From Flavobacteriaceae bacterium (GTDB lineage Bacteria > Bacteroidota > Bacteroidia > Flavobacteriales > Flavobacteriaceae), in contig JAIUMH010000010.1 in assembly GCA_022565635.1 (NCBI GenBank), positions 1-38,995 on the forward strand: a stretch of 38,995 nucleotides of DNA, written 5' to 3'. The notes under the pieces were generated by a model. The model did not search any database and was not told the origin of the DNA. It was given only the letters and a program-made list of their open reading frames with translations. Of the stretch, positions 1-38,995 are shown in pieces (the first letter of the stretch is position 1; each line of letters begins with the position of its first letter). Both the position numbers and the translations under genes were made by a program.

Positions 1-145
1 TTTTATTGTAGAGGCGTTTGAATCAAACGCCTCTACAATAAAAACAAACGCCTCTGCAATAAAACACCCCCCTCTACAATAAAAACAAACGCCTCTACAA
101 TAAAACAACCCCCTCTTCAATAAAACAAACGCCTCTACAATTTTT
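1..145. repeat. Palindrome-headed array of ~20-bp repeats
   Basis: Positions 1-20 and 24-43 are perfect reverse complements separated by three bases (aat). The unit caaacgcctctacaataaaa then recurs head to tail at about 45-64, 65-84 (degenerate), 86-105, 106-125 (degenerate) and 126-141, at a 20-21 base period with no spacers. The array lies just after the stop of the minus-strand thioredoxin-like gene, so the hairpin could also end or stabilise that transcript. Short palindromes of this general look (GTAGAGGCG...CGCCTCTAC) occur as dispersed intergenic repeats in other bacteria; that link is from memory and not tested. The array may continue beyond the window edge. Confidence 0.85.
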
Positions 146-153
146 CATTAAAA

Positions 154-708
154 TCACTTCCACTTAATACCACAACCCATACTTGGCTTTTGGTTTCTAG
201 GGGGTTGTTGGTTATTCAGTAATGCATCAAGGGCTTCGCGAATATTTCTTCCGGTAACATTGATGCCATTTTTTGGTCTTGAATCATCTAATTGACCACG
301 GTAAAAAAGTTCGTCTGCATTGTCAAACACGTAAAAATCGGGAGTACACGCGGCTTTATAAGCTTTAGCTACTTCCTGTGTTTCATCATATAAATAAGGA
401 AAAGGATAGTTTAATTTTCTTCCATATTCCCACATTTTATCCGGATGGTCTTCTGGGTAATTTTCCACGTCATTACTAGAGATGGCTACAAAGCCAAAAC
501 CTAAAATTCGGTAATCATTAGCCAATCGAATAATTTCATCATTAATGTGCTTTACATAAGGGCAATGATTACAAATAAACATCACTACTGTGCCTTTATT
601 TCCTTTTACATCTTGAAAACTAAAGTAATTTTTGGTCAACGTATCTTGCAAACGAAAATCGGGAGCTTTTGTTCCCAAATCCAACATAGTAGAAGGTGTT
701 AATGCCAT
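154..708 (-). CDS. Thioredoxin-like / AhpC-TSA family redox protein
   Basis: The product is a 184-residue protein of the thioredoxin-fold redoxin family. The N-terminal stretch (GTKAPDFRLQD) is the usual beginning of AhpC/TSA proteins, and the active site is C46-N-H-C49-P-Y after a hydrophobic strand, which is a CxxC dithiol centre. No signal peptide or membrane segment is seen, so a cytoplasmic role in thiol reduction is likely; the substrate is unknown. It ends in a lysine-rich tail containing a lone Cys (MGCGIKWK). It lies 68 bases downstream of the arsC-like gene on the same strand with no clear terminator or consensus promoter between them, so co-transcription with the arsenic genes is possible. 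Whether it supplies reducing power to the arsenate reductase is inference. The length matches the family's usual size. Confidence 0.85.
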   Translation of the reverse strand: MALTPSTMLDLGTKAPDFRLQDTLTKNYFSFQDVKGNKGTVVMFICNHCPYVKHINDEIIRLANDYRILGFGFVAISSNDVENYPEDHPDKMWEYGRKLNYPFPYLYDETQEVAKAYKAACTPDFYVFDNADELFYRGQLDDSRPKNGINVTGRNIREALDALLNNQQPPRNQKPSMGCGIKWK

Positions 709-776
709 TTCTTTTTTGCGCTAAGTTAAACATTTTTAGAGTGACTAGCAATATGAAATTTCAAATCAAAAATCGT

Positions 777-1388
777 TTACTTCAAAAGCGATAATGCGTA
801 AAGGGCTTCTCTACCAATTTGTCGACTCCTTTCTAAGTAGGTTGCTTGCATCTCGGGAGTTCCGTCAGAAGATTTTGGGTCTTCGTAGGTCAATGAAAAA
901 CGCTTTAGCGCATTAGGAATGAAGGGGCAATTTTCATCGGCGTGATCACAAGTCATAACCGCTATGAATTTTTCAGGTAAACTTTTGTCATTAATTGTTT
1001 TTGAAAAACAAGTCAAACGTTTAGTTGCCAAATAATTCAAATCTACCTTTTGGTTCTCTTCTGAAAGACTTTCATTCAAGTATTTTTCTTCAACTGAAAA
1101 ACCTTGATGAATCAATGCCTTTAAGGTATTTTGATGAATTCTAGTAGCTTCTGTTCCAGCCGAAAAAGTCTGAAGATGACTTAAATTGAATTCTTCAACA
1201 GCTATTTGCCACCAGATTTGTGCTAAATGACTTCGCCTTGAATTATGCGTGCAAACAAAGACTAAATTCAATTTTTCCTCCTGAATAAGTTGAATTTCCT
1301 TGGCTAAATTTTGAAGCACTTTTTTTCTATCTTCGGAAATTAAATCTACCGAAGATTGAAGTAAGTCTATTTCTTTTTTTAATTCCAT
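777..1388 (-). CDS. arsC: Arsenate reductase-like low-molecular-weight phosphatase
   Basis: This 203-residue protein has the LMW tyrosine phosphatase / ArsC fold. The P-loop CX5R is C46-T-H-N-S-R-R with a following Ser. A later Asp-Pro (D170-P, in YEDPK) fits the general-acid loop. Additional cysteines (C127, C147, C154; the latter two in CDHADENCP) could form the disulfide relay used by thioredoxin-coupled arsenate reductases. Residues 1-40 form a charged, probably helical extension that short ArsC proteins lack. The gene sits seven bases downstream of the acr3 stop in an arsR-led operon, so reduction of arsenate to arsenite for export by Acr3 is the expected role. A protein-phosphatase function cannot be excluded from sequence alone. 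Confidence 0.88.
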   Translation of the reverse strand: MELKKEIDLLQSSVDLISEDRKKVLQNLAKEIQLIQEEKLNLVFVCTHNSRRSHLAQIWWQIAVEEFNLSHLQTFSAGTEATRIHQNTLKALIHQGFSVEEKYLNESLSEENQKVDLNYLATKRLTCFSKTINDKSLPEKFIAVMTCDHADENCPFIPNALKRFSLTYEDPKSSDGTPEMQATYLERSRQIGREALYALSLLK

Positions 1389-1394
1389 CTTAAT

Positions 1395-2405
1395 TTAGTA
1401 TTTCCAACGATTGGCAATGGCTACCAAAGAAAGCATCACAGGAACTTCAATTAAAATTCCTACAACGGTGGCTAAGGCTGCGCCAGAATTTAACCCGAAT
1501 AAAGCAATAGCAACGGCCACAGCTAATTCAAAAAAGTTACTGGCGCCAATTAAAGAAGAAGGAGCGCAGATTTGATGTTGTAGTCCTATCCATTTACCAC
1601 TGAACCAAGCAATAAAAAAGATGAAATAAGTTTGAATGGTAAGCGGAACGGCAATGAGTAAAATATGAAAAGGTTGCTCTATAATTTGACTTCCTTGAAA
1701 AGCAAACAACAACACTAAAGTAGTAAGCAATGCAATGATGGAAACAGGCTTCAACTTAGGAAGGAAGAAGTTTTCTAGCCATTTTTTTCCCTTTGATTGA
1801 ATCAATAATTTATTAGAAATATAACCAGCAACAAGCGGAATGACCACAAAAATAACCACCGAAGATAGAAGGGTGTTATAAGGAATTTCAATATTGGTTA
1901 CACCTAACAAAAACCGAACAATAGGAATAAAAGCTACCAACAAAACCAAGTCGTTGACAGAAACTTGTACTAAAGTATAATTAGCATCTCCCTTAGTTAG
2001 GTAAGACCAAACAAATACCATAGCCGTACATGGAGCCGCTCCTAAAATTATAGCACCAGCAATGTATTCCTGGGCAAGCTCAGGTTCTAAATAAGCATGA
2101 AAAATCTGATCTAAAAATAACCAAGCAAAAAAGGCCATGGTAAAAGGCTTGATTAACCAGTTAACAATGAGCGTTAAGCTCAAACCTTTCATATTCTGAC
2201 CTACATTTTTTAATGCCGAAAAATCAATTTGCACCATCATTGGGTAAATCATCATCCACACCAAAATAGCCACAGGAATATTGACTTTCGCAATTTTCAA
2301 TTCGCTTAAAAAAGCAATGGAGTCACCTGCCACATTACCAATTAATATTCCAGCTATTATACCTAACAAAACCCAAAGGCTCAAATAACGCTCAAATGTT
2401 CCCAT
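1395..2405 (-). CDS. acr3: ACR3-family arsenite efflux transporter
   Basis: This is a 336-residue, about ten-helix inner membrane protein. The opening RYLSLWVLLGIIAGILIGN and the helix GAAPCTAMVFVWSYL, containing the conserved ACR3 cysteine (C126), are typical of the BART-superfamily arsenite exporters, as is the late glutamate in GILIEVPVMLSL. It is expected to expel arsenite using the proton gradient. It lies between the DUF6428 gene (24 bases upstream) and the arsC-like gene (6 bases downstream), the usual order of Bacteroidota ars operons. Expression should follow ArsR control from the promoter at 3262-3269. Length and helix pattern are normal and nothing is missing. Confidence 0.95.
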   Translation of the reverse strand: MGTFERYLSLWVLLGIIAGILIGNVAGDSIAFLSELKIAKVNIPVAILVWMMIYPMMVQIDFSALKNVGQNMKGLSLTLIVNWLIKPFTMAFFAWLFLDQIFHAYLEPELAQEYIAGAIILGAAPCTAMVFVWSYLTKGDANYTLVQVSVNDLVLLVAFIPIVRFLLGVTNIEIPYNTLLSSVVIFVVIPLVAGYISNKLLIQSKGKKWLENFFLPKLKPVSIIALLTTLVLLFAFQGSQIIEQPFHILLIAVPLTIQTYFIFFIAWFSGKWIGLQHQICAPSSLIGASNFFELAVAVAIALFGLNSGAALATVVGILIEVPVMLSLVAIANRWKY

Positions 2406-2429
2406 TATAGAGTTTTAAAAAATTAAATT

Positions 2430-2915
2430 TCAGCAACAACCAGAATTGGGTTCGCATTGCATTTTTTGAAATTCAGACAATTTCATTTTTGGTTTTTTAC
2501 TTCTGGGAATTTTATTTTCTGGAATCCCACATTTATCCTTCGCTAAACAATCCGTTAAAGTAGGCTGAAGTACAAACTTTTCATTCTCAAAAGTCAATTC
2601 ATATTTACCAATGGTGGTTGATTGATATTCTACCTCCACTTCCAGGTGTTCGCTTAAAAACAATTGTTTTTCTGAAAGTTTGATAATGGAAAGTAACTTT
2701 TTAGCTGAAAGTCGGTGGTCCACATCATCAGCTGTCCATAGTTGAAAGTTGGCTTTTTTCTCATCGCGAATTGTGCCACCACAATCAATGAATTTTTTAT
2801 TTACCTCCCCTACTTCAGTGACATGAAAATGTGGGGGTACTTTTTCGCCAGAAGCCAATTCAAATTGAATTTCTTCTCTATTTTCTAAAATAGCTTTTAC
2901 TTCCTTAATCGTCAT
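2430..2915 (-). CDS. DUF6428 family protein of the ars operon
   Basis: This 161-residue soluble protein matches what I recall of the DUF6428 family, which is common in Bacteroidota arsenic operons and has no established function. The N-terminal half (KVPPHFHVTEVGEVNKKFIDCGG) contains histidines and a cysteine that could bind metal(loid). The C-terminus is basic and ends in a cysteine cluster, QCEPNSGCC. That tail resembles thiol clusters that bind As(III), so a chaperone or sensor role for arsenite is a reasonable guess but only a guess. No signal peptide or membrane helix is seen. It is 12 bases downstream of arsR and 24 upstream of acr3, so it is clearly part of the operon. Confidence 0.8.
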   Translation of the reverse strand: MTIKEVKAILENREEIQFELASGEKVPPHFHVTEVGEVNKKFIDCGGTIRDEKKANFQLWTADDVDHRLSAKKLLSIIKLSEKQLFLSEHLEVEVEYQSTTIGKYELTFENEKFVLQPTLTDCLAKDKCGIPENKIPRSKKPKMKLSEFQKMQCEPNSGCC

Positions 2916-2927
2916 ACGTTTGATTTT

Positions 2928-3257
2928 TTAAGATGAACAACATTGAATGGAATTAGGGGATTGAAGGTTTTGAAATAAGTTGGAAATTTTATCCCAATGA
3001 TTTGCATCAATACAGTAGCAGACCGATGTTCCTTCAATAGTTCCTTGAATAAGTCCTGAGTTTTTTAAGACCTTTAAATGCTGACTAATGGTGGCTTGTG
3101 CCAGACCAATCTCATCAACAATAGCCCTACAAACACAGGTTTGTTCTTTGATTAAAAACTTGACAATAGCCACCCTAGCAGGATGGGCTAAAGCTTTAGC
3201 TAGCTCAGCTAACTGAAGATCTTCTTGCTTATAAAATTCTGTTTTCACTAATCCCAT
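2928..3257 (-). CDS. arsR: ArsR-family metalloregulatory repressor
   Basis: This 109-residue winged-helix repressor leads the arsenic operon. The core LAHPARVAIVKFL, followed by C41-V-C43 and the recognition helix IGLAQATISQHLKVLKNSGLI, is the classic ArsR/SmtB arrangement, with the CxC pair positioned like the As(III)-binding ELCVCDL motif. Further cysteines at C80, C82 and a terminal C106-C107 provide extra candidate ligands. It should bind DNA when arsenite is absent and release when it is present. Its probable operator is the 18-bp-arm palindrome at 3274-3311, which overlaps its own promoter, giving autoregulation. The ATG at 3257 sits only a few bases past the expected transcription start, so the mRNA may be almost leaderless. 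Confidence 0.93.
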   Translation of the reverse strand: MGLVKTEFYKQEDLQLAELAKALAHPARVAIVKFLIKEQTCVCRAIVDEIGLAQATISQHLKVLKNSGLIQGTIEGTSVCYCIDANHWDKISNLFQNLQSPNSIQCCSS

Positions 3258-3261
3258 AGTG

Positions 3262-3269
3262 CAAACTTA
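3262..3269 (-). promoter_or_regulatory. -7 box of the ars operon promoter
   Basis: Read on the minus strand this is TAAGTTTG, a perfect match to the Bacteroidota -7 consensus TAnnTTTG. The arsR start codon begins five bases downstream of it. The -33 region falls within the palindrome at 3274-3311, which is how a repressor would block polymerase. Confidence 0.65.
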
Positions 3270-3273
3270 CAAA

Positions 3274-3311
3274 ATAATTCATTCATCGTAAAATTACGAT
3301 GAATGAATTAT
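3274..3311. promoter_or_regulatory. Perfect palindrome, probable ArsR operator
   Basis: Bases 3274-3291 (ending TTCATTCATCGTAA) and 3294-3311 are exact reverse complements with a two-base centre. The inner part, ATCGTAA-aa-TTACGAT, has the look of ArsR/SmtB operators. It spans the -33 region of the arsR promoter. Assignment as the operator is by position and symmetry. A hairpin role is less likely because it lies upstream of the transcript. Confidence 0.75.
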
Positions 3312-3316
3312 AAAAA

Positions 3317-3343
3317 GAACCACACTTTTTAAAGGTGTGGTTC
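3317..3343 (-). terminator. Intrinsic terminator of the FadL-like gene
   Basis: A nine-bp stem (gaaccacac / gtgtggttc), extendable through the A/T loop, is followed on the minus strand by a run of T (3316-3312). It lies 39 bases past the stop of the outer membrane protein gene and before the ars promoter, so it insulates the two units. Confidence 0.85.
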
Positions 3344-3381
3344 TCTCTAACAATCTTAAAACAACAACAATCAAAACTATT

Positions 3382-4881
3382 TTAAAACAAGAAGCTGTAA
3401 GTCATCATAATTTGGGTGATTCTGTTATTTGAAAAAGCAGGACGTTGAATTCCGGTTTGTACAAATTCATCAGCTCGATCAAAAAAGGTTCTTTGCCAAG
3501 CAAAATCTATATTATTGCTTCCAAATTTATAGCCAAACCCAAGCGATACGCCTTGTGTATCACCAAAAAGCATATCATCATTAAAAGGAGTTTGTGAGAA
3601 ATGGTATCCCGTTCTAAAACTCCAATCGTTCACTACAAACTCTCCACCTGCATTAAAATTATGCGTTGCTTGGAAAGTATCACTCACTTCAGAATTTAGA
3701 CCTAAACCACTAGAAAAACGTTGGTTTGCAAAATCTTGGTAGGTATAATCCAAACTGATTAATCCTGACTGACCGAACACATAAGCTAAACTTCCCGTAG
3801 CTTTTCCAGGACTTCTAAACGAGTACTCTGGGAAAAAATTAATTACGTCAGGAAAGGCCGTAATATTACCTTCAGTTTGAGTTAAAACATCAACGCCTTG
3901 CGTTATCTCTTCTTCAATATTATACCAAGTAGGTGTTGTTACCGAAGCACCAAGACGTAAGCCTTCTATTACATAAATTGCTCCCAATTGCATAGAAAAA
4001 CCACCTCCTCTAACACGGAGGTCGTTTTCATAAAACAAATCAATCACCTCCCCTTCAGGATTATTTACACTTTCATAATAAGAGGTAAAACGGTCAAAAT
4101 TAATGATATGAGCATTCAAATTAGCTCCTATATATAGGTTTTCATTAATTTGGGTTCCTAAATTAAAATTGATTACAGAATTCACTCCCGACTCACGTTG
4201 TGACATATCATTGCCATAACTTGAACCAATGATATTAGATTGGTACTGATCATTACTTCCGCTAATAGGGTCAATTAAAAACCCCTGAAACCCTAGAAAA
4301 GCTTCTTGACCAGCAAAACCGAAATTATTTCCCATAAACCGATAAACTCCATCTAAGGATTCTCCCTGACCAACTAAAAGTTCACCTGAATTAATTCCAT
4401 TGGCGCGACCTACAAAATAATCCCCAATACTTTCATTAGTGGTTCCAAAGGCTCTAAAGTTTCTGTTGAAGTTTCCTGTTCTTTCGTAGTTCACTCCAAA
4501 AGTAAATTTTCTAAATGTGGCGTTGGGGTCGTTACTTTCAAAAACAAAAACACCTCCTGCTTGTGGCATTCCTAAGCGTGTTCTTCGGCTGGTAGCATTA
4601 CCTATTTCAAGACCAGCATCTCCAAATTCGGTACTTACTCTATTTTTTCTATGATCAAAAGTAAAAGCCGCTGCATTTGTAGTAAAAACTGCAGAACCAG
4701 CTGGATTTACTTTAAGCGAAGAAAGGTCATTACCTAATGCTCCAAAAGCACCTCCCATACCAACAAATCTTGCTGTTCCTGTTAATTCTTGTGTGGAATA
4801 TCTTAATCCGTCATAAATATCTTGCGCTGTGAGTGAAACACTCACTAGCGCAAGACCTAAACTTATTGCTATTTTTTTCAT
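3382..4881 (-). CDS. FadL/OmpP1-type outer membrane protein
   Basis: This is a 499-residue secreted protein. A signal peptide (MKKIAISLGLALVSVSLTAQ) is followed by YSTQELTGTARFVGMGGAFGALGNDLSSLKVNPAG when read as separate pieces: the GMGGAF...GND...NPAG pattern marks the N-terminal plug of FadL/TodX/OmpP1 barrels. The rest shows alternating aromatic beta-strands and ends in a terminal aromatic (MMTYSFLF), as expected of a beta-barrel sorted by BAM. Relatives take up hydrophobic molecules; the substrate here cannot be read from sequence. The gene ends at a strong terminator and begins 20 bases after the stop of the glycine-rich lipoprotein gene, so both are probably on one transcript. Confidence 0.85.
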   Translation of the reverse strand: MKKIAISLGLALVSVSLTAQDIYDGLRYSTQELTGTARFVGMGGAFGALGNDLSSLKVNPAGSAVFTTNAAAFTFDHRKNRVSTEFGDAGLEIGNATSRRTRLGMPQAGGVFVFESNDPNATFRKFTFGVNYERTGNFNRNFRAFGTTNESIGDYFVGRANGINSGELLVGQGESLDGVYRFMGNNFGFAGQEAFLGFQGFLIDPISGSNDQYQSNIIGSSYGNDMSQRESGVNSVINFNLGTQINENLYIGANLNAHIINFDRFTSYYESVNNPEGEVIDLFYENDLRVRGGGFSMQLGAIYVIEGLRLGASVTTPTWYNIEEEITQGVDVLTQTEGNITAFPDVINFFPEYSFRSPGKATGSLAYVFGQSGLISLDYTYQDFANQRFSSGLGLNSEVSDTFQATHNFNAGGEFVVNDWSFRTGYHFSQTPFNDDMLFGDTQGVSLGFGYKFGSNNIDFAWQRTFFDRADEFVQTGIQRPAFSNNRITQIMMTYSFLF

Positions 4882-4901
4882 TAGAATCTGTTTATGATTA
4901 A

Positions 4902-6146
4902 TTATCTTCTACCTCCTCCAGAACGGCCTCCGCCACCTGAGCGTCCACCTCCAGAACTTCTCATACTACCTCCAGAGCGCATACTTCCAGAGCTTCTAGA
5001 AGGAGAACTACTTCTCATAGTTGAACGAGTATTAGTACTTCTGCTGCGTGTTGTACTTCTATTGCTAGAACGTACAGCGCTTCTATTTACATTTCCACGA
5101 GATGTAGCTCTGGCATTTACACTTCTAGGGTTTCTCACTCTACTCACATTTCCACGAGTAGCTCTTGTATTAGCTCCTCTTACGTTAGAACCTCTTGTAG
5201 TTCCACGCACATTACTACCACGTGTAGTACCACCTCTTACATTACTGCTTCGTGTTGAACCACGAACACCAGCTTGACGTGTATTTGAAGTACCTCTTAT
5301 GTTTCTACTCCCTCCACGAGTTCCACTGTTGTTAGAACGTACGTTTTGGTTACTTCTTACACCTTGAGAACGAGTACCGCTTCTACCTTGGTTAGAACGC
5401 ACATCAGACCTATAATTATTGGAAGCTACAGAAGAACGGTATCGCTGACCAGACAAACCAACGCCAGAGTTTCTATACCCTCTGTGGTAAACGCCAGCAT
5501 AATAACCACCTCCACCATAGAAGCCACCCCAACCAGGTCCGTAGAAGCCACCGCCCCAGCCCCAACCGGGACCGTAGAAACCGCCGCCCCAACCGAAGCC
5601 ACCGCCCCAGCCCCAACGTGGACCATAGAAGCCGCCCCAGCCCCAACGAGGACCCCAGAAGCCACCCATGCCCCAGCCAGGACCCCAAAACGGATCGTAG
5701 AAGCCGCCGCCCCAACCGCCACCGCCCATCACGTTGACAGTAACATTAGAACCAGCTCCACCCCAACCTGGGTTAGCTGCTGCTTGACCACCAAAGTCGT
5801 CATAATACACCTCATCTTCATAATAAACCTCATTTTGTTGAGCAGGTCTAGACTGGTAATTATCACCTTGTCCTTGATCACCAACACCTCTAGCTTGAGA
5901 AATCTGTTGACTTTGCTCTCCAAAATAGTTTGAAAAATCAGTATTGGTTGTTGCACTACTCGAAGATTGTTGTGCTCTTGGCTGACTAGAAGCCATTCTT
6001 TGCTCGTTGGCAGGCGTTGACCTGCTACCGTATATACCATCATTGGCTCCTACGTTGTGATAAGAACCACAAGAAGACATAAAAACCACGGTAACCGCAC
6101 TAAATCCAAGTGCTTTCAAATTTGTTTTAAGATTGTTGAATAACAT
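4902..6146 (-). CDS. Gly/Trp-rich then Arg/Ser-rich low-complexity lipoprotein
   Basis: The product is 414 residues with no family I recognise. A hydrophobic N-terminus ends in a lipobox-like MSSC (C26), so a lipoprotein is likely, although Met at -3 is not ideal. Residues about 27-125 are Ser/Gln-rich with acidic YYEDEVYYDD. Residues about 128-222 are repeats of FYGPGWGWGGG type. Residues about 223-414 are strongly basic Arg/Ser/Asn/Thr repeats (RGSNVRG, RATRGN) ending in Gly/Ser/Arg. The bases coding the Gly/Trp block (about 5500-5740) are visibly richer in G+C than their surroundings. A disordered, sticky cell-surface or envelope protein is plausible; function is unknown. Long plus-strand ORFs over it are codon-bias shadows. 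It lies 20 bases upstream of the FadL-like gene. Confidence 0.8.
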   Translation of the reverse strand: MLFNNLKTNLKALGFSAVTVVFMSSCGSYHNVGANDGIYGSRSTPANEQRMASSQPRAQQSSSSATTNTDFSNYFGEQSQQISQARGVGDQGQGDNYQSRPAQQNEVYYEDEVYYDDFGGQAAANPGWGGAGSNVTVNVMGGGGWGGGFYDPFWGPGWGMGGFWGPRWGWGGFYGPRWGWGGGFGWGGGFYGPGWGWGGGFYGPGWGGFYGGGGYYAGVYHRGYRNSGVGLSGQRYRSSVASNNYRSDVRSNQGRSGTRSQGVRSNQNVRSNNSGTRGGSRNIRGTSNTRQAGVRGSTRSSNVRGGTTRGSNVRGTTRGSNVRGANTRATRGNVSRVRNPRSVNARATSRGNVNRSAVRSSNRSTTRSRSTNTRSTMRSSSPSRSSGSMRSGGSMRSSGGGRSGGGGRSGGGRR

Positions 6147-6187
6147 AACTTGTGGTTTTAAATTGTTTTACTTATTGTTATTTTACT

Positions 6188-6195
6188 TAGTTTTG
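6188..6195 (+). promoter_or_regulatory. Candidate proS promoter -7 box
   Basis: TAGTTTTG matches TAnnTTTG, with a TTG at 6163-6165 about 22 bases upstream as a weak -33 element. It would give a leader of roughly 60 bases before the ATG at 6259. Confidence 0.4.
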
Positions 6196-6258
6196 CTAAC
6201 TAATTAATTGTCGATTAATAATACACAATTTTTGTGCCAAAATAAGAAATTTATAAAG

Positions 6259-7737
6259 ATGAGTAAAAAGTTAACCCAACGATCTGAAGATTATTCAAAA
6301 TGGTATAATCAACTAGTGGTAGAAGCAGACTTAGCAGAAAACTCTGCTGTACGAGGAAGTATGGTTATAAAACCCTATGGTTATGCCATTTGGGAAAAAA
6401 TGCAAGCGGAACTGGACCGAAGATTTAAAGAAACTGGTCATCAAAATGCTTATTTTCCACTTTTTGTTCCTAAACATCTTTTTGAAGCCGAAGAAAAAAA
6501 CGCAGAAGGTTTTGCTAAAGAATGTGCAGTTGTTACTCACTACCGATTAAAAAATGATCCTGACAACGAAGGCAAACTTATTGTAGATCCTGAAGCAAAA
6601 TTAGAAGAAGAGCTTATTGTAAGACCAACTTCTGAAGCTATTATATGGAGCACCTACAAAAATTGGATTCAATCTTATAGAGATTTACCTATCTTGGTGA
6701 ATCAATGGGCTAATGTGGTACGCTGGGAAATGCGTACACGCTTATTTTTAAGAACTGCTGAATTTTTATGGCAAGAAGGACATACTGCACACGCCACCAA
6801 AGCCGAGGCCATCACAGAAGCAGAAAAAATGAATGAAGTATATGCTGAATTTGCAAAAAATATTTTAGCTATACCCGTTGTTAAAGGAAGAAAAAGCCCA
6901 AGTGAAAGATTTGCTGGAGCGGTAGAAACTTACTGCATTGAAGCTTTGATGCAGGACGGAAAAGCACTTCAAGCTGGCACATCTCACTTTTTAGGTCAAA
7001 ATTTCGCAAAAGCCTTTGATGTAAAATACACTTCCAAAGAAGGAAAACAAGAATATGTTTGGGCTACAAGCTGGGGAGTTTCAACACGCTTAATGGGTGC
7101 GTTAATCATGAGTCATAGTGACGATCAAGGTTTAGTTTTACCACCAAGACTAGCACCTTACCAAGTTGTAATCGTTCCTATATATAGAAAACAAGAACAA
7201 CTGGATCAAATCTCTGAAGTAGCAGAAGAATTGATGAGTGAATTAAGAGCTCAAGGCATTCGTGTAAAATTCGATGATAGAGACACCCATAAACCCGGCT
7301 GGAAATTTGCTCAATACGAATTACAAGGAGTGCCGACAAGAATTGCTATCGGCCCTAAAGATTTGGAAAAAGGAACAGTTGAATTAGCTAGAAGAGATAC
7401 CTTAAGCAAGGAGTTTGTTAATAGAGATGAAGTAGTTGATAAAATTGTTGACTTAATGGAAATAATTCAAGATGCGCTCTACACAAAAGCTCTTGACTTC
7501 CAAAAAACACATACAACAGAAGTAGATTCATTTGATGAATTTAAAGAAGTTTTGAAAAATAAAGGAGGATTTATTTCAGCTCACTGGGACGGAACAGAAG
7601 AAACTGAACAAAAAATTAAAGAACTAACAAAAGCAACCATACGCTGTATTCCAGATCATCAAAAGAAGGAAGAAGGTAAATGTGTTTTAACTGACTCAAA
7701 ATCAGAAGGAAGAGTTTTGTTTGCTAAGGCATATTAA
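6259..7737 (+). CDS. proS: Prolyl-tRNA synthetase (archaeal/eukaryote-like type)
   Basis: This class II synthetase charges tRNA-Pro with proline in the cytoplasm. It starts [16 protein letters not shown], the standard N-terminus of this family; an upstream in-frame ATG (6208) would add 17 unrelated residues and is rejected. The resulting 492 residues is the usual length. Class II motif 2 is [20 protein letters not shown], and motif 3 lies around [24 protein letters not shown]. The anticodon-binding domain begins near [11 protein letters not shown]. The C-terminal domain ends [16 protein letters not shown]...FAKAY, as in the proS type that lacks the bacterial editing insertion. This type is normal in Bacteroidota. 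The tRNA-Glu promoter begins 27 bases past its stop. Confidence 0.97.
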
Positions 7738-7764
7738 TTTTTTTAATTTTTTTTGTTGAAAAAT

Positions 7765-7795
7765 TTTGGGGAAAGAATTAAATGACCTATTTTTG
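7765..7795 (+). promoter_or_regulatory. Promoter of tRNA-Glu and rpsT
   Basis: TTTG at 7765-7768 and TATTTTTG at 7788-7795 are separated by 19 bases, a textbook Bacteroidota primary-sigma promoter (-33 TTTG, -7 TAnnTTTG). Transcription should begin near 7802, about a dozen bases before the tRNA. Confidence 0.82.
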
Positions 7796-7813
7796 CATCC
7801 GCAAATAAGCAAT

Positions 7814-7885
7814 GGTCCGTTCGTCTAGTGGTTAGGACGCCAGGTTTTCATCCTGGTAACAGGGGTTCGATTCCCCTACGGACTA
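7814..7885 (+). tRNA. tRNA-Glu (anticodon TTC)
   Basis: A 72-base cloverleaf. The anticodon stem CCAGG/CCTGG encloses the loop TTTTCAT, giving anticodon TTC. The T arm is AGGGG-TTCGATT-CCCCT, and the D arm contains GTTAGGAC. The acceptor stem is GGTCCGT/ACGGACT, with position 1 pairing as G-U and A as discriminator. CCA is not encoded. It lies only 18 bases before rpsT and appears to share its promoter, so the mRNA would be freed by tRNA 3' processing. Confidence 0.95.
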
Positions 7886-7903
7886 CAAAAAAGAAAAATT
7901 AAA

Positions 7904-8155
7904 ATGGCAAATCACAAGTCAGCATTAAAAAGAATTAGAAGTAACGAAACCAAAAGGCTTCGTAACAAGTACCAACACAAAACTACAAGAAATGCAATTA
8001 AGAAGTTAAAGTCTATTGCTTCTAAAGAAGAAGCTTCAGCTGAGCTTCCAAAAGTTGTTTCTATGGTTGACAAGTTGGCTAAAAGAAATATAATCCATAG
8101 CAATAAAGCTGCTAATTTGAAATCTCAGTTAGCTAAGCACGTAGCTGCACTTTAA
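7904..8155 (+). CDS. rpsT: 30S ribosomal protein S20
   Basis: An 83-residue, highly basic, all-helical protein starting [21 protein letters not shown], the diagnostic S20 N-terminus; S20 binds 16S rRNA early in 30S assembly. The length is normal for Bacteroidota. It is 18 bases downstream of tRNA-Glu with no promoter in between, and is followed by a strong intrinsic terminator at 8176-8206. No separate leader for feedback control is seen. Confidence 0.97.
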
Positions 8156-8175
8156 TTGTTGTAGATTTATCATAT

Positions 8176-8206
8176 ATCCGCTTGGATAATTTCCAAGCGG
8201 ATTTTT
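8176..8206 (+). terminator. Intrinsic terminator of rpsT
   Basis: A perfect 11-bp stem (atccgcttgga / tccaagcggat, 8176-8186 and 8192-8202) with a five-base loop is followed by T residues. It lies 20 bases past the rpsT stop. Confidence 0.92.
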
Positions 8207-8231
8207 ATTGCTACAAATTAATCTTAGTAGA

Positions 8232-8239
8232 TAAGTTTG
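8232..8239 (+). promoter_or_regulatory. Orphan -7 box after rpsT
   Basis: TAAGTTTG matches TAnnTTTG, with TTG at 8208-8210 21 bases upstream. No ORF follows before the next terminator (8273-8300). It may drive a short RNA of about 55 bases (see next entry) or be fortuitous. Confidence 0.4.
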
Positions 8240-8245
8240 TGTTTC

Positions 8246-8300
8246 ATAGTTAAAGTTTTTTGGTTAATATTTAAAAAGCTACCTTCGGGTGGCTTTTTTT
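8246..8300 (+). ncRNA. Possible ~55-base small RNA ending in a UUCG hairpin
   Basis: The stretch between the orphan -7 box and a strong terminator contains no ORF. The terminator stem aaaaagctacc / ggtggcttttt (8273-8283, 8288-8298) has one G-U pair and a cUUCGg tetraloop, then T residues. The 5' part is U-rich and unstructured by eye. Existence as a transcript is inferred only from the promoter-like and terminator elements. Confidence 0.35.
8273..8300 (+). terminator. Intrinsic terminator with UUCG tetraloop
   Basis: An eleven-pair stem closed by a C-UUCG-G loop and followed by a T run. It is a second terminator about 100 bases beyond the one for rpsT, with no coding sequence between them. 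It may serve as a fail-safe for rpsT or end the putative small RNA. Confidence 0.85.
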
Positions 8301-8864
8301 ATTTGTTGTATCATATACTAATATTTAAAGTTCATTCTACCTGTGCACATTAGCACCGCAAAGTTAAATAAACATACCACAATGAGGACAAAAATAAGAT
8401 AGAGTAGTTACGCACCCTACAAATGGCTATGTTAGAAGTTGGTGATGTATAAATTTACACTATTTATTCCTATCGGAGTTCTCTTAAATTCTACTTGCTT
8501 ATAGAAATTGTAGCAATGCATTTGAAATCAAATGAAAAACAACTTATACCAATACCTTATCAACCTTACACAAAAGAAAATATTTTACTATCGAGTTTAA
8601 AATGTTCGGGCTTCAATAACTGAAACTGAATCTATATCTTTATTACTATAAAAGTTTTCAATTTAGGCAAGCTATAGAGTCAATCAGATAAATTTGTTAG
8701 AATTATGATAGGGTTGACTTGAAAACTAAGCAGAACATAGCATTTAAGTCCAAGAGAAACACCTGGACAGTGATTAATAATGATACTTATCCAACTAAAG
8801 GTTTTCAAGAGGTATATCGGCTCAAAACTTTAAACTTGTGGGTAATAAACATAAATAACAAACA
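8301..8864. other. Intergenic stretch without a convincing gene
   Basis: About 560 bases in which I find no ORF with a recognisable start, codon pattern or family, no RNA gene, and no inverted repeats typical of an insertion sequence. A 66-codon TTG-start ORF at 8719-8919 runs into the terminator below and is not credible. The base composition is more mixed than in the surrounding spacers, so decayed coding sequence is possible but cannot be shown. Confidence 0.6.
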
Positions 8865-8896
8865 AAAAAACCTTACAATGATTTGTAAGGTTTTTT
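8865..8896 (-). terminator. Bidirectional terminator of the T9SS operon
   Basis: The stem aaaaaaccttaca / tgtaaggtttttt (13 pairs plus one) has a short loop, with T runs on both strands. It lies 23 bases past the stop of the PorE-like gene, so it ends the four-gene minus-strand operon. Confidence 0.9.
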
Positions 8897-8919
8897 CAAA
8901 AATTAAAACAACTAATTGA

Positions 8920-10857
8920 TTAATCTTCTTCTGGAGTAACAATTAAAGTTTCAACTCCTTCTTTTTCTTCAATTATTGTAAACTCAGATCTTCTGTTCTC
9001 TCTGTGTTGAGCTTCAGTACATCCTTGAGCACAATCATTAATAGGTTCAGTTTCACCTTTTCCTTCATACTCTAATCTAGATTCATCAACGCCTTTAGAA
9101 ACTAAATACTCAACGGTGCTCTTAGCACGTCTTTCTGATAAACCTAAGTTATAAGAAGCAGGACCTCTTCTATCTGTGTGTGATGTAACAAGAATTCTTA
9201 TATCATCATATTTCTGAAGTGTTTCAGCTAAACGGTCAAGTTCTAAAGCAGCTGAAGCTTTGATTTCAGATTTATCAAATTCAAAGAATACTTGGTCTAA
9301 AACAATTTTTCTTTCAGCAATTAAAGGCTCTATCATATCAAGTGCTAAATCAACAGGCATACTTTCACCTGCTGCTCGTATTTCAACAGAAACACTTTCA
9401 TACCCCTCTTTATTTCCTTGTACATCGTATTCTTGGTTACTTATAACAAGTAATTCAACTAAACCAGCTTCATTGGTGTTACCTCTAGAAATTTCGGTTT
9501 CGTCTTTATCATACACAATCACTTGAGTATTAGCTAAAGGCTTGTTTGTTGCCGCGTCAACAGCAGTAATCATCAATAAAGTTTCGTCAAGTGGTTGCAA
9601 CAAATCAACTTGATAAATATTATCAACTGTAGAAAGTCCACCTCTATTAGAAGATACATATCCAGATTCTTTTCCTTTGTAATAAGCAAAAGCAAAGTCG
9701 TCTGAAGAAGTATTCACTGGGGCGCCTACATTTGTAGGATAGGTAAACTTACCATTGATTTCAGAAGCGTAAAACACGTCTAAACCACCTAGACCTAAAT
9801 GACCATCACTAGAAAAGAATAAACGTTTATCTTCATCCATAAACGGGAAACTTTCTCTTCCAGGAGTATTAATTTGGTCTCCTAAGTTCTTAGGCTCACC
9901 AAAATTGCCGTCAGCATCAATAGCTACTTGATAAATATCAGAATTTCCAAATCCACCAGGCATATCACTTGAAAAATAAAGCGTACTTCCGTCAGGGCTA
10001 AGGGCTGGGTGACTGTAAGAATATTCAGAATCGGTAAATGATAAAGGCTGTACATCTTTCCACTGTCCATTAACAAGTGTAGCTTTATACAATCTCAATC
10101 TACCTATTCCGTCCTCATCAGCTTCATATTTATTTCCATCTCCCATATTGGTTCTTGTAAAATAAATTGTTTTACCATCTTGAGTAATAGCAATAGTTCC
10201 TTCATTGAAATTAGAATTCACATCACCAGGAATTTCATCTTCATTTTTCCATGTACCGGCCACATTTTCTGCAACAAATATGTTTAAAACAGGTTGATCA
10301 TTCCAACCATAAGTTCTACCTGATTTATTTCTAGCCGAAACAAAATAAAACATATCATTATGTTCGTAACCGCCAAAATCTGAATATTCACCAGAATTCA
10401 CTTCCATCTCAGAAATACTAAAGTTTGGTTCTTTGGCTTTTAATTCAGCATAGTAATTCGGGTTTTTCAAAAAGAATTTAGCGCGCTTATCATCTGGAGC
10501 AAGCTTTGCAAATTCATGCATATTCTCATTAGACTCATCAATTTTACCATTCACTTTTAAGGCAGAAGCAAATCTAAAGTAATCTTCAGCTTCAATCCCT
10601 TCATTTTTTCTAATGAATAGTTTATAGAAACGCTCAGCTTCTTTCATATTGAAAAGGTTGTAATTGGCTTCAGCCGCTCTTCGATAAACATAAGCATTAC
10701 CTTTTCCTTTTTTAATTAGTTTTTCGTATTGCTTTGCAGCATCCACAAACTCTAATCGATCAAAATGCTTATCTGCCTTTTTAGTATCGTTATTTTGTGC
10801 TGTTAAAACAGACAATCCAATAAAGAATACAAAGGCTATATTTAAAATATTTTTCAT
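8920..10857 (-). CDS. PorE-like periplasmic protein: TPR, PD40 propeller, OmpA domain
   Basis: This 645-residue protein has the layout of PorE of the type IX secretion system. It has a signal peptide (to about residue 20, LTAQ). TPR-like helices follow (about 25-125), then PD40/WD40-like blades (about 155-415; for example LSPDGSTLYFSSDMPGGFGNSD). A carboxypeptidase-regulatory-like beta domain (about 425-510) precedes an OmpA C-terminal domain (about 520-630). The OmpA part shows SHTD562RRGPASYN and LSERRAKS, the residues that grip peptidoglycan, and a C609/C613 pair within it, common in Bacteroidota. It should tether the trans-envelope complex to the cell wall. It follows the PorP/SprF gene by 27 bases and is the last gene of the operon. 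Paralogues exist in flavobacteria, so it may be dedicated to the two adhesin-like proteins upstream. Confidence 0.9.
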   Translation of the reverse strand: MKNILNIAFVFFIGLSVLTAQNNDTKKADKHFDRLEFVDAAKQYEKLIKKGKGNAYVYRRAAEANYNLFNMKEAERFYKLFIRKNEGIEAEDYFRFASALKVNGKIDESNENMHEFAKLAPDDKRAKFFLKNPNYYAELKAKEPNFSISEMEVNSGEYSDFGGYEHNDMFYFVSARNKSGRTYGWNDQPVLNIFVAENVAGTWKNEDEIPGDVNSNFNEGTIAITQDGKTIYFTRTNMGDGNKYEADEDGIGRLRLYKATLVNGQWKDVQPLSFTDSEYSYSHPALSPDGSTLYFSSDMPGGFGNSDIYQVAIDADGNFGEPKNLGDQINTPGRESFPFMDEDKRLFFSSDGHLGLGGLDVFYASEINGKFTYPTNVGAPVNTSSDDFAFAYYKGKESGYVSSNRGGLSTVDNIYQVDLLQPLDETLLMITAVDAATNKPLANTQVIVYDKDETEISRGNTNEAGLVELLVISNQEYDVQGNKEGYESVSVEIRAAGESMPVDLALDMIEPLIAERKIVLDQVFFEFDKSEIKASAALELDRLAETLQKYDDIRILVTSHTDRRGPASYNLGLSERRAKSTVEYLVSKGVDESRLEYEGKGETEPINDCAQGCTEAQHRENRRSEFTIIEEKEGVETLIVTPEED

Positions 10858-10884
10858 AGTTCTTAACTTATATAATTTATGTGA

Positions 10885-11805
10885 TTAGAAGTATCTTGGT
10901 GATAAATAGGTTTTCTTCTTAAAGAAGATGTCAAAAATCATAAAGACTTCATATGAAGGCCTGTTTAAATCGCTGGTTGTTGCATCATAAGCAAAACCAA
11001 TATGCCACCATGGCGTTGGCTTAACCCCTGCCAAGAAGCTAAATGCATCATCAACACGGTAAGAAGCTCCTAACTCAAAGCGATCCATAAAAAGGAAGTT
11101 TAAGTTAGCATCCCAAGAAAACTGGTCATTATTACCAACTTCAGAAAAAACTGATCTAGCAAACACAGATGGCTTAATTTTTAAGTTATCTGTTGCTTCC
11201 CAAACATATCCTGCAGTACCAAAGAAATGTCTTGCTTGGTTACCCCATTCAATTCCTTGTTCTGTAAAGTGTCTTGATTCTAAGAAGTTAGGCACCGATA
11301 ATCCAACATAAAAGTTGTTGTTGTAAAGAAAGAAACCAGCTCCAAAAATTCCGTGCGTCTCACTAATATTATTAGCAAATGCAGGGTCATTAGGATTTTG
11401 AAGTCCAACACCAGCAAGTCCAATATCATTAAAAGTTGCTCCAACTTTCACCCCAAAAGCTAATTTCCAATCATTTTGAAAATCAATTGTATAGGAGATA
11501 TCTGCCATTAAATCTGTTAAATCTGTAGGGCCAATTCTATCATTAATTGCTGATAGTCCTATACCTACATTTCCACCAATAGGGGTGTGTGCATGAAAGG
11601 TACCCGTAGTAGGAGCTCCATCAATTCCTTGCCATTGTTCTCTGTACAACATTCCCACACTCAGGCTCTCTTTAGAACCTGCATAAGCTGGGTTGATCAC
11701 ATTCATGTTGTACATGTATTGCGTGTACTGTGGATTTTGCTGGGCTTCAGCATGATAACTATATAAAAGCCCAATCACACAAAATAATACATAAATCTTT
11801 TTCAT
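10885..11805 (-). CDS. PorP/SprF family type IX secretion membrane protein
   Basis: A 306-residue outer membrane beta-barrel protein. The mature N-terminus after the signal peptide (cleaved near AEAQQ) reads NPQYTQYMYNMNVINPAYAGS, the hallmark of the PorP/SprF family, followed by REQWQGIDGAPTT. SprF-type proteins are needed to secrete or anchor particular large cell-surface proteins carrying CHU_C (type B) tails, such as SprB. Here two such proteins are encoded immediately upstream and a PorE-like protein downstream, so this is most likely their dedicated partner. Length and conserved start are normal. Spacing is 28 bases from the upstream gene and 27 to the downstream one. Confidence 0.95.
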   Translation of the reverse strand: MKKIYVLFCVIGLLYSYHAEAQQNPQYTQYMYNMNVINPAYAGSKESLSVGMLYREQWQGIDGAPTTGTFHAHTPIGGNVGIGLSAINDRIGPTDLTDLMADISYTIDFQNDWKLAFGVKVGATFNDIGLAGVGLQNPNDPAFANNISETHGIFGAGFFLYNNNFYVGLSVPNFLESRHFTEQGIEWGNQARHFFGTAGYVWEATDNLKIKPSVFARSVFSEVGNNDQFSWDANLNFLFMDRFELGASYRVDDAFSFLAGVKPTPWWHIGFAYDATTSDLNRPSYEVFMIFDIFFKKKTYLSPRYF

Positions 11806-11833
11806 CTTGAAATATTAATTTATTAGTTGTTGA

Positions 11834-14170
11834 TTATTGTTCTCTATTAATGTAAAGCCATCCTTTTTCAGAACGACTAAAACTATCGTTTGATTCTCTC
11901 AGTTTAATTACGTAGAAATAAGTTCCTGTAACCAAATTACTACCCCCTTGATCTTGTCCAAAAAACTCGTTGGTATAGTTGGACGCTTCATAGACTTTTC
12001 TACCGTAGCGATTGAAAATTTCTAGTTTTTCAACACCAAGTGTTTCGTTTAAGAAAGTAAGATCAAATGAATCGTTAATGCCATCGCCATTAGGTGAAAT
12101 ACCCTCTGGAATAACACAGCTTTCAATAATTGGTCCTTCTCCCTCATCTTGTCTAGTAAAGGCAAAAGTGAAGAACTCTGTTATTTCACATTCATCAATG
12201 GTAACGGTAACACTGTATTCACCTTCTAAAGACTCAGCCTGGTTGATATTATTCCAAGTAAGTGTAAGATTAGATGAATTTTGAGTAGAGCCATCTGGTA
12301 AATTCCATGAAATATTAGTATCTGAATCGTTGATATCATAGCCACTCATGAATGTAGTTTCAAATTCATCGTAACAAACATTTCTATCCAATACAGTAAC
12401 ATTATGACCTTCAGACAAAACAACTTGGTAATTCTGGACTTCTTGACATCCATTCACGGTAACAGTTAATTCATATTCACCAGATTCAGATACCTCTAGA
12501 TTTTGAGTAGTATCACCCGTATTCCATTCAAAAGTAACGTCAGCATTTTCTTCTGAAGGTATCAAAAATTCAATTTCAGGTTCAATAACAAAAGAGCTCA
12601 ATCCATCTTCTGAAATACAACCTACCAAGGCTTCTGTTTGTCCTACAAAGTTGAATTCAACAAAATCAACTTCTACCGTGTAGGTATCAAAACAGTTAGC
12701 AAACTCAACTTCTACATCATAAATTCCAGGTTCATCTGGAGTTAAAGTAAAATTAGTTTCACCTTCAAGGGCTTCACCATTAAAAAACCACTGGTAAGAC
12801 AACTCTGGAATAGTGATGTCAAAATCTTCAATATCTAAGTCTGGATTTTCAATAATGTCATCTATAATTCCCTCGGCGTCAGCAATGGCATCATCCAAAT
12901 CTTGTTGGTTATTAGGTGTTGCATCAAGGGTGACACTTTCACCAGGACAGATTAATTCTGTAGTTGGCAAATCAACATCTGGTCTTGGGAAGAAATCAAC
13001 AAAAACCTGACCAGAATTGAAACAAACTGGCGGATTATTAACAGGATCAATAGGATCTAGTACAAAAACAAACAAGGTATAAAGACCCGTTTCATCGACT
13101 TCTAGCGATGGGCCATCAGCGCCTTCAATTTCTTCACCATTGATTGTCCAAGCATAATTTAAAATACCTGTATCTAGTGGAAAATCACTTTCCAGTAAAA
13201 CTGGGTCTCCGTCACACTCAGTTTCTGGGTTAATAAAAGTTAAATCATCACCTAAATCAATATCACCAATGCTGAAACTTTGGCCTTCTAAGAAAACTGC
13301 TGTAGGTAAAATTGTATCAGAATAATCTGCAACGGCTAGTTTTATTGTATAAATTTCACCCGGTATAACATCTGCTGAAGCAGTTAACGGAATTGTTTGG
13401 CCGTCAAAACTAGTTGCTGGATTATTACCATCATAAAATTGCGATGCAGCAAACACACCTAAATCACCTGCATATTGGCCAGGGAGACAAGTTACGTTAT
13501 GAACATTGGTTATGGTTGCTGGAATATTAGTACCAGGCAAAGTTGCAATATTTAAACCTCCCAAATCTAAAAGAACATCATCATTATTTGGGTTTCCATC
13601 AATATTATAAAAATTAGCTTCTTCGATTCCTGGACCGCTTAGAATAAAAGCGAAAATGTCTGCAAATGTACATGGATATGAAGGAAACGAATACTCTGTA
13701 GAAGCCATAACGTAATTAAATTCTATTGACTGCTGAAAAGGAACAAAATCAAAAGTAATGACGGTAGCGTTATTCGTGTTTGCCGGACCTCCAAGCAAGC
13801 TTAAATCATTATCTCCACCCCATGAGCCACCTGGTAATCCAAAAGGAGGGTTTGGTGGTAATTGATTAATATTAGTGGACGCCATTACAATACCTCTATC
13901 AAAAGGAAAAGCTGTACCTTCTCCATCAAAATATCCAAAACTATCAAATGCAAGTCCAGATTCTCTAGAGTTGTTTGGTGACTCAACGTTGTCAACAACT
14001 TTACATTCTCCTTGAACCAGCACCTGGTCAATTAACTCGAACAAGGTGTATTGGTCATCGTCGGGGTCTCCTGTTGAAACATCAACGGGTTCAAAAACTT
14101 GAATGCCTTGTGCTATTCCCAGATAAGAAAAGCACCACATCAAAACAAAATAAAATAATTTTTTTGTCAT
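11834..14170 (-). CDS. Secreted choice-of-anchor L protein with T9SS type B tail
   Basis: This 778-residue surface protein has a signal peptide (to about residue 20). Residues about 50-300 look like the 'choice-of-anchor L' domain: they contain SGLAFDSFGYFDGEGTAFPF, RGIVMAS, EFNYVMASTEYSFP and ADIFAFILSGPG. Several Ig/PKD-like beta domains follow, rich in Asp/Glu and with repeated 'Y.W' strands (SYQWFFNGE, FEWNTGDTTQNLEVSESG). The end is a gliding-motility-associated C-terminal domain: GISPNGDGINDSFDL, EIFNRYGRKVYE, GTYFYVIKL, then KGWLYINREQ. That domain directs export by type IX secretion and retention with a SprF-like partner. It is the second gene of the operon, 24 bases after the larger protein with which it shares its tail. 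Its ligand is unknown; adhesion is inferred. Confidence 0.92.
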   Translation of the reverse strand: MTKKLFYFVLMWCFSYLGIAQGIQVFEPVDVSTGDPDDDQYTLFELIDQVLVQGECKVVDNVESPNNSRESGLAFDSFGYFDGEGTAFPFDRGIVMASTNINQLPPNPPFGLPGGSWGGDNDLSLLGGPANTNNATVITFDFVPFQQSIEFNYVMASTEYSFPSYPCTFADIFAFILSGPGIEEANFYNIDGNPNNDDVLLDLGGLNIATLPGTNIPATITNVHNVTCLPGQYAGDLGVFAASQFYDGNNPATSFDGQTIPLTASADVIPGEIYTIKLAVADYSDTILPTAVFLEGQSFSIGDIDLGDDLTFINPETECDGDPVLLESDFPLDTGILNYAWTINGEEIEGADGPSLEVDETGLYTLFVFVLDPIDPVNNPPVCFNSGQVFVDFFPRPDVDLPTTELICPGESVTLDATPNNQQDLDDAIADAEGIIDDIIENPDLDIEDFDITIPELSYQWFFNGEALEGETNFTLTPDEPGIYDVEVEFANCFDTYTVEVDFVEFNFVGQTEALVGCISEDGLSSFVIEPEIEFLIPSEENADVTFEWNTGDTTQNLEVSESGEYELTVTVNGCQEVQNYQVVLSEGHNVTVLDRNVCYDEFETTFMSGYDINDSDTNISWNLPDGSTQNSSNLTLTWNNINQAESLEGEYSVTVTIDECEITEFFTFAFTRQDEGEGPIIESCVIPEGISPNGDGINDSFDLTFLNETLGVEKLEIFNRYGRKVYEASNYTNEFFGQDQGGSNLVTGTYFYVIKLRESNDSFSRSEKGWLYINREQ

Positions 14171-14194
14171 AATTAACTAGGGGTTTTAATTTTA

Positions 14195-17100
14195 CTATTG
14201 CTGTCTATTAATATATAACCAACCTTTGTATTCACTACCGTAAACTGGGTCGGTTTGAGTAAATTTAATTACAATGAAATACGTTCCTGTAATTAAGCTA
14301 TTTCCTCCTTGATCTTGACCAACAAAACTGTTTTCATAGTTATTTTGTTGGAACACTTTTTTACCGTATCTATTGAAAATTTCTAATTTAGAAATCCCTG
14401 AACGGTCATTTAAAAACCTTAAATCCAATGAAGGGTTCATTCCTTCTGGTGAAATTCCTTGAGGTATGATACAATTTTCAATTGGATAACGTTCTAATTC
14501 AATTTCAGTTTCACAATCACCAACAACTAAGCGAACACGATCAATATCATTCATTGCACCGGTAACAGATCCAATTTCAAATTCAAAATTAACCCCAGTA
14601 GCAGGTTGTTGTTGTCCGTTTACAAACCAAGCAATGCTGGTTCCTTGTGCTAATTCTTGGTCATCTGCTAAGGCTTGTAATTCAACAGTTTCACCAACAC
14701 AGAACAGATTATCTCCAGAATTTTCAACAAATATACTAAGATCTTGAGTTCCTACAAAGGTGCTGGCAAAACCAACACATTCTTCTGCATCTGAAAAAGC
14801 TTCCACTTCATATAATCCATGCCCGTAAGTAGCTACATCTAAAGTTTCCAGATTTTCTCCTTCCAATATCTCTCCATCTAAAAACCACTGGAACAAGGTT
14901 AATTCTACTTCAGTATTTTCAGGCGTGGCATCTAAAATTACACTTGACAAATCACAATTTACAATTTCTTCTGGAAGAGTGATTACAGGTGACTCATTAA
15001 AGACATATTCTACACTTGCTGAATCAACACAACCATCAATATCAATCGTTACGGTGTAAATATTGGTTTCAGAAACTTCTATGCTTTGAGTTGTTTCACC
15101 AGTACTCCATTCGTAAGAAATTTCACCTTCAAAATCACCTTCAATATTAGCGGTAATGGTTTGTACTTCTTCAACATCACAAAATTCCTGATCACCCCCT
15201 AAGTCGATATCAAATTCAGTAAACTGAACCGTAAAATCAAAAACGCTTAAACATTCTTGCAAACCTGTTCCAAAACCAGATGAATAAGTAGTGATATGAA
15301 GTGCATACTGACCAACTTCATCAATTTCAAAATTAGGGTCTGCAGAAAGCTCATTTCCGTTTTCGTCTAACCAGGAATACTCAATTTCTTGGTAATCATC
15401 TAGATTTATTGGAGTAGCATCAAATATAAGGTTATCTCCTTCACAGAAGTTAATTTCAGAAAGTTCATTAGGGTTAAGCTCAAAGTCGGGACCCATTTCA
15501 ACTTCAGGAGCTAATCTTACATCATAAAATCGTTCTTCTGGACCAATGGCAGGATCAGATAAATGTAGTAATCTATAGACACCAGATTCTTCAACAAATA
15601 AATTAGGCTCATCTTCACCATCTATTAGAACAAAGTCTGCTATTTCATCATCCTCATCAAACAAAACTTCAAACCATGCATATGCATCTGCATCTTCAAT
15701 CCCAGATTCAATCATAAAGCCTTCAGAAGCACAACCATAAAGCACACCAAATACGTCATCACAACTTGTACTTCCACTTTGGTCTTCACCAAGGTTAACT
15801 TGATTAAGCGATATGTAACCTGCTGCTTGATTAAAGTTGGTAATTAAGATAATATAAATTTCGCCAGCTTCGGCATTAGGTATAAACATTTCTTCAATTG
15901 GTGCAGGCAAGAAACTACAATCTACAGTATTAGCTGCCGTAAGGTTATCGCAATTTCCTTCCACCTCATCAAATGGCCCATAAGCAATATAATCTACATC
16001 TAAAAGTTGACCAAGTGGCTCACCATTCTCATCAAAAGCAGTAGATTGTGAGATAAGGAAATCTAAATCCCCACTCTCTTGAACTGTAATATAGAACCAT
16101 GCAGGGTTAGGTTGACTTCCTAAACAACCATAATCAGGTCCGTCTTCAGCGGAAGTTGATTCATTGTAAAAATAAGAGTTTGGAAAAACTAATGGAGTAG
16201 GATTACCTTCGTCATCTATAGGTGCGCAAAATGGTTCTAAATCTTCACACAAACCATTTTCCTCAAAAAACTCAGGAGTAGTAATACATAAGTCAAAATT
16301 TAAATTTTGAGTACCAAACGAATAGACTCTAACATAGTATGTTTCTCCTATAGTTAAATTTTCGGCTACCATTGAGTTTGAGTTACCAAAGTTATTGAAT
16401 TCAGTACTACAGTAAAGTTCATTTAAATCTCCACAATCATTTTCATAAATGGCTGTACCTATTGGAGCGCCAAAAGCTGCATCTGGCAAAATAGTAGTCA
16501 TATGCGTTTCTGCAGTAGCTTCAAATTCATACCAAACATCTTGTGAAATATTGGCATGACAAGAAGAAGGCACTGAAGTTGCAGTTGCTTCAAACAATGT
16601 CCCCTCATTTAACTCAACACAAAGATTTCCTTCATTGACAACAGCAATTTCCGCATCATCACAAGAAGAATTTGCTGGTGGACAAGCATCTTGGGTAAGC
16701 GATTGACTACCTATGATACAGTTTTGATCATCTTCATTTTCAATAGTAATTTGCACATCTGTTCCATTAGGATAAGGCCCAAAAGTTACAACACCTGTTT
16801 CAGTTACATTTTCTGTAAATTCATCTTGGTTATCAGTAATCTCTAAAGAGGTAGCGTCTCCTAAATCAGTAACATTAATATCTACAAAAAATTGATCTAT
16901 ACCACTGCCGCAATCATCTACCACTTCATAAGTTGCCTGTGGATTAATACAAGTTGCACAAGAAACTGAATATTCTATTTCTTCATAATTATTTCCTTGA
17001 CAATTCACGGAACCATCAGAGTTTATTAAAACAGTTAATTCATCTCCAGTAGATTGAAAAGAATTTCCAGAGATATTTCCCCCTTCATTAAACAACACAG

Positions 17101-18745
17101 TTCCATCTGTATCAAGAACTTCAAAAGTATCACAACACACTTCTAAGAAACCTGCCGCTATATTGATATTTAATGGCTCTCCATTATTGCTTACAAAAGT
17201 GATTTCATAATCTTCATTATTACCGTAACAATAGGTTTCCGTTATAGGTCCTTCATCACAATCCACAAAAACTTCTGAGCAAATTTCCTGTGTAATTGTT
17301 GGCGAACTTAAAGCACAATTTACGTCATCTAAACTTTGCACATTAATCACCACATCGGTTCCATTATCAAACGGACCTATTTGAACAACCCCTGTTTCTG
17401 TAACGGTTTCTGTATACTCATCTTGACTATCTGTAATTTCTAATGAATTAGCATCTCCTAAGTCAGTAATATCTACATCCACAAAAAACTGAGGAGCATT
17501 TAAACAATCACTCACCAATTCAAAATCAGCTTGAGGGTTAACACAGGTAGCACAATTCACCGTATATTCTATTGGAAAATAGGCTGCTGACGAATCACAA
17601 CTCACAGAACCATCTGAAGTAATTTGAAAAGAAATACTATCTCCACTTGATTGAAAATCTAAAACAGATACATCAAAATTACCAAAACCAGGGACTTCAT
17701 CATTAAAATTATATAACACAGTCCCATCAGAATCAAATATAATTAAATTATCAAAAGTTTGCTCAATATTACCAGCATTAAAATTCAGATTTAAGTTAGA
17801 ACCATCATCGCTTGTAAATTCAAAAGTTATATTTTCATTATTACCATAACAGTAGGTTCCATTAAATGGTCCATCCGAACAACCAATAGTTTGCGATGGA
17901 TCATCTTCTGTAGTAAATGAAAATTCTTGACAATCGTCACTAGCTGCATTTCCATTACTATTGGACGGCAAAATTGAAACATAATACGTGGTTTCATAAT
18001 CTAAATCCTCATCAAAGTTGAAAGAAGTAGCTAATCCCGTAGAAACACCATCAACAACATCATTGCCTCCTGGTGTAGTTCCTACGGTTACAAAATATTC
18101 AGTTGCAAGACCTGTAGCTGCAGACCAAGAGATATTTCCGTCAATAGGAAAATCTGAAATTCCATCTTGAGCTAAAACCGCATCACAATTTGGAACTTCT
18201 GAGGTAGATTGCAAAAAGCTAAAATTATCTAAGTAAAACCAAAAATCACCACCTTGATGTTCTACAGAAATTCTAAATTGGAAATCAGAATCCTCTGGAA
18301 TATCTACAGCATCAATTGTATAAGAAAGTGTTGCACATTCATTAGAGGTAACGTGATTATCATCATCAATAGTTTCAAGCAAAACCCACGTATCTCCACC
18401 ATCTGTGGAATATTCTACATCAAAAAACCCCCACCCTGCGGGAGTTGCCACTGTTGCACCACCACTCCAATTAACAATTTTATATTCAAGAGACAAATTT
18501 AAGTCCGTTCCATTAGACAAACCTTCATAATTTGGAGTAGTTAATGTAGTACTTGGGCTAAAACTCCAAACATTAGCTCTTATGCTAGACGCCGAACAGG
18601 CTTCTACCCCTGTATCATTAAAGTTAGCACCATCATTTTGCCATCCTACCGGCACACCGTCATCAAAACTTTCAATTACACCTATTTGTGAGTAACTAAA
18701 TAAAGATGAAAAAACTAAAAACAGCGTAAGTAAATATGTTCTCAT
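14195..18745 (-). CDS. Giant multidomain surface protein with T9SS type B tail
   Basis: A 1516-residue secreted protein and the first gene of the operon. After the signal peptide (to about residue 20), residues about 20-185 form a jelly-roll/MAM-like domain (ESFDDGVPVGWQND...FWFYLDNFSF) and residues about 190-280 an Fn3-like domain. Then come two copies of a unit of about 205 residues (starting near 288 and 494). Each copy consists of a CUB-like domain (YCYGNNE...LNINIAAG type) and a Cys-bounded beta domain (C-A-T-C...DITDLGD.NSLEITD.QDE). From about 692 follow putative carbohydrate- or ligand-binding beta domains (SCDDAE...ISQDVWYEFEA; PNPAWFYITVQESGDLDF) and Ig-like repeats. It ends in a CHU_C tail (QGISPEGMNPSLDL, EIFNRYGKKVFQ, KGWLYINRQQ) for type IX export. 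It is probably an adhesin; its target is unknown. Confidence 0.9.
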   Translation of the reverse strand: MRTYLLTLFLVFSSLFSYSQIGVIESFDDGVPVGWQNDGANFNDTGVEACSASSIRANVWSFSPSTTLTTPNYEGLSNGTDLNLSLEYKIVNWSGGATVATPAGWGFFDVEYSTDGGDTWVLLETIDDDNHVTSNECATLSYTIDAVDIPEDSDFQFRISVEHQGGDFWFYLDNFSFLQSTSEVPNCDAVLAQDGISDFPIDGNISWSAATGLATEYFVTVGTTPGGNDVVDGVSTGLATSFNFDEDLDYETTYYVSILPSNSNGNAASDDCQEFSFTTEDDPSQTIGCSDGPFNGTYCYGNNENITFEFTSDDGSNLNLNFNAGNIEQTFDNLIIFDSDGTVLYNFNDEVPGFGNFDVSVLDFQSSGDSISFQITSDGSVSCDSSAAYFPIEYTVNCATCVNPQADFELVSDCLNAPQFFVDVDITDLGDANSLEITDSQDEYTETVTETGVVQIGPFDNGTDVVINVQSLDDVNCALSSPTITQEICSEVFVDCDEGPITETYCYGNNEDYEITFVSNNGEPLNINIAAGFLEVCCDTFEVLDTDGTVLFNEGGNISGNSFQSTGDELTVLINSDGSVNCQGNNYEEIEYSVSCATCINPQATYEVVDDCGSGIDQFFVDINVTDLGDATSLEITDNQDEFTENVTETGVVTFGPYPNGTDVQITIENEDDQNCIIGSQSLTQDACPPANSSCDDAEIAVVNEGNLCVELNEGTLFEATATSVPSSCHANISQDVWYEFEATAETHMTTILPDAAFGAPIGTAIYENDCGDLNELYCSTEFNNFGNSNSMVAENLTIGETYYVRVYSFGTQNLNFDLCITTPEFFEENGLCEDLEPFCAPIDDEGNPTPLVFPNSYFYNESTSAEDGPDYGCLGSQPNPAWFYITVQESGDLDFLISQSTAFDENGEPLGQLLDVDYIAYGPFDEVEGNCDNLTAANTVDCSFLPAPIEEMFIPNAEAGEIYIILITNFNQAAGYISLNQVNLGEDQSGSTSCDDVFGVLYGCASEGFMIESGIEDADAYAWFEVLFDEDDEIADFVLIDGEDEPNLFVEESGVYRLLHLSDPAIGPEERFYDVRLAPEVEMGPDFELNPNELSEINFCEGDNLIFDATPINLDDYQEIEYSWLDENGNELSADPNFEIDEVGQYALHITTYSSGFGTGLQECLSVFDFTVQFTEFDIDLGGDQEFCDVEEVQTITANIEGDFEGEISYEWSTGETTQSIEVSETNIYTVTIDIDGCVDSASVEYVFNESPVITLPEEIVNCDLSSVILDATPENTEVELTLFQWFLDGEILEGENLETLDVATYGHGLYEVEAFSDAEECVGFASTFVGTQDLSIFVENSGDNLFCVGETVELQALADDQELAQGTSIAWFVNGQQQPATGVNFEFEIGSVTGAMNDIDRVRLVVGDCETEIELERYPIENCIIPQGISPEGMNPSLDLRFLNDRSGISKLEIFNRYGKKVFQQNNYENSFVGQDQGGNSLITGTYFIVIKFTQTDPVYGSEYKGWLYINRQQ

Positions 18746-19025
18746 TGAATGTTATTTTTGGGTGTGAATATATAAAATTGTTACCAATAAGTTAAACATA
18801 AAATTAAATTAATTTAATTGAATTTATAGAATGCACATTTTCAAAATGTTATGGAAGCAAAAAAAAGCGATAGTTTTCTAGACTCGTATGCTATGTTCAT
18901 CAAAAATACGTAGAGATAAAATTTAAAAGTTAGACTAAATCAAAAGCAAACCTAAAAAGAGGTAATTTTAACAAAGTAAACGATTTTAAAAACATTATAC
19001 TTAAATTTGTAGCAATTAACAAAAT
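18746..19025. other. Divergent spacer between T9SS operon and hflX
   Basis: A very AT-rich spacer of 280 bases that must hold promoters for both units. Only the hflX side shows an exact -7 box (19002-19009). No exact TAnnTTTG is seen on the minus strand in front of the T9SS operon, and no hairpin or ORF stands out. Confidence 0.6.
19002..19009 (+). promoter_or_regulatory. hflX promoter -7 box
   Basis: TAAATTTG matches TAnnTTTG 16 bases before the hflX ATG. No clear -33 TTTG is present at the usual distance. Confidence 0.55.
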
Positions 19026-20252
19026 ATGATAGATCAACAAGAGATAGAATACGAAAAGGTGGTTTTAATTGGAGTAATCACCCAACATCAAGATGAAGAA
19101 AAATCGAATGAATATTTAGATGAATTAGCTTTTCTTTCCTACACGGCAGGCGGTGAAGTTGTGCAACGATTTCAGCAAAAAATTAACAAGCCCAACCCTA
19201 AAACTTTTATAGGTAAAGGAAAAATGGAGCAAGTTAGGGAGTATGTTATTGAAAACGATGTAAGTACGGCTGTTTTTGATGATGAACTTTCTCCTGCACA
19301 ACAAAAGAACATTGAAAAAATATTGAAGTGTAAGGTCATTGATAGAACCTATTTAATTTTAGATATTTTTGCCCAGCGCGCTCAAACTAGTTATGCTAGC
19401 ACGCAAGTTGAATTGGCGCAATATGAATATTTATTGCCTCGGTTGGCAGGACTATGGACTCACTTAGAAAGACAAAGAGGGGGTATTGGTATGCGTGGTC
19501 CAGGAGAAACAGAAATTGAAACTGACCGTAGGATTGTTCGCGATAAAATAAGTTTACTGAAAAAGAAACTAGAAACCATAGACAGGCAGATGGCTGTGCA
19601 ACGAGGCAATCGTGGTAGCCTTATTCGTGTTGCCTTAGTTGGTTATACCAATGTAGGTAAATCGACTTTAATGAATCTGATTGCTAAAAGTGAAGTTTTT
19701 GCTGAGAATAAACTCTTTGCAACACTTGACACTACAGTAAGAAAAGTGGTGATTAAAAATTTACCTTTTTTATTGACCGATACCGTTGGTTTTATAAGAA
19801 AATTACCTACTCAATTGGTTGAATCATTTAAATCTACTTTAGATGAAGTAAGAGAAGCCGATTTACTTTTACACGTGGTAGATATTTCTCATGCCAACTT
19901 TGAAGACCATATTGAATCGGTTCACAAAATACTAAAAGAGATTGAGGTCTTAGACAAACCAATGATGATGGTTTTTAATAAAATTGATGCCTATGAAGCT
20001 GAAGATTTTGATGAAGAAGATTTACAAGAAGAACGCACATCTGCCCATTTTACCTTAGAAGAATGGAAACAAACTTGGATGAATAAAATGGGAGAAAATG
20101 TTTTGTTTATTTCTGCTACTGAAAAAGAAAACTTAGAAGAGTTTAGAAAAAAGGTATATGAAGCTGTAAGAGAAATTCATATAACTAGATTTCCATACAA
20201 CAACTTTTTATATCCTGAATACGACAAGTTTGAAGACATCGAAGACAAATAA
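19026..20252 (+). CDS. hflX: Ribosome-associated GTPase HflX
   Basis: A 408-residue GTPase of the Obg-HflX group that splits or rescues stalled and heat-damaged ribosomes. The N-terminal domain has the HflX signature GGEVVQRFQQKINKPNP followed by TFIGKGKMEQV, then the linker ERQRGGIGMRGPGETEIETD. The G domain shows G1 GYTNVGKST (about residue 205), G3 DTVGFIRKLP and G4 NKID, all intact. Acidic residues follow G4 (YEAEDFDEEDLQEE), as in other Bacteroidota copies. It is cytoplasmic and lies alone on the plus strand after a 280-base divergent spacer. No intrinsic terminator is evident before the next promoter at 20348. Confidence 0.97.
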   Translation: MIDQQEIEYEKVVLIGVITQHQDEEKSNEYLDELAFLSYTAGGEVVQRFQQKINKPNPKTFIGKGKMEQVREYVIENDVSTAVFDDELSPAQQKNIEKILKCKVIDRTYLILDIFAQRAQTSYASTQVELAQYEYLLPRLAGLWTHLERQRGGIGMRGPGETEIETDRRIVRDKISLLKKKLETIDRQMAVQRGNRGSLIRVALVGYTNVGKSTLMNLIAKSEVFAENKLFATLDTTVRKVVIKNLPFLLTDTVGFIRKLPTQLVESFKSTLDEVREADLLLHVVDISHANFEDHIESVHKILKEIEVLDKPMMMVFNKIDAYEAEDFDEEDLQEERTSAHFTLEEWKQTWMNKMGENVLFISATEKENLEEFRKKVYEAVREIHITRFPYNNFLYPEYDKFEDIEDK

Positions 20253-20347
20253 TTACTTATTATACAAGAAAAGAATACAAGTATAGATTTTATATGACCA
20301 ATTATAAGATTTCTCTATATTAATGCGTAGATTAAGAAAATGTTTTG

Positions 20348-20355
20348 TATTTTTG
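20348..20355 (+). promoter_or_regulatory. -7 box of the TRL-like lipoprotein gene
   Basis: TATTTTTG matches TAnnTTTG and places the transcript start near 20362. This supports translation from the ATGs at 20376/20379 rather than the in-frame ATG at 20340, which would lie upstream of the transcript. Confidence 0.6.
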
Positions 20356-20375
20356 GGAAAACTTTAAATTTCTTA

Positions 20376-20651
20376 ATGATGAAAAAATTTTTTATTTTAG
20401 GTGCAATGGCTTTGGCAATGGCATCATGTTCAGTAACTGTACCTGTAAACGCTACAAGTAACGAAGTAGGTTCAAAAACTGGTTCTGCCAGCACTACAGC
20501 AGTATTTGGTTTATTTTTTGATGGAGGCGATGCTTCAATCAGAACAGCTGCTAAAAAAGGAGGGATTAAAAAAATCTCTACCGTTGATTTCAAAATGTCT
20601 AATTACCTGTTTATAATCAGACAATTTGAAACTACAGTTACAGGAAACTAA
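20376..20651 (+). CDS. TRL-like family lipoprotein
   Basis: A small lipoprotein of 91 residues (90 if the second of two adjacent ATGs is used). A signal sequence ends in the lipobox AMASC. The body SNEVGSKTGSASTTAVFGLF, followed by GDASIRTAAKKGGIKKISTVDF, matches the pattern I know for the TRL domain family (small Bacteroidota and Leptospira lipoproteins first noted at tRNA-linked loci), whose function is unknown. The sequence predicts a glycine zipper-like segment and a beta C-terminus. It is likely monocistronic: it has its own -7 box (20348-20355), and a strong terminator follows 17 bases past the stop. Confidence 0.8.
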   Translation: MMKKFFILGAMALAMASCSVTVPVNATSNEVGSKTGSASTTAVFGLFFDGGDASIRTAAKKGGIKKISTVDFKMSNYLFIIRQFETTVTGN

Positions 20652-20668
20652 TTGTAAAATTATTATTT

Positions 20669-20700
20669 AAGCAGGAGGCTTATGGTTTCCTGCTTTTTTT
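20669..20700 (+). terminator. Intrinsic terminator of the TRL-like gene
   Basis: The eight-bp stem aagcagga / tcctgctt (20669-20676, 20688-20695) is followed by an unbroken T run to 20702. The next gene's ATG (20707) begins only a few bases after the T run. Confidence 0.9.
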
Positions 20701-20706
20701 TTGAAT

Positions 20707-21210
20707 ATGAAAACAAAAATCACACAACTACTCCTAGCCTTTATTTGCTTTAGCTTGTTCAACTGCAAAAGTTCTAACAATCAACCTGATAAATTAACCT
20801 ACGGGTACAATGAAAGCTTCCAACTTTCAGAAAACGAAAGTGAGGTGAATTCCTCTAAACTAGTTGACCTGTATGAAACAATTTGGGATTATCCAGAATT
20901 TAATCTGCCTATTAATAAAGTAGTAAATCACGATGACTACTATATCTTTATTGCTGCCGCTATTGAAAACAATGAGTCTGAGACAATCAATCAAATTTTA
21001 AAAACTGAAGAATTTGAGTTTATTAAGGAAGAGAATTCTACTAAATTTAGCAAACAGCTATTGTATCAATATGAAGATTTTTATATTTATTCAGTGATTT
21101 ATGCTGAAAAAATTCAAGAAATCCCTTTTGTAATAAGTTGGGTATCTAAAAATGAAGAGATCATTGTAAATGCATACAACAATCAATTACTTGATGAAAA
21201 AATTAATTAG
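20707..21210 (+). CDS. Unknown lipoprotein
   Basis: A 167-residue protein I do not recognise. The ATG at 20707 gives MKTKITQLLLAFICFSLFNC, a lipoprotein signal with lipobox LFNC; an upstream TTG adds two residues only. The mature part is acidic, with aromatic beta-strand patterns (YYIFIAAAIE, FYIYSVIYAEK) and no other cysteine. It starts immediately after a terminator T run and has no promoter-like box of its own, so it may depend on readthrough from the TRL-like gene. Its 3' end overlaps the next lipoprotein gene by 17 bases in another frame, implying translational coupling. An envelope location is inferred; no function is suggested. Confidence 0.65.
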   Translation: MKTKITQLLLAFICFSLFNCKSSNNQPDKLTYGYNESFQLSENESEVNSSKLVDLYETIWDYPEFNLPINKVVNHDDYYIFIAAAIENNESETINQILKTEEFEFIKEENSTKFSKQLLYQYEDFYIYSVIYAEKIQEIPFVISWVSKNEEIIVNAYNNQLLDEKIN

Positions 21211-21730
21211 TTCACTACTTATTTCAATCTTTATTTTCACATCTTGCTCACCGCTTCAACACAATAGTGGATCGTCTGCAAGTTTAAACGGATTTGAAAC
21301 ACATAAAGGTGTAATTACTTATTTTGTGAATGATAGTGTAGATCAGTTTTTTGTAAAGCCTCTAAAATTTAAATCGAAGGACTTTGACTTAGAAGCAGAT
21401 TACACATTTAGAACAGGTGACGAGAGTAAGTTTGTGACTGTTAACTTCTCACTATTTTCTGACGAAGAAATTAAAGCCAATCAAGTTGAAAGTATTTTTT
21501 ATTCAACTGAGGTAAAAGACATAAAAAAAATGTATGCTGAGAGCAAGTCAAAGAAAAAAATTGAATCTCGTTTCTCTGGAAAAATTGACAAAACAAATTT
21601 TTCTAAAATCAAACCCGATCAAAATTGGATTATAAAACTCAAGAACAAAAACAAAATCAAACTTGAGCCTTCTAGAAAAGCACAAAAAGTTCAAGGTATA
21701 TTTCAGGAAATAGACGCAACAACAGAATAA
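21194..21730 (+). CDS. Unknown basic lipoprotein overlapping the previous gene
   Basis: A 178-residue protein I do not recognise. The start ATG at 21194 gives MKKLISSLLISIFIFTSC, a clear lipoprotein signal (lipobox FTSC), and is preferred over the longer ORF start at 21170 (not ATG-led signal). The mature protein has a beta-rich middle (KGVITYFVND, DYTFRTGDESKFVTVNFSLF) and a lysine-rich C-terminal half (KKMYAESKSKKKIES, KLKNKNKIKLEPSRK). It overlaps the preceding lipoprotein gene by 17 bases. Its stop abuts that of the convergent cystathionine beta-synthase-like gene with no spacer, so the two transcripts must overlap unless termination occurs within genes. Confidence 0.65.
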   Translation: MKKLISSLLISIFIFTSCSPLQHNSGSSASLNGFETHKGVITYFVNDSVDQFFVKPLKFKSKDFDLEADYTFRTGDESKFVTVNFSLFSDEEIKANQVESIFYSTEVKDIKKMYAESKSKKKIESRFSGKIDKTNFSKIKPDQNWIIKLKNKNKIKLEPSRKAQKVQGIFQEIDATTE

Positions 21731-22711
21731 CTATTCTAAATATCCCATTTTTTTCATCCAGTCATCATTATACATTTTTCCTACATATCTACTTCCGTGG
21801 TCATGGAAAAGGACAACAACAACATCGTCTTTTTTGAAATGATGCTTCAACTGAAGTAAACCTTTAACAGCCGCACCAGCAGAATTTCCTAAAAACATAC
21901 CTTCTTCTTTAGCTAGCTTTTGCGTGTAAACAGCGGCGTCTTTATCGGTTACTTTTTCAAAACCGTCAATGACTTCAAAACGCACATTCAATGGCAAGAT
22001 ATCTTCGCCAATGCCTTCGGTTACATAAGGATAGATTTCTTTTTCATCAAAAATACCTGTTTCATGGTATTTTTTGAATACCGATCCATAGGTATCAATA
22101 CCCCAAACCTTTACATTGGGATTTTGCAATTTCAAGTATGATCCTACTCCAGAAATTGTTCCACCAGTGCCTACACCTACCACAAAATGAGTTACTTTGC
22201 CTTCGGTTTGTTCCCAAATTTCTGGACCAGTTGATTGGAAATGAGCTTTGCAATTGGAAGGATTATCATATTGATTGACATACCAAGAATTTGGTGTTTC
22301 TTCAGCTAATCTTTTGGATGTAGAATAGTAAGATCTTGGATCATCAGGAGCAACATCGGTTGGACAAACATGCACTTCACAACCTACTCCTCTCAAAATA
22401 TCCATTTTCTCTTTACTCTGTTTGTCACTCAATACACAAACTACTTTATAGCCTTTTACAATAGCCACTAAAGCCAACCCCATGCCCGTGTTACCTGAGG
22501 TACCTTCAATAATTGTTCCGCCAGGCTTCAATCTTCCGTCTTTCTCTGCATCCTCAATCATTTGAAGCGCCATTCTATCTTTTACAGAGTTACCCGGGTT
22601 AAAGGTTTCATACTTAGCCAGAACCAAAGCTGGTATTTCTTGTACTATATTATTTAACTTGACTAAAGGAGTGTTGCCTATAGTTTCTATGATATTATTT
22701 GCGTATTTCAT
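21731..22711 (-). CDS. PLP enzyme, cystathionine beta-synthase-like / cysteine synthase
   Basis: A 326-residue fold-type II PLP enzyme. The Schiff-base lysine is in NPGNSVKDRMA and the substrate loop is EGTSGNTGMGLA. The phosphate loop is GVGTGGTISGVG and the late serine is in LGNSAGAA. Several stretches read more like cystathionine beta-synthase than like CysK/CysM: SKEKMDILRGVGCEV, QYDNPSNCKAHFQSTGPEI, VTEGIGEDILP, and the C-terminal RYVGKMYNDDWMKKMGYLE. It has neither the haem-binding N-terminus nor the CBS-pair C-terminus of animal enzymes. It probably makes cystathionine or cysteine in sulfur amino acid metabolism; which one cannot be decided by eye. A -7 box (22729-22736) sits 18 bases before the ATG, so it is its own unit. 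Confidence 0.88.
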   Translation of the reverse strand: MKYANNIIETIGNTPLVKLNNIVQEIPALVLAKYETFNPGNSVKDRMALQMIEDAEKDGRLKPGGTIIEGTSGNTGMGLALVAIVKGYKVVCVLSDKQSKEKMDILRGVGCEVHVCPTDVAPDDPRSYYSTSKRLAEETPNSWYVNQYDNPSNCKAHFQSTGPEIWEQTEGKVTHFVVGVGTGGTISGVGSYLKLQNPNVKVWGIDTYGSVFKKYHETGIFDEKEIYPYVTEGIGEDILPLNVRFEVIDGFEKVTDKDAAVYTQKLAKEEGMFLGNSAGAAVKGLLQLKHHFKKDDVVVVLFHDHGSRYVGKMYNDDWMKKMGYLE

Positions 22712-22728
22712 ATGTAAATTTTCGAATG

Positions 22729-22736
22729 CAAATATA
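22729..22736 (-). promoter_or_regulatory. -7 box of the CBS-like gene
   Basis: Read on the minus strand this is TATATTTG, an exact TAnnTTTG, 18 bases before the start codon. No good -33 TTTG is seen. Confidence 0.5.
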
Positions 22737-22739
22737 TAA

Positions 22740-23063
22740 AAGTAATACTGTCTAACTTATAAAACTTCCTAAATGAAAACAATAGTATTCAAAACCTTTT
22801 TTTTACATTTCTGCTCAAACCCTTCTATAATTGAAATCAGAGCTATTTATTAATTTAAGGGATTGTTTTTTAATTTCGTATTTTTTTCGGCCTATCGAAA
22901 ATTTAGTGTAAAACTAGAAGTAAAAACACCATAAATTTCAGGCTACCTACCTAGCCCAAAAAACAGGTTTGAGCTAAATGGGATTATCAATTTAACTAAA
23001 TATCTATAGCGAGTTTCTGAAATTTAGGTACAGAAAATAAAATTTAGATAAATTATAGTAAGC
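22740..23063. other. AT-rich spacer downstream of the flavin module
   Basis: About 320 bases between the CBS-like gene and the stop of the four-helix membrane protein gene. I see no ORF, tRNA or clear intrinsic terminator. It contains a 10-bp inverted repeat (TAAATTTCAG at 22932-22941 and its complement at 23017-23026) about 75 bases apart, which is weak evidence of anything. Confidence 0.5.
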
Positions 23064-23570
23064 CTAGATTTTATTGGTTGGTTTTTTCATCAATGGAAAA
23101 AATGAAAAAATAATAAGCAATACACTTACTAAAAAACTCAACGTCATTAAAGCTCCTGAAGCGATAACCACATACTTCATCCATGTACATCCTAACCAAA
23201 GTAAATAAATACCTCCAAAAGTAACAAGTACAGAAAGTAAAGGCTCAATCATTAAGAATTTTCTAAGCCATAATTGATACGAAGTAAGATAAACCAAAAT
23301 TGATAAAATAAAGAAAATAACGGACATAGATAAAATATGGGTATGGGTGAGATTGAGCATTTGAGCTTCAGATTTTTTAAATTTCATCTGTAATGCCTCT
23401 AAATCATCCTCATTTCCTAAATAATTTTCTTCAATCCCTTGCGGATGAGCTTCAGTTGTAAAATGAACAAAATTAATCCCTGTAAAAAACCCAATACTCA
23501 AAACCATCAAAAAAATTCCCGTAAGCCATTTAAGCTCGCTAGGTAATTGAGCTAATTTAAAATCATTCAT
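23064..23570 (-). CDS. Small four-helix membrane protein with histidine pairs
   Basis: This 168-residue inner membrane protein belongs to no family I can name. The first ATG (23570, MNDFKLAQ) is chosen; a TTG six bases earlier adds two residues. Helices run at about 15-35, 78-98, 107-127 and 132-156. The positive-inside rule (KK near the C-terminus) puts both termini in the cytoplasm. The periplasmic loop 37-76 and its edges carry H36, H42, H76 and H78 (NFVHF, EAHP, THTH). Such histidines near one face could bind haem or metal, but this is inference. The start overlaps the end of the FMN-binding protein gene by eight bases, so the two are translationally coupled. A membrane electron donor or anchor for that flavoprotein is the natural guess. 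Confidence 0.8.
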   Translation of the reverse strand: MNDFKLAQLPSELKWLTGIFLMVLSIGFFTGINFVHFTTEAHPQGIEENYLGNEDDLEALQMKFKKSEAQMLNLTHTHILSMSVIFFILSILVYLTSYQLWLRKFLMIEPLLSVLVTFGGIYLLWLGCTWMKYVVIASGALMTLSFLVSVLLIIFSFFPLMKKPTNKI

Positions 23571-24123
23571 TTCCAAGTAAATTATTAGATTTTAAATAAC
23601 TCAGTTGATTCAAGGCTTTTTGTGTTGCTTCCGTCATAGATGTAGCTGAAATAGTTGCCCCAGAAATAGCTTGGATTGATTTACCTAATTCAATAGTATC
23701 CTCACTTGTCATCCCAATAAATTGTTTTAACCAGCGTTGGCTTCCAATTTGTTGTCCGTGTTGTTCTCTATAAATCAAAACTTTTGATTTTAAAATTTGA
23801 AGTTCTTGATCTACAATAATTAAGTAATCAAATACATCTTTCATTGAATTGGCTTGACCTAAATACGCAAAAGCTTGTACTTCTTCATTGAAGTATATTT
23901 GATAAATGTACGTCTGTGAAGTTTCCCAAGAAGCTTCAGCATTGAGCAAAATTGAAGTTTCAACTGGAACTAATTGAAAGTCATTAACTGCCATCGCTTG
24001 CTCAATAGCTTTTTTCATTTTTGCCTCTAATTGAGTAGAAGGCGACTTTTCAAATGCTAATTGAATAGAAAAAAGAGTCATACAAGTTGCAAAAAAAGTA
24101 TATAAAAAGTAGGTTGATTTCAT
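23563..24123 (-). CDS. Secreted FMN-binding domain protein (covalent-flavin type)
   Basis: A 186-residue exported protein. An N-terminal hydrophobic segment (about 4-22) acts as signal or anchor. The C-terminal region carries S154-G-A-T157-I-S-A-T, the S/T-GAT motif of FMN_bind domains, in which ApbE links FMN to the threonine (known for NqrC and relatives). The Asp usually found a few residues before the motif (as in D-x-x-SGAT) is Gln here, which is odd. Residues about 70-130 have the alternating strands expected of the domain. It should work as a periplasmic electron carrier. It lies 73 bases after the DUF6607 gene, across a hairpin, and overlaps the next gene, for the four-helix membrane protein, by eight bases. 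No apbE gene is in this window. Confidence 0.8.
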   Translation of the reverse strand: MKSTYFLYTFFATCMTLFSIQLAFEKSPSTQLEAKMKKAIEQAMAVNDFQLVPVETSILLNAEASWETSQTYIYQIYFNEEVQAFAYLGQANSMKDVFDYLIIVDQELQILKSKVLIYREQHGQQIGSQRWLKQFIGMTSEDTIELGKSIQAISGATISATSMTEATQKALNQLSYLKSNNLLGNE

Positions 24124-24146
24124 CGTTTGAAGTAATTAAGTTAAAG

Positions 24147-24176
24147 CTGAGATTGTTCGTGCTCAAACAACCTCAG
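24147..24176 (-). promoter_or_regulatory. Intercistronic hairpin in the DUF6607-flavin operon
   Basis: ctgagattgtt (24147-24157) pairs with aacaacctcag (24166-24176) at ten of eleven positions around an eight-base loop. No strong T run follows on the minus strand, so it is more likely an attenuator, a partial terminator or an mRNA-stability element that sets the ratio of DUF6607 to the flavin proteins. Confidence 0.45.
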
Positions 24177-24196
24177 TTTAAATAAAAATAGTTGTT

Positions 24197-25096
24197 CTAA
24201 TTCAAAATAAATTTGGCAAACACCTCTTCAATATGCTGCTTATCATCTTTATCTTCTTGCGGGGTTAAATGCATAAAAAGGGGGTGCTCTTCTACTTTTT
24301 CAGCCAGTTTTAGATTTCCCTCACGAGCGTAAACCTCATCCCATTTGGCATTCACTAAGTCCCAATATTCCTTATTTTCTTGCCACCAATCCTTAGCTGC
24401 TTCGCATTTTTTATCATCTACTTTTTTGTAAATATTAAAACCTTTTTCCTCAGCTATTAACACATCTTGTTCTCCTTCTTTTCTTAAAATCTTTTTATTA
24501 TCCTGCTCATGTACCCAACCATAATTGGTAATTTCATGGCGATTGCCTCGGTTCATTACATTATAATCGTCTCTTGTTGTGTATTCTCTTCTTGGTAGAG
24601 GAGAATCATCTGCCGACTCCCAATACTGCTTCCCATCATAATGCACCCATGTGGCTGTACCAGCATAACGCGGGCTATCATCTACTTGATACACTTTTTG
24701 AGTCCAAGTACCTTTCACATCTTTTTTATCTCTTTTGAAAAACTTCCATTGATGATTTTTGTCATACACAAAAGAAGTTGGGTCTTCGTACGTCCAATCT
24801 TGTCGCCAATGCTTAATTACGCGATTTTCACCTACTGAAAGTATATGCTGAATAACTATTTTTCCTTTTTCATCCACAATGGCTTCGGCCCATTCTAAAG
24901 CTCCTGAAGTGTAATCGTAAGCTTTTTCATAATCTATTTCAGGCGAAAAAGTTTCGGTGTACTTAAAAGTAACCTCATAACATCCACACATAGATTTGAT
25001 AGCTTCTACATCTTGTTGGTATTTCTTCTTTTGGCCAAAACTGAAACTGAAAGTAAAAACGGCCAACATTAAAAAAATTAAATTTCTGATTTTCAT
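24197..25096 (-). CDS. DUF6607 family secreted protein
   Basis: A 299-residue exported protein of a family I recall as DUF6607, found in Bacteroidota and without known function. The signal peptide ends near FSFGQ, and the mature protein begins QDVEAIKSMC37GC39YEVTFKY, with a conserved-looking CxC-Y. The body is rich in Trp, Tyr and charged residues arranged as beta-strands (KHWRQDWTYED, HQWKFFKRD, GTWTQKVYQVDD, GTATWVHYDG). It contains HEITNYGWVHE, then a helical C-terminus (AAKDWWQENKEYWDLVNAKWDEVYA read as pieces), which resembles a lipocalin-like barrel capped by helices. It is first in a minus-strand operon with the FMN-binding and four-helix membrane proteins and diverges from the haem-type TonB receptor, which suggests a periplasmic role in haem or iron handling. 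Confidence 0.8.
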   Translation of the reverse strand: MKIRNLIFLMLAVFTFSFSFGQKKKYQQDVEAIKSMCGCYEVTFKYTETFSPEIDYEKAYDYTSGALEWAEAIVDEKGKIVIQHILSVGENRVIKHWRQDWTYEDPTSFVYDKNHQWKFFKRDKKDVKGTWTQKVYQVDDSPRYAGTATWVHYDGKQYWESADDSPLPRREYTTRDDYNVMNRGNRHEITNYGWVHEQDNKKILRKEGEQDVLIAEEKGFNIYKKVDDKKCEAAKDWWQENKEYWDLVNAKWDEVYAREGNLKLAEKVEEHPLFMHLTPQEDKDDKQHIEEVFAKFILN

Positions 25097-25127
25097 TAGT
25101 GTATATTTTAAAATTATTTTTCTGGGA

Positions 25128-25135
25128 CAAATTTA
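25128..25135 (-). promoter_or_regulatory. -7 box of the DUF6607 operon
   Basis: Read on the minus strand this is TAAATTTG, an exact TAnnTTTG, about 31 bases before the DUF6607 start codon (position good to one base). Its upstream -33 region runs into the inverted-repeat arm at 25155-25164. Confidence 0.6.
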
Positions 25136-25154
25136 TAAAATTATTTTTATTCAA

Positions 25155-25197
25155 TCTAAATAAATATATATATTTGCCGAAATTAATTTTATTTAGA
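25155..25197. promoter_or_regulatory. Inverted repeat flanking the receptor promoter, candidate iron/haem operator
   Basis: TCTAAATAAA (25155-25164) and its exact complement TTTATTTAGA (25188-25197) bracket the receptor -7 box. Extended, the two half-sites read TTTAGATTGAATAA (minus strand) and TTTAGACTTGATAAA (plus strand), so they are two similar sites in opposite orientation. The position suits a repressor controlling both operons. Identity as a Fur- or DtxR-type site is a guess from the genes, not from a known consensus. Confidence 0.5.
25169..25176 (+). promoter_or_regulatory. -7 box of the TonB-receptor operon
   Basis: TATATTTG matches TAnnTTTG. The transcript should begin near 25183, upstream of the ATG at 25211 and overlapping the right arm of the inverted repeat. 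Confidence 0.6.
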
Positions 25198-25210
25198 CTT
25201 GATAAATATA

Positions 25211-27340
25211 ATGAAAGTTACATATAGTTTTGTTTTGTTGCTAATCATAGGGGTTCAATTATATGCCCAACAAGAAGATTTTGATTGGATACAGGATAGC
25301 GTATGGAATGAGCAAATGGAAGACGTTATTGTTACTGGTCAAATTAATCCACAGTCGGTGAAAGAGTCGATTTATGAGGTTAAAGTAATTAACCGTAGTA
25401 CAATTGAAAATTTAGCAGCAAATAATTTGGCAGATGTACTTAACCAAAGTTTAAATATCAATATTGTACCCAATGCGCAAACCGGAAAGTCTAGTGTAGA
25501 AATGTTTGGTTTAGATGGCCAGTATTTCAAGATTCTAATCGATAACATCCCAATGGTGAATGATGAAGGCATGGGAAATATGGCAGATTTAACACAAATT
25601 AATATAGATGACATTGAGCGTATAGAAATTGTTGAAGGAGCTATGGGTGTAGAGTATGGAGCCAATGCTGTTTCGGGTGTAATTAATATCATTACCAAAA
25701 AATCTTCTGAAAACAATTGGGAAATCACTCCTTATATCCAAGAAGAAACAATTGGTAAGGAATACAATGTAACAGACCAAGGAAGGCATATACAATCCAT
25801 TAGGATTGGTAAGAACATCAATAAAAACTGGTATGCTAACGCCATTTTTACTAGAAATAACTTTAATGGTTTTTTAAATCAGCAACAAGGGAAAAACCAT
25901 CCTTTTAATGATGGATTGCGCGGGCATGAATGGCTTCCGAAGCTTCAAAACAACTTGAAAGCCTTACTTAATTACCGAGGAAAATTTAATTTCTTTTACA
26001 AATTTGAATACTTTGATGAGGAAGTCAACCGGTATTCAAGACAGGTAAGAAGCAATTATAATCCTGCAACACAAACCAGTAATCCTACAGCCTCTGATGA
26101 TAATTTTTTCTCCGAACGTTACATTCATCACATCAATTTGAATGGAAAAGTCTTTAAACAATCAAAATTTGATGTTTCTATTTCCTATCAACAGCAAAAA
26201 AGAGATGTTGAACAATTTAATTATCGAATCTTAGCGGGTGAACGTTTTAATATTCAACGAACAGAATTTGAATCCAGGCGCGTGTTTTTTTCAAGAGGCA
26301 CACTCAATAATTTTGTTCCTTGGGAAAAAGTAAAACTTCAAACAGGCTATGAGCTTAATTTAATAAATGGCTTTGCCTCGCCTATGTCAAATCCTTTAGG
26401 AGGGGATCAAATCAATAGAAGATTAGATGCCTATGATTTTTTTACTACTGCTGAAATAAGAGCTACCAGTAGGCTGTCATTTAGACCAGGTGCACGATTA
26501 ATGCTTACCAACCAATTTGATCCACTTATAGCCGCATCATTTACCACAAAATATTTGTTTCCTAATGGCTGGGAAATCAGAGGAATTCTTGGTACCGCTC
26601 CAAGAGTTCCCAATTATGACGAATTATACACCTTCTTTGTAGATTCTAATCATGATGTCCGCGGCAATGAAAATTTGAGTCCCGAGACTGGTACTTCAAC
26701 ATTTTTACACTTGAAGCGAAAGTTTTGGTTGAACAATGACGAAACAAAATGGCAGGTGAAGTTTTCCTCTTGGTACATTCGTGTAAAAGACCGCATAGAA
26801 CTCACGGTAATTAACGATATGCCTTTGCAATATCAATTTAATAATATTGATTTATTTAGAACTTGGGGAATAGAAAATTCACATAGCTTTCAGCATAAAA
26901 ACTTTAATCTTAATTTGGGGATTTCGGTTCAAGGAGTATCTCAACAATTAGATAGCAGAGATTTTGATGATGACTTTTTATACCGTTTACAAGCCAACAC
27001 CAACATCAATTACCGCATTCCAAAGTGGGATACCACATTTTCTTTATTCTATAATTACAACGGTCCGCAATTTCAATTTGTGCAACGCCAAAATGAGGAT
27101 GGAGAAACGGAACTAGTAAGAGGAAAACTGGAGTCATTTGCTTGGTTTGATGCAAGTATCAGGAAGCAATTCATTAACAAGAGATTAGACTTAACCTTAG
27201 GTGCAAGAAACCTAATGAATATAAAACAAGTCAACACCACAGCCACAGAAGGTGGAGCACATAATGATGCCGCTAGAAGTTTATTACTAGGCTACGGTAG
27301 ATCATTTTTTTTACGCATTCAATATAACCTTAATTTTTAA
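25211..27340 (+). CDS. TonB-dependent outer membrane receptor, haem-receptor-like
   Basis: A 709-residue outer membrane transporter powered by TonB. The ATG at 25211 gives a clean signal peptide (MKVTYSFVLLLIIGVQLYAQ). A TonB-box-like MEDVIVTGQ follows (about residue 40), then the plug domain: LADVLNQSLNINI, DGQYFKILIDNIPM, IERIEIVEGAMGVEYGANAVSG, VINIITKK. The remainder is a 22-strand-type barrel ending FFLRIQYNLNF. Near residue 462, APRVPNYDELY, and near 485, GNENLSPETG, resemble the FRAP...NPxL box of haem receptors such as HmuR. There is no N-terminal carboxypeptidase-like domain, so it is not a SusC-type protein. The HmuY-type gene follows after 11 bases. Haem is the likely substrate; another siderophore-like ligand remains possible. 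Confidence 0.9.
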   Translation: MKVTYSFVLLLIIGVQLYAQQEDFDWIQDSVWNEQMEDVIVTGQINPQSVKESIYEVKVINRSTIENLAANNLADVLNQSLNINIVPNAQTGKSSVEMFGLDGQYFKILIDNIPMVNDEGMGNMADLTQINIDDIERIEIVEGAMGVEYGANAVSGVINIITKKSSENNWEITPYIQEETIGKEYNVTDQGRHIQSIRIGKNINKNWYANAIFTRNNFNGFLNQQQGKNHPFNDGLRGHEWLPKLQNNLKALLNYRGKFNFFYKFEYFDEEVNRYSRQVRSNYNPATQTSNPTASDDNFFSERYIHHINLNGKVFKQSKFDVSISYQQQKRDVEQFNYRILAGERFNIQRTEFESRRVFFSRGTLNNFVPWEKVKLQTGYELNLINGFASPMSNPLGGDQINRRLDAYDFFTTAEIRATSRLSFRPGARLMLTNQFDPLIAASFTTKYLFPNGWEIRGILGTAPRVPNYDELYTFFVDSNHDVRGNENLSPETGTSTFLHLKRKFWLNNDETKWQVKFSSWYIRVKDRIELTVINDMPLQYQFNNIDLFRTWGIENSHSFQHKNFNLNLGISVQGVSQQLDSRDFDDDFLYRLQANTNINYRIPKWDTTFSLFYNYNGPQFQFVQRQNEDGETELVRGKLESFAWFDASIRKQFINKRLDLTLGARNLMNIKQVNTTATEGGAHNDAARSLLLGYGRSFFLRIQYNLNF

Positions 27341-27351
27341 ATATTTAAATC

Positions 27352-28770
27352 ATGAGAAATTACAAATTACTTATTCATTTTTTCCTAATTGGAATTTTAT
27401 TGACCGCTTGTAGTAGCGACGATGACAACGCATCAACAGTAGAATTTGTGGTAGCATTTGAGCAACCCTCCATTCAATTAAGTAACGATTTACAAAGTCG
27501 GGAAGTACAATTAATGTTTTCAAGACCCGCTCCTCAAAATGGCACATTGAACATTCAAATAAATTCGGATTCTAGTGTGTATGATGAAGATTTTTCTACC
27601 TTTCCTGAAGCTGTAGAAAATCAATTAGAATTGAGTTTTGAAGCGGGAGAGACCAACACAAACTTTACTTTTGAACAATTAACACAGGTACTTGAAGGTG
27701 AGGAAAAAAGCATTGAATTTGAGATTACAGAAGTGAGTATTCCTAATACAGTATTTTCAGGAAATACATTTTTAACGGTGAATTTATCAGAATCAGCCGC
27801 TTTGGGAGGTAGTTTTGAAGCTGAAGTTGGTGGCCCCAATCAGCCTAACCAAGTATTTATTAACTTAAGCGGACAACAACAAACTGTAGTTTCAAGAGAC
27901 GCCTGGGATTTAGCTTTTTACAGCGGAAACAAAAACCGAGTAATACTTAATTATTCTACACAAATGGCCGTTGGAAAAACAGAATTCACCAACCTTGCAG
28001 AAGTGAACCAAGCAACAGTGGAAACTTTAATTCCTCAAATAGCCATTGGTAATTTTAATCCAGAAAACATGGTTTTTGTAGATGAGCCCAGCGGTGACTT
28101 AAACCAAACTGCTATGGATGAAGTTAGCTCTAATCCAGAGGAAAATCATGTGTATATCTTGAATTTAGGAAACGAAATAGGAACTGACACCCCACAACCA
28201 GGATCTGTTGCTGTAAGTGGAGTCGCAAGAGGATACCTAAAAATACGTGTACTTCTTGAAGGTGATCAATACCTGTTGCAATATGCAGATTTAAACGCTA
28301 CCGAATTTAATGAAGTAAGCATTCCTAAATCGTCTGGATTCAATCACACTTTCTTTAATCTTAATCAACAAAGCATAGTGCAAGTTGAACCAGAAAAGCA
28401 TCAGTGGGATTTAAACTTTACAGTGTTTACCAATGAAATCCCAAATGCTGGTTCATATATGTTTACCGATTTTATTCTTACTAATCGCCATGGTGGAACA
28501 AAGGCATACCAAGTAAATACAGATGAACTTTCTTATTCTGAATTTACTTATGAAAATGTAGATCCAGCCAAGTTTTCAAACGACCAAAGGACTATTGGAA
28601 GTAACTGGAGGCAAGGTGGTGGTCCAGGGCAAGCACCAAGTCTGTTTGAAGATCGATTTTTTATCCTTCAAGACACCCAAGAAAATGTGTATAAATTACG
28701 ATTTTCAGCTTTATTAAGTGAAACAGGAGAACGAGGCTTTCCAGCTTTTGAATATCAATTATTGAATTAG
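27352..28770 (+). CDS. hmuY: HmuY-family haem-binding lipoprotein with N-terminal beta domain
   Basis: A 472-residue lipoprotein (lipobox LLTAC20, then SSDDD, a typical outer-surface export signal in Bacteroidota). Residues about 30-150 look like a Calx-beta-type Ig domain (SVYDEDFSTFPEA, LSFEAGETNTNF). From about 155, the motifs SRDAWDLAFYSG, HQWDLNFTVF, EDRFFILQDTQENVYKLRF and GFPAFEYQLL fit the HmuY family of haemophore-like proteins, which bind haem and pass it to a TonB receptor. P. gingivalis HmuY is much shorter (about 216 residues), so this is an enlarged form. It follows the receptor by 11 bases in one operon, as hmuY and hmuR are paired elsewhere. Which residues would hold haem cannot be fixed by eye. 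Confidence 0.85.
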   Translation: MRNYKLLIHFFLIGILLTACSSDDDNASTVEFVVAFEQPSIQLSNDLQSREVQLMFSRPAPQNGTLNIQINSDSSVYDEDFSTFPEAVENQLELSFEAGETNTNFTFEQLTQVLEGEEKSIEFEITEVSIPNTVFSGNTFLTVNLSESAALGGSFEAEVGGPNQPNQVFINLSGQQQTVVSRDAWDLAFYSGNKNRVILNYSTQMAVGKTEFTNLAEVNQATVETLIPQIAIGNFNPENMVFVDEPSGDLNQTAMDEVSSNPEENHVYILNLGNEIGTDTPQPGSVAVSGVARGYLKIRVLLEGDQYLLQYADLNATEFNEVSIPKSSGFNHTFFNLNQQSIVQVEPEKHQWDLNFTVFTNEIPNAGSYMFTDFILTNRHGGTKAYQVNTDELSYSEFTYENVDPAKFSNDQRTIGSNWRQGGGPGQAPSLFEDRFFILQDTQENVYKLRFSALLSETGERGFPAFEYQLLN

Positions 28771-28800
28771 CCAAATTAAATCAATTGTAAGATTATTAAT

Positions 28801-28830
28801 AGCAAAAGCGCCTTTATTGGCGCTTTTGCT
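28801..28830. terminator. Hairpin between convergent hmuY and ftsZ
   Basis: A perfect 12-bp stem, agcaaaagcgcc / ggcgcttttgct, with a six-base loop, 30 bases past the hmuY stop and 26 before the ftsZ stop. The T tract lies within the stem rather than after it. It probably serves both converging transcripts. Confidence 0.7.
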
Positions 28831-28856
28831 GATTCATATAACTAAGATTAAAACTA

Positions 28857-30986
28857 CTAATCTACATTATCATGTAAAAAAGAATTATTTGTTCTAAAGT
28901 TTATATTTCCATTTTCATCTTGCTGAAGGCTTGTTCTTGAACGTTTGCTTTCAGATTTTCTGCTGTGATCAATTTCTACACCTGCTCTTTTATAAGCCGG
29001 TTGCTTTTCAATTTCATCAATGTTTTGTTGATTGTTTTTGAACTGATAATTGAAACGTTTAAGTTTTGCTCTACGTTGTGCAGCATTAGCTCTCAAATCT
29101 TGAATAGAACTACTAAAAGGGTCTATCTCTTCAACTTGGTCTTGATCCTCTTCAATCCTTCTTTGCTTGACCTCAAAATCTACCTCCTCTTCAGGTTTTT
29201 GAAGGTGTTTATTTGTAGGCTCTGATGCTTGTTTTGGAGTTGCTTGGTTCAAGTGCTCTTCTAGCTCTTGATAATCTTCTAAGTTGTATCGCTTCTGTTC
29301 GTTTTTAGTTGAATTTTGATGTACAGAAGAAGAAATTTCAATTTCATCAACTACATCAATATTATTGATTTCATCTTCTTCAAAAGAATCTTCAAAACTT
29401 AAATGATGAACTTTTCTTTCTTCATTTGAGTTCAAACTTGTATCCTCCGATAGAGATGTATTCTTCGTTGAATTATTCTGCTTAACCTGCTCCTCATTAT
29501 CATTTTTTTTCTGAACAGGATTATTCTCTTGAATAGGAAAATCAAATGTTAAAGGCAATTCATTTGAAAAATCATCTTGTTCAGAGTTTGAAGACTCTTC
29601 ATTTTCTGATGTAGAATTAATTTCTTCAATTTCAAAATCCTGTTCTTCCAAATTAAGCTCTTCTGCTTCTACTTCAATATTTCGCATAGCAGCAGTAGTT
29701 GCTAATAAATCATCTTCATTTTCTTGAACAGTTACATCATTGGTATCTGGCTCAATATGATCTTGTACCTTATTGTGTGATGAAGGATTTGTTGAGGATG
29801 TTTCTTCCAAATCATCTTCTTCTAGGGTATGCACAATCTTCTTCTTAGGAGGAGGTGTAGGTGTTACAGATCTACTGCGTTGAAAGTTTCCCCCTGCCGC
29901 TGTTTTTTTAGGGTCTAATTTTAACTCTGCCTTTTGCTCATCCTCTAAAGTATGAACAATTTTTTTAGTTTCTGTGTTTACAATCACATCTTGTTGCTCT
30001 GTATTAAATCCCGTAGCAATAACAGTAATTGAAATGGAATCTTCAAGACTTTCGTCTTCTCCAACTCCCATAATAATATTAGCAGAGTTTCCAGCTTCAG
30101 CTTGAATATGGTCATTAACCTCACCTATTTCATCAATGGTAATTTCATCTGTTCCAGAAACAATGAGCAGAAGTACATTTTGCGCTCCTTTAATTTTGTT
30201 GTCATTTAACAAAGGAGAATCCAATGCTTTTTCAATAGCATCCATGGCGCGATTAGAACCTGAGGCAACAGATGAGCCCATAATTGCTGTACCGCTATTA
30301 CTTAAAACTGTTTTCGCATCTTTTAAGTCAATATTTTGTGTATAGTGGTGGGTAATTACTTCTGCAATACCCCTTGAAGCAGTAGCTAAAACTTCGTCTG
30401 CTTTAGAAAAACCAGCTTTAAAGCCTAAGTTACCGTAGACCTCTCTTAATTTATTATTATTAATTACAATAAGAGAATCTACTTCATTTCTTAGTTTTTC
30501 TACACCTAGCTGGGCTTGTTCATTTCTGGTTTTTCCTTCAAACATAAATGGGATGGTAACAATACCAACCGTAAGGATATCCATTTCTTTAGCCTGTTTA
30601 GCAATAATAGGCGCGGCTCCAGTTCCAGTACCTCCACCCATTCCTGCGGTAATAAATACCATTTTAGTATTGGTGCTAAGTAGGTTTTTGATTTCGTCAA
30701 AACTTTCTAAAGCGGCTTGTTCACCCACATCAGGATTAGCTCCAGCTCCTAAACCTTCAGTTAGGTTAACACCCAATTGAATTTTGGTAGGAACAGGACT
30801 ATTTTCTAAAGCCTGTGAATCAGTATTGCAAACTACAAAGTCTACTCCTCTAATTCCTTGTCTAAACATGTGGTTAATGGCATTTGAACCTCCACCTCCT
30901 ACGCCAATTACCTTAATCACATTAGATTGATTTTTGGGTAAATCGAAGGAGATTTTGTCGAAATCATTGTTTTCTTGCTGGCTCAT
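28857..30986 (-). CDS. ftsZ: Cell division protein FtsZ with very long linker
   Basis: The tubulin-like GTPase that forms the cytokinetic ring. The N-terminal core has VIGVGGGGSNAINHM and the signature loop GMGGGTGTGAAP (residues 115-126). The GTPase and polymer domains end near residue 330. A linker of about 350 residues follows, very acidic and Gln/Asn/Ser-rich with three copies of a KIVHTLEDE-like motif (near 342, 382 and 525). The C-terminal tail is basic and then Asn-rich (NGNINFRTNNSFLHDNVD), the site expected to bind FtsA. The total of 709 residues is long; many FtsZ proteins have 380-400 and flavobacterial ones are longer. It is the last gene of the dcw operon, 21 bases after ftsA, and ends against hmuY. 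Confidence 0.98.
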   Translation of the reverse strand: MSQQENNDFDKISFDLPKNQSNVIKVIGVGGGGSNAINHMFRQGIRGVDFVVCNTDSQALENSPVPTKIQLGVNLTEGLGAGANPDVGEQAALESFDEIKNLLSTNTKMVFITAGMGGGTGTGAAPIIAKQAKEMDILTVGIVTIPFMFEGKTRNEQAQLGVEKLRNEVDSLIVINNNKLREVYGNLGFKAGFSKADEVLATASRGIAEVITHHYTQNIDLKDAKTVLSNSGTAIMGSSVASGSNRAMDAIEKALDSPLLNDNKIKGAQNVLLLIVSGTDEITIDEIGEVNDHIQAEAGNSANIIMGVGEDESLEDSISITVIATGFNTEQQDVIVNTETKKIVHTLEDEQKAELKLDPKKTAAGGNFQRSRSVTPTPPPKKKIVHTLEEDDLEETSSTNPSSHNKVQDHIEPDTNDVTVQENEDDLLATTAAMRNIEVEAEELNLEEQDFEIEEINSTSENEESSNSEQDDFSNELPLTFDFPIQENNPVQKKNDNEEQVKQNNSTKNTSLSEDTSLNSNEERKVHHLSFEDSFEEDEINNIDVVDEIEISSSVHQNSTKNEQKRYNLEDYQELEEHLNQATPKQASEPTNKHLQKPEEEVDFEVKQRRIEEDQDQVEEIDPFSSSIQDLRANAAQRRAKLKRFNYQFKNNQQNIDEIEKQPAYKRAGVEIDHSRKSESKRSRTSLQQDENGNINFRTNNSFLHDNVD

Positions 30987-31007
30987 AATCTTAATTTTTA
31001 TTGGTCT

Positions 31008-32396
31008 TTAATCTGCTTTGTCTAAAAAATCTTTTAATCCATCGAAAAATTTTTCAAAAATATTTCTTCGTGGTCCCGTGGCTCTATCGTGCTTTTGATG
31101 TTGATCAGTTGCACCTTCTTCAGGGAAATCATCTATTTGCTGATTTTCCTCTTCTACTGTATTTTCTGCTGGTTGAGTTTCTTCTAACTCTTTTTCAGTT
31201 GGATCTTCTTCTTTTTGCTGTTTGAGTCTATGTTCTTGTTCATGAATAGATTTCATCACCAAACCTACTGCTGTTGCAAAAATTGGGCTTGCGGTATCTT
31301 TTTCTGTGTCACCGGCTAGATGCTCATTTGGAAGTCCAATCCTAGTGTCCATTCCAGTAATGTACTCCACCAATTGCTTGAGGTGTTTTAATTGAGCTCC
31401 TCCACCCGTAATTACAATACCTGCAATTAATTTTTTGCGTTGTTCTTCATGGCCGTAATTTTTAATTTCTTGGAAAACTTGCTCTATTATTTCTACCGCT
31501 CTATAGTGAATAATTTTAGATAGGTTTTTAAGTGAAATTTCTTTTGGCTCTCTACCTCTTAACCCAGGAATAGAAACAATTTCATTTTCTTTATTTTCGC
31601 CAGGCCAAGCCGAACCAAATTTCACTTTTAATAATTCTGCTTGCTTTTCTATAATAGAGCAACCGTCTTTAATGTCTTCTGTTATCACGTTTCCTCCAAA
31701 AGGAATTACTGCAGTATGCCTAATTATACCGTCTTTAAAAATAGCTAAATCTGTTGTTCCTCCTCCAATATCAATTAAGGCAACACCTGCCTCTTTTTCT
31801 TCTTGACTTAAAACGGCATTAGCAGAGGCAAGTGGTTCAAGATTTACACCGCCTAATTCAAGACCAGAATTTTTTACACATCTTACAATATTTCTAATCG
31901 AAGAAATTTGTCCAACAACAACATGAAAATTGGCTTCTAATCTTGCACCATGCATACCAATGGGTTGGGTAATTTCACCTTGACCATCTACCTTGTATTC
32001 TTGAGGTAACACATGAATTATTTCCTCACCAGGAAGCATTACTAACTTATGAACTTGACCACATAATTCTTCTATATCTTTTTCTTCAATTACATCTTCA
32101 TAATTAGCTCTAGTTATGTAATCACTATGCTGTAAACTTCTAATATGTTGCCCTGCAATACCCACAGTAACCTGCTCTACTTTTAAGCCTGCATTGGCTT
32201 CAGCATCTCTTATTGCTTGCTGAATTGATTGAATAGTTTGTGTAATATTATTCACCACACCACGGTGCACACCCAAGCTTCTAGCTTTACCTATGCCAAG
32301 TATTTCTACTTTTCCATATTCATTTTTACGACCAATCATAGCAACTATCTTTGTAGTTCCTATATCTAACCCAACTGCAATATTTTCTTGTTCCAT
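31008..32396 (-). CDS. ftsA: Cell division protein FtsA
   Basis: An actin-like ATPase that anchors FtsZ to the membrane. I choose the ATG at 32396 (MEQENIAVGLDIGTTKIVAMIG, 462 residues) because it starts the conserved fold directly. A longer ORF start at 32441 lies inside ftsQ and adds 15 unrelated residues. Phosphate loops are GLDIGTTK and ALIDIGGGTTDLAIF, and the adenosine motif is IAGIVITGGGAQLKHL. After about residue 385 comes a charged Glu/Gln linker, then a C-terminal amphipathic helix (RRNIFEKFFDGLKDFLDKAD), the membrane-targeting sequence. It starts 13 bases after the ftsQ stop and is followed by ftsZ after 21 bases. Confidence 0.97.
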   Translation of the reverse strand: MEQENIAVGLDIGTTKIVAMIGRKNEYGKVEILGIGKARSLGVHRGVVNNITQTIQSIQQAIRDAEANAGLKVEQVTVGIAGQHIRSLQHSDYITRANYEDVIEEKDIEELCGQVHKLVMLPGEEIIHVLPQEYKVDGQGEITQPIGMHGARLEANFHVVVGQISSIRNIVRCVKNSGLELGGVNLEPLASANAVLSQEEKEAGVALIDIGGGTTDLAIFKDGIIRHTAVIPFGGNVITEDIKDGCSIIEKQAELLKVKFGSAWPGENKENEIVSIPGLRGREPKEISLKNLSKIIHYRAVEIIEQVFQEIKNYGHEEQRKKLIAGIVITGGGAQLKHLKQLVEYITGMDTRIGLPNEHLAGDTEKDTASPIFATAVGLVMKSIHEQEHRLKQQKEEDPTEKELEETQPAENTVEEENQQIDDFPEEGATDQHQKHDRATGPRRNIFEKFFDGLKDFLDKAD

Positions 32397-32409
32397 CTTT
32401 TTGCTATTA

Positions 32410-33117
32410 TCAAATTTTGGTACAAACCACTTGATTTCCAAAACGCAAATCCACTTTTTTATAAGTGGCTAATTTTCCATCCTTCTTCGCTTTTTGGTAA
32501 AAAGCTTTAAAGTTATTTAATTTTAAATCAATCTGATTAATTTCTCCAAACAATACTTGAAAATCTGCTTCTCTGAAGCTTAAAATTAATCCTTCTTTAT
32601 CTTTGTTAAACCCAACCACATGTTGTCTTAAAAAATCATCTTTTTCTACGGCTTTTACCAATGGAAAAATCGTTTCAATTTCTTCTGATTTGAACCCCAT
32701 TGCTATAGGTACACGTGCCGAATAATTTTTAGACAAAGGCATGATTTTACCCGCTTCATCTAAGTATTGAAATCCACCATCTAAAAACCGAAGCACTGGT
32801 CTTCTTTGCTTCACCTCAACTCCTAATTGACCATTTATATCATAAAACACCTGTGCATCTTTTATCAAGTCATGCTTTATTAATTGAAACTCTAAATCAT
32901 TTAAGCGTAATGAACTAAATTGAATATCATTTATAGAATCTGGAAAAATCAAGCTTTGAATTTCACTTTCAGTCACAAATAAATCTTCAAATGGAAAAAC
33001 TTCAATTTCTATTGCATTGATTGTCTTTTGGGCATGCCTATGGTTTGCAAAACTCATCATCATAATGAGAAAAGCAAACAATAAAAACAACCTTATATAA
33101 TTCCAATGCTTTTTCAT
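32410..33117 (-). CDS. ftsQ: Cell division protein FtsQ/DivIB
   Basis: A 235-residue bitopic inner membrane protein of the divisome core. A short cytoplasmic start (MKKHWNYIR) leads into one helix (about 10-26), followed by a periplasmic domain with POTRA-like and beta parts (LRLNDLEFQLIKHDLIKDAQV; LGVEVKQRRPVLRFLDGG; YLDEAGKIMPLS). The pattern 'V.Q..P..R......YLD..G' is the FtsQ signature. Sequence conservation is low, as is normal; position between murC and ftsA settles the identity. It overlaps murC by four bases (ATGA) at its start. Confidence 0.93.
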   Translation of the reverse strand: MKKHWNYIRLFLLFAFLIMMMSFANHRHAQKTINAIEIEVFPFEDLFVTESEIQSLIFPDSINDIQFSSLRLNDLEFQLIKHDLIKDAQVFYDINGQLGVEVKQRRPVLRFLDGGFQYLDEAGKIMPLSKNYSARVPIAMGFKSEEIETIFPLVKAVEKDDFLRQHVVGFNKDKEGLILSFREADFQVLFGEINQIDLKLNNFKAFYQKAKKDGKLATYKKVDLRFGNQVVCTKI

Positions 33118-34460
33118 GAATTGAGCATTTTTTTAATTTTCTGAGCTTCTTCACCTATATCTCCAGCGCCTAAAAAAATGACTACCGAGCAGGATGATTT
33201 TTCAATCGAATTAAAAATATCCGACTTTTGTATTATTTTTTTGTTCTTGTGATCAATTTTATCTAGCAAGAATTGGGCATTCACTCCTTTGATTGGCGCT
33301 TCTCTAGCTGGATAAATTTCGAGGATGCAAATTTCATCAAAATTTGATAAACTAAGCGCAAAATCAGTAGCAAAATTTTCAGTTCTTGAATAAAGATGGG
33401 GCTGGAATATAACCATCACATTTTCATCTGGATGCATTTCTGTAACGGCCTGATGAGCAGCTTTAATTTCTGTTGGATGGTGTGCATAATCATCAATTAA
33501 AGTAAGATTAGGTGATTGATAAAGGTAATTAAACCTTCGTTTAACTCCAGAAAAGGACGATAAAGCCTTGGCATACATTGCAGCTTTATCTGTATCATAA
33601 TTTATAGCTAAAGCCAAAGCTGCAAGTGCATTTGATAAATTATGTTTGCCCGGGAGCTTTAATTCTAAGTTTTGTAAACGCATATCTTGGTAAACAAAAT
33701 CAAAGAAATAACTTCCAGATTTTACTTGAATGTTAGTAGCGTAAATTTCTGCTAAGTCTGTAAACCCATATTTAATTCCTTTTAATTGAATTTCTTCAGC
33801 AACAAAAAGGGCTTCACTCACTTGCTTAGAAAAAAGTTCAAAACTCTCTTGAAGTGCCTCTTTTGTTTTATAAATGTCCAAATGATCTGCATCTGTAGAA
33901 GTGATTACAGCGGCATTTGGATGTAAGTGCAAAAAGGAACGATCAAACTCATCTGCTTCTACAACAATTACATCATTTCCTGTATGAATGTAGTTGGAGT
34001 TCTCGCTTTGCAAAATACCCCCTAAAAATGCGGTTACTCCATCATTGGCTTCTTTTAAAAGATGCGCTAAAATAGCAGATGTGGTAGTTTTTCCGTGAGT
34101 ACCTGCTACAGCTAATGTGCGCTGAGAAGATGTGATTTCCCCTAATAAAGCGGCTCTTTTTATTAAATGAAAGCCTTGGTTGTTTGCTAGTTGAATTAGC
34201 TTACTTTTTGTCTGAACAGCCGGAGTATAAACTACCATGCTGTGGCTTGGGTCAATTTGGCTGATTGCAGTTACTGCTTCATTTTCTGAATACACCACTT
34301 CAACCCCCTCATTAACCAGTTGTTGGGTTAACTCTGAAGATGTACGGTCATAACCCAATACTTTTTTTTCTTGTGCATTAAAATAACGGGCAAGCGCACT
34401 CATGCCAATGCCACCTATGCCAATAAAAAAATAAGTTGATATGTGTTGGTGTTTATTCAT
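33114..34460 (-). CDS. murC: UDP-N-acetylmuramate--L-alanine ligase
   Basis: A cytoplasmic ATP-dependent ligase that adds L-alanine to UDP-MurNAc. This 448-residue protein has the Rossmann opening FFIGIGGIGMSALARYF, the ATP loop AGTHGKTTTSAIL (about residue 118), the metal/carbamate region VVEADEFDRSFLHL, and the C-terminal DDYAHHPTEI motif, all as in MurC. Length is normal for the family. It overlaps murG by eight bases upstream and ftsQ by four downstream, which indicates tight translational coupling. Confidence 0.97.
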   Translation of the reverse strand: MNKHQHISTYFFIGIGGIGMSALARYFNAQEKKVLGYDRTSSELTQQLVNEGVEVVYSENEAVTAISQIDPSHSMVVYTPAVQTKSKLIQLANNQGFHLIKRAALLGEITSSQRTLAVAGTHGKTTTSAILAHLLKEANDGVTAFLGGILQSENSNYIHTGNDVIVVEADEFDRSFLHLHPNAAVITSTDADHLDIYKTKEALQESFELFSKQVSEALFVAEEIQLKGIKYGFTDLAEIYATNIQVKSGSYFFDFVYQDMRLQNLELKLPGKHNLSNALAALALAINYDTDKAAMYAKALSSFSGVKRRFNYLYQSPNLTLIDDYAHHPTEIKAAHQAVTEMHPDENVMVIFQPHLYSRTENFATDFALSLSNFDEICILEIYPAREAPIKGVNAQFLLDKIDHKNKKIIQKSDIFNSIEKSSCSVVIFLGAGDIGEEAQKIKKMLNS

Positions 34461-35568
34461 TCTTAAAGTTCCAGTGTTTTTCTACTTCATCAACTATATG
34501 AGCTGTTGCTAAAGGTTTAGCCAAAGCCTTAATAGACTGCCCTAATTGATTTTGTAATACTTTATTTTTAACTAAAGTCCTAAATTCTGTTGTAAATTTC
34601 TCATTTAATTCATCTTCCTTTATGCATATGGCCCCCTTTTGAGCAACAATTGAAAGTGCATTTTTGGTTTGATGGTCTTCTGCTACATTGGGTGAAGGAA
34701 TAAAAATTACAGGTTTTCCAACCACAGACAATTCACTTACAGCGCCAGCACCCGATCTAGAAATAATGAAATCTGCGGCTTGATAAGCGCGTTGCATTTC
34801 TAAAATAAATGCGTTAATTGCTACCTCTTCTTGAGCCAAATGCTTGTAATCATTGATGTAAAATTTACCCGTCTGCCATAAAATCTGAACATCTTGATCT
34901 TGAATAAAATTAAGGTGTTCGGCTATAAGTTGATTAATTCTTCTTGCCCCAAGGCTCCCTCCTACAATTAGCAAAACAGGTTTTTCTGAATTTAATTTGA
35001 AATGTTTTTTAGCTTGCTTTTGATGTTTAACATCTTTGTAATCTGAAACTTCTAAAATTGAACTTCTTATAGGATTTCCTGTAAGTACAATTTTATCCTC
35101 AGGAAAAAACTTCTGCATACCTTCATAGGCTACACAAATAGCGTTGGCTTCTTTTGCTAACCATTTATTAGTAATACCTGCAAATGAATTTTGCTCCTGA
35201 AGCAAGCTAGGTAATTGCATTTTATTAGCCATTTTTAACAATGGTCCGCTAGCAAAACCTCCTGTTCCAATAGTTATATGCGGTTGAAATTTGCGCACTA
35301 TTTGCCTAGACTTCAATAAGCTAGAAATTAATTTGATAGGAAAAAGTAAGTTTTGCCAATTTAGCTTTCTCTGAATACCCGAAATCCAAAGCCCTTCAAT
35401 AGGAAATCCAGCTTGGGGCACTTTTTCCATCTCCATTTTATCTTTTGCACCCACAAATAAAATCTTAGCATCAGGATATCTATGCTGAATTTCTTGAGCA
35501 ATAGAAATTGCAGGAAATATATGACCTCCTGTTCCTCCTCCTGATATAATTATTCGTGGTTGTTTCAT
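34453..35568 (-). CDS. murG: UDP-GlcNAc:lipid I transferase MurG
   Basis: A membrane-associated GT-B glycosyltransferase that converts lipid I to lipid II. This 371-residue protein shows the N-terminal glycine loop ISGGGTGGHIFPAISIA, GTGGFASGPLL, the second glycine loop LLIVGGSLGARRIN, and the UDP-GlcNAc site SRSGAGAVSELSVVGKPVIFIP. It overlaps ftsW by four bases at its start and murC by eight at its end. All motifs are intact. Confidence 0.97.
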   Translation of the reverse strand: MKQPRIIISGGGTGGHIFPAISIAQEIQHRYPDAKILFVGAKDKMEMEKVPQAGFPIEGLWISGIQRKLNWQNLLFPIKLISSLLKSRQIVRKFQPHITIGTGGFASGPLLKMANKMQLPSLLQEQNSFAGITNKWLAKEANAICVAYEGMQKFFPEDKIVLTGNPIRSSILEVSDYKDVKHQKQAKKHFKLNSEKPVLLIVGGSLGARRINQLIAEHLNFIQDQDVQILWQTGKFYINDYKHLAQEEVAINAFILEMQRAYQAADFIISRSGAGAVSELSVVGKPVIFIPSPNVAEDHQTKNALSIVAQKGAICIKEDELNEKFTTEFRTLVKNKVLQNQLGQSIKALAKPLATAHIVDEVEKHWNFKNE

Positions 35569-36791
35569 ATCGTTTCACTTAATACATCCAATGGGTTTTC
35601 CATTTCAGAATCAGATGCTGTTATTTGCTCCTCTTCTTTTTCTGTTTGCCATCCTGCTTTTACAGATTGAATAATTCCTATGGCCAAGCAAGTCATCCAA
35701 ATGGAAGTACCTCCACTACTAATTAAAGGTAAGGTTTGACCCGTTACAGGAAATAATTCAACGGCCACTCCCATATTAATAAACGCCTGTAAAATAATAG
35801 GAAAACCAACTGCTACCACTACAAGCTTACCAAACACATCTTCGGTTTTAGTAGTGATAATGGCTATTCTATAAAGCAAGATTAAATAAGCTAACATCAC
35901 ACCAAATCCTCCAATTAAACCCATTTCTTCAATTATAATGGCATAAATAAAATCAGAAGAAGACTGTGGTAAAAAATTTCTTTGTACGCTTTTACCTATT
36001 CCATTACCAGCTATACCTCCACTAGCTATAGCTATTTTTGCTTTTTCTACTTGATATTGTTCTTGGGTTGATTCTCCAGAAGAGAAATTTTCAATTCTAC
36101 TTTTCCATGTATCTACCCGATTAGGAAATAAACTTGGAAAAGCGAAAGCCGTTAAAACAAAAATACTTGCTCCGGCTATAGCAATTCCCAAAACAGCTAG
36201 GAGGTTTCGTTTGGGATAGCCTCCTACAAAAGCGAGCACAAAAACACCAAAACCAACTAAAAAAGCAGTAGAAAAATTGGCTGGTAAAATTAAACCTATC
36301 ACCATAAAAACAGGCAACCAAAGCGGTAAAAAACTCGATTTTAAAGTAACTGTTTCGTCTTTAGTTTTAGCCAAATATTTAGCTACATAAACCATAAGCA
36401 CAAGAGAAGCTAAAGACGAGGTTTGAAAAGACATGTTTACAATAGGAACTTGAATCCATCTACTTGCATTTGCGCCTCCAATTGTTGTGCCCTGAAATAA
36501 GGTATAAGCTAAAAGTATAATTACAATTGGAATTAAAATTAAAGACAAGCCCTTAAAGTAACGAAACGGAATTTTATGCACCAAAAACATAAACACAAAA
36601 CCAACACTTAAATGAGCAAAGTGCTTTAGCAAATAGGAAAGCGTATTACCGCTTCCACCATTTAAATAAGCCAAATTACTACTGGCTGTGTAAACAGGAA
36701 TAAATGAAAACACAGCTAACAAAGCCACAAGAGCCCAGATGGTCTTGTCTCCTTTTAAATGTGATAAATATGTTTTCAATCCTGGAGTCAT
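35565..36791 (-). CDS. ftsW: SEDS peptidoglycan glycosyltransferase FtsW
   Basis: A 408-residue, about ten-helix inner membrane protein that polymerises lipid II at the septum with its partner transpeptidase. Characteristic SEDS stretches are KGLSLILIPIVIILLAYTLF, GANASRWIQVP, the loop VEKAKIAIASGGIAGNGIG, and SSDFIYAIIIEEMGLIGG. The ending PVTGQTLPLISSGGTSIWMT is close to universal. The C-terminal tail is acidic and cytoplasmic. In this position (between murD and murG) it is FtsW rather than RodA. It overlaps murG by four bases and starts five bases after murD. Confidence 0.96.
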   Translation of the reverse strand: MTPGLKTYLSHLKGDKTIWALVALLAVFSFIPVYTASSNLAYLNGGSGNTLSYLLKHFAHLSVGFVFMFLVHKIPFRYFKGLSLILIPIVIILLAYTLFQGTTIGGANASRWIQVPIVNMSFQTSSLASLVLMVYVAKYLAKTKDETVTLKSSFLPLWLPVFMVIGLILPANFSTAFLVGFGVFVLAFVGGYPKRNLLAVLGIAIAGASIFVLTAFAFPSLFPNRVDTWKSRIENFSSGESTQEQYQVEKAKIAIASGGIAGNGIGKSVQRNFLPQSSSDFIYAIIIEEMGLIGGFGVMLAYLILLYRIAIITTKTEDVFGKLVVVAVGFPIILQAFINMGVAVELFPVTGQTLPLISSGGTSIWMTCLAIGIIQSVKAGWQTEKEEEQITASDSEMENPLDVLSETI

Positions 36792-36796
36792 CTTGC

Positions 36797-38134
36797 TTAT
36801 AATTTCAAAATTGCTTCTTTAAATTTTCTTCCTCTGTCTTCGTAGTTTTCAAACAAATCAAAACTAGCACAAGCAGGAGATAATAAAACTGTTTCGTTAG
36901 GTTCTGCTAATTTACTTGCCATTAATACCGCTTCGTCCATAGAGGTGGTTTCATACAGATCATCTATTACATTGTTGAATGTTTCAATAATTTTCTTGTT
37001 GTCCACACCCAAACAAATAATTGCTTTCACTTTTTCATTCACAAATTCCATGAGTTCCGAATAATCATTTCCTTTATCAACACCGCCAACTATCCAAATT
37101 GTGGATTGCTTCATGCTACCCAATGCGTAATAAGTAGCATTTATATTAGTAGCTTTTGAATCATTGATATAACTTACTTTATTCAATTTAACTACTTTTT
37201 CTAGCCTGTGCTCTACCCCTTGAAAAGTCTCCATACTCTCTCTTATGGTTTCCTTTCTTATTTGAAGTAATCTTGCCACAGCGCTACTTGCCATAGCGTT
37301 TTTAGCATTATGCTCACCTTTTACGTGTAAATCTGATACATTCATATCAAGTATGTTATTTTTAATTTTTATTATTAATTGCTCCCCTTTTAAATACAAA
37401 GCATTTTCACATTCTAATTGATGAATTGACATAGGAATGAGTTGGCTTTTTACTGGATGCTTTTTTAAGGCTTCAACAATTGAATCTTCATCTGCGTTGT
37501 AAATCAAATAATCCTCTTCTGTTTGATTCATTGCAATTCTCATTTTTGAAGCCACATATTTATTAAAATCCATTTCATACCTGTCTAGATGATCTGGAGT
37601 TATACTAGTAATCACAGCAATGTGTGGTCTAAACTTTTCAATACCGTCCAACTGAAAACTACTCAATTCCAACACATAATTTTCACAAGGCTTTTCTGCT
37701 ACTTGAAAAGCAAAGCTTTCGCCTATATTTCCAGCCATAGTTGCATTTAAACCAGCATTTTTTAACAGGTGAAAAACCATATTAGTCACCGTTGTTTTAC
37801 CATTTGAACCTGTAATTCCAATCAAATTAGAGTCTGTAAACCAAGAAGCAAATTCAATTTCTGAAACAATTTGAATCCCCTTTGTTTTGGCCTGTTTAAT
37901 CAAAGTTACTTCATCAGGAATACCTGGACTTTTTACTATTAAATCGGCTTGTAAAATTCGATTAACAGAATGCTTTTCTTCTTCCCAATCAATTCCATAA
38001 TTTAAAAGAACATCTTTGTATTTTTGTTTTATCTTTCCTTGATCAGAAAGAAAAACATCATACTTTTTTTTATTTCCTAGAACTGCGGCTCCAACACCGC
38101 TTTCTCCACCACCAAGAACTACTAGCTTCTTCAT
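36797..38134 (-). CDS. murD: UDP-N-acetylmuramoylalanine--D-glutamate ligase
   Basis: A cytoplasmic ligase that adds D-glutamate to UDP-MurNAc-L-Ala. This 445-residue protein has LVVLGGGESGVGAAVLGNKK for UDP binding, the ATP loop GITGSNGKTTVTNMV (about residue 110), ELSSFQLDGIEKFRPHIAVI, SITPDHLDRY, the carbamylated-Lys region, and YINDSKATNINAT near residue 320. The end LLSPACASFDLFENYEDRG is diagnostic of MurD. It begins three bases after the mraY stop and ends five before ftsW. Confidence 0.97.
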   Translation of the reverse strand: MKKLVVLGGGESGVGAAVLGNKKKYDVFLSDQGKIKQKYKDVLLNYGIDWEEEKHSVNRILQADLIVKSPGIPDEVTLIKQAKTKGIQIVSEIEFASWFTDSNLIGITGSNGKTTVTNMVFHLLKNAGLNATMAGNIGESFAFQVAEKPCENYVLELSSFQLDGIEKFRPHIAVITSITPDHLDRYEMDFNKYVASKMRIAMNQTEEDYLIYNADEDSIVEALKKHPVKSQLIPMSIHQLECENALYLKGEQLIIKIKNNILDMNVSDLHVKGEHNAKNAMASSAVARLLQIRKETIRESMETFQGVEHRLEKVVKLNKVSYINDSKATNINATYYALGSMKQSTIWIVGGVDKGNDYSELMEFVNEKVKAIICLGVDNKKIIETFNNVIDDLYETTSMDEAVLMASKLAEPNETVLLSPACASFDLFENYEDRGRKFKEAILKL

Positions 38135-38137
38135 TAG

Positions 38138-38995
38138 TTATCTAATTTTCAAGGTAACAATAGTCATTACAGCCAGCATTATGCCTATAATCCAGAACCG
38201 AACAACAATCTTACTTTCATGCAATCCTTTTTTCTGGTAATGATGATGTAAAGGCGACATTAAAAAAATTCGTCTTCCTTCGCCAAATCTCTTTTTCGTA
38301 AACTTGAACCAACCTACCTGCATCACTACAGAAAGGTTTTCAATTAAAAATATACCACACAAAAGCGGAATCAATAATTCTTTTCTAGTTGCTATAGCAA
38401 TTACTGCAATTATTCCTCCTATGGTTAAACTTCCAGTATCTCCCATAAAAACTTGAGCAGGAAAGGTATTATACCATAAAAAACCAACTAAAGCACCTGC
38501 AAATGCCGCAATAAAAATAGTAGTTTCTCCAACCCTTGGTATATTCATTACATTAAGGTAATTAGAGAAAATATAGTTCCCTGAAATCCAAGCAAAAATA
38601 CCTAAGGTAAGTACAATTATGGCCGAAGTACCAGCGGCTAAACCATCTATTCCGTCGGTAAGATTAGCACCATTAGAAACCGCAGTTACAATAAAAATGA
38701 CAATAGGAATAAAAACAAGCCAGGCATATTTTTTAAGTGAAGGACTAATCCAAGTAATTAAATCAGAATAATCAAGTTCATTTCCTTTAACAAAAGGAAT
38801 GTTGGTTTTTGTTGATTTAATTTCTTCACTCTTTACCAATTCTACCTCCTGAGTCATTTCATTAACAACAGCCTCTTCCGTATTTCTGATGGTAATATCC
38901 TCATGAAAATACATAGTAGCCCCTACAATAATCCCTAAGCCAACTTGGCCAACAACTTTAAACTTACCTTGAAGTCCTTCTTTATTTTTTTTGAA
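38138..38995 (-). CDS. mraY: Phospho-MurNAc-pentapeptide transferase MraY, partial (5' end cut)
   Basis: An integral membrane enzyme that makes lipid I from UDP-MurNAc-pentapeptide and undecaprenyl phosphate. The frame stays open to the window edge: bases 38915-38995 encode [20 protein letters not shown] then GIIVGAT, in frame with MYFHEDI. The ATG at 38914 is therefore internal, and the gene's true start lies outside. About 285 C-terminal codons of a usual ~410 are present. Motifs seen are [19 protein letters not shown] (catalytic Asp region), [12 protein letters not shown], and [20 protein letters not shown] (the triple-His loop). A charged insertion (about 38780-38910: [19 protein letters not shown] when read as protein) sits between helices, as in other Bacteroidota MraY. 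It is first among the visible dcw genes. Confidence 0.96.

Follow-up and report, generated by a model that had tools for sequence, protein, structure and literature searches.

Haem-capture locus with an attached probable flavin redox pair

The window, by which we mean the whole analysed stretch of 38,995 nucleotides, carries a haem-capture locus that is probably controlled by Fur and whose rhuH operon has probably gained a two-gene periplasmic reductase. The putative reductase consists of an FMN_bind protein and a four-helix membrane protein, and its genes follow that of a DUF6607 protein, which stands divergently from the genes of a TonB-dependent receptor and an HmuY-type lipoprotein. This five-gene grouping is real and goes beyond chance, and it is a minority arrangement. 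The reduction of imported iron or haem is poorly assigned in Bacteroidota, and the Fur-boxed operon of a porin, a flavoprotein and the four-helix protein is a concrete candidate for a missing ferric reductase. The membrane protein of this candidate operon belongs to a family found in 38 of 395 genomes sampled evenly from the phylum, and the operon at times directly adjoins fur, feoAB and apbE. The RhuH-linked branch poses a sharp question that can be tested in non-pathogenic marine bacteria, namely whether periplasmic reduction of haem comes before the use of its iron.

The preliminary description of this DNA had placed five genes at 23064-28770, and all five open reading frames are found there (Table 1). 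It had also estimated the divergent promoter at about 115 bases; the ATG codons of DUF6607 and the receptor are separated by 114 bases (25097-25210). There is an overlap of 14 bases between the FMN and membrane genes, and a gap of 73 bases separates DUF6607 from the FMN gene. Within the promoter, TATATTTG (25169..25176, plus strand) fits TAnnTTTG, the -7 promoter element of Bacteroidota. Elsewhere in the window, a TRL-like protein at 20340-20651 (PF13146, 76.7 bits) adjoins two small proteins, of which one has no match in Pfam; the TRL-like protein showed no tie to the haem or flavin finding.

Table 1. Coordinates of the locus within the window
Feature	Position	Strand	Remarks
Four-helix membrane protein gene	23064..23576	-	170 aa; probable membrane electron donor with invariant H78 and H80; unassigned in Pfam
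FMN_bind protein gene	23563..24123	-	N-terminal hydrophobic stretch; SGAT; expected ApbE target
DUF6607 (RhuH-type haemophore) gene	24197..25096	-	H96, R143, Y144, R170, R183 and Q198 kept
Fur-type box, exact pattern match	25141..25163	-	In divergent promoter
Second Fur-type box, 2 mismatches	25189..25211	+	Overlaps receptor start
TonB-dependent receptor gene, RhuR/HmuR-like place	25199..27340	+	ORF from TTG 25199; likely start ATG 25211
HmuY-type lipoprotein gene	27352..28770	+	Two HmuY stretches

DUF6607 is the RhuH haemophore family

The window protein scores 341.9 bits against the DUF6607 family of Pfam. A structure model built from 23 sequences (mean pLDDT of 82.4) was matched by Foldseek to PDB entry 8xjc with an E-value of 1.1e-27, 47% identity and TM-scores of 0.80/0.86, and the DUF6607 profile matches a single PDB sequence, again 8xjc (E-value of 1.5e-108). 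This entry is the haemophore RhuH of Riemerella anatipestifer (PMC11967795), and DUF6607 is the RhuH haemophore family. The Riemerella protein binds haem with a Kd of 3.44e-11 M and is released in vesicles; in its predicted haem complex, His96 is the iron ligand, and Arg143, Tyr144, Arg170, Arg183 and Gln198 are located at the propionates (PMC11967795). All six residues are present at the same numbers in the window protein and are identical in 35/35 aligned DUF6607 homologues. The window protein may likewise bind haem and be secreted in vesicles, as is reported for Riemerella. The preliminary description had taken DUF6607 for a periplasmic binding or transfer partner, a role that does not agree with the secreted vesicle haemophore reported in that species.

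The receptor contains a TonB Plug domain (72.2 bits), and the lipoprotein matches HmuY in two stretches (86.4 bits; both Pfam), so that a TonB receptor stands beside an HmuY-family lipoprotein as in HmuR/HmuY-type pairs. The receptor is below the curated cut-off for haem receptors (TIGR01785, 85.9 vs 316.85 needed), and among the NCBIfam models it scores best against TIGR01779, a B12 model (94.7 vs a cut-off of 599.7). Haem is assigned as its substrate by context only.

Fur-type boxes

A 23-base Fur-type pattern was derived from aligned rhuH promoters and used with up to two mismatches. It is found at 11 distinct places in the window genome, and its reversed form, which served as a control, at none. 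The sole exact match in the genome is located in the divergent promoter of the window, where a second site begins at 25189. Seven of the 11 places precede iron-type genes: besides the two sites in the window promoter, two are before a TonB receptor, two before a SUF-type operon and one before a ferric-type ABC transporter (the first SUF and ABC genes were scanned, the other genes were named by reading). One of the remaining four is upstream of a small gene, after which comes a Dps-like gene (by reading), and the other three have no plain iron link. Sharing its box with other iron genes of the genome, the window locus belongs to a predicted Fur regulon.

The window box and the published Riemerella Fur box, ATTTAGAATTATCCTAAAT (PMC10986502), have the core ATTTAGA in common. 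Fur binding and the iron response were shown for the Riemerella rhuH locus (PMC11967795), and the gene beside the Riemerella receptor-hmuY operon was up in iron-limited medium according to RNA-seq (PMC5429918). The link to haem or iron that had been proposed for the window locus is strongly supported by the identity of RhuH, the receptor and HmuY clusters at DUF6607 loci, and the Fur-type box in the shared promoter.

Furthermore, a Fur weight matrix trained on 44 promoters of rhuH loci reached its threshold of 16 bits before 52 of 55 scorable barrel genes of porin-FMN-membrane operons vs 3 of 721 control genes from the same loci. One of these three control genes heads the imelysin operon of locus L171 (see below), and another directly precedes DUF6607 in locus L190. 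The DUF6607 score of the matrix (23/25) is circular because these promoters belong to the training set, a concern that does not apply to the porin operons. Across the phylum-wide set, the 16-bit threshold is attained by 14 of 36 barrel genes, so outside Flavobacteriaceae the Fur-type box is either not general or poorly modelled.

The FMN_bind protein and its membrane partner

The FMN_bind domain scores 28.8 bits against a Pfam cut-off of 22, and the SGAT motif named in the preliminary description is present. Among 115 flavin proteins of this type, the flavin-site motif reads [ST]GA[ST] in 102 and (A/V)GAT in the other 13. ApbE was found in 26/26 genomes searched, with one match in the window genome (266.9 bits), which combines the FMN_bind domain, the [ST]GA[ST] motif and ApbE as expected for ApbE-flavinylated proteins. 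ApbE would attach the FMN covalently to this protein. The sole ApbE match of the window genome (contig C22, locus L233 of genome G000) is by an Nqr-like cluster, named by reading, with a second FMN_bind gene, and hence the single ApbE would serve both FMN_bind proteins. In the metagenome-assembled genome of the closest relative (L135:7448-8008), the FMN_bind gene is split into two ORFs, which is either a true break or an assembly error.

The 170-residue membrane protein has no Pfam family above the cut-off. Its model (mean pLDDT of 91.9) shows long helices at 13-41, 70-96, 102-127 and 133-159 and a short helix at 45-53, in agreement with the earlier account of a four-helix, histidine-bearing protein; the two histidines are H78 and H80. 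These histidines and G54 are invariant in 117/117 distinct sequences. From the distribution of charges we infer that both ends are cytoplasmic, the 42-69 loop is periplasmic, and H78 and H80 are near the periplasmic face. No solved relative was found. The NapH-, MsrQ- and PepSY-like, DsbD and NQR/RNF-like families are absent among the matches listed for the window protein at E-values up to 1, as are the known flavinylation membrane families among 25 of the 27 families shown for 48 members. In hhalign, the similarity to haem-copper oxidase-like/DUF2871 proteins had a probability of 6%, or 12% after three unrelated rows were dropped, and that to COX1 and cbb3 less than 1%. DUF2871 is a weak match in 12 of the 48 members with a best E-value of 5e-4, while noise families such as Claudin_2 reach 5e-5. 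We regard the resemblance of the HxH helix to haem-copper oxidases and DUF2871-type proteins as no more than a lead.

Distribution and history

The same phylum sample contains DUF6607 in 36 of its 395 genomes; one case, a contig-end fragment, was left out, and 35 loci were counted. Gene clusters were obtained by our own ORF calling and BLAST linkage, with some members confirmed by Pfam, including one of each HmuY cluster. In the co-occurrence check that had been suggested for DUF6607 across Bacteroidota, the HmuY-type cluster is present in 30/35 loci; the receptor cluster is present in 31/35. Neither is present within the examined stretch of L031, L032 and L058, and L033 has a TonB receptor of a different cluster. 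The FMN/membrane pair accompanies DUF6607 in only two of the 35 loci, the window and L038, which means that RhuH works without the pair.

The membrane gene was called in 37 of the 38 loci of its family (all except L134). The FMN gene accompanies it in all 37; a barrel gene is upstream in 35, DUF6607 is present in two, and ApbE is within four genes of the pair in 15. All four barrel proteins scanned exceed the Porin_O_P cut-off. A scan of one genome per species yielded 413 relatives, which were narrowed to the best 80 by likeness to the window. DUF6607 is upstream of the pair in 22 of these 80, a share of the best 80 of 413 and not a phylum-wide rate, a porin-type barrel is upstream in 57, and neither is in one (L171). 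The preliminary description would have been contradicted by DUF6607 and flavin genes lying mostly away from haem and iron genes. For DUF6607, the receptor and HmuY-type counts above show the opposite; the flavin pair is indeed mostly found without haem genes, behind a porin, yet it is Fur-boxed there.

Together with the window and L038, the DUF6607-linked loci number 24. A TonB receptor is within six genes in 24/24 and an HmuY-type gene in 23/24, the sole exception being L179, which is near a contig end. Gaps are four bases or shorter in 21/24, and the DUF6607-FMN-membrane order is kept across several named genera. In L190, the DUF6607, FMN, membrane, HmuY and receptor genes are all on one strand, and in L169 the receptor, HmuY, DoxX-like, barrel, FMN and membrane genes all run divergently from rhuH.

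For a tree of the pair, the FMN and membrane proteins were concatenated in 115 rows (L135, whose FMN gene is split, and L171 were omitted); the search was a quick one, and long branches were flagged. Its 23 DUF6607-linked rows need one label change (SH-aLRT of 87) and lie amid barrel-linked rows, with L101 adjoining. The simplest reading is that the pair was recruited once into the RhuH locus and then spread to records titled Saprospiraceae (L178) and Cytophagaceae (L144).

Iron and redox neighbours

Of 117 pair loci, three (L163, L105 and L133), all of the porin-linked form, have feoB on the same strand and within five genes. The order in L163 is barrel-FMN-membrane-FeoA-FeoB, and L132 has Fur, PD40 protein, barrel, FMN, membrane and ApbE genes. 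Locus L105 (3265-9902) carries fur, feoA, feoB, Porin_O_P, FMN_bind, the four-helix gene and apbE, all in the same orientation, and is the most complete version of the proposed iron-reduction module. At L171 (1219-8501), genes for DUF4856, imelysin, HTTM, a TonB receptor and a CxxCH Haem_bd protein are followed by the four-helix gene in an operon-like array headed by a Fur-type box, and the locus yielded no FMN gene. We read this one case as a flavin-for-cytochrome swap, with the Haem_bd protein in the place of the flavin protein.

A PepSY_TM-cluster gene is within five genes of rhuH in 4 of 35 loci (L033, L036, L037 and L039; three of the four were scanned), which suggests that redox genes were recruited there repeatedly. 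The C-terminal part of the L037 protein (14369-16417) resembles, by eye only, a separate small four-helix protein (L036:7004-7483) of the RhuH loci L036, L039 and L040. This hints that the two proteins work together.

In the window genome, we found no haem-oxygenase match and no FeoB_C match; the other 25 of the 26 genomes searched have FeoB_C. This counts against a simple Fe(II)-FeoB route in the window genome, the assembly of which comprises 248 contigs at 99.1% completeness, so a gene gap is possible.

Proposed mechanism and its alternatives

The gene order, the Fur-type boxes, the identity of RhuH and its haem-site residues, the feoAB, fur and apbE neighbours and the single lineage of the RhuH-linked pairs form a computed framework, onto which we place the following putative steps. 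RhuH, the TonB receptor and the HmuY-type surface protein would capture haem under the control of Fur. Near its periplasmic HxH site, the four-helix membrane protein would accept electrons from the quinol pool, which it would hand on to the FMN that ApbE has attached to the FMN_bind protein. The reduced FMN would then reduce ferric iron or haem iron brought into the periplasm by the TonB receptor, which would ease iron release or handover. In its porin-linked form, the pair would serve Bacteroidota more widely as a Fur-controlled iron-reduction module, and the haem version would have arisen from this form as a single branch. By analogy with flavinylated iron reductases (PMC8238504, PMC11334425), we favour a path in which electrons from quinol reach ferric iron or haem via the membrane protein and FMN; this path is made likelier by the Fur-type boxes on the sister porin operons, the feoAB, fur and apbE neighbours and the Haem_bd substitution in L171.

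It is rather unlikely that the pair reduces only non-haem ferric iron or its complexes and sits in the haem operon merely for the Fur-controlled promoter. Such a role would suit the commoner form of the pair, which has the same box and, in 57 of the best 80 of 413, a porin-type barrel instead of haem genes, and it is this form to which the feoAB neighbours of L105, L163 and L133 belong. However, the RhuH-linked pairs are one lineage, adjacent to receptor genes in all 24 loci, L190 carries all five genes on one strand, and the window genome is without a FeoB_C match. The haemophore, receptor and HmuY partners, together with the feoA, feoB and fur neighbours, also make it improbable that the electrons run in reverse or elsewhere, i.e. 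that the pair is a respiratory or redox-stress module induced by iron limitation and not an uptake reductase, even though the porin-type partner has no known iron role, the direction of electron flow is a proposal, and the genome's own ApbE and a second FMN_bind gene are in an Nqr-like cluster (by reading). Finally, an accidental and functionless juxtaposition of the pair with RhuH would agree with its presence in only 2 of 35 DUF6607 loci of the phylum sample and with the 73-base gap between the RhuH and FMN genes in the window, but the order is kept in 22 of the best 80 of 413 across several named genera, mostly with gaps of four bases or less (21/24), and we consider this explanation very improbable.

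Within the preferred reading of a haem-capture locus with an acquired periplasmic reductase, the identity of the acceptor deserves a comment. Since the Riemerella RhuH is a secreted protein, RhuH may never encounter a periplasmic reductase, and the pair of the RhuH branch is likely, though not certain, to act on haem that has been imported into the periplasm and not on free ferric iron. A broader proposal, which we make tentatively, is that the four-helix HxH protein could represent a new class of membrane electron donor for flavinylated proteins, acting as a Fur-controlled iron reductase across Bacteroidota and, in the RhuH lineage, as a dedicated periplasmic haem reductase coupled to the haemophore.

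Relation to known systems

In the rhuH/rhuR-rhuA locus of R. anatipestifer (Wang 2025, PMC11967795), the haemophore gene is divergent from those of a TonB receptor and a haem-binding outer-membrane protein, as in the window. The shared promoter has a Fur box in both and measures 122 bp in Riemerella and 114 in the window, and the haem-site residues are the same. The available part of that paper mentions neither a flavin protein nor a membrane protein. Hence, the earlier claim that the five-gene combination is undescribed has to be divided: the trio of RhuH, receptor and HmuY-type protein and its divergent layout are already published, so that three of the five genes are known, but no description was found of the FMN/membrane pair with RhuH. 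The FMN_bind/four-helix pair is the new part, and flavinylated iron reduction is known in kind. In the openly accessible main texts that were searched, no account was found of the membrane family or of the pair in either setting, be it behind RhuH or behind a barrel.

The flavinylated iron-reduction systems of Meheust 2021 (PMC8238504) likewise combine an extracytosolic FMN-bearing protein, a membrane electron donor and ApbE, with proposed links to iron uptake. Their membrane parts are MsrQ-like, PepSY-like, DsbD, NapH-like or NQR/RNF-like, and the window membrane protein matches none of them; the available Results text of that paper has no mention of porin, HmuY, hemophore, Bacteroid- or FeoB. 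The DUF4405/FezC cytochromes (Huang 2024, PMC11334425) are, like the window protein, small histidine-bearing membrane proteins tied to flavinylation or iron. However, DUF4405 has six helices and four central histidines, whereas the window protein has four long helices and one HxH motif, and DUF4405 is absent among the Pfam matches listed for the window protein and its family members.

The Hfp system of Flavobacterium psychrophilum (PMC9331221) resembles the window in its iron-responsive TonB receptor and HmuY-type haem-binding protein, but, unlike the window, it has a DoxX-family gene between the two; FMN is not mentioned in the accessible part of the paper. DoxX-like small membrane proteins adjoin HmuY genes in several haem loci (L043:5037-5495, L140:2812-3261 and L169:5470-5922), as in the hfp operon. 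DUF6686 proteins also recur in RhuH/HmuY loci (L038:11073-11378, L036:10712-11059 and L057:9412-9759).
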